From Powellomyces hirtus (taxonomy: Eukaryota > Chytridiomycota > Chytridiomycetes > Spizellomycetales > Powellomycetaceae), in NCBI GenBank assembly GCA_025526995.1, contig JAHLKG010000003.1, positions 186,001-250,000 of the forward strand: a stretch of 64,000 bases of DNA, read 5' to 3'. Positions 1 to 64,000 of this stretch are shown here, one piece after another (within the stretch, counting starts at the first letter, position 1; each line of letters begins with the position of its first letter). A model generated the notes under the pieces. The model saw only the letters and a list, made by a program, of their open reading frames with translations. It was not told the DNA's origin and searched no databases. The position numbers and the translations under genes were made by a program.

Positions 1-32
1 AAGTAATTCTGTGTTTGTGTCGCTCTACTTAC

Positions 33-1375
33 TTGAAACAGGCATGACATCTCATAACAAAGCTCTTGACTTTGGTAATCGCCACTCCATCCACACTCAA
101 CAACCTCAATCCCATCTGCAGCATCACATTCTGCATGGCAAAATCGGCCGTGATACATGCCACGGGGATGTGTTCTGGTACTTTCTTCTTAGCCGATACT
201 TTGTTGGCGGGTTGGGATGTGGTGGTGAGGGATTGTTTCTTTTGTTTGATGTTGGTGGGTGTGATCCACCCTTCTTCGTCGCCCATGTCGGGAAGAGACG
301 CGCGGCGAGCGCGGCGCCGGGGGGTTGGTGTGATCCATTCACCGTCCTCGTCGTCGTTGTCACCATTGTCGTCCTCAGCATTGATGGTGGTGGGGTCATG
401 GGCGTGGGTGTGGGTGGGCTCAGCGGACGTGGGGGAAGTTGTGGTGGCGGTAGGGAAGGTGGTTGTCTCTGTCGCTGGGGCAGCGGGGGTGGTGGCGGTA
501 GTGGAGGTGATTTGCTGCTGTTGCGTGGATTCAGTTGATGACGGCGGGGTAATAGGAGAAGATATCGGCTCGCGTTGCTGCTGCTGCTTTGGCTTCGTCT
601 TTGGAGCGGCAGGGGCTGCTGCGGTGTTCGCACTTTCGCCAGCTTCTGCAGCGGCCCGTTTATGCGCATTCTTTTCTCCGCGACGACCACGCCTGCTTTT
701 CTTGCCGGGCGGAGCAGTAGCAGCAGCATCTTGGTTAGCTGGTTCCTCTTCCTCCTGTTCTGCGGGTGTGGCTGGTTGCAGTTTTTCGCTGCCTGCCTCA
801 ACAACAACTTCCTTGATGTTGCTGCTCTCCTGCTGTTCAACTACATCATCCGCCACAACCTCCACCTCTTCCTCCTCATCGTCCTCCTCCCCACCCTGTC
901 CCTCCTGCTGTTTCCCACTCTCCTTCTCGACCTTCATCTTTTGCTCCCTAACTCCCTTCCTCACCGGCTCGGTCCTCAGATGCTCTACACCCCTCGCCTC
1001 CTTCTCCAACATATACGTCAGCGCCAGCACTTTCAGATCCACCGCCGACAGCGCCCCAAAATCGCCCGTCTTTTTCGAGAAAGCCACCACGGCCGCGAGT
1101 GCATCCGCACTGGGGATGCGGGTTTCAAGCTCAAACGCCAATGTCGTCAGACCGGCCCGCGAACGGGCATCCCGGATTTCCCGCAGAACTTCAGGGATGG
1201 TGACAAAGTGCGTGGCGAGATGCGCGAGTGGGCTGCCTTTGATGAGCGGAGCGGAATCGACGACCAGTGTGTGGACAGTGTCCCGCCCTTTGGAGATGGA
1301 AGAGGCCGAGGCCGAGAGTGGCGCGGCGGCAGCGGCGGATGTAGCCGCGGGTTGTGCGTCGGGAACAGGAGCCAT
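33..1375 (-). CDS. NOB1: NOB1, 20S pre-rRNA D-site endonuclease (5' part only)
   Basis: Nob1 is the PIN-domain nuclease that cuts 20S pre-rRNA at site D to make 18S rRNA in pre-40S particles. The first exon (447 codons plus 2 nt) starts at the ATG at 1375, just ahead of the PIN core; an in-frame ATG at 1474 would add 33 residues with no family counterpart. Visible: the start of the PIN domain (TLVVDSAPLIK, then VTIPEVLREIRD), the acidic segment SAVDLKVLALTYMLE, a long low-complexity K/E/S/T-rich insert of over 200 residues, and the conserved block VACITADFAMQNVMLQMGL followed by MRCHACFK, which opens the zinc ribbon. The exon ends with a GTAAGT donor at 32-27, so the rest of the zinc ribbon and the C terminus lie left of the window. 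The insert is longer than in yeast. The call is safe from the PIN and ITADFAMQN blocks. Confidence 0.93.
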
Positions 1376-1694
1376 GCTGGGTAGATTGGTTGCTTGCTTA
1401 GCGTTGGGCTTTGTTATGAGGGACAGTGTTGTCGTGCAATGTCGTTGGGAACGTCCAGCGAGTGACAAAAACAAGCAAAAGCAAAAACAATGGAGCCAAG
1501 CTCGCTCACGTAAGCATGATTGTCACGTGAGCAGTCAAAGTTCACAGCCACCCCATCAGAGTTTGCAACCTTCCAAAAAGATGTTTTATTGAGAGCAGCA
1601 GTGAATCTAAATCAGACTGGCCCATCTTGAAAAACTTGTCCCAGCGAGCACGTTTGTATTCCATGTATCTCCTTGCGTTTCTAGACACAATCCT

Positions 1695-4600
1695 TTATAT
1701 CGGCGGGCGACTCACCACCTCCCCACTCCGCGGTACAACCTGGGTATGGTTGTGACTAAACTGTTGGTGGGGTGTCCATCCACCCGACGTTCGTCGAGCC
1801 GAACTCGTCGCCGCAGCCGCTCCCAGGGGGTCCGCGTGCGGTGCATCCCGGATCTCCTCCGACGACCCCATTTTGCTTGTCCCGCGTCCAAAGAAGAACG
1901 CGCTAGCGGTTTTAGCTGCAAGCGTGGCTGTCGCCAGGGGGTCAGTTATGGATCGTTGTTGAGATGTTGTGGGGTGGAGGGAGGTGGAGGCTGAGCGGGG
2001 TGCGGGTGGGTATGCGCGGGCTGACGATGATGATGACGCGGGAAAGGATGGGGAGGAAGGGAAGGCGGGTGATAGGATCGGGCTATTGCGGATTTCGGCC
2101 GAACTACCCCATTGACGGATGCTGAGTTGCGGTGGTTGCTGTATGGAGGGTTCCGGTTGTGCGGGGTACGTGTTGTTGTTCGCTGCTGACCCGTTGTTCT
2201 TTGCTGTGGAGGAGGACGGTCCCATTGACGGTGGGGTTGGTGAAGTATCGGAGGCCAACGGAGCAGTGGCTTCAACTTCGTTCCTCGCAGCCACCACCAC
2301 AACAAGGGATTCCGAGGTGAATGGCTGAGGATTGGGACCAAGTTCCAGACTCTCGTCCGCGTGTTCATGATGGGTTGCGGTCGTTGACTCTGCATCAGAC
2401 AACAGCGGCGGCTCACCTGTGGCGACAGGCATCACAGCAGACCCCAGAGGTTTTCCAGAAAAAGTTCCCTCGCGTTGTGGCGGTGGTGGCTGTGAAGGAC
2501 GTCCAAGGAGTTTTTCCACGGAAGATTGTTGCTTCAAAGCTACAGGCGACGACGCCAGCGCCGCCGCTTCCCGCAGCTCGGTCAGCACACTCTGCAATAC
2601 ACCTATACTTCCGCCGGTGCTATCATCCAATGCAGATGCAGTAGTAGTGTCATTGATGTGGTCAGCCAACTTGTGCATTGACGAGCGAACTTTTTTGATG
2701 ATGGCCCGTTCTCTCTCCTCAAAATTTCGGACGGCGCGCGTCAGCTGGGCAACCTGCATGTTCAGCTGGCGGGTGGTCTCGTCCAATATCGCTGAGTCCG
2801 CTGTCGGCGCTTGTTCGAGCAGGTCTGCCGCTGAAGGGGAAAGCGAGTCGGTGTCGGTATTGTTTTGCTGTGCTGATGAGGGTGATGTGGTGTGTTGGAC
2901 CCATGGTACAGTAGTTCGTTTCTTCCGCAACTTTTCGCCGCCAGGGACTGGCGCAGCGTCCGCCGCTGAGTGAGGCGAGGACCCATCGCTCAAGTCTGCG
3001 TTAAGTGCGCGTTGTGTGTACCGCTCGCGGAAGACGATGGCATTGTCGATGAGTTGTGTGGCGATGGATGTTGAAAGGCGCGGCTGTTTCATGAGCGTGT
3101 GCATGGTCATCGAGTAGTCCTTGCCTAAGACTAACCCAGAAAAGCCTTAGAAAACGAAGCCAAGGTCAGAGCTGGGCATCGCGTGGTTAACGTACGTTTT
3201 CCTTTCAAGTGGGACAGAAGCGCCACACAGAGCCATTCAACTAGTCCAAGATTTGCATCTTCAGCAAAGATGCCATCCCACAGTACAAAGAGGTCCGGCA
3301 AGCCAAACTCGCGGCCAAACAAGAGCCGGAACCATCGCAGTCCATAAAGTTGCGGCTCAATGCCGTGCTTGTCCAAATGCAGATACAGGTCGTGTTCTAG
3401 GACGCGCAGCAGGTCGTTTTGCACTCTGCGGCAAATCTGAATGATCGGCACCTGTGGCATGTTAACCTAGAAATCGAGAAATGTCAGCACCCGCTCCTGG
3501 GGTCTGAGCAGACACACAAGGTGACTGAAATATGCGCACCTCATTCATCCGTCTGTGCCCCGCGTATCTGGCAGGGATTTTACTCGGTGCCGGATCCGAA
3601 CCAACTTCGAACCACGGTTTCGTGGATCGCATCAAGCGGTAGAACAGGACAGCGGCGTCATGTTCGATGTACGCAGAATCAAAAGTTGTCGCCAGGGTCG
3701 CACCTAGCCTTTGCTTTCTGCATCAATGGTAATGTACAAGACTGAAGCCGAGAAGAGCTTAGGGAGAGGCTTCACTTACTCGGCATTAGCCTGCTTCAGA
3801 TCCAGCGCATCTTTTTCAACAACCAAGAGTATGGGTGCAAGAAGCTCATGCATCCCTTGGCGGTACGACACGTCGGGATTGAGCTTGCACCATATGAACA
3901 GAATTCCGGTCATCACATCCTGCGTTGCGGGATTGCGGAACGCCGGTTCATCAGGGAATCTGATAAGAGACTCAAGAATTAGTGGATGCATCGCAAAGGT
4001 AAAGCAATTGCATAGTAAGCATTACGTTCGCTCCACATCTGATGCGATTAGTTAGTGGTGAAGTCATGGCTGTTAGGTGTTTGTGCAGGAACAGACGCGC
4101 CTCCGTGTATCTCACCTTGGCGTATCACCTTCTGGAGCTCCGTGTCTCTGAAATACTGCGTCCATGGGCTCTAGTAAGAAACATGGAGAATTAGCTAGGT
4201 GTCTCTGCTTATCAGCAATCCTCTTCCGCCTCATACAGACGCGAATTTCAAATGAGGGGTTTCCTGACCGCTCACCTCTTCTGCAGTCGATAGCGGATTA
4301 TTCAGTGTCCAGTCAGTCGTCTTCTTCGCACTCTCATTGGGATCGCTCATGTACTTTTTCTTCAAATCCGCGTACCCTTGCCGTTCTTTGGAAAGAAGCA
4401 GAGGCCACGCATCGGAAGACAGAGGCAGATACTCGAGGTATATCTAGAGAGCGACGCGTCAAGACCACTTTTGCACCAGACCTTCTGGAGTGACTTGCCG
4501 TTTTCGTACCTTCCAATACAGGCTCCGAAGACTTGTGTCTGTGAGTTCTCCGGCGATTCCTCGTTCCTTGAGCCGTTCGAGTGACAACATGGGATCATCG

Positions 4601-4704
4601 TAAAGGGCGCGCCATCCTCGGCTGTAAACAAAGATTTCAATTGGCCGGTCCGCCTTATCCGAAGCCCAACCACTCTCTCACGTTAGTTCCTCGGGCGACC
4701 GCAT
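1695..4704 (-). CDS. TBC1D5-type Rab GTPase-activating protein
   Basis: TBC domains speed GTP hydrolysis by Rabs; TBC1D5 acts on Rab7 together with retromer at late endosomes. Nine exons fit in phase: 4704-4682, 4621-4510, 4443-4276, 4170-4116, 4038-4026, 3959-3780, 3717-3540, 3466-3196, 3124-1695 (809 aa). Domain evidence: the start RGWRALYDDPMLSLERLKER and SLRSLYWK, the arginine finger in VIRQDVERTF, the glutamine finger in YRQGMHELLAPI, then LYGLRWFRLLFGREF, which is typical of TBC1D5. The C-terminal 450 residues are mostly disordered S/P/T-rich sequence with a short coiled coil (TRQLNMQVAQLTRAVRNFEE). Oddities: a 13-nt microexon encodes the arginine-finger region, and exon 1 is 23 nt. The gene is divergent from LYS1 (339 bp between the ATGs). 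Orthology to TBC1D5 rather than another TBC subgroup is likely but rests on motif reading. Confidence 0.88.
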
Positions 4705-4807
4705 GTTCGATCAATAGGTATCTTTGCTTTGTGCTGTGTTTGGAAGTGTGCCAACCAGAAGAACACCGGCATAAACTTGGGAAAAGCGGACAGCCAGGCA
4801 TGGCAGT

Positions 4808-4867
4808 CACGTGGGCCGCGCTGAGTCATTCTTTGGGTGCACGTGACCTAGATCAGTAGATGAGTCA
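4808..4867 (+). promoter_or_regulatory. GCN4/CPC1-type boxes and CACGTG E-boxes upstream of LYS1
   Basis: Two exact TGAGTCA heptamers lie at 4822-4828 and 4861-4867, and two CACGTG palindromes at 4808-4813 and 4840-4845, between the divergent starts of the TBC gene (4704) and LYS1 (5044). TGA(G/C)TCA is the binding site of the bZIP activator Gcn4/Cpc1, which drives amino-acid synthesis genes during starvation. Their place 177-222 bp ahead of the LYS1 ATG fits general amino-acid control. Factor binding is inferred. Confidence 0.6.
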
Positions 4868-5043
4868 TTGACAGGGATTGCGCGCCAGTGAGAGATATCT
4901 GACCTGGAGATCATCGCTTCTCACCTCGGGTCTCCCACCTGTCATTTTTTGTTGTGTTTACTTTTTTTTTTACCCCTAAAATATATAGAACGTGGCAGTT
5001 TGCTTCAAGCTCCAAACTACTCGACCCCACATCAATCAGAATA

Positions 5044-6341
5044 ATGACTTCTCCCGTTCACCTCTGGCTTCGCGCCGAAACCAAGCGCAACGAGCGACGA
5101 ACAGCCCTCACTCCCTCCGTCTGCAAAAAGCTGATCGAGAAAGGATACAAAATCAGCGTTGAATACAGCCAGGAGCGCATTTTCGACGATGAGGAGTACA
5201 AAACGTATGTTTTCCTATGCTTTACAAGCGTGGAGGAGAAAACAGTCGTTTTGTGGCATTCTATATTGTCGGTTCTGACAAAGCCTCTTTTTTCCTGCCC
5301 AATAGCGCCGGATGCACACTGGTCGAATCCGGCTCATGGCGATCAGCTCCCTCCGATGCCTTCATTATTGGTCTTAAAGAACTCCCGGAAAACGACGACT
5401 CACCGCTCCCGCACAAACATATTATGTTTGCCCACTGCTTCAAGAAGCAAGGCGGGTGGAAGGACGTCCTCAGCCGTTTCGACCGTGGCGGGGGCTCCCT
5501 GTACGATCTCGAGTTTCTGAACGATGAAAACGGGCGCCGAGTAGCGGCGTTCGGATATTACGCCGGTTACGCGGGTGCAGCGTTGGGTCTGGACTCGTGG
5601 GCTTACAAAAAGTTGCACGATGGAAAGCCGTACCCGTCCGTCAAGCCCTTCAGCCGGGACGAGGAACTCCTCGACCATGTGCGGGCCAACCTTGATGCTG
5701 CAGGTATATTCTCCCTTTACTTCATGCCATGTGAGCTATCGCGAACACAAAAACTCACATGCGCCGTTCCTACATTAGCCAAGAAACACGGTTCCACCCC
5801 TAGCATCATGGTCATGGGCGCCAAAGGCCGCTGCGGTACCGGCGCCACCGATTTCGCCAAACGCGTTGGCATCTCCGAAGCCTCCATCATCCAATGGGAC
5901 ATTGAAGAGACCCGCGCCGGCGGCCCCTTTGCCGAAATCGCAGCCCACGACGTGTTTGTCAACTGCATCTACCTCTCCAAACCCATCCCGCCCTTCCTCA
6001 CAAAAGACCTCCTGACATCCGACAACAAAAACCGGAAATTGGACGTCCTGGTCGACGTCTCGTGCGACACGACAAACCCGCACAACCCGATTCCATTGTA
6101 TAACGTGTCTACGACATTCCATGAACCCGTGCTGCAAGTGGAGATCCCTAACGGCGCACCGCTGGACGTCATCACGATCGACCATCTCCCGTCCTTGGTC
6201 CCCCGCGAGGCATCAGAAATGTTTTGCAACGACCTCCTTCCCTCCCTCCTCCAGCTCGGCGACGTCGAAACTGCCCGCGTGTGGACCGACGCGGATAAGT
6301 TGTTCCGCGAGAAGGTCGCGGAGATGAAGGCTGAGCAGTGA
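5044..6341 (+). CDS. LYS1: Saccharopine dehydrogenase (NAD+, L-lysine-forming)
   Basis: Lys1 oxidises saccharopine to lysine and 2-oxoglutarate, the last step of the fungal alpha-aminoadipate pathway. Exons 5044-5204, 5306-5703 and 5779-6341 join in phase to give 373 aa, the usual length of the fungal enzyme. Visible family blocks: LWLRAETKRNERRTALTPS at the N terminus, SDAFIIGLKELPEND, HIMFAHCFKKQGGW, the dinucleotide-binding stretch IMVMGAKGRCGTGATDFAKR, and DVSCDTTNPHNPIPLY. Both introns have clean GT-AG ends (gtatgt and gtatat donors). The start at 5044 puts the conserved block four residues in; an in-frame ATG 90 bp upstream lies in T-rich leader sequence. Two GCN4-type boxes upstream suggest induction by amino-acid starvation. 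The bifunctional higher-eukaryote enzyme is excluded by the size. Confidence 0.96.
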
Positions 6342-6858
6342 AGTAGTCTCATGTATAGAAATCGCCCATGCGTTGCTCCAGTAAGCAAATACACAGTCTC
6401 GCGCATCCTCGCGTGAAGTTTGAATCAGCGAGCGGGGGATATAAAAACGCGCTTTCTACGTTAATGAGTTCATCACATTCTATAAAGGACCGACAGGTCT
6501 TTGACGTAGATGTTTCCAGTGGCACTACAACTTTGGCCTCCATCTCAGCATTTGCCTTTGGAAAGCGTACGTCTCAGGCCTAAAGGGCTACGCTACCATA
6601 ACATGTATGATGCAGAGCAAGAGCAGATTATACAGAGCGCTATCTGATATCGTTGAGGGGTGTCGGATGCTTGTCTTCAGATTATGCAAACTCAGAGTAA
6701 AAGGGTAATTCTGCCTTATGGAACTTGAGCACAAAGTTGACGCCGACGGGGGGTATCTTATCGTGCTTCTCATGCCATCAAAGAGCTTCTGTCCAGAAAC
6801 AAGAAGGTTCAAGAATGCGTCTAGTGGGGGGTAATGAACCCATCGTCCCGACGTATAT
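6342..6858. other. Intergenic, no gene seen
   Basis: About 500 bp between the LYS1 stop and the stop of the broken GNAT gene. It has only short unrelated open frames and no recognised motif. It presumably holds the 3' ends of both convergent transcripts. Confidence 0.5.
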
Positions 6859-7320
6859 TTATTGCACCTCTTTCGCAAAAACCGCAACTTGCCACGTCTC
6901 CTCACGGACCACACGGACCAGCTCGAACCCACACCGGTTATAAAATCCTCTCGATTTCCCATTCCCCGCCCAACAGTCCAGCCACCACCCTCACCCTCCT
7001 ATCTCCTCTATCACACTTGACACTCTCCACCCACACCCCTTTTCGCTGGTGGCCTAGATCGAGGTTGAAGCTGCTTAGATATACATTGCGTATGTCGTTT
7101 CGGTGGTCGAGACCCAACAATGTGGTGTGGGCGCTGAGCATCTCAACCATTTGCACGGACCCAATGATGTGGTTGTCGTGGTTCAGGAGCGCATATAAAT
7201 TTTGGTCTGTGCAGGCCTTTGCTCTGACCCCTTGTTTTCCAAGTGGGCTTGAACGGCGGCGGCGAGGGTGGTGATGGAGGGGAGGTCTGCCTGAGTTGCG
7301 GGTCTTGTTTCGAAACTCAT
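6859..7320 (-). pseudogene. GNAT-family N-acetyltransferase with two compensating frameshifts
   Basis: The 462-bp stretch reads as a small GNAT acetyltransferase only if the frame changes twice. From the ATG at 7320 one frame gives MSFETRPATQADLPSITTLA, then stops at a TGA. The next frame continues with LYALLNHDNHIIGSVQMVEM and VYLSSFNLDLGHQRKGV, which carries the acetyl-CoA motif A (QxxG). The original frame then returns with WLDCWAGNGKSRGFYNRCGF and ends VAVFAKEVQ. The first and last frames are the same, so one indel is cancelled by another. A stop lies in the main frame on each side of the middle block. No GT-AG intron of normal length repairs it. It is either a recent pseudogene or holds two sequence errors. 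The substrate is unknown; the WAGN...FY.RCGF block is typical of fungal GNATs. Confidence 0.72.
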
Positions 7321-8555
7321 TTTTGTGTTCTGGATTCAGAGCATAGGCGTTTTTGTGGTGAATGAACAGAGGGCGGGTGCGGGGGTGTTGGTAATCACGA
7401 TACGCGCGCTCAAGTGTGATATGTGTGACTGTGTGGCTGTGGAGGCTTGGGAAAAGCCACCCGATAATGTCGCGGAGACAGAAGCTCATCCAAATGTCAA
7501 TACATATACATGCAGGATACAGACTACTCGAAACAGAAACAAGGTGACGGAATATTATACCAAGCCGCCCCCAAAGTATCCAGGACCGACCAGGAACAAT
7601 TTCGGACGTGGTTTGGACTTCTACTCTCTCGACTCGAGCCGAGGGATTTTCTTGGAATTAGCGTTCTTTGAACGCTTCTCTTGTAAGTTCAAAGAGCGGA
7701 AGCACCCGCAAGAGAGGGGCCAACTGCAGCGAGTTGACTCAACGAGCGATCGCTGTGGATCCTGTAATAAATTTCAATGAATGTCTCCCCCAGTATTAGA
7801 CGACAAGAAAGAAACCTTCGGTGCTGGGTGCAATCAAGGGCTATAGCATTGCCCACGAAGTGGCGGACAAGCATTTCCCAGCACATCTCGATATTGTTGG
7901 GAATTGCACGTGGAGCATTGGCTGAAGCCAACTGAAACTCTTGGGACGTCTGGAGGATTCGCTAGCAGAGACACTCGCTTGGGGTGAAAGTACTTTGCAC
8001 AAAATGACTATTTTTTTGCTAGAGCGCCAAAAAATCATGCTTTCGAGCGGGGAGTGAGAGATTCCCATGAAGAACGGCAAGATACTGTCCGTGCTAGAGT
8101 ATGAAAAGTATGCTGCTGTTGTGGTGTGCATCGTTTGAAACACTCGGAGATGCGGATACGGCTCTATGCCCAGTGCCAAGATGCGACCATGGGCATGCTA
8201 CAAGCGGTCCACGCTGTGATCAAGGAATTCAGAGAGCGCCCAGCTGGGAAGCCGAGAAACCAAAACGCGATGACGCGAGAAGAGAACGACTCCAAATAAG
8301 AAGTCGATGGAGAAAGTCAACCGGAAGTGATGGGAAGGTGTGTAGCGGCAACATTGACAACAGAAACTTATTCATTTCGATACATCCAGGACACGGAGTA
8401 CTCGAGGCTCGGTGAAACAGAACAGGGTGGCGGAAAAGGCATATGAGGTGTATAATTGAACATGACAATATAAATCTTATGCTTCGCTTCTGGGCAACAG
8501 CTCTTGTGAGTCAGGATATACTAAAGCGTCGTTTCCAGAGTGATCGACAATTGCA
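7321..8555. other. Intergenic stretch with no recognised gene
   Basis: Several overlapping open frames of 60-150 codons occur on both strands, but none shows a known family or a consistent splice pattern. A weakly similar 50-bp segment occurs twice (around 7505-7558 and 8379-8440), so this may be decayed repetitive DNA. Confidence 0.4.
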
Positions 8556-9570
8556 TCAAGATGACCTAGAAGGTCGTTTCCAGAGTCTCCGCCACTGAAC
8601 ATGAATCCTGTTCCACGTCTCTGACAAAGTCGCCTCACTATTCTTCTGCAGCAACACCGAACGCTCTACATCTGTTCCATTCCGCTGCTTATGTCTCAAT
8701 ACCGCGCGCTGCCACATCCTCCCCGCCTTTTGCCTCCGTCCCGTCATGCCCGGAAAGCTGCGGGCCGGAGAGAGCGGTGGTGCGTGTGGGATGAGACGGG
8801 AGTGCTCTTCAGTGTAGTCTACTGCCGAGTATGGACTCGCAAGGGCGGACGCGGTGGCTAGTGTCGCGGCCGTCGGGCTCCACATGTAGGTTCCGGGGGC
8901 GTAGGCGCGGAAGTCGGAGGAAAGGGGTGGGGGTTGGGATTGGACTGGGGAACGGCCGCGAAGGTGGGGGTGCATGGGTGGGAAGAGGAGCGAGGGAGTG
9001 GTGATGCACGCCAGTTTTCGGTGTGGTTGCGAGGAGGGGAGCGAGGTGTTGCGGGGTGGGATTGGGGGAATGCGGGTTAGGGGACTGAGGATGGGAGATC
9101 CAGTTGATGTGGGAGACGGACTTGAACGTTCTGGAAGGGGGAACTGAGAGTCGCACGAACACATCAGCTCAAGGGTCCGCGAACTCAAGTTTGGGAAAAT
9201 GTGTCGCCCTCACCTCAAACCCCATGATCGGCATTGTGCCATGACGGTGGTCAGGGCCGGTTTCGCTCTTATGGCTGCCCTTGCGTCGGGTGACTCGAGC
9301 TATGAGTGCGGCGACGGACTTGCGGAGCACGATCAACGCCGTTTTCTTTTCTCGCAGCTTCGATTCCTGGTCAGTCATGATTTGCTCCATGTGGTGGCAG
9401 ATGTCTAAGAGACGACGAGTATGAGTATTAGTCGCCGGGTATTGTTCAGCGTGCATGCAGTGCGTTATTGGCTTTCCCATACCATTGACTTCTGACAGCA
9501 GTAAGTCCACGGACCGGTGCTCCTTTCCGATGGGAACGTCTGGACCAGCGCAGCCGCCTTCTTTGGCCAT
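8556..9570 (-). CDS. Hypothetical protein, three exons
   Basis: I do not recognise this protein. Three exons join in phase: 9570-9483, 9404-9214 and 9143-8556, about 288 aa. Donors are gtatgg and gtgagg, and acceptors end in ttag and ctcag; the introns are 78 and 70 nt, normal for this window. The N-terminal 90 residues look helical (DICHHMEQIMTDQESKLREK, then TALIVLRKSVAALIARVTRR) and could form a short coiled coil. The C-terminal 195 residues are rich in P, S, T and R and probably disordered. An in-frame ATG at 9600 would add ten residues, and further upstream exons cannot be excluded. The in-phase splicing is the main evidence that it is a gene. Confidence 0.5.
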
Positions 9571-11507
9571 GTTTCTCTGGACCAGCTCGAACTCAATCAT
9601 TGCTCTGGTTCGCGTACCATAAGATGCGGGACTGCAAGACCGCCGTGCTTTTTCCCGTTCCCAAGCCCACCAAAGGAAGGATGTGGTCAAGACAGTTCAA
9701 GGGCAAGCTCAACAAAGGGGATCTTTAAGAAGAAAAATGCATCGACGATGATGACTATGGGAGGAACAGCAGTGACGACGGGTTTGATAGCATGGCTGTC
9801 CGTTATCCTGCTACGAAAGAGTATGCTGCTGCTGGTGCTGAGCCAGGGCACCCATCGAGTTGTGCGATGGATGCCAGAGGGTATAAAAGAGGGAGGCGGC
9901 AAGACACATCGAATGGAATTTCTCTTCCTGCTTTCTTCCAGCCTTTATGCCCTGCACAGTCAGTCGCTGTTTTGAACATGCATGGCAGTGCGTGCGTGGA
10001 AGGAGATTGCGTGGATCCCATTGTCGCAACTGGACTGTGCTTGACATTATTATTACGTTTATTTTCTCTTGAAACAGACAGACACAAAATGCAATTACAA
10101 GTTCAGGGTTTTGAAATGAATGCAAGATTAGAATTACAGTGGGATTGCCCTTTCCCTTCCCTTCCCTTCAGCCAAAACGGATCATCACGTCTCGAATATC
10201 GCAAAGCACATACTGAATCTATCCCCCGTCCGTCTTTGGCAATCATGTAGACTCCCCGACTCGCCATGTCACCCTATATGTGCTGTAGTCCTCCCTCCCA
10301 TCACGCTCCTTTGCACTGGCGAGGCAACTCGAGAACAGGAGCCACAGCCAGGCGCTTGTGAGTCGAGAACAATTCAATCCCCCATCAGGGTCCCAGTCGC
10401 GAGTCCTTGCCTAGGATGACTTCACCATACGTGACTGAGACGGTCATTCGCCAACAAGTAGAAAATGATAGCCGGATACGGGATAGGACATGTCTGCACT
10501 CCTTTTTCCCAACCACTCCTGTTTTTGGAAGGGATCCCACATCCACGATGCGCCACGCCCGCATACAAAAACAAAGACAAAACAGAAATGAAAAGCAACG
10601 CCAAAAAAAATAGAAGGTCCACCGAAAGCGGCAGAATTTGGCGGCGGCGGATAGCGATGGACCAAAACGGAATGATGAGTGAATGAGTTGGATTTTGGCG
10701 GGCAAAAATGAGGAGATAGCCATGTGGGATCTGCAGTTTGCGATTGGTTGGAGTTTGACCTAAAAAAGAAAGAAATGGCGACTCGGGTCCTTCTGAGAAA
10801 TTTGTGCAAAGTGCTGACTAGTTCTTGTGGGACTCGATAGAACCCAGATCTATCTACATATCACCCCTATGCGATGGGACTATGCGATGGGACTATGCGA
10901 TGATGAAGGATGGGTGCGAATCCGACCATGTGGGTTTACAGAATAGAACCTGTCGCAAAAAGCCCGCATCCCATGGGGGAAAAGAGTCCAAGACTGAAAC
11001 GGGAGAACATGCTTCTTGGAAAGCCACAACCAGCCGCTGTTTTGCAGTTACACAGCGCGTCACGACACGTCACCCGGCGCTACCCTGCACGCGTCTGCAC
11101 GACCTGCCATTGGTCCGCATAGCTCAGGTAAGCCCCATCTGAAACGCGGCCGCCGTGTCTCTCCCAATTGGTCTCACTCCGCTTTGTATCCTTCACGCGA
11201 GACAGTCACTAAGGACTAAAGCGACTAGGAGTAGGTCAAGTCACAGTCGCTTCCGGGGGAGTTCGTTGGTCTTTATTTGTGCTTTGTCGCGTAGCTGATG
11301 GGATCCCAAGTCGTTTTTGCAAAACCATACAAAAATTTGACTTGTGTGTTTTTGTTCCCCGTTTCTGTCAACACAACGCGTAGACCATAGTATCCCCCCC
11401 TTGCGCATCGTCAGTCATCCCCTCCGTGGGATTCGAGAGCTTTGCATTGGAACGACGGGCAATCACAATGTCAAAACGAGACGGACTGCGACGGGGTAGG
11501 GAAACTC
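9571..11507. other. Intergenic, no gene seen; short simple repeats
   Basis: Nearly 2 kb without a recognisable coding region. It contains a CCCTT-type run (about 10148-10169), a 13-bp direct repeat of about three copies (about 10868-10906), and a TATAAAAG on the plus strand near 9882 with only short frames behind it. The right part is the upstream region of the AA9 gene. Confidence 0.5.
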
Positions 11508-11515
11508 TATAAAAG
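11508..11515 (+). promoter_or_regulatory. TATA box of the AA9 gene
   Basis: TATAAAAG sits 100 bp upstream of the LPMO start codon and is followed by a pyrimidine-rich leader. This fits a strong, regulated promoter of a secreted enzyme. Confidence 0.55.
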
Positions 11516-11614
11516 CAAATCCAGGCGCCGTCCATCCCTCCCTCCATCCTCACCCACAGTCCCATCCTACCTTCCCTCCTGTCCTCTCCTCTCTCCCCCC
11601 TCCACCCACTCTCA

Positions 11615-12796
11615 ATGAAGGTCGCTATCCTTGCCGCATCCGCCGTCGCCCTCTTCCAGGGCGTCGCCGCCCACACCTACATTGACCATGTCATCCTCCC
11701 GGGAGGTGCAAAGTGCGATGGTGTCAAGCACAACGCCGGCTGGAACAACGGTCAGCGCAACTTCCCCGTCAAGGACCTCAAGTCCGCCGACATGATCTGC
11801 GGTGCCGCGCCCGTCGCTGCCGCTGCCGCTACCTGCCCCATTGCCGCTGGCGGCAAGGTGCAGCTCATCTGGGGCCACAACCAGGTCGGCGACGACATCA
11901 TCGACCTCTCCCACAAGGGCCCTTGCAACATCTACCTGGCCCCCGCCAAGGCCGACAACTCTGTCCCCACCGGCGCCGTCTGGTTCAAGATCCAGGAGCA
12001 GGGTTTCAACGCCGCTACCAACAAGTGGTGCGTCGAGGACCTTGTCGCCAACAAGGGTGTCATGGACGTGACCATCCCGGCCAACCTCCCCGCTGGCGAC
12101 TACGTGATGCGTGCCGAGATCGCCGCGCTCCACGAGTCCGACACCCTCTTCACCCAGAACCCCGCTCGCGGAATCCAGATGTACAACTTCTGCACCCAAT
12201 TCAAGGTGTCGGGCGGTGGCAACGCCAACTTCTCCCCCAAGATTGACGCTCAGACCTTCCTGACTGACTCCACCCCCGGTGTCAACTTTAACTACTACGG
12301 CTCTCCCGCTTCCTCCTTCCCCAAGGCCTTTGGTGGTCCCATCGCTACCGCCTCCGGGTCTGCTCCTGCTCCCGCTCCTGCTCCTGCTCCTGCTCCTGTT
12401 CCCGCTCCCGCTCCTCCCTCCATCCCCAAGCCGCAGCCTCCTACTCAGCCCGCCCCCGTTCCCAAGCCGCAGCCCCCTACTCAGCCCGCACCTGTCCCCA
12501 AGCCGCAGCCTCCCACACAGCCCGCTCCCGTTCCCAAGCCGCAGCCTCCCACGCAGCCTGCCCCTGTCCCAGCCCCGGCACCCGCCCCCGCCCCCGGCGG
12601 CTCCAACAAGTGCTCTGTCCTTCAGCCTGCCTGCTGGGCCGCCCAGCGCAAGTGCTGGGACGACTTCAACACCTGCATCAAGAACAAGGGCTGGACCACC
12701 GAGTGCCAGAACATGCAGCAGGTGTGCGGACAGAAGGGCGACGAATGCAACAAGATCAAGTGCTCGTGGACCCGCCGATCCATCCGCTCCGCGTAA
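11615..12796 (+). CDS. Secreted AA9 lytic polysaccharide monooxygenase with C-terminal 8-Cys domain
   Basis: AA9 enzymes are secreted copper enzymes that cleave cellulose and related glucans oxidatively. This is an intron-less 393-aa ORF. Residues 1-19 are a signal peptide (MKVAILAASAVALFQGVAA), so cleavage leaves His20 as the copper-binding N-terminal His. The histidine brace is completed by His100 (in DLSHKGP), with axial Tyr190 and second-sphere His173 and Gln188 (IQMY). Conserved parts also include VWFKI and the ANLPAGDYVMRAEIAALH strand, where the family's usual RHE reads RAE. A Pro/Ala linker (about 248-340) with four 12-residue repeats leads to a 50-residue domain with eight cysteines that is not a CBM1. 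Codon use is strongly C-ending, as in highly expressed genes, and a TATA box lies upstream. The substrate is inferred from the family. Confidence 0.93.
   Translation: MKVAILAASAVALFQGVAAHTYIDHVILPGGAKCDGVKHNAGWNNGQRNFPVKDLKSADMICGAAPVAAAAATCPIAAGGKVQLIWGHNQVGDDIIDLSHKGPCNIYLAPAKADNSVPTGAVWFKIQEQGFNAATNKWCVEDLVANKGVMDVTIPANLPAGDYVMRAEIAALHESDTLFTQNPARGIQMYNFCTQFKVSGGGNANFSPKIDAQTFLTDSTPGVNFNYYGSPASSFPKAFGGPIATASGSAPAPAPAPAPAPVPAPAPPSIPKPQPPTQPAPVPKPQPPTQPAPVPKPQPPTQPAPVPKPQPPTQPAPVPAPAPAPAPGGSNKCSVLQPACWAAQRKCWDDFNTCIKNKGWTTECQNMQQVCGQKGDECNKIKCSWTRRSIRSA
12425..12568 (+). repeat. Four 36-bp tandem repeats encoding the LPMO linker
   Basis: Four adjacent 36-bp units each encode P-K-P-Q-P-P-T-Q-P-A-P-V. 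The differences between units are almost all at third codon positions, so the peptide repeat is under selection for its composition. It lies in the linker between the catalytic and Cys-rich domains. Confidence 0.9.
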
Positions 12797-13842
12797 GCGA
12801 GTCTCAACATTCACACATCTCCAACTCACCCCCCGGAAAAGCCAAGTTTTTCCGACATTCCCCTTAAATAACTGTTACGGTTTATTCCAGTAGATAGACA
12901 GACCATCCCCGCCCAGTAGCCAGGCCAGGCGCTCGGCTCTGTAGATTTAGAAGAACGAGTTTTAGAAGATAGATTAGAGTTTTCACACATTCATTGTACT
13001 CAGAAAAAACGGTTTCCCGTTCCTGAAAATGAAAGAATTATGGACACATAAACATCTTGATCTTTTTTCTGGTCTCCAAACTCGTACGCTGTTTCTTGAA
13101 TGGACGGAGCTGATGCAGAACTCTTTCACGGTGAGGGTGCGCAAGGAGCCTACTGCGCCACAACCTCCTGTGGCGTTTTCGCGGAGTTCCAACAAAATAG
13201 AATGAACAGGATCAAGAGGGGTCGACTCTTCAATGTCCCGCAAACAACCTTAGATTTTTACTATGCATTCTTCGGTTGAAGAAGCTAACACCACCGCCAA
13301 CACAAACTCTAATTTAAACGTTACTTCATTCCACTGTTGCTCTGTTCAGTCTAGTCAGTGGACCAGGAATTGGGAATATAGAGAGAGAGGCGTGCCACGC
13401 ACCCGGACCAACGAAGAAGGATAGTCAGAGAAAGACAGGGCTCAAACGGGTGAACGGGGGGATGCGGATCCGCCCGGTGGTGGGGCGACAAGAAGAGGCG
13501 GATGGGGAATCCTGGCTCCAGCCCATGGGTTGCGAGCGTTAGTATTCGAAACAACAGAGAGTTTATAGCAAGGAATGTTTAAAAAGCGCGTCGCGTACTG
13601 CGCCACAAACGGGAATGTTTGCCCCCGCTCACTTTCTAGGAGTTTAGCACTTACGCGCAGAAATTTTCCTTGTAGACTTTGACATGGCTTCTCCTTCCCG
13701 TCCCTCCTCCCACCGTCAAAGGACTAGCCCCGCATCACTACGACGCTGGGGCGTCCGGCGGGTAGTCTCGTGCGGGCGCGCACAGCCGAATCGGTAACCT
13801 GACGAACCGCGGTGCGCGGAACAAGCTAGCCGGAAAAGAATT
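12797..13842. other. Intergenic, no gene seen
   Basis: About 1 kb downstream of the LPMO. It has short open frames on both strands without recognisable content. The first 200 bp presumably hold the LPMO 3' UTR. Confidence 0.45.
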
Positions 13843-14573
13843 GTGGACATGTCGCAGACCCCCGGTGTAGAGACGCGACTCGCGGACCATGTGCGGGTGC
13901 TTGCGGGAGTATCCGGCACCCTGGAAGGCGGCGTCGCTTGGAACAGGTTGGAAACCGGGGGGAGGGGGGGGTTGTTTGCAAAACTGGATTTTTTGACGAG
14001 TGCGGGCAAGAGGCAAGGAAATGTCCCTGGCCCCGTTCTTTCTGGAAAGAGACGCGTGGAAGCAGGAGGGTAATGATCCGGCACGACTGATCAAGGTTGG
14101 TTGATGCATGCAGAGCAGATGGCACACCCACACATGGCACTTTTGTATCTCGATCAAGATCGCATGACTGAACACAAATCCCTTTGCAATCCAAAGATCG
14201 GGTTCGGAATTCACGCAAGAGGAAACGCGCGCAATCCTCTACCGCCGCGTCAACCATCTGCGCCGTTCGTTGGGACGGAACTTGTGGTCCGACAAGAAGG
14301 CGAGAGTCCGCCATACGTTGAAGGAATTCCTGGACGAGGTCGGTTTTCGTCCGAGATCCGAGACCTCCCATAAGTGGGTTTTTTCTCACACGTGGCTGGG
14401 TTGAGAACATCAACATTGATTATTTATATATGCATATATCGTTCTTTTTTTTTTGCCATCGTTGCTCAAGAATGTGCGTTCCATACTCGTGCGTCGCCGG
14501 TTCCCCGCCACACCAAGCCGGGGGTATGTAGCTACGCTACTCGTTTAGACACGACGTTCGACGCTTTTACCGT
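13843..14573. other. Exon-like open frames, unresolved
   Basis: Two plus-strand segments look coding but could not be joined convincingly to each other or to the next gene. One is 13843-14069, ending at a possible gtaatg donor. The other is 14197-14373, reading EFTQEETRAILYRRVNHLRR and KEFLDEVGFRP, basic and helical. Minus-strand frames of up to 196 codons overlap them (13826-14416). I cannot decide which strand is coding. Confidence 0.3.
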
Positions 14574-15111
14574 ATGTTACACCCCGCTCGCGAGCGTCCG
14601 GCCGGCCGTTTCGGTGGGTGTGTGGACAAGGGGGGGACGTGGCTGCCCATGGACAGGGAGTCGCAGGTGGCCATGGATTTCGCCGGGCAGGCCATCCTGC
14701 AGGTTGCGGCCGGGATTCCGGGTCACCCAGGTGTGTGTCCCCGGGGTTTGTTCTTGCCGGGCGAGCCATTATTTTCAGCGCCATGACTGTACGCACCCAC
14801 CCCCGATGATTCCGCCGCAGTTGGTGTACGCTCGCGTGGCGAATCACGGCGTGGTGGTTCTGGAAGGCCCTGGATTCGGTGCCCCGGGTGGTAAGGATGC
14901 TGGTTGCGTGCCAAGGGCGCTGCAGAGAGGCTGACAGCGCTCGTGAGTGGGCATGCAAGGGTATAGAATTCCGGTACGCTATGACGAGGAGGAGGAGGAT
15001 TATCAGTATGAAGACGATAATAGCGGCGGCGAATGCTCTTCTGACCTTACAGCCCAACAGTCAGAAGACCATGTTTGGGCACTGCCCACACGTCGCTGCT
15101 CGAATATGGGA
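14574..15111 (+). CDS. Hypothetical small acidic-tailed protein, three exons
   Basis: I do not recognise this protein. Exons 14574-14732, 14779-14890 and 14960-15111 join in phase (introns 46 and 69 nt; donors gtgtgt and gtaagg) and give about 140 aa. Segments seen are GGTWLPMDRESQVAMDFAGQ, PPMIPPQLVYARVANHGVVV, and an acidic stretch RYDEEEEDYQYEDDNSGG near the end. The start is uncertain, because exon-like sequence lies upstream at 14197-14373 and could belong to the same gene. A second frame just behind the stop (EDELGKRLLKRLKERR, near 15133-15180) might be an alternative last exon. Function unknown. Confidence 0.42.
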
Positions 15112-15370
15112 TGACAAGTGCTCTGGAACGGCTTAAAGAAGATGAACTGGGCAAGCGACTTCTTAAGCGGCTCAAAGAGCGCCGGTCATACACTTCTGTA
15201 TCACAAGTGGGGAATATCTACATAACATAATCCCTCTTGCATGTTGTTTCATTGGTTCAAGCTGAATTTCCAGAGTGACCGGAAGCATAAGAATTTTTTT
15301 TCATGTTTTCTTTCATTCTCCTGTGCAAAAAGAACTACAACCACATACACCCAATACACTATCCACCACG

Positions 15371-17479
15371 TCACGGAAAATCAACCGTAATAGACGCCCC
15401 CGCCAACTTCGCCTCATCGATCGTCTCCGTCAGTCGGCCCAGCAAGGGTTCGCGGAAATTCATGAGCTGGGGTTTTGGGAGGGAATATGTGAGGCATGTA
15501 AAACGCTGCGCGCGCAATTTTGGTTCTCTACCTCAAAATCCTTATCCCCTGCTTCCGGGACGTCGGCGCGGATATACTCAAACAGGGTGCGGATCGTGTC
15601 GGACTGTTTGAAGCGCCGGACTTTGCGTGTTCCATCTACACATACACGAATTTGGGGATGATGAGCATAAAATCACGATACAATTGGTGTGATGCCCGAG
15701 ACGGTGACAGGGGAGAAGGGGCGAGGCTGTACCTGGCAACCGGAACTGTATCCTGGTCGCATCGGGCCCACCGGCGGAGGGTTCTTCATTCATTCTCGCC
15801 ACAATGGTATCGTAAGCTGCACGGAAAAGCGATCCAGTTAGCGATTGCTCCACTTTCACGAAACGCTCCGAGGTGAAGGACTTGTCTGCTTACCATTTGT
15901 GGGTTCAGGAACGTCTTCTTCCATGGGAACGACTTCTCTCACATCGTCATCATCGATCACGATGGGGTCCTGAGGCGCCTTGACCTGGCCCATTGAAGCC
16001 GCAAGAGCGAGTTCGAGTTGCTCTTCTTCGGACATCTCGGTGACAGTCTAACGTGAAACGAAAGTAAGAGAGGGAAGAGGAGAGTGTGAACGACACACAT
16101 TTCCAATTAGACAGCCAAACAGTGAAGAAACAGTCAACACGTACTCGTTTTCCAGAAGGAACGGTTGACTTCTTCTTCTTGGCGGCTGGTGCAGCGGAGT
16201 TTTGGTGCAGAGAGTATCTGCTTAGGAAGTCAAGCACTTCGTCATGGCACAAAGGTAAGGCGGAATCACAATCACATTTCGTCACGAACACGTCTTGGCC
16301 TCGACTACCTACCATCTTGCATGAACTCGGCCGGGGAGGCGTTCGTGTTCCACGTTTTCATGCGCTCACCGGTGATGGGATCGATGATGGCAAAGTACGG
16401 GAAATTTTCAATGGGGTAAAGTGATTTATGTTCTCGGGCCGGATTGCTCTCTGATCCCCACTGCAACGAATTTCACCATGTCCATGAGAACATGCCCGCA
16501 GAACCCTGCATACTCGTGAAGAAGCACACGTACATATATGAACACAAAGTGTTCCTTGATCAGCGCAACAACACCTACGAGCAATAAATTTGCCTTAGCT
16601 ATCGCTCATACGTCTAGGGGTCCGTGTTTTGACGCGTTACCTTCATCTTTCCACAGGTCACGGTTCAGCACTTGGCATCCAAACTCGGACGGGTCGTTTA
16701 TCGTGAGCATAATCCACTTCTTTGCCGCCTTCCCCGCATCGCGAACTTGTTGCATGCTGTGTGCTTGGTGCATTATAGCGAGTGGTGGCTTGAACAACTC
16801 CGCGAGCCGACTATTCGGGTTGCTTCCAAGAGCTATCAAATCAAACCCCGACGCGTGCCAAGTCAGAACTTGACCTGGGGAGCAGAAAGCTATTTCAACT
16901 TGAGACATTACATGCAACATGTGACTCTGCAGGGACGTGATGAACGTCAGACAGTGGCGGTCTCGGATACCCCTGTTGAGAACGTCCACCGTCTGAGAAG
17001 AGAGAAATCGATCGTAACTGTGAGCAAGGCCTTTCACAACAAAGACAGTATAACAAGTCAAGGGTGCGTCCTACATCCTGATCGATGCATATGCGGTATA
17101 TGGTGATAGCCATCCGTATCATCTGGGCCAAACAATGCCTCTCGTTTCGCCGCAATGGGGGCGCGAACATTATCTTCATACGGGTCGACAATGACCGAGT
17201 TGGATGACGAAGCGGCAGTGTTTTGCGGGGCCGCGGGGGCCGTCGGTGGGAGCTCGCTGTGCAGGGGAGCTCCCCCGTTTTCCATAAACAGAGATACCGC
17301 TTGCTCGACTCGCCCTTCAGTGACCTGAGACCCAACACAAATGAGGGTGAGAATGACGGGATGGCAATTTGACAACTGTTTGCCATGCTTGCCGTTAGGT
17401 AGTTTTTAGCCAGATCGGGGTCAGCGCCGGTGACCTCAATGAAGGACATGATTGCCTCATCGTCTACAAAATCAGACAT
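15371..17479 (-). CDS. UBX5: UBA-UAS-UIM-UBX protein (UBXN7/Ubx5-like p97 adaptor)
   Basis: UBXN7/Ubx5 links ubiquitylated substrates and cullin ligases to the AAA ATPase p97/Cdc48. Eleven exons fit in phase: 17479-17393, 17324-17075, 16992-16912, 16832-16641, 16574-16534, 16460-16313, 16236-16145, 16047-15894, 15816-15733, 15635-15532, 15466-15371 (442 aa). Domains in order: UBA-like (IMSFIEVTGADPDLAKNYL, then GRVEQAVSLFMENGG), UAS thioredoxin-like fold (SRLAELFKPPLAIMHQAHSM, KKWIMLTINDPSEFGCQVLN, ENFPYFAIIDPITGERMKTW), a UIM (SEEEQLELALAASMGQ) and a C-terminal UBX (TRIQFRLPDGTRKVRRFKQS...NFREPL). Intron 1 uses a GC donor (ACG|GCAAGC) because only that junction keeps the UBA helix intact. 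The exon 4 acceptor could also be 42 bp upstream. Start at 17479; an ATG ten codons upstream is less likely. Head-to-head with the SYLF gene, 217 bp apart. Confidence 0.9.
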
Positions 17480-17696
17480 TTTCGAGTCTATTGTAATGGA
17501 TGCTTTCAACGAAAGTATAGATCTCTCTGCAAAAACTGGATAACTTTTTGACAGCGCGCAAGGGTGATTGATGATGACACGTCAGCCAGGCCACGTGACC
17601 CATGGGACAAGTCCCACACACCTGCAATTTGTCCCCCCTAGTTCCGTTCAAATTTCTCAACGTTTGTCAAGGCATTACGGAAAGCGACGAGACAAA

Positions 17697-19148
17697 ATGG
17701 CACAACGAGAACTCACCGCAGGAGAGGAATGTCAGCAGGCTGCGAGAACGTTCAGCGCGTTCGTGGACGCAAAGCAGGGCGCCATCCCACCCAGCTACAT
17801 CCAAAGCGCGATGGGGTATTATCATGAACATCATTCAAAGCCTGGGTCAAACAAAACCAGGTACTGACTATCACCCTCGCGTTGCAGATGTGCGATATGT
17901 AAGGGCAACAAAGGAGTGGCGGTTCTTCGACTCAAATCCGGAGGTGTGTATCAAAATGGCTGCAACGCCGCCGCCGTTCGTTCGTTAAACTGGGGACTTT
18001 TCCCGTGATTCAAGAATGGTCCGCTCCCTGCGCCATCGAACTTGAGCAACAGGGCAACACCATCCAACCAGGCCAGGAAACCGTCCTCGTCTTCATGACC
18101 GAAAACGTGATCCACAAACTCGTTTCGCGCGCGCTACTTCGCCTTGGCGTGACCGACCAGTTCAAGCCGGGCCCGATCCACGGCAACGAGCCCATCAACC
18201 CGGGGATTGACGTATATGGATGGGTGCGCTTTAATGGCGGATTTACACCACCGGACTTGATTGCGAGTAATATGGTCGCGTGGTTTGTGAGAGAAGCGCC
18301 GGAGCGCCATGGACGCTGGCATGGGGAGAGTGTTACCTGGTTTGATGTATGTCATCATCCGCGTTGGGGAGGTTTGACTTATGAGTGGGCCGTTTTTGTT
18401 GACTGAATGATTTACTTCTTGTTGTTTACAGGTTCTGACAAATAAGATCACGGTAGATCGCAGTAGTGTCGGGAACGCTCTCTACATCGTGCTCAACCTC
18501 GCCGCGGGGAGCAACAGCAACATTGATCCGAAACGCAAAAACTACGCAAACTTGGATGCCTTGACCGGTATTGCTCCTTCAATCACAACAACAGCTCGTA
18601 AAACAACGGCGACTCCCGGTGGAGGATACAATTCGTCTCCGCAGATACCACAGCATCAACACCAGCAGCAGCAACAACAGCAACCCCAATTCAACGAGCA
18701 GCAGTATATGCAACAGATGCAAGCTCTGCAGATGCAATACCAACCGCAACACCAACAACAGCAACCGCAATATAATCAGCAACAACAAAATCAGTTCCAA
18801 CAACAACAGCAGCAACAACAACAACAACAACTTCTCTGGCTACAACAGCAACAACACGCCGCTATGACTGCAATGCAACAGCAGCAAGGGTACCCATCAT
18901 CATACGGAGGAGCCGCTCCACTTCAATCACCACAACTGCAACAACAAGGCTCGCAAATGCCGCAGCAACCGCAATTCTCGTACCAACAAGCACTGCAGCA
19001 ACAAGCCCTAGCGCACCAGCAGTACGCGCAACAAATGCAGGGAGCGGGCACTAATAAAAATAGTTACATGCAGGGTCAGATGGGCCAGCAGGGTGGTGCT
19101 CAACAGCCGCAATACAGCATGAATCCCTCCCAATGGAATTCTCAATAG
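17697..19148 (+). CDS. SYLF (Ysc84-like) domain protein with glutamine-rich tail
   Basis: SYLF domains bind phosphoinositides and, in Ysc84/SH3YL1, work with actin at endocytic sites. Exons 17697-17815, 17888-17943, 18015-18346 and 18432-19148 join in phase (407 aa). Matching blocks: QQAARTFSAFVDAKQGAIPP, the short core GVAVLRLKSGEWSAPCAIEL, ETVLVFMTENVIHKLVSRAL, and a late segment ITVDRSSVGNALYIVLNL. The stretch between the first helix and the core strand is shorter than in Ysc84, and the domain is divergent. The last 170 residues are Q-rich (runs of up to 11 Q with M, P, Y, A) and no SH3 domain follows, unlike yeast Ysc84. The Q-rich tail resembles a prion-like region. The SYLF assignment comes from motif reading, not a search. 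Confidence 0.68.
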
Positions 19149-21064
19149 CGTTCGTATTATAGCCCCCTTCAAACAGCGCCTCATGGTATACGCTCTTCAG
19201 TAAAAGCACCAATACAGTGAACTCACTGATTTTTTCGTAGCAGTAACCCTGATCCTGATTTCTTACACGAGCTTCAAAGCGATTATCCACCATCGTTTTG
19301 TTCTTTTGAAAAGCAGAATAAGAAAGAGAAACTGCTAGATGCTACAATTGCGTTTGTTCGAATAATATTTACTCTTGATGATGATGAACAAAAGCGATTT
19401 TGTGGTTACCGTGCCATTAACAAGTATTAGTCTTCGCATTCATAAAGAATCTTTTTATATTCAAATTATCACTGATGCATGCAGGTTTATGTTTGTCTAT
19501 CTCAGAAACGTATCATCTGCTCTCGAGTCCGTCAATAACCAAATCACCAAGGTCAGTGACAGCCTTGACGGACACCGGGGCTTGACCCAGGCTGCTACTT
19601 CCGCTGCAACAACTCCTTCAAAAAGAGATGAGATGTGATCCGCGTGATTAGTCTCACCTGATGCACCTGCTAATTCACCTGGCCATGCCAAGCGTGCCTA
19701 ACTCAATGACAGAGTTCACCCGAAGGGCACAACCCACTCGTTCACCGCCTATCCGAAGGACATGGGTGTGAACAAGGCGTCAAGGAGCAGAACACGCTTC
19801 CGCTTCCATACAGAGTTCACCCGAAGGGCACAACCCACTCATTCACCGCCTATCCGATGGACATGGGTGTGAACAAGGTGTACGGACCGCGGTGCATGGT
19901 TCAGGAATAACGCGCAAGGACAAGGAGGATGGAAACAGTCAACACTGTAAACACGTCTTACCGCGGATGATGAGGGCGAGGATGGATGATCATGTAAAGC
20001 ATTTTCCAAGCTTGGTCAGCCTACTTGGGCCAGAAAAAAAAAGGCCCCATCTGACCCCAGCCACCCCAGCCACTCGTAGCCAAGGATGGACTTTGTCTCG
20101 TAGGATGATCCCGTCGACCGAGGAAGCAGAGTAATGAGGGATGAGTCCGTGTGTTGTACCCGTGGCAAAAGCGTTGTTCGAGGGTACAGCTATCTTGAAG
20201 AAATATGATGAGGGATAACGCTCTGCAGCTTCGGACGAGATTCTAGACCTGGTTGAGCTCCCAGCGAGCAATAACACCAGGAGGGTCTTGCCCTTAATCC
20301 TTGGGCAATGGTTCAATGTCCTTATGGGAAACCATGCGTGCCTTGAATTGCCGTTCACGCCGAGAACCATCCTGGCATGGGTGAGCACACTTGCTTTTCG
20401 CCACGCGGGTGCTCATCTGCTCGCTACTCGGCTGCAGCTGAGTGTCTATAGCTGCATTTCGGCCCCAAATGAGCTTTGTTGAACGGAGATTGGTGGAGGA
20501 TATGAATCTTGCTTTGCCTGACAACCAAAGGGGCCACTGGCGCCCAGGTCATTGTAAAAAGCGTGTTGCGACAATCAGGCTGCTCTCTTGTAGAGGGATG
20601 AAAGGCAGTCCCCAATTATTCCGCCTTGGATCGAGGATGTGAATGAGGAACGGGACGAGGAAGGGAAGAAGGTCAAGCATCAAGCTTGGTGTCACGCAAC
20701 AAACAAGAAAGATCAAGACCATGCAGAGCCATTTCCCTTCGGTGAGTATTTTGTGACATCCAATACCAACTATTAAAGTCGTCAAGGAACGAATGCAATC
20801 ATTACAACAATGCAAACGTGCTGATGCGACAGCTGCGCGCTGGCGAACTATTGACTGCATGGAACTCACGATCATTGCATCGCAAACGAGACGGCAAATT
20901 GCTCCTGGACCAATGGGTCTTTGGACTTCACTCTGTTTTTACAATATTTCGCTCCTCTCTATACATATATAAATCCGATTTTCTCCCAGCATGAGAAATC
21001 TAGTCGGGCATCGCGCATCATCGATTCCTGTCCGTCGCCATGTCGGAGCTACGGTAACCGGACC
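19149..21064. other. Intergenic, no gene recognised
   Basis: Nearly 2 kb with short frames only. A plus-strand frame near 19490-19638 (RNVSSALESVNNQITKVSDS) and a hydrophobic minus-strand frame at 20549-20875 are visible but match nothing I know. The 72-bp direct repeat at 19709-19881 lies here. Confidence 0.45.
19709..19881 (+). repeat. 72-bp direct repeat, two copies, 101-bp period
   Basis: The copies at 19709-19780 and 19810-19881 differ at only about four positions, and 29 unrelated bases separate them. One plus-strand frame runs through both copies, but they sit in different frames of it, so a shared peptide is not encoded. The origin is unknown. Confidence 0.85.
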
Positions 21065-21819
21065 TCACACTTTCTCCATCTGAATCGGAACATCCGCCAA
21101 TGTCCGTTTCGCAAGCGCCTCTTTCCGATGCAGCGTCCTCAACAACAATATATCCGCCACCGCCGTCCCAATCAAAAACGCCACCACCGCGTACATCGCC
21201 CTTCCAACCATCCGTGCCGTCCCCGTTCTCCACTGCACAACGACGTTCTGACAACTCCGCGTTTGCATGCACAGTTTTCCGTCACTTGTGCGGCCTTTGT
21301 TAGTTGTCATGCCACTGCTGTTGTTGCTGTTGTCCAGCCCAGCAACCTCTTCCCACCCACAACACTCAAAATCATTCTCCACCACCACACGTCCCACATT
21401 AGAAGCAGTACTCCATGCGTGGGTGATTGTCGAGAGGGCAATGTTCGTGTTGGTGTCTTTGAATGCGACTTGCGCGACCACGACATGCGCGGCAATACTG
21501 ATCACGAGGGCAACGATGAGGAAATGGAGGTGCGGGATGGAAAGACGGTATAGCCCCCCACAGGCGGTGAGGGATGTGATGAGCATGATGGGTGCTAATA
21601 CCGCTATGCCTGTTGACAATATATGTCAGCGATCGGAGGAAGGAGAGGGGGCATTCGAAGACTTCTCTTACCTAGAAGCACATCAGCCGGAAACATATCG
21701 ACTTTGGGAAACGGGGACGTTTTAAGGTACACTGTGTACGCAAAGATGGCGTATGCCAGTGCGAGGATGATCAGCAATGATGTTGCTGTGAATAGAAAGA
21801 GTCGGGCAGCCCGGACCAT
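21065..21819 (-). CDS. Tetraspanin-like four-TM membrane protein
   Basis: Tetraspanins organise membrane protein microdomains. Two exons, 21819-21672 and 21609-21065, join in phase through a gtaaga/acag intron (230 aa). Four membrane segments are visible: TM1 LFLFTATSLLIILALAYAIF, TM2 GIAVLAPIMLITSLTACGGL, TM3 FLIVALVISIAAHVVVAQVA, and TM4 near the C terminus (MYAVVAFLIGTAVADILLL). The large loop between TM3 and TM4 has the hallmark CCG motif (NDFECCGWEE) and two further cysteines (KLCMQTRSC), enough for the two canonical disulfides. The loop carries an N-x-S site. Length and layout fit the family; the subgroup is unknown. It is divergent from the TctC-GPCR gene, about 1.2 kb away. Confidence 0.85.
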
Positions 21820-22892
21820 GATGGCGTTGTGTGTTGAGCTGATGAATGAATGCGTAATATGGATGTTTGCTCAAATGCCTTGCCTACTTCAACTGGGCTA
21901 GGGAGGAAGGAAGGAAAGACGCGCGCGCTTTCCTGGGCTTACGTAACGCGTGGCTTCTATGTGGCGCGTCGGTCGGGAGAAACCCCGTCACCATGAAAGC
22001 CTTGCCATCTTCTTTGTCACGTCAAAGAGTCTGGTGCAGGGCTTCTGGACTATGGTGAACATTGTTACGAGAAGGCCGACCATAGGGAAGGACGCGGATG
22101 GGTATCCGCAGTAAGAGACAATATAACTGGAGGGAGGGACGGAGAAGGGCCATCCAATAATGCAGCAAACCTTGTGTCGCCAAGAAAAGGAACAGTAGGC
22201 GATAGGAGGCAAAATCAGGGTAATACCTCTACTCGAGTAACGGACAGTACCGCCGATGCGTTTCCCATAAAACCCGGAGAGAATGACTCGGGAATCCGGT
22301 TCGTGGCGTGGACCGTGAAATAGAACGAGACCACGCCCACGAGTTATTTTTAACTTAGTCCCTGCAGTAAACATAACCACAACCTTTTCCCAAACTGTTT
22401 ACTTACTTACTCGCGTGTCCTGAAACCATGAGGTGGTTTTGCGGACCAACGCAATTTACGTTTGTTTGCCCCGCCCCATTCCACGTCACGCGAGGAGGCT
22501 GCTATTTGCGACGGTTGTTAATGAGACTACGGATCCATTGTTCGGCCGAAGAGGGTACTTTCATGTTTAGAGGCACGGAAAAGCGATAGGGAAGTGGATC
22601 ATCGTTCTCAACAGAGTTCGATTGTTCATTCAGGATCGTCGCTAACCATCCTACCGGCGCCACGTAACTATAAACGTTGCAGCACGTTGATCTTCATTGC
22701 GCTGTGGTCTAGGCAAGCTCTGCGTGGGATTTGCAAGATAGGGTCAATGCAGCGCCTCGGTTCCCGGGCGGTGGTTGTCCTGCAGGCTAATTGCGCCCGC
22801 GGATTGTACACATTGTTGTTATTGTTTGTCCATTGCTAGTTATCGCCACCCTGGCACCTTCGCGAAAAACTGCTGCTGACTGGGTCTTGGCA
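21820..22892. other. Intergenic region between divergent tetraspanin and GPCR genes
   Basis: About 1.1 kb without a recognisable gene. The right end is the upstream region of the GPCR gene. Confidence 0.45.
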
Positions 22893-22900
22893 TATAAAAA
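22893..22900 (+). promoter_or_regulatory. TATA box of the TctC-GPCR gene
   Basis: TATAAAAA lies 148 bp upstream of the ATG at 23041 and is followed by an A/C-rich leader without an in-frame ATG. It is the best core promoter candidate for the receptor gene. Confidence 0.5.
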
Positions 22901-23040
22901 CGGACCCTAGGGAGTTGATTCCCGTTCATTAAATTCAAATACCCCAATAACACACAACACACAATCGTGTACCGTTTTGCGTCATCTTATCTTTGATACC
23001 ACCCTTTGCTCCCGGCTTCCATACCCAAGCATAACCCGTC

Positions 23041-25245
23041 ATGCATATTCCCTCCATCACTCTCGCGCTTCTCACTGCCGTCTCCACCGCGCAAGCAGCA
23101 TGGCCGTACGGCAAGTTTCAGTACACCGTGCCCTTTGTCAAGGGCGGCGGGTCCGCGTCCATTGCTGAACTCCAAGGCCCCGCTATACCCGGCGCGAAAC
23201 TCGTCTTCAATCCTGCCAACAGCGGTGCGGATGCGTGGTCCAAGATGAAGAACGACCCCAAAGATGGATCAGTCGTCACCTTGATCAACCTTCCCCACAT
23301 TTATATCCAGCCCCATGTCGCCGACCTGAATGCGAACTATACCGCGGACGACATGGAGATTGCCTACATGCACACATATACCCCGCTAGTGCTCCTTGTC
23401 CCTGCCACCTCCAGCATCAAATCCTGGGACGACTTTGTTATTGCCTGCAAGACTTCCGAGGTTACCGTCTCGGGAGCTGGAACAGGCACGGTCTTTGAAC
23501 TCGGATCCACCCGCCTTTCCCAACTGGCGCGCATCCCGTTCCGGTACGAGTCTCCCGGAACCGGTGCCAATACCGCCATTAATGCCATGTTGGCCGGCAA
23601 CTACACCGCCGCCTGGACCACCACTCCCGTCGTCTTTAACCGCCCTGACCTCCGAGTGCTCGCTATCGCCTCCGAATTCGAATTCCCGCAAATCGTTGCC
23701 CCCACCTTCAAGACCCTCGGCATCAACTACGTTGACGGCATCTACCGCGGTATCGGTCTCCCCAAGGGCACCCCAGCCAACATCATGAAAGATGTGTCCG
23801 ACGCTTTCAACGCCCTCAACCGTAACCTCAGCTTCATTGCCAATGTCCAGCAGTCCGGTGCGGTCCAGATCTTTATGGAGTACAACAGCCCTTCCTTGAA
23901 AAAGTTCACGAGCACCTACCGCAAGAGCGTCGAGCAGACCATGTTCCCCACTGACCCTATCTCGCGCGGATCCATCTATGCCATGCTGTTCCTCGCTGCC
24001 CTGGGTCTCTTCCTCACCTTGGTCTCCGCCGCGTTCGCTGCCATCTACCGCAACACCCCCGTCATCAAGGGGTCCAGCTACTTTTTCAATAACATCATCC
24101 TCCTCGGTATCACCATGGTGTACCTCTCCATGATCGTGTCATCTCTCCAGCAACCTCTGAGCGGCGTCACCGGACGGACCCTCACTATGGGTTGCACCGC
24201 TATGCCCTGGTTGCTCGGTCTTGGATTCGACATCACCTTTTCCGCAATCATTGTCAAATCGTACCGTCTCTACCGTCTATTCCTGTTCAGCGCGTCCAGC
24301 GTCATCCAGTTCGATGCTAGCAACCTCGCGATCTTGAAATGGGTCGGTGCCATCTGCGGAACCAATGCCGTCGTCTACGCCGCCTGGACCATTCACGATC
24401 CCTTGACCGCCACCATGACCAGTCTCGACGGCGAAGAGTCCTTCTACTACGCGTGCCAGTCCAACCACACCTCCGTTTACCTCGGCATCGTGTTGGCGCT
24501 CAAATACGTCATGCTAATTGTCTGCATGTTCTTCACTATCAAACTCCGCGAACTCAACGCTGTCCTCAACGAAAGCAAAGCCATTGCCGCCGCCACTTTT
24601 TCCACTACTTTTATCCTCACCATCTGTCTCGGCGTCTACGCCCTCGTCAACAACTTCCAAGGCCGCTTCATCATCGCCACGGGTGGCATCTTCATTGGAA
24701 CAACAATGTGTCTCGCCGCCCTCTTTGCCCCCAAAATCGCCATCGTCGTCTTCTCACCCGACTCCAACACCTTCGAACACGTTAAACGTCTCATGAAGGG
24801 CTCCGAATTCCGATCCTCTGATGAAAAGTCTGGCCGCTCCGGTGGAAACGTCCTCAGCGGAACACTCGGCTCCTTGGGCTCAATGGGCTCAATGGGCGCT
24901 ATCGGCTCAATGGGCTCCATGGGCGCCATCTCCTCGCCCACCAGCCCCAAAGCCCGCCGTGCGTCCATGGACCCCAATGGTGTGCCCGTCGGTACCCCCA
25001 TCTATGTCCAGGAAGGCAAGCAAATTGCTCGTGAACACCGCGACCGCATCAGTGCATACACCCGTGTCATCCTCAACACCGCTGCCAATGGCCGCATTTC
25101 GGAATTCCATGGCCACATCGCCCACCTCACGGCGTTCGCGAACCGTATCAAGATCATGAACAACAACAAGGCAAGAGCGCAATCCCTGCCTGACAACTCG
25201 CTCGCGGTCAAGTCGAAACCCATCCCCGAAGATGAGGACGTTTAA
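23041..25245 (+). CDS. TctC/Bug-type solute-binding domain fused to a class C GPCR core
   Basis: An intron-less 734-aa receptor. Residues 1-19 are a signal peptide. Residues 20 to about 300 read like the bacterial TctC (Bug) periplasmic-binding family: WPYGKFQYTVPFVKGGGSAS, PKDGSVVTLIN, YTPLVLLVPATSSIKSWDDF, VTVSGAGTGTVFELGSTRLS, PFRYESPGTGANTAINAMLA, RGIGLPKGTPANI. Residues 310-570 hold seven membrane helices with class C (GABA-B/mGlu) marks: KGSSYFFNNIILLG before TM2, a cysteine at TM3 (TMGCTAMPWLLGLGFDITFS) followed by IIVKSYRLYRLF, LRELNAVLNESKAIAAA ahead of TM6, and FAPKIAIV at the end of TM7. The 160-residue cytosolic tail has an S/G/M repeat and basic stretches. Class C receptors normally carry a type I Venus-flytrap domain, so the ectodomain is swapped. 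Ligand inferred: a carboxylate or other small organic molecule. Codon use matches neighbouring genes. Confidence 0.9.
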   Translation: MHIPSITLALLTAVSTAQAAWPYGKFQYTVPFVKGGGSASIAELQGPAIPGAKLVFNPANSGADAWSKMKNDPKDGSVVTLINLPHIYIQPHVADLNANYTADDMEIAYMHTYTPLVLLVPATSSIKSWDDFVIACKTSEVTVSGAGTGTVFELGSTRLSQLARIPFRYESPGTGANTAINAMLAGNYTAAWTTTPVVFNRPDLRVLAIASEFEFPQIVAPTFKTLGINYVDGIYRGIGLPKGTPANIMKDVSDAFNALNRNLSFIANVQQSGAVQIFMEYNSPSLKKFTSTYRKSVEQTMFPTDPISRGSIYAMLFLAALGLFLTLVSAAFAAIYRNTPVIKGSSYFFNNIILLGITMVYLSMIVSSLQQPLSGVTGRTLTMGCTAMPWLLGLGFDITFSAIIVKSYRLYRLFLFSASSVIQFDASNLAILKWVGAICGTNAVVYAAWTIHDPLTATMTSLDGEESFYYACQSNHTSVYLGIVLALKYVMLIVCMFFTIKLRELNAVLNESKAIAAATFSTTFILTICLGVYALVNNFQGRFIIATGGIFIGTTMCLAALFAPKIAIVVFSPDSNTFEHVKRLMKGSEFRSSDEKSGRSGGNVLSGTLGSLGSMGSMGAIGSMGSMGAISSPTSPKARRASMDPNGVPVGTPIYVQEGKQIAREHRDRISAYTRVILNTAANGRISEFHGHIAHLTAFANRIKIMNNNKARAQSLPDNSLAVKSKPIPEDEDV

Positions 25246-25804
25246 AAACCCCCCCACATTCGTTCCTGTCAATTGCTGTACCCAATTCCTGTCCCGTCAT
25301 CGTCTCACGCTATTCAGGCGGGCATACCCTATCTTATTTTGTGTTGGTCAGATAACCAATGCTTGTTGCCATTCCGGACTGCTTATCTTACGTATCTCTT
25401 AATATTATTAGTATCATCTTACACATTTAATAACAACACTATATCATTTTCAATTATCTTCAATCTTCATTACACAGTTGACGCATCGCGCCTCACACAG
25501 TTGACGTATCGCGCCGCTTTTGAATGAGGATATCCTGCACAACATCATATCGTATGAAGCCTCGAGCTTTTGATAACAACATCATATTCTTTCGAGTAAT
25601 CGTAACATTACGTTGACGTTACGAAGCAAAGCAGTACGGAATTATTATTCTTCGCCAGGTAACAACCTACGGATTGTCCCCATAGGCCACCTGGCGAAGC
25701 AAACGACGCACTGACCGACTGTTCAAGCTTGAATGTTCTTTTATTTACAGGGTCACTCCTTTATTTACATGATCACAAATTATACAACATGCTTTTTCTG
25801 TCGC
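25246..25804. other. 3' intergenic between convergent GPCR and PEBP genes
   Basis: A/T-rich sequence. It holds two copies of a roughly 21-bp direct repeat (ACACAGTTGACGYATCGCGC, near 25472 and 25494) and an inverted repeat at 25650-25699. No coding region is seen. Confidence 0.5.
25650..25699. repeat. Perfect 11-bp inverted repeat with 28-nt loop
   Basis: The arm CTTCGCCAGGT at 25650-25660 is the exact reverse complement of 25689-25699. It lies in the 3' intergenic region of two convergent genes. It could form a stem-loop in either 3' UTR or be a remnant of a mobile-element end. Confidence 0.7.
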
Positions 25805-26523
25805 CTACGGGTTCTCAGACAGCATAAAGTTGGCGCCCACCAGTGTCAACCCCTGCTGGGTCGCGAACGTCTGAGCGCGAAACTGGGCCCTATTGTTATT
25901 ATCAATTCCAACAGCGGCCGGATCCAACTGCCCGGGCTGCTTGAACAACAAGAACGTGTAGCGATGCGGTCCGGACCCGGGGGGAGGTCCCGGGCCCAGA
26001 TAGACTGATCCGGGGGTCCCGTTCGCGACATCAGAGCCTTTGATGTTGACGAATGTCCAGTGGCGGAACTGGCCGTTGCGGGCTTCAGCGCGTGACGGCA
26101 CGTCTGGGTCCGTCATGATGATTGTAAAGAGGTCGGTGGCGGCTGCGGTGTAGGTCACGATGGGTTGCGTGGCGGCTTGTTGGGGGGTGATGTTGTTGCC
26201 GAGAGTGACGTCGCCGACGGGGTAGGTTACTTTGAGCTCGATGGTGGGTGTGAAGGCGTCGATGACTGAGTGGGGTGGATAAAATAGGGATATTGAGATT
26301 GAGGTGTGAGGACTGTAATTGTGGAAGGGGACTTACCATCGGGAATGACACCAGCTGCGGTGAGCGCGGCGGTCACTGCAGAGAGGTCGGGTGTTGCCGC
26401 TCCAGTCTGCTGGGCACCACCAGCCGCAGTCTGTGTCGCCTCCGTCGCCGTGGCAGTAGCCGCGCTTTCGGTTGTAGCAGTGGCAGGTGCAGCAGTTGCA
26501 GCCACTGTTTCCGTCGCTGCTCC

Positions 26524-26557
<34 letters not shown>

Positions 26558-26772
26558 GCACCTCCACCACCAGCTGCACCCGCACCCTCTCCACCAGCTG
26601 CAGCGGCCGCCAACGCGTCAAGGATCCTGTTCAAACCAGTCGACGCTCGCGCGATCGCATCTTTTGTGCTGGCAATGTCGTCGGCGAGTGCACGGCGCTG
26701 CACGGATGCACCCTGAGTGACTGCGATGATGCAGGTAACGAGAAACAGAAGAGCGATTTTGTGGATCGCCAT
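25805..26772 (-). CDS. Secreted PEBP-family protein with polyglutamine spacer
   Basis: PEBP proteins bind phospholipid head groups or act as protease and kinase regulators. Two exons, 26772-26337 and 26265-25805, join in phase through a gtaagt/ctcag intron (298 aa). Residues 1-21 are a signal peptide (MAIHKIALLFLVTCIIAVTQ). A helical segment, a G/A-rich stretch, an uninterrupted CAA repeat giving about 11 glutamines, and a long A/T-rich region follow, so the fold starts near residue 140. PEBP marks are FTIIMTDPDVPSRAEARNGQ, HWTFVNIKG and GSGPHRYTFLLFKQP, the ligand-site strands. The A/T/Q-rich spacer before the domain is unusual and may be heavily O-glycosylated. A TATA box lies 59 bp upstream. 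Divergent from TIM21. Confidence 0.88.
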
Positions 26773-26830
26773 GATTGTGCGTATGTGTATGCGTATGTGA
26801 CGGGCGGGCGGATACGTGAGTGGGCCCTAG

Positions 26831-26838
26831 TTTATATA
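26831..26838 (-). promoter_or_regulatory. TATA box of the PEBP gene
   Basis: On the minus strand TATATAAA lies about 59 bp ahead of the PEBP start codon at 26772. No comparable element faces TIM21 on the other side. Confidence 0.5.
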
Positions 26839-27103
26839 CCTCCGCATGGGGATGTGGTGAGAGTAATTGGCAATTAAGCTATAGTTAATGAGTTGGTCAC
26901 GGCACCCGCCTCTCTCGGACCGCAGCGCGCGTCACTCATTTGTGTAAAATCTGAAGCGGAGTTTCACCTCGATCGAGCTTACCAAATGCCCCATGCTGAA
27001 TCTAGCTCAGCGCTTCCCAAAAACCAACCCGACGCCGGTTGAGGCATTGCGCAGATCATTTCTGACGGTTGAACCTGCAGAATCTAGAGACACCTAGCCT
27101 CTC

Positions 27104-28010
27104 ATGTCGGCCGCTCGCTTGATACCACGCGTTCATACCATACAAAGCCGGGCTGCGGTCCGGTCTTCAGTCCAGCTACTGCCGCCTGGGATGCATACAC
27201 GAAATGTAGGGTGGAACCGACGATTCCAACACACCGACGTCAATCCACAGCAGCAGCAACAACAACAGCAACAACAGCAACAACAACACACAGAAGCGCA
27301 AACCGAGCGTCAAAAACGACAAGCAGAGAAAGACGCACGCCGTCAAGCCCGTCGCGACTACTGGGAAGACGTGCGGTGGGAAACCATGGACAGCCTCCGA
27401 CGCGGCGTCCACATGCTGCAATCCCTCGGTTACGCGGGTGTGCTCATTGTCGGATTAGGTGTGCTCGGATCCGCATTCTACTACCTTTCCTTGGACATTG
27501 TCGACCAAACGGACGCTTGGCGACTGTATGAGGAATCGGTGGAGATGGTGATGGATAATGAACAAGCGCAGAAACTGTTGGGGTTGCCGATCAAAGCCCA
27601 TGCGGATCGCAACGGGGGACGGAATCGCGCGCAGAGTCTCAATTATACACTCGTGGAGGACCCGATCAGTGGGAAAGTCATGGTGATGCGGTTTTGGGTT
27701 CAGGGACCCAAGAATGGCGCGGCGGCGGTGGTTGAGATGGTGCCGGTACGTGTTGTTTTGGCATAACATGCTTTTCTATGGAAGGGAAAACAACTGACGC
27801 TTCCCGTTCCTCCGTTTGTGGTGTGGCGATCTCGAATTTCAACAGGACAAGACAACCGGCAAATGGACGCATCAACTGATCCTCCTCGAGATCCCGAAAA
27901 CGAAACAGCAACTCACCATTCTCGATAACCGCCCTGTGTTCAAGATGGCCGAGCCGGAACGCACCGGGTGGTTTGGATTTGGGTCCCGCAATGGCGCGCG
28001 AAGAATGTGA
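27104..28010 (+). CDS. TIM21: TIM21, mitochondrial presequence translocase subunit
   Basis: Tim21 sits in the inner membrane, links the TIM23 import complex to the TOM complex, and also escorts respiratory-chain precursors. Exons 27104-27745 and 27846-28010 join in phase (268 aa). The N terminus is a basic, hydroxylated presequence (MSAARLIPRVHTIQSRAAVR), followed by a Q-rich run of about 13 residues and a charged helix. One membrane span follows (SLGYAGVLIVGLGVLGSAFY), and then the intermembrane-space domain: RLYEESVEMVMDNEQAQKLL, LLGLPIKAHADRNGGRNRAQ, VMRFWVQGPKNGAAAVVEMV and, in exon 2, KWTHQLILLEI. The polyQ insert in the matrix segment is not found in yeast. Family length and order agree. 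Confidence 0.92.
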
Positions 28011-28270
28011 AACTGGGAAACATACCACCAGTGAGCGCGGCACAGCGAAAAGCCGGTTTCTTTTTTTTTTTTTTCTCTGTTGTTTTCACTACTTGTACAT
28101 AGGGCTGTGATGTGTAGCTTGTTGCATAGGGTAGCGTTAAATGGGGTTGTGGTCAAGTAGATATTGATATCGGTTGCTGTACTGCTTCAAGTTCCGCTCT
28201 CTCCCCTTCTTGGTAGAGATCCACAAAGGTGCGCGCAATACGGCCGGCAAAAAATTTTGAACAAATTGCG

Positions 28271-28404
28271 CATCGCTCCCTTTCTCTCACTCTCTCTCCC
28301 TTTCTACCTGATTGAATTTTCCATTGGTGAGAGGTTGCATCGCTCCCTTTCTCTCACTCTCTCTCTCTTTCTACCTGATTGAATTTTCCATTGGTGAGAG
28401 GTTG
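28271..28404 (+). repeat. 67-bp tandem duplication, two copies
   Basis: Copies at 28271-28337 and 28338-28404 are adjacent and nearly identical. They contain a CT-rich run and the sequence TTTTCCATTGGTGAGAGG. They lie in the 3' region between TIM21 and the next convergent gene; no coding role is seen. Confidence 0.9.
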
Positions 28405-28768
28405 CTGTTTGATAAGAGTAAAAATAGAATCTATCCTCTTTATAACATTCCCAAGGAGATCTTTTTGAAGCATTCCTGATGAGAGAAACCGTTTAGGTTT
28501 TGTTGTTACTGAGTTCTGCTCCTACTACAATGCGCAAGTAAATACCCAAACTACGAAAGGGCACCTCAGTCTAAGCGACAAAATTCTATATTATATTTAC
28601 ACAAAAGGAAAGAAACGAGGTCGCGGGGGCGGACATACAAGAGATCATAGAGAAAGGGACAGGAAAAATGTGCAACCGAAAACAGGAAGGGAGGGAGCCG
28701 GTTGCAGTGTCCTATTGATGCTATTCTAGGGTCGAGGGAGAGTATGGTAGCGTGTGCGGGTGGGTTGG

Positions 28769-31068
28769 CTACAGACACAGGATCATGATGAGACACATGA
28801 GGAATATGAGGACAAAGGCCATGATGTAGGCGTATGCATCCGGGACTACAAGAGTTGAGCAACAGCGGGTTTTATGAGTTACGTGTCCGCGAGATGATGG
28901 GCAGTGTAAGACACAAGTGGACGTACCAATAAACTTGATGAGTATGAAACCCAGCAGTATATAAGCCAGCAACAAGAACTTCAGCCCGCGAGCATTGCGT
29001 CCGCCCGCGCCCAGCCATCCGCCATTGTCTTCCGAGACCGCATACACAAAGCCCGTGAGGGCCGGGTGGGCTTCCGTTCCCTCCAGGAGAACTTCCGAAG
29101 CGGCGTCGTCGCGGGAGGATGGGATGGTGAAGAGGACCGCGTCCGAGGTTTCGAGGGCGTGTTCTTTGAAGTAGGCGCGGACGGCGGCTTTCATGAGAAA
29201 GTCGTCGTCGGTGGCGTAGAAGCGCGCAGTGTAGTAGATGGGATCGGGCGTGGGTGGCGGGGAGGATGGGGACAGAAGGGCTTGTTCGAGGAGCGGAGTG
29301 CGGTTGCGGCGGGTGTGGGACGAGGAGGATGTGTGAGTGTACCCATGCACGTGAAGGTGCTGATTGTGGGATGGAGGGTTGTGTTGTCCCCGATGTTGCG
29401 TCGTGGTGTGAGTGGGTTTGGTGGTGTCGCCATCGTGCGGTGATGGGATCGAGTCGCCCGACGAGTGGGTTTTGATCCAATCTTGAAGGTTTGTTCCGGT
29501 GGTGCCGTTGTTGTTGCGGTGCTCGTTGGAGAAGCTTATGGAGCGGACCCGGCGATGGATGCGTGGGGTGGTGCTCCCGGCGCGAAAGTTGGCGGTGGTG
29601 CCAACGGCTTCGCGGTCGACAGAGCCTTTGGGTGTGAGCTTGTCCTCGTCTTCCACGTAGGCGTCGTCCATCGAGTTGCGGCGACTACGGCTAGGTTTCT
29701 GGCCGGGCGCTCCATTGGAGTTGGCGAGGGGAGAGGTGGTTGTGGGTGTCGCGGGCTGCGCGGACGCTGGTCGGAGTTTGCTGCGGCGGACGTAGACGCC
29801 CTTTCCATTGATCCCCGTTCCTTTGCCACCTTCTTCCTCGGTGAGGGGGACGACGTCCTCCACCACGTTCTCAACGGCATCTGGTCTCATGATGAGATGC
29901 AGGGTGCGTTTCCTGCATCCGTGTTGTCCCATCCTCAACAACCTGCTGAGTCCCGCTCTGCTGTTTTCGGTATCGTGAGGGTTGACTGAACTGCTTTTTG
30001 CTCGAGGTTGCTTTCTTCGGAAGCGGTCAAACTCGCGACGGCCAGAGCCGGTGGAACCGACGGATGCAGTGGAGAAGACCGACAACATGCTGCGGATGGA
30101 GGTGGCCGATCGGATGGAGGAGAAGGAGCGGATGGAGGTGAAGGAGCGGGCCGATTCGAAGGAGCCACGGGTGGTTTGCGGGCTGCCCGAGGGTGCGGCG
30201 GCGCTCACGACAAAGTAGTGGACATCGCCGACAATGGTCATGTTGTTTAGGGGCTAAACAAACAGAAGCAAAGAAACGAATATGAGATTCGAACTTTGCC
30301 AGGTTGGCATCTTCTCGTGCAAACTTCCATACTTACATTTTTGGCCTTCATGCGATGCAGCAAGCCTTCTTCCGGCTGAGTGCGAAACAGCACTTTGTTG
30401 ATGTGGTGAGCGGCGTAATAGCTGTAATACAACCTGTTTTCGTCGTTCGGATCCACCGTCGTGACACGAGCAAGGATGAAATCCTTCTCCTTTTCTACCG
30501 ACATGTCGATGAGGGATTCGAAAGGTTCGAGGGTGAACGGATCTTCATTGGTCGCTTCCAGCACGTCAATCAGGATAGTAGCGGGGTCAGGGGCGGGGAT
30601 GTGGATATTGTGTGATGCATTGACGACGGATGCCGGGGTAGGTTTGACGGGAGCGCCCGATATTGGATCAATGTCAAGGACCTCGGGGTCGCCGGACGGG
30701 CAGGAAGAATGGATGGAGGGTTTGGGTTGGCCGATAAGTTTTATGAATTTTGGCGGCTGTGGTTCTGGGGAGAAGATATCGTCGTCGTCATCGCCGCCAT
30801 GGTGGCTTTCGGTGTCGGAAAGGAGGTGGTGGTCGTCGTCGTCTTCAAGGTGAGGAAGATGCCGTGGGTTGTTGTGGCTCTGGGTAGGCTTTGGTGGTGG
30901 TCGAGATATCCGTGGAATGTGGATGCTGACTTGCTGCAGGTTGTTGGAGCTGGGGAGGGGAGCTGCAGCCACGACGGGGCTGGGCGGGTCGATTGAAATG
31001 GCGAGGGATAGAGGAGAGTCGTCGGGTCCGCCCTGGTCGGCATTCGGAATGCGAGCGTAGTGTGACAT
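28769..31068 (-). CDS. Conserved uncharacterised membrane protein with C-terminal TM pair
   Basis: Exons 31068-30337, 30253-28927 and 28845-28769 join in phase (711 aa). I know no function for it. The N-terminal 150 residues are disordered, with acidic clusters (LEDDDDHHLLSDTE). A compact central region looks folded and conserved: NEDPFTLEPFESLIDMSVEK, DFILARVTTVDPNDENRLYY, YAAHHINKVLFRTQPEEGLL, LNNMTIVGDVHYFVV. A basic S/R-rich region and a second folded block (IYYTARFYATDDDFLMKAAV) follow. Two hydrophobic segments end the protein (LKFLLLAYILLGFILIKFIG and IMAFVLIFLMCLIMILCL), so it is anchored by its tail with the bulk probably cytosolic. Similar central sequences are, as far as I recall, found in other fungi without a name. 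Confidence 0.72.
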
Positions 31069-32611
31069 TATTATTTTATTTTTCTAAGCGCCGGGAAGGC
31101 GTGGGATTGACACCAGCCCGAGTGCCTCTGCCTGCCGTGCGTGGAAAGACTGCCGGGAACTGGTAGCAACGATTCTACTACGGAAATGACAGCAAGCCTC
31201 ACAGCTATTACGGAACTCTATGCAGGGGTTGGGTTGCTGGGAGGCGGAGGGGTGAGCGAGGAGAAGGCTAAGGTAGGCGGGAGTCGGCGAGAGCGAAAAG
31301 TTGCAAGATCCACACAGGTGTAATAGTAGTAGGGGGTCGGTCATCAGTTACCCACCGTCCCAACTTGAAATCGTCAGTTGTGGCTCCTCTCCAACAGCCT
31401 GTCGAAACAGCGAGTCTGTGACTCTGTGCGCGAGGAAGGTGTGCTAAATATAAATTTTGCCTTTTTGGCCTTTACCGGCGCCTCATTCACTCACTCCGAG
31501 TCAAACCGATACTAAACTACTTGTAGAAGCTTATCCTTGAAGACCGACAGACCGACAGGAAGCCTTTGTTTGTTCGCTTCGTTTCGTTTCGTTCGATTCG
31601 TTTATTCAATTCTCCTTGAACGAAGCGGCCCGGCAGTTGCCCTTTTCTTAGCGCCATATTTATTTTTGGCGCTCGCCGTTTCCCTTTCCGTGTCAGTCAG
31701 ACATCTACATCTAGCACGAGAGACATGTCATTCACGTACTACATCTAGCACGGTGCATACGTCACCTGCGTGTTTGGCACAATGTCACGTGACCCCATTC
31801 TGTCACTCCCATTCTATTCTCGTGTCAAACCAGACAATTATTGCGCTCGCAGATTCATCGAGTGCGGCCTTCCTTGTAAGCGTCTGCTGCCATGGATGTA
31901 TCAAGGATGGATGTATCAAGGATGGATGTATCAAGGATGGAAGATCATGTGGCCCAGAGTCAAAGAAGCACTTGCCGTTCCTACTGCGCTTTCCCATGGA
32001 CTCTTCCCAATATCATCGAGTAAGTGTCGCTATTCAGCCAGATGGAGTTGACTCCCCCAATGAGTGTTTTTACGAGTGAATCTGTGTGTGAATGGATCAC
32101 AGTAGTAATAAGCCGTCTGTCTGTGCGTGGATGACATCCAGCGCCAGCTGAGAAAAAGGCGCGCGTCGCTCGGAAGAGACACACGCGCACATTTCAAAGG
32201 TCTCCCCCCCCTCCTTCCCGCCCTAGAGTACGCCAAAACTCCCGTGGTCGAAATCTACTGCATCTACATACAAACCGACGCTGCGCCAACTACGCAAACT
32301 GCCAGCACAATATCCGTCGTGCTCTACTGTGGCCCTGTGAATTGCATCAAGAGAACAGGATACTCTGATTCCAGTGACTCGGGCGTGTCGCACTACCCCA
32401 CTGTGCCAAAGTACCACTTGTCCGTGACGCTGTCAAACTCCTCTCTCTGCACTAGATAGTTACAGTGAGTACTCGGAACCCTGTCCAACTCTGGCCTCAT
32501 GACCTTACATCTCACCAAGGCCACTATTCCCAGCCTTGTGCAACCCGTTTTTCCCACCCATCCTGCTGCCGCCCATCACTTTACACGTCCCCACCCCACT
32601 CTCCTGACGAC
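31069..32611. other. Divergent intergenic region, no gene seen
   Basis: About 1.5 kb between the tail-anchored protein gene and the kinase gene. It has several open frames up to 180 codons without recognisable content, and a short 15-bp tandem repeat. It probably holds both promoters. Confidence 0.45.
31892..31940 (+). repeat. 15-bp tandem repeat, 3.3 copies
   Basis: The unit ATGGATGTATCAAGG is repeated perfectly three times and a fourth copy begins. Because the unit length is a multiple of three it is open in all frames, but no surrounding gene is visible. Confidence 0.9.
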
Positions 32612-34642
32612 ATGGCCACGTTCAACACCGACCCGGAGGAGCTCTACACAAAACAGGGTATGGCAGGAGCTTCTTTGATACTATTCTGCGATTTCTGTTG
32701 CTCAAGCGCGTCAATAGATCGAATCGGGAAAGGATCCTTTGGCGAGGTATCTTGCCCTGAAAGTTTCTAACAGAGCTGGGAATTCATCTAACAGAAAGCT
32801 CACCAAATCTGCCCACTGGATACTTAGGTCTACAAGGGAATAGACAAGAGAACGGGAGAGCCGGTCGCAATAAAGATAATAGATCTTGAGGGTGAGTCAG
32901 TCAAGCTCCAGAGCTGTCGAACTATGTTCGGAAAAGCCGCCCTGTCATGCGATACGTGTGATTTCTGATGCAACACCCCAATCCACTCGCCAAATATGCA
33001 GATGCCGAAGATGAGATTGAGGACATCCAGCAGGAGATTAGCATTTTGTCACAGCTGGACTCGCCTCACATCACAAAGTATCACGGATCGTTCATAAAGG
33101 GGTCCAGCTTATGGATCGTGATGGAGTACTGTCAAGGTGGTTCCTGCTTGGATCTGGTACGCTTGCACTACTGATATACAGAATACATCAAGTCTACTAA
33201 CCCTGCTCCCGCCATTCGCAGATGCGGGCAGGCATATTCGAAGAAGTATTCATCGCCATCATCCTCCGCGAACTCTTGAAAGGATTGGAGTACCTGCATG
33301 GAGAGGGAAAGCTGCACCGGGATATCAAAGCAGCCAACATATTGCTCGCAGCCGATGGCAACGTTAAGCTGGCCGATTTTGGAGTTTCAGGGCAGTTGAC
33401 TGCGACTATGACGAAAAAAAACACATTCGTTGGCACTCCGTTCTGGATGGCACCTGGTGCGTGAACTGGTCGAGCACGTCGCGGAACCCACACACGTTAA
33501 AGACTGACGCGAGATGTTGCTATGCAGAGGTGATCAAGCAGTCGGGTTACAACGATAAAGCGGACATTTGGAGTTTGGGAATTACCGCCATCGAACTAGC
33601 CAAAGGCGAACCACCATACGCGGATTTGCATCCCATGCGAGTGCTGTTTCTGATACCAAAAAATGACCCACCGCCGTTGGAAGGAAATTACTCCAAAGCG
33701 TTCAAGGAGTTTGTTACTCTGTGCTTGCACAAGGAGATTGACCAGGTAGGACGTGTTTATCTTTAGACTTTTATCTTTAGACTTACTTACCGGCGATGCT
33801 GATGATGGTCGCTTGCATGATTGCGTTCGTAGCGTCCGCCGGCAAAAGAGTTGTTGAAACATCGTTTTATCAAAGCCGCGAAAAAGACATCTTTCCTGAC
33901 CGAAATCATTGAGCGGCATGAGCAATGGCTGGCGGATGGCGGAAGTGAAAAGGAAGGGTCGTCAGATGAAGACGAAGACGATTCGGGCGCCGGCGACGAA
34001 GATTCAGAGGGAGGATGGAATTTCGGAACAGTGAAAGGAGCCGGCAAACTTGCTCCAGCCAACATCCTTCCACCGTTGGCACGCACACAAACAGCGATAC
34101 CTGCCGCTCTAGTTCATGATCCTGTGTCAATTGGGAACAGTAAATCGTCGGTATCTTCTAGCAGCGGCCTGAGCAGTGCGTCAATGGGCGGGACGGTGCG
34201 ATCCAAGGTAACTCCTCAGGTATCAAATACAGGCGCTGCGGTAAGCGACGAAGACTCTTGGTGCCGCTTGTAACTGTAGAACTTTGCGACTGACATAATA
34301 CTCATCGCTCAGGCGGCCCCAGCCGAGGACACGAGCCGAAGAAGCTCGGCCAATGGCACACTACGAGGAACGCCTGCGGAGCACGAAACGATCAAAACGG
34401 TGATCAATCCTGCGTGCGACAAGGTGGAGAAATTAGTGCCAGGGCTCTCGCTTGCTACGCTACGGAAAGCCTTTGCCCAAACAGAGCAGGTATGAAGAGC
34501 CGTTGAGACCCGTCGCAAGGCCGCCTGTGAATTGCTGACGCGGTTCGTACCTTTTGCGCGCGCGCCCTTACAGGAACACCCTGGAGTTGCGTATCAGCTG
34601 CTGATGGAAATGGTTGAACAATTAGACGCCAAGAGCTCATAG
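32612..34642 (+). CDS. GCK-III (MST3/4-type, Ste20 family) protein kinase
   Basis: GCK-III kinases act with MOB and striatin proteins in polarity and septation. Nine exons fit in phase: 32612-32657, 32718-32746, 32828-32891, 33002-33156, 33222-33456, 33528-33745, 33833-34240, 34313-34489, 34574-34642 (466 aa). Kinase marks: glycine loop [19 protein letters not shown] with the catalytic Lys, α[34 protein letters not shown], and an activation loop [20 protein letters not shown] typical of this group. A serine/acidic linker ([20 protein letters not shown]) follows. The C terminus ([31 protein letters not shown]) matches the dimerisation region used by GCK-III kinases. All catalytic residues are present. 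Confidence 0.93.
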
Positions 34643-35202
34643 AACATTTTTGTTTGCTCTCTCACTTTCCCCTTCTCCCCTTCTTCACCCCTTTTCTTCT
34701 ATACCACCTCACCCCCTTATTCTCGCCTGCCGTTTCTCCCCGTCCCTCTCTCTCCTTAGTCCGCTCTCGTCACCCCTCTGCCTTGCCTTTGTGCGTGTGC
34801 GTCTGTGTGTCTTTTGTTTTATACCTTCTTTTCTTTTTTTTACCTTAGACGATTGGAAATGTCACTCTTGTACCTACATACCGCTACCCAGCTAGGAATT
34901 TGCCCTTTCGCAATTGTGCTAAAAGAAAAAAAAAACAACAAAAACAAAAAAAAGAGTCTGGAAATGATTTGTTTGTTGAGTAGGTCTTGAAATGATATGT
35001 TTGTTGGGTAGGTACAGCATATTTTTTTATTTTTTTTGTTTCAAGCTCAAAACCATTCGAAACTACATGGCTGGGTCTCGCCCAATATCCACATCGCTAG
35101 TCTACCGCATAGACGGACAGACCCCATAATAGTTACGTGCACCACAGATGACCTGACTACTGTACGCTACATAAAACAATAGGACTGTTGCTGCCTACGT
35201 CT
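34643..35202. other. 3' intergenic between convergent kinase genes
   Basis: About 560 bp, first C/T-rich, then with A-rich and T-rich runs near 34923-34955 and 35021-35040. It probably contains the polyadenylation regions of both genes. No gene seen. Confidence 0.5.
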
Positions 35203-37675
<2,473 letters not shown>

Positions 37676-37827
37676 GGTTTGCAGCTGGGAATCCTAAGTG
37701 TCTGGGCATCTTTCGCCGTTATTCAAATTGAACGAGTTGTAGCTGCGCCACACATGTCATTGATGCGCGCCGTGACCATCGTAAGCGCCAGGTTTCAATT
37801 TGACAGGCTGTCAAAAAGTAGAGCTCC

Positions 37828-38829
37828 ATGATAACCGCCCAGATTAAACGAAATAGCAGTGCCACAATGGACAGCGATGGCGATACCGAGCATGTATCAG
37901 CTGAAGAGTATGAGATGCTTAGCCGCCTCGTTGAGGAAGCCGAGGCCGAAGCGTCTGGACGACCGTCAGGGCCAGATACCAGCGCCCTTGATGAAGACGG
38001 TCCTGCCCGACGGACGCGGGCAGCAACCAAGCGCCAAAGCAAGACCAGCACCGAGCCAGTGCAGCGCACTTCACCAAAGAAGCGAAGCAGGATGAAGACG
38101 GAGACCCCATCGACTCCAACAAAGCGAGTCAAGAAGGATCTAGCAGCGGAGGACAGTCCGACTCACGAGGAAAAGATCGAGCCGCATGCAACCCCGAAGA
38201 AAGAACGCACTAGCTCGCTAACCCATCTTCCATCCCCGCATCCAACCCCGAAAGCGCCATCCCCATCAAAAACCAATGACCAGCGCCGACTATCCGCGCC
38301 AACCGACACATCTCCGATTGTGATCAACCGCGCACCCGTGCTATGTCTCTGGGCCGCAACGGTCGCTCAGCACGAAGGTTACGACTGGAAAACCGCCCTC
38401 TCAATTGGCAAAACCATCATGGTCAATTTTGCGCAATCCAAAGCCAGATCAATCGGCATCACCGAACACCACGAGGCCAAGTCGACCGCTCGCAAAAGCG
38501 ACACAACCATCAATGCGTTCGGTCTGCACCTCCCTGCCCAGGACACCAAGCAAGGTCTGCGTGCATGCTGCACTGCTAAAAACAGTGTGAAGCAGCAGCC
38601 GGCCGACCCCGTCGACACGGAATGGTACCTCCGCGGCAAGTTTGGCGCGCGGTACGATGATGCCCGTCGCGCCATGGCAGTCTTGGCCAGTAAATATGCA
38701 AAGGAGGAAATTGGGCATGCCGCGTATCGCCTCTACGAGGAATTCAGACCCGACGTGAGCATGGGCCGCGCCGGATGGGGAGGCCAGGCGGAGATGAATT
38801 TGGAGACTATCATGAAATTGGGCCCCTGA
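37828..38829 (+). CDS. Conserved uncharacterised fungal protein (probably nuclear)
   Basis: Intron-less, 333 aa; an in-frame ATG at 37867 (MDSDGDTEHVSAEEYEMLSR) is a good alternative start. The N-terminal half is disordered and basic, with stretches like TKRQSKTSTE, SPKKRSRMKTETPSTPTKRV that look like nuclear localisation signals, and many SP/TP sites. The C-terminal half folds: INRAPVLCLWAATVAQHEGY, DWKTALSIGKTIMVNFAQSK, a middle part with GLHLPAQDTKQGL, EWYLRGKFGARYDDARRAMA, and LYEEFRPDVSMGRAGWGGQA. I recall an unnamed fungal domain that starts NRAPV-x-x-W and ends in a similar Y-x-x-FRP-W-G block. Function unknown. Very short shared promoter with the checkpoint kinase. Confidence 0.75.
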   Translation: MITAQIKRNSSATMDSDGDTEHVSAEEYEMLSRLVEEAEAEASGRPSGPDTSALDEDGPARRTRAATKRQSKTSTEPVQRTSPKKRSRMKTETPSTPTKRVKKDLAAEDSPTHEEKIEPHATPKKERTSSLTHLPSPHPTPKAPSPSKTNDQRRLSAPTDTSPIVINRAPVLCLWAATVAQHEGYDWKTALSIGKTIMVNFAQSKARSIGITEHHEAKSTARKSDTTINAFGLHLPAQDTKQGLRACCTAKNSVKQQPADPVDTEWYLRGKFGARYDDARRAMAVLASKYAKEEIGHAAYRLYEEFRPDVSMGRAGWGGQAEMNLETIMKLGP

Positions 38830-40354
38830 TGTGAGTCTGATGATGTTATGAGAAGAGAAGAAGTGATCTGGGAAACATGTATATCTCCTGTGAATCATGA
38901 ACTTGAATGGCAAACCTGCATGGGAGAGTCGGCACGTGCACTCTTAACGTCCGAATCTTGCATGTGTCTGCCGCCATCATTATTGCGGTCTCGTTTCATG
39001 ACCTGCATGCAGCCCATCCATCCTCCGAACCCGCACCGTGGGTGATCCAACCCCACCGACGGTAAATAGATCTTGCGCTTCAGGTTGCGAGTCTCTCGCG
39101 TGACTTAAATTGAAATGAAAATCTTAATGGGATTTCGTTATTAAGATTGGAAGGGCAACCACTTTGATGAAGGGTCAGGGCTATCAGTCTTCCTCATCAT
39201 TCTCATGCTAGACGCCACGAGGTCAAATCTGATCCTTGAGCGGGCTATGTAAATTAAATTTCTAATCAAATGCTTGCCCCTTCTGGAACAAGCGGAGGCT
39301 TGATACACATTGCGCGTGTTGTATCCATTGGCGGCGTCACGTCCTTCGAATTATCGAATTAACCAACCAACCACCCGCGGGGATCTCTTACGGCCACAAC
39401 TGAGCGCGTGCAAGGGGAACGATCTATACTTGTAGATTCTAGATGGGGCTATTCAACATTAAGCTCACAAGCACAGGCACTAAGCCGATGACTCGCCGAT
39501 GCAGAGATGAAGGGACAGGGACTGGGCTGGGGACTGGGTCTGGTTAATGAATGCACGTAGTCTATTCTAAGAACAGAAGCCTACTAGTTAGTTTATTAAT
39601 AGTATTAGCTGGGACCCAGGCCATCGATGGATGGGGGAATAATATCGAGCTCGTGTGTCTCTAATGATTGTCATTTCAAATGGATGGACCTGAACTGTAC
39701 CCTGGACACGCTCATTCGTTGATTCCGTTGATTCCGTTGAATGAGGGCCCTTTTACCCTTTTCCTTTTCTTTCTTACCCACGGTTCTCAATCGGAGTGAC
39801 GCGCTTTACCAAAAAGACAGGAAGGCTCAGCTACCGTAACTACCAGTAAATCCTAAACTAACGCGCAAAAAAAAAGATTCTCAGTCAATCCGTCAGTAAG
39901 TATCAGACCATCAGGATGAATCGCGCTTTCGCGTCTGGCGCTCACCCACCCACTCACTTACTCACTCAGTCAAACTGATCGCCTATCAATCAGACACACG
40001 CACAGTTGCAAACATGGATAGATACAAGATAGATAGTAGATACACTACCTGCGGAGTCGACAACGCAGCACAACAGACACTTGCATATGCCACTGACACT
40101 TATCCACTCCATCGATATAATCTCTCCCCACTTGCCCACGCTCTTCTGTGCCCACAGAACGTTCGTTATATAGTCGCTGCCCCGTCCTGAACTGGCCCTT
40201 GCCAGATTTTGTTTCTCCCTCTTTGCTTGTCACTTTGTTTTTCTGACGACCGCAGCCCTGCCGTTCAGATCAATCGCTCAACCGCACTTTCATTTGTGGA
40301 GACTGTCACACCGCCGAACCCCGACCAGGCACGCCACTCGCCGGGCAACTCGCA
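38830..40354. other. 1.5 kb intergenic, no gene seen
   Basis: Low in open frames on all six frames. It has small direct repeats (TTGATTCCG near 39719-39741; ACTCACTT-type near 39952-39968). The right end has a CT-rich leader for the next kinase gene. Confidence 0.55.
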
Positions 40355-42181
40355 ATGTCTGTCAGAACCACTACGCTCCATTCTCCCAACCACCCACTGC
40401 AACACTCTGACAACCTTCAGTTCAGTGGAGGCTGTCAATCACACCCTCAGCATCCCCACCACCAAACCGCAGACTCGTCGTCACCGGCAAACCTGCCGCG
40501 CGCCATGGCGTCGCAAGACGTCAAAACTCAGACCACCACCACCACCAGCAACGCGGCTCAATCGGCCGCAAAGAAGAATCTGATACGGCAGTTCTTCAAC
40601 TCGAGAGCCTCTCGGCCTGCCGTTCCCTCTTCCTTATCAAATAGTATGCTCGCCGAGCACGAAAGCAAAACCTCGCCTCCCACCCCGCTCCCCTCCACTA
40701 CGCCCTCCACCGTTACTTCTCCCGTCACTTCTCCCGCCACCTCCACAAACGCATCCGCTCCGGCCAAAGTTGTCCATCGGTCTGTAACTCCACCTCCGCC
40801 AGCTACCATACCCCCACAACCCATTGTGTCAGTCACGGAAGCCACGCCAACCTCCCAACCAGTGCTGTCTCCGATAGATCCAGCCGGGGACGCGCTCAAG
40901 CCCGTCAATCAGTCCACCATCCCGCTTCCCGCCCCCGCCTCAAAGTACTTGTCTCCAACCCGTGCACATGTCGTTCAAAAGCCGCCATCTTCGCCAGTTC
41001 AGCGGATCCTGAACAGATACCCGTTGAACCAGGCATTCCTCGAGAAATACTACATCACAGCCGAACTCGGATCCGGCGGTTTCGGTCATGTGCTGGCTGC
41101 AACCCGCAGGTCGGATGGGAAAGAGGTCGCCGTGAAACTGATCCTGAAGAAGCGCATTCCTGTACATGCATGGGCTCGCGATCCCGAGATGGGCGTCATG
41201 CCCATGGAAGTGTACCTCATCAAGCGCTGCGAGCATCCTAACGTTGTCGGTTTCGAAGATTTCTTTGAATGCGAGAGGTTTGCGTATCTGATAATGGAGA
41301 TGCATGGTACGCAGTGGTCGGTTAATGCACACCCTCATACGGAAAACCATTCCGGCAACGTTAGCGGTTTGCCCATTAGCGCATCTCCGGAGCCGTCTTC
41401 AGGATCATCACCACCGAACCCGCAAAACAGAGTCTTGAGCCGCGTGATGGAAGGGGAGCCATTGGTGGTCACCAACGGCGCCTCTTCTGTCGACAAATTC
41501 GCGCCTTCGCCCGCCCCGAGGACCCGACAAATCTCGCATCCTAGTGGATCCCCACCCACCGCTGTCGCTCTCTCTATGCCTCCACTCATCCGCACACAGT
41601 CGTTCCCGACCATCATCGCACGCAAACCTTCCATGGACCTCTTTGAACATATCGAAGCCCACTCGCACCTTCCGGAGGAGCATGCTCGCCGCATCTTCAC
41701 CCAGATTGCGTCCGCCGTCTCCTACCTGCACTCTCACGGTATCGTTCACCGGGACCTCAAGGACGAAAACATTGTCATCGATGCGGGCCTGACCGTCAAG
41801 CTCATCGATTTCGGATCTGCGGCTTTCGAAGCTGCTCACAACAAAAAGGCGTCTTTCGACAGATTCCAGGGTACCCTCCACTACGCGTCACCCGAAATTC
41901 TGGAAGGAAAACGCTACCGCGGCAAACCTTCCGACATCTGGGCCCTTGGCGTCCTCCTCTACACGATGCTCTTTGGCGAATGTCCGTTTCGAAACAGCGA
42001 CGAGGCTTGCTCTGGCCCATACAAACGCCCACGCGTGCGTGTCTCGAAGGACTGTCTCGACCTCGTTCAGCAGATGCTGCAGAAACACCCCGAGGACCGA
42101 CCTAGCGCGGCTGAAGTCTTGAGTCATCCGTGGGTCACTGCATGGACCGCAGATTGTGGGGAGGACGTTTGTTCTGATTAG
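40355..42181 (+). CDS. PASK-type protein kinase without PAS domain
   Basis: Intron-less, 608 aa; an in-frame ATG at 40505 (MASQDVKTQTTTTT) would shorten it by 50. PAS kinases control sugar and glycogen metabolism and translation. The first 220 residues are disordered, S/T/P-rich, with no PAS fold. The kinase domain begins at about residue 232: ITAELGSGGFGHVLAATRRS, VAVKLILKKRIPVHAWARD, MPMEVYLIKRCEHPNVVGFE, ERFAYLIMEMHG. After the hinge tryptophan (HGTQW) comes an insert of about 105 residues, then SMDLFEHIEAH, YLHSHGIVHRDLKDENIVID, KLIDFGSAAFE, GTLHYASPEIL, and DIWALGVLLYTMLFGECPF. The R-I-P-x-x-x-W and MPMEVYLI parts and the hinge fit the PASK/Psk1 group. All catalytic residues are present. 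Confidence 0.85.
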   Translation: MSVRTTTLHSPNHPLQHSDNLQFSGGCQSHPQHPHHQTADSSSPANLPRAMASQDVKTQTTTTTSNAAQSAAKKNLIRQFFNSRASRPAVPSSLSNSMLAEHESKTSPPTPLPSTTPSTVTSPVTSPATSTNASAPAKVVHRSVTPPPPATIPPQPIVSVTEATPTSQPVLSPIDPAGDALKPVNQSTIPLPAPASKYLSPTRAHVVQKPPSSPVQRILNRYPLNQAFLEKYYITAELGSGGFGHVLAATRRSDGKEVAVKLILKKRIPVHAWARDPEMGVMPMEVYLIKRCEHPNVVGFEDFFECERFAYLIMEMHGTQWSVNAHPHTENHSGNVSGLPISASPEPSSGSSPPNPQNRVLSRVMEGEPLVVTNGASSVDKFAPSPAPRTRQISHPSGSPPTAVALSMPPLIRTQSFPTIIARKPSMDLFEHIEAHSHLPEEHARRIFTQIASAVSYLHSHGIVHRDLKDENIVIDAGLTVKLIDFGSAAFEAAHNKKASFDRFQGTLHYASPEILEGKRYRGKPSDIWALGVLLYTMLFGECPFRNSDEACSGPYKRPRVRVSKDCLDLVQQMLQKHPEDRPSAAEVLSHPWVTAWTADCGEDVCSD

Positions 42182-43391
42182 ATTCTCAATGATATCATGA
42201 CTGTTGGTGTTTGTGATCTATAGTCCGAGAGGGGACATCATTTTTATTTGTGATTTTTCTTGTACATTCAATCTCCATTCCTTAGAACATTTCATCTCAT
42301 TCTTCTGCGTATTTGCTGTCGTTCCGCATTGAGAAGTCATTGAGAACGCCAACGGTGCACAGCTTAACATTTGCCAGTTTGCGCCACGTACGCAGTACAT
42401 TCTTGCCAGCGCCGATAGACCGATTCGATGCTGTTGACAACATGCTCGTTGCGAATTCCGCTAGTCATTCATTCCGGGGCCGGCGGAACTGCCAAATTGA
42501 AGACTTCTCGGATTTTGGTCTTTGATATGAAACGACCTTGGCGTCACTATCTCTTTTCATTTGACAATAGATGAGATGAACCTAGTCGGATTATCCCGTA
42601 CATCATTCGCATTGGGTGGAGTCACAACCCCTATCCTGGGATTAGGAATCGGATTGCGGGGCATTCGCCGTCGGATTGCATTCCCAACAATTTTGTCAGA
42701 AACTAATTGGCGTCTATCCCTGAAGGGTTGAACCCGTTGACCGCATTCCAAATTTGGAGCATGTATTCTGGCAGAGACGCGCGTTGGGCCAAGCCCACGT
42801 GGCGCAGCTCGCGGGGTTCAGCTCTTCCATTGCCAGCGGGTGGGTTATCCGAGGTATCCGTGGTGGCAATAAATCCATTCCTGTGCAAATGAGATGTGAG
42901 GCATTGAAAGTTCAGGGCACTTGAAATCTTGCATTGCAGGTAGGATCCAGTGATCATTGGGGTCCTATGCGGACATCATGACGTTTTATTCAAATCCAAA
43001 TTCCCAAAAAAAAGTAACCCCTGAACGTGGCTTCAGGACCAAGTTTTACTCCTGGGAATTGAGGGAATTGAGGGAATTGAGGGAATTGAGGGAAATAAGC
43101 AGCTATCTTTCCAAGTTTCATCTGCTGATTACATGCATTTGTCGGCATTGGATGGGCGGGGCATGGGCATCCTGTTCAGGTACACAGCTGATTCTGGAAG
43201 AAACAGTCAAAAATGCAAAGGGAGGATTCCGTGGAAAAAGAGGTTGTTGGCGGATTGATGACTGTGAAAGTTAGTTTTGAACTGCTTTTTTCTCTGCTGG
43301 GCAGACAGCATAAAGTGGAAAGTTTCTTCGTCTCGGCCCGGCTCGCTCGCTACCTATATCACTTGGTTGTTTTGTGCGTTGAAGACGCTAA
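42182..43391. other. Intergenic, no gene seen
   Basis: About 1.2 kb with short frames only. The 9-bp GGGAATTGA tandem repeat at 43054-43094 lies in it. Confidence 0.5.
43054..43094 (+). repeat. 9-bp minisatellite, 4.5 copies
   Basis: GGGAATTGA is repeated perfectly four and a half times, about 300 bp upstream of the zinc-finger gene. On the minus strand it reads TCAATTCCC. Confidence 0.9.
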
Positions 43392-44408
43392 TTGGAGAGT
43401 AAGATATCCATCGTCCCTTTCCTACTTCAAGAAGCCCATTATCCCAGTCCCCACATCCCACAACAACGAGCGGGAATGCAAACACTGGTCACCGCCCACC
43501 CATTTTTCTCCAGCTCCTCTTCGCAGCCATGGCGGGGCCAGTATGTCGCACCTCTCCCATCGCACACACCGCCGCAATTCACCAACGAGCAGTTCATTCA
43601 TGAGCAGTTGGCCGACGACCAGCTCTTCAATTCCAGTTACGATTACAGTTCCACCTCGGACTACAACTACAACGACATCTACACCGAGTTCGACCCCCTC
43701 TTCTCGGCGCCCTATCATCATCACCATCATCATCACCAGTCGTACAATCACGAGGACCTGCCCTGTGTCCGTTGGTGGGAGTGCCCGTGCCCCGCCGCGC
43801 AAACGCAGCGGCAGCAGCAGCAGCAGAGATTGCAGGTTGCGGGTGCGTGGATGTGGGGTGGGAAACCGGAATATGAGATGGAGTTGCCTGTGAAGCAGGA
43901 ACCGGTGTTTGAGGAGGAAGAGGTGGCGGGGATTAATATTAATGCGGGCATGCAGCTTCGGATGCCGTTTACACCGCCAGACCATATCCGCCCCCTACCC
44001 CCCCACGTTCCGCTCTCCGCGATCCAGTCCCCAATTCGGTCGGTGAAGAGATCGCCATCACCGTCACCATTGCCGGCACCCAGTCCCATCACACCCTCAC
44101 CTCCCCCAACCCCCAGAGTTGACCTCAAACCCATACCCAAGAAACGAACTCTCGCCACGTCCGCATCACACCGCGACTCCAAAAAATCACGACCACATAT
44201 CTGTCCGACCTGTTTTCGCGCCTTCCACCGCCGGTTCAATATGACAATCCATCAGGCGACGCATAACCCGCGCCGTGAGAAACAATACACGTGTACGATA
44301 CCGGGCTGCAAGTCCCGCTTCTGGAGAATGCCGGACTTGAGAAGACATCTGAGGACGGTGGAGCATCCGAGGGTGGATGAGAATTGTGACCAGGTGGAAA
44401 GCGACTAG
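43392..44408 (+). CDS. Two-finger C2H2 zinc-finger protein, putative transcription factor
   Basis: Intron-less, 338 aa. The likelier start is the in-frame ATG at 43476 (MQTLVTAHPFFSSSSSQPWR), because codons before it look like leader. The body is disordered, with a seven-histidine run and a Q run, and an acidic patch (VKQEPVFEEEEV) that could activate transcription. A basic P/S-rich segment leads to two C-terminal fingers: HICPTCFRAFHRRFNMTIHQ..H and YTCTIPGCKSRFWRMPDLRR..H. In the second finger the spacing is C-x4-C (TIPG), as in fungal factors of this kind, and ends H-x4-H. The linker between fingers is NPRREKQ. The target genes are unknown. Confidence 0.85.
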   Translation: MESKISIVPFLLQEAHYPSPHIPQQRAGMQTLVTAHPFFSSSSSQPWRGQYVAPLPSHTPPQFTNEQFIHEQLADDQLFNSSYDYSSTSDYNYNDIYTEFDPLFSAPYHHHHHHHQSYNHEDLPCVRWWECPCPAAQTQRQQQQQRLQVAGAWMWGGKPEYEMELPVKQEPVFEEEEVAGININAGMQLRMPFTPPDHIRPLPPHVPLSAIQSPIRSVKRSPSPSPLPAPSPITPSPPPTPRVDLKPIPKKRTLATSASHRDSKKSRPHICPTCFRAFHRRFNMTIHQATHNPRREKQYTCTIPGCKSRFWRMPDLRRHLRTVEHPRVDENCDQVESD

Positions 44409-44747
44409 AGTTTTGCTTTGGAGGCGGGAGTGCGCGGTGCAGTTTTCGCACGTAGTTTTTGTTTCTACCATATGGTTTTTGTTCTCCAATGCATTTTCGA
44501 AATACTTCTCTTATTCGTATATTCACCTTCGCAACTGCGTTCTGTGACCCAACATATTGTTGTCTTCACGAATGAAGGTTGGGCCAAAAAGTGACAGTAT
44601 TTTGACAGTATACCAAGTATAGCATAACTCCCACTCGATCCAGTGGCTTGCTTCTTTTTGGTTTGATTTGCGTTTTTCGCGCATGCATTTCACTTTCTGT
44701 TTTCCAGGCGTGAACAATTTGACATTCTGTCACAACTATTCGCAAAC

Positions 44748-46471
44748 ATGATTTCATCACTCGTTTGGGTACGACAGGGAGCAGCTCAGGAGACACCAGA
44801 TCGGTACCGGCTGACCGACGAAGAGTTCTCACGGGTATCCGAGAAGATTGGCGCCAAGTTGACCGACGCCCAGGACGAGCTGGAGGACGCACAGAATGGG
44901 GTCGAAGGCATGTCGGTCGACGAGCGAGCGTCGCCAGAGCCAGCAGCTGCGCCAGCGGCCGCTGACGACGAGTTGGCGGAATACAACCTGGACAACTATG
45001 ATGACGACTCGGATGCCGAGCAGGAGTTGGGTGGGGAGGGTCCAACCGCTATCCCGTTGTTCAGCAAAGTGCAGGGATTGACCTATCATGGTTCAAACGA
45101 AGAGGACCCGTACGTGTCGACACGGGACGAGGAGGATGAGGATGAGGAGTTGCGGGAGATGCAGGTGATGCCGGGCGATAACTTGTTACTCGCCGCCAAG
45201 ACGGAGGACGAGGTGTCCCACCTCGAGGTGTACTTGTACGAAGGCGAGGAGGACAATCTGTACGTGCATCACGATATCATGTTGCCGAGTTACCCGCTCT
45301 GCCTGGAATGGTTGGATTTCCGTGTGGGGGCCAAGAAGGATTTGGCCACACCTGGAAACTATGTGGCGATTGGCACGTTTGACCCCGAGGTTGAGATTTG
45401 GGATCTGGATACGGTTGACGCCGTGTACCCCGAGTGCATCCTCGGCAGTACGTCGCAGTCGCACGGGCCCGTGATGGAAGATGGAGAAGGTGGGAAGAAG
45501 AAGAAGAAGAAGTTTGGACCGGGCCGAACTGCTAAGCGTGTGAACCCGGAGCGCCACGTCGACGCTGTCATGGCCATTTCGTGGAACAAATCTGCGCGCA
45601 ACCTCATCGCCACGGGATCCGCCGACACAACCGTCAAGTTGTGGGATCTCAACTCCCCCGAAAAGGCGATCCGCAGCTTTGCCCACCACAAGGACAAGGT
45701 GCAGGCTGTGGCATGGAACCCCGCCGAACCCACCGTCCTCCTCACCGGTGGCTACGACCAGCGATGCTTTGCGTACGACACCCGTGCCCCGACTGCTACC
45801 ACCGAGTGGAAACTGACTGCGGACGTCGAGTGCATAAAGTGGGATCCCTTTCACCCGGAACGGTTTTTTGTTAGTACCGAAGATGGCCTTGTCAAGACGT
45901 TCGATGCTCGACAGTCGGGCTCGGACCCCATTTTCACCCTCCATGCCCATGATGGCCCTGTTTCGTCGATGGACGTTAGCTCGGTCGTTGAGGGTCTTAT
46001 GGTCACGGGGTCTCCTGACAAGCTCGTCAAAGTGTGGAATATCAAAGACGAGAAGCCAAGTTGCTTGGTATCCCGAGATCTTGACTTGGTAAGCAGCACC
46101 GCGATTCAACTCTCCTTTTGTGTACCATTCTTGAAACTCATCCTTTCTCCTCTTCTTCCGTCCCTCAGGGCAAAATCTTTGCCACCTCCTTCTCCCCCAA
46201 CGCACCCTTTACTATCGCCGCCGCCGGCAACAAGGGCAAAGTCCTCGTCTGGAACCTGGAAGACAATGCCGGTATTCGTCGAGCCTTCAGCGGCCCACAA
46301 CACAACAATTCGACCACTACGTCATCCTCCACACCGAAACCGCCACGGAAAGAACTCACGGCTGTGGAGTCGGATGATGAACAGGATGAGGAGGATGAGA
46401 TGGAGGGTGGCGCTGATGCGGAGGGCATGGAGGTGGATGAGGATGAGGATGAAGATGAGGATCATGTGTAG
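44748..46471 (+). CDS. PWP1: PWP1, WD40 ribosome-biogenesis protein
   Basis: Pwp1 is a nucleolar WD40 protein needed for 60S subunit (25S/5.8S rRNA) assembly. Exons 44748-46088 and 46169-46471 join in phase (547 aa). The N terminus MISSLVWVRQGAAQETPDRY and the following acidic region (LDNYDDDSDAEQELGGEG) are typical, as is YVSTRDEEDEDEELREMQVM with DNLLLAAKTEDEVSHLEVYL. WD repeats: HDIMLPSYPLCLEWLDFRVG, NYVAIGTFDPEVEIWDLDTV, NLIATGSADTTVKLWDLNSP, VLLTGGYDQRCFAYDTRAPT, GLMVTGSPDKLVKVWNIKDE, and in exon 2 FSPNAPFTIAAAGNKGKVLV. The C terminus is a long acidic tail ending in alternating D/E. Downstream of the zinc-finger gene on the same strand. Confidence 0.96.
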
Positions 46472-47233
46472 ATGTCTTGGTACCCCGTCATTTTTAGCTC
46501 CCACCACTTTCCACCGTATTTTATTCTACATAGTCCCCTCACCTGCGTACTAGAACATCTCTCACGTTTCTTTTGCATTTTATCAAATCACACATTCATT
46601 ATGATTATATAGAATTTACCGAACAAATCTCGAGTTCAACACGACCGGTTGAAAGCCTCGCACCCAGAGATAAATGCGCAGCCGCTGAGTCAGCGGATGA
46701 GTGCTGGTAGTTGATAAAGCCATACGGGTTGATGAGAATACAACGTACGTAAGCTGGCTACTTGATGTCTGGCTGGTTTGGCTCGCAAGTCTCAACACTC
46801 TTGTTAGCCTGTGAAGGAAGCTGGGCCCCGCCTGTCTCTTTTCTGTTCAGTTTATGACAACACAATCCCAATCCCCTTGCAAGAAAGAAAACAAAACCAG
46901 CATACCCTCTCGTTTCCTTCATCCGCACCACCTGCTGCTTGTCTTTCATCCTTACCCCCGGAAGTCTATCCGGCTGCAACCCCCTACCGCGTTGCTTCGT
47001 CAACATTGCTCCTTTTCCCTTCACACCCGAACAGCCCGCTGGCTTTCCTTCCCCGGCACGGCTTCTGAGAGCAGTCTCTACTTTCCCCGGTTGCAGCCGC
47101 TGGTCGTCTGTCTAATCTCATTAAAGCTACAGCCCACATTCGCCTACATTCCCGCGCCCATCCTCTGCGGCAAGGTCAATGCTGTACCAAAAAAATTCGT
47201 CACTGCAACTATCCTGAGCCGAACTATAGAGAT
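46472..47233. other. Intergenic, no gene seen
   Basis: About 760 bp between PWP1 and the Sds3 gene, including the PWP1 3' UTR and the Sds3 promoter. Only short open frames are present. Confidence 0.5.
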
Positions 47234-49267
47234 ATGGCCGACAACAGCATAGCACCGGCCGAAAGCAGCGCCGCTCCTCCTCTTCTGGACCCGCCAAGCA
47301 AGTCGAGCGAAGACTCGGCAATTTCTCTTCCATTGCCAGAGTCGGACGATAAACCAACGCGGCTGGATACCACATTGCTGAGAGGGTCACCCGTGCAATC
47401 ACCAACAGAGCCGGCATCCACCACCACTTCAACGGACGCAACCGCCATACCCGATACAGGACCCATGCCAACGAAGCGGCCCGAGCCACCTTCTCGCACT
47501 CCCTCACCGGAACCGCAATCGCCGTCGAAAATCGTCGCTGACACTGATCTCGCGACTCGCTCGACCAAACGGAGCAAGCATGACCGGAATGATCGGGCAC
47601 GACATGGTCCGAAAACGGTTGAGATTGTTGCTGACGGTACGTTTTGGTTCTTGGCCAACCAGCCACGCCTCGCGAGTGAATGTCGCCGTCAACGAGAAGG
47701 CATGCTCAACATCTTAAACTACTCACGTTAGACGACGAGCATGAGATTGCGAGGAAAGAAGCTCTGAAATCCTTGACGGATATCGAGCATGAGTTCGCAA
47801 AGTTTCGGGAGAAGTGCGTAACAATATGGTCTTCATCAATCGTCCAAAGGGATTTTCGTTATTCATCGCGGTGCAACTGTTAGGATGTATCAGGAGAAAA
47901 TGGCCGAAACAGAGGCCGAAGTAGCTGCAGTGGAGAATGGTGAGCGTTATCATAAACTCAATCGCAGGGACGTGCTGTTGGACTGGGCACTCATAGGAGC
48001 TTGATATTTGTGCAGGCACACACCCACTCCTCGTCAGTCAAATGGTGGACATTGAGCAACGGAAGCAGGATAGGCTAGCAGCTGCCGGAGCGCGGTTGCG
48101 GCAAGAAGAGATTAGCTTTCAACGGCAGTTTGAAGCAGCCGTTGCACAGGCGCACACTGATTTCATAGTGAGTTTCCCCTGGTCCACGCTTTCCGTTTCA
48201 CTTGTTGCCTGCGGTTTGCTAAGGGTCGTTGATCAATAGTGTCGGCGTGGGGAAGAGCGACGACGGTTGCTCAATGAAATGGACTCGAAGCGATGGAGAA
48301 TGCATGATGAGCGACGGAGAATGGAATATGCCGAGTCTGGTATGTTTGTAGCATTCAGACTAGAGTGTTGCGTCGCTCGACGTGGCGAGGGTTGCTTTCA
48401 ATAGTCTGCTGATCGTTTGCCTCTACAACGAAAATAGCATCAGCCTCAGGTTCTCTGCCTGACCGCGCTACTTGCATGAAGAGGCGAAAAACTCTCAAGG
48501 CGGAAATAATAGAGTGGAAAGCTGTGCTTGCCAGCGGGGGATTCCCGGCAGCAACCATATCGGGACTGACAAAGAACGAGATCAACGAGGATCTCGAGTT
48601 AATAGGGGTAATGTTTATAAGCCAACGGGAACCAACCGCCTTTCGAGAACGGCTACCCGTGCTGACTCGCTTGCGCTTTCGTTATCTATTGTCTAACGAT
48701 AGATTTTGCAACCGCGGGCAAATGGTGCAGGTATGAGATATCAACGTGTCTCAATAGCGAAACAGAATTGAAGAGAAACACACACACACAATACCAACCG
48801 AACCTGCAAAATCAAAAATCAAAACAGGAGGACGAGCAAAGAAGCAAGTAACGACGAAATCCTCCTCGGAAGCGATATCCGCGGCGAGTTCCTCGGCAGC
48901 AGCCAGCAGTGGAGCACAGCGGGGAGGTGGGCTTTCCCATTCCTCCACCGCCCGCAATCTGGACCCACAACAACAACAGCAACTATCACCATCCCTTCCA
49001 CCCTCATCGTCACACCATTTGCAACCTCCGCCCTCACAACCCTCCGCGGTCTGGATCGAAGGCGATGTCTTCCACTGCGACGGATGCATCTACCGACGAA
49101 ACGACAAGGCCTTCCTCGTTGACCATGGCTCGAAAATATCAGTCAAAATCGTAACGTTCAACAAATCGGACCTCACCGTCCAGCGAACCAATGGATCCAA
49201 GACGAAAATACCCTTCGAGCAGCTGGAGGACGGACGTATGCAGCTGCAACCGAAGGGACAAGGATAG
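47234..49267 (+). CDS. Sds3/SUDS3-type subunit of the Sin3 histone deacetylase complex
   Basis: Sds3 is a coiled-coil scaffold that keeps Sin3-Rpd3 active and intact. Seven exons fit in phase: 47234-47636, 47732-47813, 47884-47939, 48016-48167, 48240-48339, 48438-48607, 48758-49267 (490 aa). The N-terminal 130 residues are disordered with SP/TP sites. The Sds3 helix follows: RKEALKSLTDIEHEFAKFRE, KMYQEKMAETEAEVAAVENG, THPLLVSQMVDIEQRKQDRL, then charged helices with DFI and ERRRLLNEMD. Next come KAEIIEWKAVLASGGFPAAT and LTKNEINEDLELIG. The C terminus WIEGDVFHCDGCIYRRNDKA with KTKIPFEQLEDGRMQLQP fits the capping domain of SUDS3. Intron 6 is long (150 nt), and its acceptor was chosen by reading phase; an alternative would end earlier. 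The last exon is S/Q-rich. Confidence 0.85.
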
Positions 49268-49958
49268 AAAAGTGGAACACAACACCCAAAAACCCATCCC
49301 TTTCATCCACTGCTGTAACCATACGCACCTCCAATCATCCCAGACACATTCACTCTGTCTCTCTCTTCGTATCCCGTTTCTTTCAAAATTTGTATAAATT
49401 AGTTTCCCCGCTCCGTGTCTTACCACGGATTTACTTCCCCCCTTCCCCGCCGTTGGGTCTTACAGTCACTTTTTCAATTTCATCAGTATTTCCCTCGCTA
49501 AGTTTTTGCTCTATTCCCGTTTACTATCCTCTTTTTTCTGAGGCTTTTCGCCAAGCTGCTCGGCGAGCGGAGGTGTGGTTATCAAAACCCCACCGACCTC
49601 CATGATGCCCCACGGCGGCGGAAGAGGTGTGGCTTTCCGTGCGGTAAAAATGAATTCTGTTGGTACCAACAGAACCGGAACCGTGGCAAGGCGGAATGAC
49701 AGGTGGTACACTTTGTAGAAACGAGTAGACGGGACCCGGCGAGTCATTCCTTACCTTATACTTACCCGTCACGCGGCAGTGCAGTGCGGAAGCCACTGAC
49801 CTCTCGCCTTCTCCTGCGTTGTTGTTTTTTGGTGTTGGTTTTTTTGGAACACTACTTATTTTGACATCACTTTTGCATTGCAACACATAACCAGCATCTG
49901 TAGCTCGCATTCCCCACACTCACATTCACACTCATACACACACACATATCACGCAACA
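49268..49958. other. Intergenic, promoter side of the PAH gene
   Basis: Nearly 700 bp without a recognised gene. It has a CA-rich leader just before the PAH start codon. Confidence 0.5.
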
Positions 49959-51987
49959 ATGTCGCTCTGCCGTGCCTCTCGTCTCGCACTGAACGCCTCG
50001 CTCCGCGCGCCTCTCCGTACTCTTGTTGCTGGGCCCGCCGCGTTGAGAGCCGCACCTTGCGCGGCAGCTATCCCACGATTCGCGGTTTCACCTCGGTTCC
50101 ATGCCTCGACAGCCACGCAAGAGAAACCGGCCGCGGCAGCTGCGGTGCCGGGTGGGGATGCGACAAAGTTGAAGTTGAGGACCACTATTAGGTGCGAGTT
50201 TGGATGGGTTGGGGAGGGGGATGTTTTGGGTGGGGTTTGATGGCAGTGGGAAGGGAGGGGAGAAGTTTTGGAGGGGTTGCCATTAAAAAATCTAACACTG
50301 TCATTCTACCCCTCGATTCAATACCACCAGGTTTAAAATTGGCGACAAAGTCGGGGCACTCACCGACGTTCTCCGGGAATTGCGCCAACTCAACGTTGAT
50401 CTCACACGCATCGAATCCCGCCCGCGCGAAGCCGGGACGTATCAATTCTACCTCGACTTTGGCGCGCGCGACGAGGCGCAGATTGATGAGATTTGTAACC
50501 ATATGAGGAGTTTTACTGAGGATCTGCAGGTTGTTAGCACGGGTGACATGGGGCTGGGTGAGTTTGTGCGAGTTGTTGGGGTGGAGATTCGAACGGGGGG
50601 GGGGGGGGGTGTGGCTGATAGATTCATTCTGAAATGACTTAGTGTCGATGCAAACCGCCCCCTGGTTCCCACGCAAAAAATCCGACATGGACACCTTTGC
50701 CGAGAAAGTGATGGAATACGGTGACGAACTCGACGCCGACCACCCGGGTTTCACGGACCCCGTGTACCGCGAACGCCGGGCCGAAATCACACGCATCGCC
50801 AAAACTTACAAATACGGGCAAGAACTACCCCGCATCCAGTACACGGCGCAAGAAACTGCCACCTGGGGCATCGTGTACAAGAAGCTCACCGCTCTGTACA
50901 AGACCCACGCGTGCCGTGAACACCAATACGTGCTGCCATTGCTCGAACACAATTGTGCGTATGCGCCCGATAATATCCCCCAGATTGAGGATGTTAGCAG
51001 GTTTATGAAGGAGAGTACCGGCTGGACTCTGAGACCCGTGATGGGGTTGTTGTCGTCCCGGGACTTTTTGAATGCGTTGGCCTTTAGGGTGTTTCATAGC
51101 ACCCAGTACATTCGTCACCATTCGCAGCCCCTGTATACCCCAGAGCCGGATGTGTGTCATGAGTTGCTGGGACATGTGCCGCTTTATGCGGACCCAGGTA
51201 AGGTTTTGCGAGTGGTTGTCGGGAAGGGCCTTCATTACCCATATCTTGTTCACGCTCTTTTACGTAGATTTCGCCGACTTCTCACAGGAAATCGGACTAG
51301 CGTCTCTCGGAGCTTCCGACGAAGACATTGAGAAGCTTGCAACAGTACGTCCCATTCAAGACAACCTCTACCATTCTTGTCCTGTTTAACCCTCTCGTTC
51401 TCTACTTCTCACTATCAGATCTACTGGTTCACAGTCGAATTTGGTCTGTGTCGCCAAGGCGATGAGGTTCGTGCTTACGGTGCGGGCCTTTTGTCCAGTT
51501 TCGGCGAGCTGGAGGTAAGGACAGGCGCATGAAAAAGCGGAGCATCCCCCATTCTCAATAATGCTTACCATGTGATTCTCTTTCTCATCCTCGCAACCAG
51601 TACTGCCTGTCGGACAAACCCCAGAAAGTTCCCTTTGATCCCAAACTCGCCGCAACGCAAAAGTACCCGTACGTACAACACTCGTCCTATACTTTCTCTC
51701 TTTCTCTGTCTCTCCACCCTACTGCCAGACTCACACCTCACATTCCCCCGTGTCTTATTTCCAGTATCACCGAATACCAGCCCCTCTATTTTGTCGCCCA
51801 CAGTTTCAAGGAAATGAAGGAACAGGTCCGTGATTACGCAGCCACCATGCAACGCCCGTTCGCGGTCCGCTACAATGCCCTCACTGAGAGCGTTGAGGTG
51901 CTGGACACCAAAGACAAGACGCTGCGCTATGCTCAGAACATCAAAGGGGAATTGATGAGGTTGATTAGCGCTATTGAGAAGAACTGA
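49959..51987 (+). CDS. Phenylalanine 4-hydroxylase (pterin-dependent), with apparent mitochondrial presequence
   Basis: The enzyme hydroxylates phenylalanine to tyrosine with tetrahydrobiopterin, iron and O2. Seven exons fit in phase: 49959-50191, 50331-50557, 50643-51197, 51268-51344, 51419-51514, 51601-51668, 51765-51987 (492 aa). Residues 1-53 have many R, A, S, L and no acidic residue ([20 protein letters not shown]), like a mitochondrial targeting signal. An ACT regulatory domain follows ([31 protein letters not shown]). The catalytic core has [46 protein letters not shown], and the iron site [13 protein letters not shown] (two His) with the Glu in [12 protein letters not shown]. It continues [10 protein letters not shown] and [20 protein letters not shown]. 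It could accept Trp or Tyr, but no second enzyme class is indicated. PAH is rare in fungi and usually cytosolic elsewhere. Confidence 0.93.
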
Positions 51988-52450
51988 GGAATTGGAACGA
52001 CGCGGGAAGTTGCGGCAAATCGGGGCTGCGAGTGGAACGAACACACGAACAACAGACAAAATCAATCAAACATTGGAAGATAGGATATCGATGGAAGAAG
52101 GATTCTCTCTATCTGCCCCCACCGCCATGACAGCCAAAAACTTTGGCCAGCTATGCCACAGAGACATAGCGCTCTCACATCTCACAGTCGGGCACATGAA
52201 ATCTACCATCATCCCTTAGTCTTGTGTTATAGCCAAGTCAGCGCAGGATAGGCTTCGTAGCAATTGAGCGACAATGGTGTAGACAGATAAATGTGTGATT
52301 CGCGAAAAATATATATAAATAGCAAGCGCTACTTCGAACAGTGGTTGCGAGTGGGATCTATCTACGAAAGTGGGTTGTTCTGTGACGGAATGACTACGAC
52401 TTGCGGCCGATTCTCCTTTGTGGTACGCCGAGCTTCGCCCATTTCTCATT
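51988..52450. other. 3' intergenic between convergent PAH and elongase genes
   Basis: About 460 bp, no gene seen. It probably holds both 3' UTRs. Confidence 0.5.
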
Positions 52451-53701
52451 CTACTGCTTCTTTGCATTCTTGGCGGCAATCCTCGCCGCCTTTGCGCGCT
52501 TCGCGTCCTGGATGAAGAAGTTGGCAAACAAGCCCAACATGGTCCACATGTAAAAGAAAAGCAAAACTCCCAGGTCCGCGGGGTACGGCTTGTGGTCTTT
52601 ATCCTTAGAGTCGTGTTGCTGCTGGTTGACGCGGGTGTAATAGATGACGCCGACGGCCTGGGCCATCATGCAGCAAAACTGGGTCATTTGCATGGCGGTG
52701 ATGTAGCGTTTGATGAAAGATACTTGGCGGATGCCGACGGCCATGCAGAGGTAGTAGCCGTACATAACAACGTGGATGAACGAGTTGAGGGCGGCGGAGA
52801 AGTAAGCTAAAGATGACAGAATAAAGAAAAGAGAACGTGTTAGACAAGGCGAGAATGCACTATGCGCAGTTTCTGTAGTTGTACGCACATTCACCGGTGG
52901 GTGCTTTGAGCACGACCAACCACCACACGGCGAAAATGCTGCCGTGGTGGTACAGATGCAGGAAGGAGATTTGGCGGTCGTTCTTTTTGAGAACCATGAT
53001 GAGAGTGTCGACAAACTCGATCGTCTTGGAGATGTAGAAGAGCCACATCAGTTTGGCCATCTGAGAACGAAACGAGGCGGGAGAGGGAGGTTTTGTTAGT
53101 GAGAGGCTTGGGAGAGAATGAAAGGGATTTGGTTTTGCATTGCGTTTGCGGGACGGAGATCGAAGGAAGACCTAAACTATGCAGCCTGCGTTCTCTATTC
53201 TCTTCCCTCAAACGCTTGCACCTTTCGACATTTCGGTCATGTCATTCTCGCCATGCTTACCGGCCACCCCTGTTTCGACTCATCTGCCAAGTTCCCCACC
53301 AGCCTATAATTCTGATCATACGCCTCCTTCAAGGTCGCGAGACACATGTAGGCACTCAACGCCGCCAACCCAGCGTTATGTAGCAGCATCAACCCCTTGA
53401 CTTGAAACTTGTTGGCATTGCGCATCAGCTTCTTGCCCCCAAAGACCATGACGAGGTATCCCGCGATGATGAGGGCGACGTGAAAGGGGTCCTGGAGCGG
53501 CAGTTTCTGGGAATGCACGCTGCGGGATGTGGACAGCCAGGTTTGCACGGCGGAGGCTTGCGTGGGGAAGTACTGCTGGGCGGCAGAGATGAGATGGTCT
53601 TCTACGGGAGCGAGGTAAGGGTCGGTCCATTTTCCGAGAGAGCGCCCAAGGGAGATGAAAACGTCTTCGGGACGTGGGATGGAAGCGAGCATGGCTGCCA
53701 T
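52451..53701 (-). CDS. ELO-family very-long-chain fatty acid elongase
   Basis: ELO proteins are the condensing enzymes (3-ketoacyl-CoA synthases) of the ER fatty-acid elongation cycle. Exons 53701-53261, 53060-52889 and 52806-52451 join in phase (322 aa). Family marks: DPFHVALIIAGYLVMVFGGK, MWLFYISKTIEFVDTLIMVL, KNDRQISFLHLYHHGSIFAV with the catalytic HxxHH box, NSFIHVVMYGYYLCMAVGIR, and KRYITAMQMTQFCCMMAQAV. The C terminus is basic (KRAKAARIAAKNAKKQ), an ER-retention-like KKQ tail. About six hydrophobic segments are present, so it is a multispan membrane protein. Chain-length preference (polyunsaturated or saturated) cannot be told from sequence. It could serve the zoospore's polyunsaturated lipids, but that is inference. 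Confidence 0.93.
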
Positions 53702-56700
53702 ATTCGGTTGGAAGATGAAGGGGTGTCAATCCAGGGAGCGACGTGAGGAATCAATGGTCCTCTATAAATATGAGGGCAAAGGGTGAACTCTCAGTTGTGC
53801 GACTGCGGGTAACTCGACGGATTTGGGCTCAGCCGACACAAGGTTGGACACTATGGGGGGGTGGGGATACACCGAAGAGAGTTGGCTTCATGCGGCGAAG
53901 ACAAAAAAAAAGAAAAAGCGCCCGCCCGCATCTCTCTCTCAGAGTCTCCCCATGACATCTCCAGTGCGACCACACAACAAAAACACGCTCGCACACGTTT
54001 GTTGAAAGCGCCCAGAATAAGAATTAAGATCCCATTTCTATGCGATCGGCGGCATTGTCGGACATAATTCTTCTCGCTCCGATTCGGACATCCAATACGT
54101 GAAGTAGGGAAAATCAGTGTGAATGCGAAATGGCAGAAACGAGACTGGCAAGTACACGTCAACTTGGTGTGATATCAGATATATGCGACCGTCAAAAAGA
54201 CACGGATGCTTTTTTGTACTGTGCACCATTTTATACCTTTGGTACTTGCATATGTGATGTCACAGATTGTAGATTCCCATTATTCCCTATCTGTTGGTGT
54301 ACTGCACATTCAAGTATCCCAAACTTTTTTCCAACAATTCGGTCCACTGCTCCTGCTGCTGCGGTGATGGCCGCTGCTTTGGGCTAGTCCAGCCGCTGCC
54401 GAGCTCTCCTCGCCGTCTGCGGCACTCGGGTGCTTCGCACTCAGAAACAGCGGTGACCAAGATTTTCAGGAGAAACGCTCGAGAGCGGCTAATCAACCAG
54501 AATGGTTCCGATTCTCTTTGTAGTTTCCTCAAATGCCGAAAACTCATATATTTGGACTGGTCCCTTGCGGCTGATGATCTCTGGCATGGATTTTAATGCG
54601 AACGGCTTCTACAGCGCGGAAGACGACGGTGAGATTTCTTAGTACCCTAGCAACTGCGGATCGTTGGTGGGTTACTAGACCTCCGGTCCTTCCACAACAA
54701 GTTCGACATGGAAACCAAACTCGACAAGCAGCGCGAAGGAGAAAACAAACAGCCGCGATGAGACACACCATCTTTTCATGACAACATCATCCCATGGTTG
54801 CAAGTCGTCTTGTAGGTTTTCCGCAGTGGCTACCGATCGCCAGTATCCCCTCGCCTGACCACCGAATGGCCTAACCTGGAACACAGTTAAAGACCAGTTC
54901 CAGGCTTAGAGGAAGATACACCAAGTACAGGACCCCCGACCTCCTCCTTTTTTGATGAGAGCACCGGCCAACAGAAGCTGACAAGCACCCAGGTCTCCAC
55001 CCTGATGGTTAGAGGTGGAGTTATGTAACGATGGCACTTACGACAGTCCGCATAACCTTGGCTTAGAACATTCAGAGACCCATATGAAATTACGCACCAT
55101 CTGTTGATCACTACATTGTCCCTTGATCGCAAATCTTGTAGGTTTACCGCATAGGGAACCGATCACCTGCATCCCCTCGCAGTCCAAGACCGCGACCCGT
55201 TTGGGCTTAGAGAAAGAGGCGAACAAAGAACCGGACGCACCACCCCTCCTTTGGTTTGCAGGGAGCACAGGATAGCAGAAGCTGATGAGCATCGGGGTCT
55301 CCTTCCCGACAAGAAAGGTGGGGTGAAGTCCACCTGGGAACTTGCGACAGTCGGCATAACCTTGGCCTGGGAAATGTGGACCTATATAAAGTTGAACATC
55401 TGTGAGATGACTTTCTAGGGTATATGGCTATGAAGTCCACACTGGTTGGTATGGTACACTACCTCTTGAAACCGTTTCTCGGAAATCTATTGCATACGCG
55501 CTGTGGGGTGCCGATGAGATGCTGGCTACCTTGAGACCTGAAGGCAAACGTGCATTGAGCAGCTTATAAGCGGAAGTGGAGATCGCTATTACGTTATAAG
55601 TTGGCTGTGGGAAAGCGCGAGGCTGGGAGATTGCGTAGACGCGCATTGACTGTGCCACCTAGGTAATCAGGAATAATCGTACATTTGATAATCTTGACTC
55701 ATTTCCTCATGGTCGAACGTCCTGTTCAAACGGCTTCCTCCTTCTTAGTCCGAGTGGACAGCCGTCTTTGTTGTATCGATCGTCATTGTATGCAACTTTG
55801 GAGTCAAGTATTTCTTTGGACCTGACGCTGACAGGTTGCACATTGGGAGCAAACTCTGGCAGTGGTGTTTCTCTTTTGCCGACAGGTTGTACATCGGAAG
55901 CAAAGTCCGTTCCCGGCGCGCTGCAGGCGTTGTTTATTCCTCTTCAAAAATAATCACAACTCAACGTGGCACGCCGCCACACCACAAGGCGAAAGTCGAA
56001 GACTTCCCGGCTGAACAAATTGTCCAGGTCCAATCTTTTCACATCATCAGAGCAATCACAGCATGGAAATTTGAGGAGATCCCGCAAACGCGGACCAGAA
56101 TGAAACTGTAACTGAAAGTTGCGCCAGCGAATACGAGGACGGTGTGACCCAGATCTCTACAGAATCCAGCCTGACTCTGGCCTGCAGATGTTCGATTCTT
56201 GGAAGAACAAATGCAGACTCTATCGCGGAGGTCCTGTGAGGTACAGTCAGTGGACAAATGCGGATATGGCGTTGAAGGGTTCTATCCGTCCCACAACACT
56301 ACCTTGAAACCTGCCAAGCAAACTCCAGGGAGTGCATCGACACCTGTCTCAATTCTTGGAAGGCCTGACGCTGTGGTGAGACCAACTCACCGAAAGGGGA
56401 TTGGGCAAAGCGCAGGAGTGACGAGATGCGGAGCACGATCAAGAAGATGATGACGGATGGCTTTGCGGGAGGCGGCGACTGGATGCCGGCATATCGGCTC
56501 TGCCATCTCATGCGCGCTGGATTGAGTTTTATGCAACTTCTCGTGCATTCACCACATGTCAGGAAGACAAAAATGTATGCCGTCTTTTGCTTCAAGGACT
56601 GACACGGCAATACATATGCCGAGTGGCTGTATCAGCGGTCTTGAGTCATAAACGCATACCATTTCCCCACCACTGACATTTCCGTACCACTGAGACGGAA

Positions 56701-58937
56701 CAGGACTACGCCGCCCTCGTCAAAGTTGTTCGCGTGGATGATGCCAACCATAAGCAATGCCGCTGGATCCCGGCTCTTGAATCTGAAGTTGCCACATCAG
56801 CGAGTAAGCGGAACGGCAATGAGGGGCAGGCAGAGCAGAGGAGATCGCCGATAAGGCGAGAAAAAAGACGTGATCACTTGCGACTGTCCAACAATGTCGG
56901 ACGACGCCCTACTCAACATCGGTGGGGTTGACGCATACCGGACGGAGATGACATTACGTAGAATTGGAATGAGATAGAGATGCGCGGCAATCAGGACGAA
57001 GCGTAAGCATGGCAAAAAGTGCCTTCAAACTCGTCCACATCCGTCCGAGGTTCGTGGTCTGATGGCTGCCGTCTTCCCTGCCACTCCATATTACTTTAGT
57101 TTGAACGACACAGGGGACGCACTCAAATGCGACATTCAAAGTAGAAGGTGGCATAAAGAGTAGAAAGGGAACATGGCGTAGAATTGGCGCAGACAGGTAG
57201 ATAGAGATCCATGAGCAGCCATCATTATGCAAAACATCGACGTGTAAGTTTGCGACTATCAACCACCACAACGCAGTGCCTTCACTCCACACTGGAGCGC
57301 TTGTGAAGAGGACATGCATACTAGCCTGATGCTACGCCATAAAGCACGTGAATTTTTCGAGCTTCAAGTATGTGCCACCTGTTTTCAAACATTTCTTTGC
57401 ATCGTACCCTTGCCCTGCTACACAAGCTCTCAACTCACATTCATCGGGGGTATCTTACTTACCCTCACCTTCTGGCTTCCCTAGAATCCATTTTTTTCAA
57501 AGATACAACCGCAGGTTACCGAATTTATTCATTACTCCAAATGGCCACGTTGAAGGGAGCTAATGACGCACGCTTGGGCGAAGAGCAGTCGCGTTCATTA
57601 GATAACCGCTCAATACGACACAGGTACCTTCAAAGAGGATGTCGCTGGTAGCATTTGGCCTCGAAGTATAAATATTCTGATTTCAAAGGCATATCCTATC
57701 CTTTCAAATAAGTATTGTGGTGTTGCAAGTCGGCAGCCTTATTACTCCGCTGTATCCTAGATGTAGTGTCGGTGGATCTCTAATGGGAAATGCGTGGGGT
57801 GGGAATTTATTGATGTCATGAGCAAAAATTAATGACCGGAAACGCGGTGACGCGGCGAATAGGGTTCTGTGACATTTTGCACGAGACAGGGGCAGTCGTG
57901 TGCGCGCTCGCGTGGGTTTGGTGGCAGAGTGAGAGAGAGTGCACTGGATAAGGGCGTGCGTGTGTCTGTGTACTACCGCCGCCCTGTTCCACCCTTAATA
58001 ATGATGATAACAACTTCCAGAGATAAGCGCGACGCTTTTGCACAGCCACTTGCTGATAAGGAATCTACCCGATATTTTTTCCCCTTTTTGTACGCAATGA
58101 TTGGCTGGGCCGTGTGTTTTGTCTCCCACCGCGCGTTATTCTTTGACTCGTTCGGTTGATCCCGTTCTCAATGATGGACTACAATTGTATGATGATGATG
58201 ATGATGGGATGTGAGGCGGCGCCACGCAGAAAAGCGCTGTTGGCGTTGGTTGGGTTGAGTGTAAGTTGGGTTGGGTTTGGGTTCACAATCCATCATCTCA
58301 TCATACCATCATCATCATCATCATTCCCGGTCCGGCCCGAAGTACGACTGAACTGACGGGGGGCGCTTCGTAACAAACAGGACAGCCAAGAAACGAGCGG
58401 GCGGTGTGGAAGTGCAAGTGGAAGGGAGTGAAATTTGATAAGAATGAAAAGTGTGGGGAAATCACGCACAGCCCTCACCCTTGCACTTGTACTCGCATCA
58501 ACCAACGCTCGTCTCCGAGTCGGTAGTCTCTCTCTGTCTGGTCTGTCTCACCGTCACAATCACAGCCCTTGCTGAAGTTGCAGAGATAACAAGACTCCCG
58601 CTCAACTCACATCCGCCAAAGCACAAGATCGTCGCTTTTTGATCTCTCTTTCCTTCGGCCTCGTAATTATATAATTTATACATTAATTGTATTTCCCCCC
58701 CATACCACTCCCCGTTCCCGTTTTCCACTACTCCCAACCTTGTTCCCACGTCATATGGCCCCTTGCGCCAGCGACAGCATACCAACCACTTCTCGCAAGA
58801 TCCTGCCGGAACTTAATCGCTCGCAGCACCACTCGTAGCAATCCACTGCATCCCTGGGCGGCTGTTGCGAAAGCACTCATCCTCTCTCAGCAATATCAAA
58901 TACGGAACCCGACCACCGCCACAACCATCACCACAAA
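53702..58937. other. 5.2 kb gene-poor region
   Basis: No recognisable gene on either strand; open frames stay below about 125 codons. It contains a diverged tandem duplication (54795-55400), two copies of a GACAGGTTG-YACAT-type segment (near 55829 and 55889), a similar pair of short segments near 56960 and 57170, and ATG/CAT triplet runs near 58186-58206 and 58306-58323. It may be decayed repetitive DNA. Confidence 0.5.
54795..55400 (-). repeat. Diverged tandem duplication of about 0.3 kb
   Basis: Two head-to-tail copies of about 300-330 bp are recognisable by parallel blocks: GYADCRK is encoded in both (minus strand), and anchors such as CTTGTAGGTTT, CAGAAGCTGA and GCATAACCTTGG recur in order. 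Many substitutions and indels separate them. Frames on the minus strand share similar words (QGYADCRK, then FC-x-PVL), which suggests decayed coding sequence. Confidence 0.65.
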
Positions 58938-60407
58938 ATGTCGCGTCGAAGCACTTCCATCGAATCGGTCTGGACGCAGTGGCCCGCCGATTTCAAGTTC
59001 ATATTGAACAATAACGGGAGCGTTGATACCGGCGCCACCAACCGGCAGCGAGCGTGTTCGCAATCCTCGCTGTCCTCCCGACGGTCGGAAAGGCGAAGCT
59101 GTTCGACGGCGGGAATATCGACTACGAGCACGTTGCCGTCGCTCGGCGTGCAGCTGCAACATACCTTATCGGCGGACCGTGCTGTGACTGCCGCCGCGGC
59201 AACAAAGCGTCTTTCGTTGGCCAACTCACCGAACGTAAGCAGGAAGCAGGTCTCGCCTGCACCCGTTTCCAACGCTGCTTACGCTCAGCGGGTTAAAGTC
59301 GCGATCGCCGCAGCTGTCTCGAGCACCACAACAACCAAAACCACGACGACACAGACGACTCCGACGACTGCTTCCCCATCGTCTCCATTACCTCAGTTCA
59401 CCACTTCCACTGTCAAGTCGATAACTGTCCAGAAAACGCATTTGCAGCGTGTGGTCGCCGAACCTCGCTACGTGGTCAACCCAGCCTTTCCTAAAGTGGA
59501 GACCGAGTTGTCCAGCGTCGAGCACGCCATCGACTCCCTCACGTCATCGAAAGTTGTCCTGAAACGGCTCAACAGTCCCGAGACCGCAGCGCACGAGCTG
59601 TCCATCCTCGAACGCATTACAGCGGACAAGTTACCGCACGCACTCGCCCTCTGCGACACTTTCCTCGATTACAAAACCAATGAACGCGTCCTGGTCTTCC
59701 CCGAGCTCGAACCACTCAACGACCAAAGTGGCTTGGATCTCGCTGTCGTCCGCTCGTACATGCAGCAGCTCGCCACCGGCCTGAAAGCAGCCCACGACAT
59801 TGGCCTCGCCCACCTTGATGTCACGAGATGCAATCTCATGCTCGACCCCGCGAAACCAAAGCACAGCAACCTCGTCATCATTGATTGGGGCCTCGCCCGG
59901 TTTTGCAAGTCCGACAAGGAGCCGCATCCCATCGGACGCGGCACTCCGGGCTACATCGCGCCGGAAATGTACACCCCCTACGCGACCGGCACTCAGCCGG
60001 ACGTGTACTCGGCGGGCGTCATCCTCGGGCAATGGCTCGAACCATACCTCCCCGACTGCTCCCTCTCCTACCTCGGCTCCCGCCTCGTCCGCCCGTCCAC
60101 GACTACATTTGTTATTCGCAAAATCCAGGAACAGCTGGAAAAGACGGATGACTCGGAATTCGAGCCCCTCAAATGGAAACCCATCCTGAGGCATGCCGCG
60201 ACCCTCCTGATCTCCATGCTCGACCCGGACCCGGAAACCCGGATCTCGGCTCAGCAAGTTCTCGACCACCCTTTCCTCACTGCCTCTCCGGACGAGTTTG
60301 AAGGCACCACCTACGCGCTCTATGCCGCTGCCGTAAGAAACGCGAGATGTTGCTGTCCCATCCCAAAACGGAAAAGTGGTGATCAGATCGTCATCCGATA
60401 CCGGTAG
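58938..60407 (+). CDS. Atypical protein kinase with HLD and DWG motifs
   Basis: Intron-less, 489 aa. The first 190 residues are disordered (S/T runs such as TTTTKTTTTQTTPTTASPSS). The kinase domain has ATP-site Lys in SSKVVLKRL, the αC glutamate in AAHELSILERI, a hinge VLVFPELEPLN, and the catalytic loop reads AHLDVTRCNLMLD instead of HRDxxxxN, so the Arg is Leu while Asp and Asn are kept. The DFG motif is DWG (IIDWGLARF). The activation segment GTPGYIAPEMYTPYATGTQP is intact, followed by DVYSAGVILGQWLEPYLP and a C-lobe ending near LDHPFL. It recalls the Cdc7 or SMU-type group in the activation segment, but I cannot place it. Activity is possible because the Lys, Asp and Asn are kept; the missing Arg removes activation-loop phospho-control. 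Confidence 0.8.
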   Translation: MSRRSTSIESVWTQWPADFKFILNNNGSVDTGATNRQRACSQSSLSSRRSERRSCSTAGISTTSTLPSLGVQLQHTLSADRAVTAAAATKRLSLANSPNVSRKQVSPAPVSNAAYAQRVKVAIAAAVSSTTTTKTTTTQTTPTTASPSSPLPQFTTSTVKSITVQKTHLQRVVAEPRYVVNPAFPKVETELSSVEHAIDSLTSSKVVLKRLNSPETAAHELSILERITADKLPHALALCDTFLDYKTNERVLVFPELEPLNDQSGLDLAVVRSYMQQLATGLKAAHDIGLAHLDVTRCNLMLDPAKPKHSNLVIIDWGLARFCKSDKEPHPIGRGTPGYIAPEMYTPYATGTQPDVYSAGVILGQWLEPYLPDCSLSYLGSRLVRPSTTTFVIRKIQEQLEKTDDSEFEPLKWKPILRHAATLLISMLDPDPETRISAQQVLDHPFLTASPDEFEGTTYALYAAAVRNARCCCPIPKRKSGDQIVIRYR

Positions 60408-61054
60408 AAAAACGAAAGGCCCAGCAGCCGAGAACACTTTTCCATATGCCGATTTGTACATAACAACATAACATATATATTTTGCTAGTCCTCCCAGTGT
60501 GGGGCACTTGCCACCTGTCAGTTAAGCTGTTCTCCGGAAATCTTTCATAAAGTGTTACTACCGCCCCCTTTACATCGAGAAATTCCCACACTAGCGAGAT
60601 CTGATGTACACGCGCGTGTACCATTGTTCAGCTTGTACGCATTCTGAATACCCTGATTGTATCTCGGCTTCGCGTTTGTTCAAGATTATTTCGCAAGCAA
60701 CTGTTTCTGTTTTGCACCGGCAATTGTCATTGCGACGGAGCCAACATCGCGTAATGTCGTATGCCCGATGACAATGCGCGACGTTGAAAATACCGTCTGT
60801 GTGACTTCCTTTGAAATTGATACACCACCAGGACATGATCGTGGCACGCCCCGGCATTCGGCTTACTAAACGGGAATGCGCAGAGTACTCCAAATGTTCC
60901 GACGTCGACATACAGTACTATGATTTGTCAGTGCACCACCAACCTCCGAGTTCGGTTGCTCCGTGTCGATCGATATAAAGCCGGACACCTCCGTCCTTGC
61001 CACCTCTCCCACCTCTCCTCTCGAACATTACATTCACGGACTTTCCACCCCACA
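60408..61054. other. Intergenic, no gene seen
   Basis: About 650 bp, with 3' sequence of the kinase gene and the upstream region of the methyltransferase gene. No recognisable coding sequence. Confidence 0.5.
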
Positions 61055-61862
61055 ATGTCAACACCGTCGCCCGCGTCCCACGACCCCGTCTCGTGGTCCA
61101 CTCACTGGGAAACCTCCAACACGCCCTGGGATTATGCCCGCGCACCGCCCGCGACCGTCGCGCTCCTCCAATCGGGGCAAATCCCTGCTGGAAACGGACG
61201 GGTGCTGGTTCCTGGGTGTGGGCGCGGGTATGATGCATTCGCGGCTGCTGAACATTTGAAGGGTGTTACGGAGGTTGTGGGGATGGATACGGCTGAGGTG
61301 GCGACGGAGGAAGCTCGGAAGGTGCGTGTGCTATCTATGTCTGCTGTTTGTGGGGGAAAAAGTAGCATTGTCCTAAAGTGCCGTTTGTGCGTGATTAACA
61401 GGTTCAGCAAACCGTACCGTCCGACTCTGCAAATATAGTGACCTTTCAAACTGGTGACTTCTTTACCTACAAGCCGCCGCAACCGTTCGACGTTGTGATC
61501 GACCATACCTTCCTCTGCGCCATGCCGCCAGTGATACGGGACGATTGGGCGCGGAAAATGGCCGAGGTGCTCGCTGTTGGCGGGCGACTTGTCACGTACA
61601 TGTACCCTCTCGCAAGCCATGAAGGAGGTACGATGAAAATAATTTTGTGGAAAAAAGATGCGGTGATCTTTAGTCATTCAATGCATCCTTTCTCGTTCAA
61701 TTAGGTCCACCGTATGCGCTGTCCCTAGACTTATACGACCAGCTGCTGCTCAAGTATTTTGATCGAGTGCATATTGAGGATGTGGTTGAACGGTTCCATA
61801 AAAATAAAGAGACGATAGGGGAGAAGGTTGCTGTCTGGAAGCGGAAGGATGTGTCCGTTTGA
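61055..61862 (+). CDS. TPMT-family thiol/thiopurine S-methyltransferase
   Basis: The family transfers methyl groups from S-adenosylmethionine to thiols or halides. Exons 61055-61321, 61402-61627 and 61705-61862 join in phase (216 aa), a typical length. Marks: SHWETSNTPWDYARAPPATV (the W-x-x-x-x-TPWD start), VLVPGCGRGYDAFAAAEHLK (SAM motif I), VVGMDTAEVATEEARK, FQTGDFFTYKPPQPFDVVID, HTFLCAMPPVIRDDWARKMA, VLAVGGRLVTYMYPLASHEG, GPPYALSLDLYDQLL. It resembles fungal and plant thiol methyltransferases (HOL-like) more than vertebrate TPMT. Substrate unknown; detoxification of sulfide or thiols is the usual proposal. Confidence 0.94.
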
Positions 61863-62477
61863 ACATAGAAGGACTTTAGGGGAAAACAACATGCAGTTTA
61901 CAAAGCTACATTACCGAAGGTGACGAGAAGACGAGCACCTCACAGATGCTACATTCTGTGTAGTGCCTCGCAAAAGTGACACGTTCAGGGGATTGCCCTG
62001 AGTGAAGAAAGATCCTACTGCAAAACAACTCGTGAAACTGCAAACAGATGTAAATCGCTTCAAAGAACATGTCCCATCTTTTCAAGACAAGATCAAAACT
62101 CAGCTGGCAAGCATGAGCGTAACTGTTGCAACCCGTTTTGAGCAAAAGTCAAGGTGTAGACAGAAGCACTCATTACCTTCCCATCACAAAGCACATCTTT
62201 AGCATCTCCGACAGCGATCCGCAATCCCACCCGCATCACAAAAGAAACATAGTATACAAACGACTGGCCCCCAGTAACAGCAGTCCCTGAATTACCCTGT
62301 GGTATCGAGCACGTATCTCCACATTGTCAGCAGCTACTCAGGCTCTCGACATCAACACAACCCGAAACCAGGTGTACAGTACATACACATGAAGACGCAG
62401 CAGCTCTTCTGTCCCTTGCCTCGTGATACTGCCCACTACTGGTTGGCCATGGTCGCACCGCGCAAGAGCCTTGAGTG
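61863..62477. other. Intergenic, no gene seen
   Basis: About 600 bp between the methyltransferase stop and the first recognised unit of the repeat array. A 66-codon plus-strand frame at 62002 (KKDPTAKQLVKLQTDVNRFK) looks helical but is not supported otherwise. Confidence 0.45.
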
Positions 62478-63060
62478 ACTACAGCATCTCTCTGGGGTCT
62501 CATGCGGCAAGAGTTGAATAACTGACTGGGACATGAATGGTCTTCAGTGGGAGTGTATTGTCCTGAGAGCGGCCTACCGTGCTGCTACCAGTCCCAGTCT
62601 CATATCACGAGGGCAACTAGCGCACGCCGCCTGAGGCTAAGGCATTTCTTTGGAGATGAACAACTGACTAAAATTGCTCTCCAGTGGGATCGCACTGTCG
62701 TTGCGGTAAACAAAGGCCTAACCCGCTCAGTCTCGTAGCCCTGTCACGAAGTGAGGCGCTCGCTATCATTCCCGAGGATATGGGTTAAGCTACGGCATCT
62801 TTCTGATGATAAACAAACTGACTAGGGCTGGACCCCAGTGTGATCGTACAGTCTTTGCAATTGAAAAGAGACCTACCCCGCTGGGCACCAGTCTCGCATC
62901 TCGCAGTGCTGCCGAGTGAGGGGCGATTGAATACTTACTGGCACACACTTTACTAGCACATCATTTGCCTCCAACCAATGGGACCCGTCAAGGGTTAGTT
63001 AGTACACGCCGCCTGAGGCTACGGCATCTCTCCGAACATGTCTCGGTCTCGGAGTATTCC
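62478..63060 (+). repeat. Degenerate 154-bp-period tandem repeat array
   Basis: Anchor words GCTACGGCATCTCTC (or variants) recur at about 62478, 62632, 62786 and 63015, so spacing is 154, 154 and 229 bp. Each of the first three is followed by an AACTGACT-type word, a CCAGTGNGATCG-like word and a GGCCTACC-like word in the same order. Copies are roughly 65-75% alike by eye. The last unit is partial. No coding capacity is shared. Confidence 0.7.
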
Positions 63061-63356
63061 CCGAGGGAGGGGCGAATGGTGACGACATCTATGGGCATCT
63101 GGCTGCGCGCGCGAAAATACAATAAATGCTATTCTCTAAAAATAAAATCCACCCAAAAGTATAAACTTTCGGGCAGACAAAAGTCTAATGTTGCTGTTAT
63201 CAAGCTCAACGCATGCCTGAGCCTTTTTGACTTTTCTGAATTGAAAAATGGTGCTGTCGGTTTCGCCTTTAACCGTCTGCGTACAAAGTGTACGCTTCGC
63301 GTAATCAGGGGGGGTTGAAATATCCCACAAGTCATCTTCATGTGTCACTCATCACA

Positions 63357-64000
63357 ATGTCAAACATGTCAACTCCCCTGATCCGCGAAGCAACACATGC
63401 CGGATCCTGGTACACCAGCAGCGGTAAGAGAGAGAGAGAGCGAAATACGACCAGGGTTCCATTTCCACTAGTTGGAGCTTGTGTACATTTATATATTGAC
63501 TGTACCCCGGCTGTTTGACGCCCACAGGCAAAGCGCTGGGCAAAGAACTCGCAACGTGGCTGGCTGCTGTGCCAAACCCATTACCAGAGACCGACACACC
63601 GCTCCCGATCGGGACATGCAGGGCGATTATTGCGCCGTGAGGAATTTAATTTGTGAAGAGGGGTGGAGGGGGGAAGGGGTGGAAAGACTGAATGGTATCT
63701 TTTTATTTTGGTTGACAGGCACGCTGGGTATGCGTACAGCGGCCCGACGGCGGCGTGGGCGTACCAATGTGTGGATCCGGAACAGATGTGAGGGGTTTTT
63801 GTGTGGAGTTCGCCTGTGTGGGATCCGTGTTTTGGCTGACATTTTGCCGTATATGTGGGGGTTTAGTGAACGGGTTTTCATTCTTGGGTATGCAACAAGC
63901 ACTTTTACGGGCAGGCGGCGGCTCGTTTGTCCGAGTGCGGCATAGGCTGACACAGATTCTGCGGGCGTCTTCTCTATTCCAGGCCCAGTCACCATTACTA
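63357..64000 (+). CDS. MEMO1: MEMO1 homologue (5' part; runs off the window)
   Basis: MEMO is a conserved metal-site protein linked to copper and iron redox and cell motility; the biochemical role is debated. Exons 63357-63423, 63528-63636, 63719-63787, 63867-63887 and 63983 to beyond the window join in phase. Seen: REATHAGSWYTSSGKALGKE, CRAIIAPHAGYAYSGPTAAW, AYQCVDPEQIERVFILG, and GPSHHY at the edge. The short 21-nt exon (63867-63887) is supported by phase, by GT-AG ends and by the fit of VFILG to GPSHH. The motifs PHAGYxYSGPTAA and LGPSHH hold conserved His residues of the metal/active site. The 3' half lies outside. Confidence 0.93.

Follow-up and report, generated by a model that had tools for sequence, protein, structure and literature searches.

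The window, a stretch of 64,000 nucleotides, encodes in a single gene what is probably a class C G-protein-coupled receptor (GPCR), in all likelihood of a flagellated fungus, with a type II binding protein of the TctC/Bug family, probably derived from bacteria, as its sensor. TctC/Bug proteins, which bacteria use to take up carboxylates and, in certain systems, a sulfonate, thereby join the binding domains that are found fused to fungal class C receptors.

The gene is read from the sequence as one frame of 734 codons on the plus strand (23041-25245), open without interruption from the ATG at 23041 to the TAA at 25243-25245. A preliminary description of this DNA gave the same span and codon count, and re-reading revealed no internal stop. 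The domain boundaries given there (residues 20-300 and 310-570, with a tail of about 160 residues) hold to within a few residues and are redrawn here as 20-305, about 309-569 and about 165 residues. The features are as follows.

22893..22899, plus strand: candidate TATA box (TATAAAA), about 140 bases 5' of the ATG, picked by eye from the consensus only
23041..23097, plus strand: signal-peptide-like start, residues 1-19, judged by sequence, with a hydrophobic core and then AQA before AWP
23098..23955, plus strand: TctC/Bug type II solute-binding ectodomain, residues 20-305
23131..23157, plus strand: first ligand loop, residues 31-39 (PFVKGGGSA), the role of the motif being that given in the main text of PMC5812351
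23965..24747, plus strand: class C seven-helix core, about residues 309-569, from PF00003, the GABA-B2 match, hydrophobic segments and a low-confidence model
24748..25242, plus strand: predicted cytosolic tail, residues 570-734, from sequence and predicted structure

The start of the protein, where the first two ten-residue blocks of the predicted structure have mean pLDDT values of 61 and 59, suggests secretion of the N-terminal half, which would leave the tail on the cytosolic side. The latter consists of a Gly/Ser/Met-rich repeat followed by two predicted helices (654-682 and 686-714; pLDDT block means of about 55-84).

The central proposal of the preliminary description, a class C seven-helix (7TM) region fused to a TctC/Bug type II domain, is borne out by two Pfam matches within the single frame: TctC (PF03401) at residues 67-273, scoring 54.2 bits where the cut-off is 27, and 7tm_3 (PF00003) at residues 313-565, with 136.4 bits against 33.5. 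The proposal had hinged on the former. Among PDB sequences searched with phmmer, residues 1-307 match 4x9t, 25hk and Bug27 and, weakly, BugD (0.0058), the matches to TctC proteins covering residues 16-277, while GABA-B2 is the best match of the second half (5.1e-20), followed by CaSR, mGlu and GABA-B1 chains; the GABA-B2 chain matches span residues 313-618 at most. The Pfam and phmmer scores of both domains exclude chance. Structure prediction, with alignments built from 58 (A3) and 40 (A4) of the 80 fetched loci, yields the ectodomain with high confidence and in the type II fold of the Bug proteins, as had been anticipated; families missing from the VIA list were not treated as excluded. TctC thus stands where the ANF (type I) flytrap is usual, but not universal, in class C GPCRs. 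Viral contigs scanned with the whole protein returned one pattern match and no relative, and the 64-kb window returned no match to Rfam at the gathering threshold.

Seven hydrophobic segments lie between residues 317 and 561 and, together with the PF00003 and GABA-B2 matches, identify the second half by sequence as the class C core that had been proposed. C385 and C472, aligned with GABA-B2, are the putative TM3/ECL2 cysteine pair, and K406, NESK at 510 and FAPK at 562 find like residues at the matching places of the GABA-B2 alignment. Only one cysteine (C136) precedes TM1 and the nine-cysteine domain of the mGlu/CaSR type is therefore absent. The 7TM region was modelled as seven helices with low confidence, because its alignment contained no 7TM relatives.

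A fusion of this kind might also arise from an assembly chimera, a pseudogene or two adjacent genes read as one. Another contig carries a 157-column fragment of the 7TM-coding part, 93% identical and interrupted by indels. It follows that a piece of the receptor gene was copied, and this could be cited in favour of such an artefact; against it, the frame is open across all 734 codons, GC3 and codon usage are common to both halves, and the ectodomain closes with a confident helix (284-301) after which the next begins at residue 307, leaving little space for a hidden intron or gene boundary. An artefactual origin is, on this evidence, very improbable. The helices predicted on either side of the junction and the shared GC3 and codon usage likewise led us to reject a chimeric gene model. 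The GC3 of a nearby TIM21 frame is lower (0.595), and was counted against the best explanation, that of a genuine single-gene receptor.

The source genome (29.3 Mb, 60 contigs) yielded 33 matches to chitin synthase, a family also matched in four of 14 bacterial control genomes, seven radial-spoke matches at two places, with none in the 14 controls, and 18 G-alpha matches, a combination that fits a flagellated fungus with G-protein signalling. TctA, the partner of TctC in the tripartite tricarboxylate transporter (TTT), has no match in this genome; on this ground a component of such a transporter was rejected as a reading and, together with the neighbouring frames, so was contamination. Several side observations concern the same genome. 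The 7TM-coding fragment lies on contig C19 at about 593067-593219 (L142 4368-4520), is a DNA copy of window positions 24634-24789, which code for the last membrane segments, and has a G-alpha match, at C19:595063, some 2 kb away. Further G-alpha matches, at C16:102679-104014 and C52:5485-6820, have the same scores and spacing on the two contigs and represent a duplicated segment or redundant assembly. Within the window, positions 11615-12796 (plus strand) encode an AA9 lytic polysaccharide monooxygenase (153.5 bits), which also has a stretch of Pro/Ala-rich repeats and ends in a part that contains Cys.

The 24 matches to 7tm_3 in the genome were grouped by us into 13 loci, this receptor included, one of which (on contig C5) is below the cut-off. 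Ectodomains were sought in 20 open stretches from 12 of the 13 fetched loci, namely the other class C loci (L130-L141) and not L142. ANF_receptor exceeded its cut-off at five of them (L132, L134, L136, L138 and L139) and fell narrowly short at L130 (24.9 of 25.4 bits); L135 gave a sub-threshold match to Peripla_BP_4 only. The open stretches of L131, L133 and L137 gave no ectodomain match, which carries little meaning because exons were scanned apart. Ectodomains of type I thus occur widely among the class C loci of this genome, whereas this receptor is the only one in which TctC was seen. Two of the remaining loci have other domains upstream: the class C-like locus on C5 (L141, C5:853900-859000), where 7tm_3 is below the cut-off, has Bmp (31.4 of 24.1 bits), and L140 (C21:351600-357000) has Ephrin_rec_like upstream of a 7TM piece (24.5 of 23.1). 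According to the main text of PMC12716839, the latter domain also occurs in glutamate-type receptors of close animal relatives.

A search for the origin of the ectodomain gave matches in 73 records of a plasmid collection (best identity 34.3%) and, using an alignment of five closer sequences (A2), in a species-genome collection, which provided 171 relatives with a top identity of 39% to an alphaproteobacterial MAG (L020). The best 80 of the 171 were retained, a biased sample in that resemblance to the query and its kin was the basis of their collection. A tree of 115 rows, from which an antisense row (L075_1) and four duplicate rows had been removed, places the fungal row with 84 bacterial rows at an SH-aLRT of 99. 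A tree of 55 rows, hand-chosen from the 115, splits 39 subfamily rows and the fungal row from 15 other TctC rows at 100/99; such other rows were drawn largely from five of these bacterial genomes, which adds to the bias of the sample. By virtue of these splits, the sequence affiliation of the ectodomain with one bacterial TctC subfamily is well supported. In the 55-row tree, the best place of the fungal row, at the end of a long branch (3.07), is beside L020, L021 and L023, at 47/72 only, and the AU test does not reject a tree in which the 39 bacterial rows form one group (p 0.412), such that nested and sister placements both fit. Of the acquisition from bacteria put forward in the preliminary description, the affinity to a bacterial subfamily therefore stands. 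A sister placement would also suit an old eukaryotic TctC inherited vertically, without bacterial transfer, an origin we regard as improbable given the grouping of the domain with one TctC subfamily apart from the 15 other rows, the alphaproteobacterial source of the most similar sequence, and the presence of just one TctC match, this receptor, in the genome. Acquisition of the ectodomain from bacteria thus remains the preferred reading. Among the bacterial genomes, one of 3.4 Mb (G002, which holds L029, Pusillimonas) has 52 TctC matches; overrepresentation of Bug proteins in some betaproteobacteria is known (PMC5812351, main text).

Among 58 bacterial relatives, 80 columns show conservation of 85% or more; 48 of these are retained in the fungal domain, which keeps F32, G35-G36, S38, N83-L84-P85-H86, Q90-P91 and R236-G237. 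Elsewhere it departs from residues that are nearly invariant: E37 (58 of 58 bacterial rows) is Gly, D39 (54 of 58) is Ala, R43 (58 of 58) is Glu, N152 (56 of 58) is Phe, T176 (57 of 58) is Ala and Y194 (56 of 58) is Thr, while position 34, where all 58 rows have Pro, Ala or Tyr, is Lys. The first loop, mostly PFxxGGESD in the bacterial subfamily, is PFVKGGGSA in the fungal domain. As described in the main text of PMC5812351, the motif P-F-x-A-G-G-x-x-D is almost ubiquitous in TctC/Bug proteins without being strictly defining, and in BugD first-loop residues, Asp among them, hold waters that bridge to the ligand carboxylate; P-F-V-K-G-G-G-S-A is altered at the Ala and Asp positions. The changes at near-invariant positions indicate that the binding loops have been remodelled, and ligand binding of the TctC type is, given E37G, D39A, R43E, N152F, T176A and Y194T, not assured. 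A reading of the protein as a carboxylate receptor is accordingly weakened as regards the ligand, with the TctC scaffold retained.

The main rival to a ligand-binding sensor is an ectodomain that binds no small ligand, the protein being a partner subunit or the receptor for another cue. GABA-B2 itself is not known to bind GABA and works beside GABA-B1; it is to GABA-B2 that the 7TM region is closest among PDB chains, and the 12 other 7tm_3 loci of the genome, 11 with a match over the cut-off, could supply a partner. The altered E37, D39, N152, T176 and Y194 and the long branch of the ectodomain also speak for this alternative. Opposed to it are the preserved scaffold, with cleft-side G35-G36, S38, NLPH 83-86 and R236-G237 and a fold predicted with high confidence, and Lys34, which could hold an anion directly. 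We consider a non-binding partner unlikely, while giving it real weight, and favour a receptor for a small acid as the likely reading.

The gene neighbourhoods of bacterial relatives offer clues to the class of such an acid. Like frames were clustered across 84 bacterial loci, namely the best 80 of the 171 relatives and four plasmid loci, and neighbour families were named after tested members; the counts are lower bounds, because the loci are short. Near TctC, a GD_AH/UxaA family occurs in at least 33 of the 84 loci, an isocitrate/isopropylmalate/tartrate dehydrogenase-like family in at least 23, an enolase-superfamily (MR_MLE) dehydratase-like family in at least nine and Ldh_2 in at least six. 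At L020, L021, L023 and L076, GD_AH stands in a row with a 2-hydroxyacid dehydrogenase and/or Ldh_2 (profile-tested for L020 and L021; by frame reading for the Ldh_2 of L020 and for L023 and L076). These neighbours of the nearest relatives resemble the SuyAB/SlcC/ComC clusters described in the main text of PMC12421959, and the main text of a review (PMC5812351) lists the TTT systems SlcHFG for sulfolactate. The likeness to the SlcHFG systems comes from gene context, not from the sequence of SlcH, and individual proteins fall short of the equivalog cut-offs. At L021, the Ldh_2 protein reaches 188.4 of the 500 bits needed for L-sulfolactate dehydrogenase (NF040650) and, slightly higher, 189.8 of 356 for ureidoglycolate dehydrogenase; with the galactarate dehydratase profile (TIGR03248), the GD_AH proteins attain 134-139 of 731; and L026, a subfamily member, adjoins a protein, cut at the locus end, that scores 459.8 of 470.4 for tartrate dehydrogenase. 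With no cut-off reached and differing loop residues, a firm assignment of sulfolactate as the ligand was set aside.

In the proposed mechanism, a small, probably acidic metabolite of the hydroxy-acid, dicarboxylate or sulfonate type would bind between the two lobes, and a linker of some 5-10 residues, which like that of GABA-B receptors contains no cysteine-rich domain, would relay lobe closure to the 7TM core, from where the signal would reach a heterotrimeric G protein. As a rule, a fold of type II has its end in lobe 1, and in ANF-type receptors the 7TM region is attached to lobe 2. The 7TM region should hence hang from lobe 1 here, not lobe 2, and the coupling geometry would have to differ from that of ANF-type receptors. 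Taken in full, this leads to a speculative picture that we hold only tentatively and consider rather doubtful as a whole: a horizontally acquired proteobacterial TctC, the relatives of which lie near catabolic genes of the sulfolactate or hydroxy-acid type, would have become a G-protein-coupled sensor of an acidic or sulfonated algal, plant or bacterial metabolite, with the 7TM region on lobe 1 and coupled in a geometry that ANF-type class C receptors do not have. Zoospore chemotaxis is a possible role. In one study of diatom-infecting chytrids (PMC5334607), the strongest zoospore responses were to host extracts and to a mixture of carbohydrates; its main text does not use the term 'organic acid'. 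For a fungal receptor, the protein also makes a concrete screen of ligands possible.

Among known systems, the protein resembles the TctC/Bug proteins (Bug27, TphC, MatC, 4X9T) in profile and fold and differs from them in being fused to a receptor, in a genome with no match to TctA, and in its altered loop motif. GABA-B2 is the best PDB match of its 7TM region, and as in GABA-B receptors the sensor-7TM junction is without a cysteine-rich domain, but GABA-B has an ANF type I flytrap in the place of a type II TctC. Receptors with a bacterial type II binding domain have been published, which rules out that this is the first of them. Krishnan et al. (2012; PMC3251606) described, in their main text, fungal class C receptors with BMP, LysR_substrate, PBP_like_2, OpuAC and SBP_bac_1 domains; those of the zoosporic fungi Allomyces and Spizellomyces likewise join a 7tm_3 core to an N-terminal PBP-clan domain (LysR_substrate, PBP_like_2, OpuAC or SBP_bac_1), whereas TctC has no occurrence in that main text. 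In the main text of Seppala et al. (2016; PMC5168858), almost half of the class C receptors of anaerobic gut fungi carry a type II binding-protein ectodomain on the class C 7TM, and none carries ANF; their domains, unlike the TctC/Bug domain found here, resemble binding proteins for sugar uptake. The term TctC is also absent from the main texts of 2025 surveys of 1357 fungal species (PMC12842992) and of animal relatives (PMC12716839), and we found no report, in the main texts of the open-access literature, of a class C GPCR/7tm_3 with TctC, though some published domain table might still include it. Of the novelty suggested in the preliminary description, what survives is the TctC version, which appears to be new as an ectodomain among the literature searched. 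Seen alongside the versions already published, with LysR_substrate, OpuAC and SBP_bac_1, it suggests a 7TM core that tolerates flytraps differing in both fold and attachment point, and such natural chimeras make the coupling of ligand closure to the 7TM region in class C receptors a testable question. The fusion of a type II periplasmic binding protein to 7tm_3 in the genome of a zoosporic fungus looks like a fresh case of a known fungal theme, that of sensors built from bacterial binding proteins.
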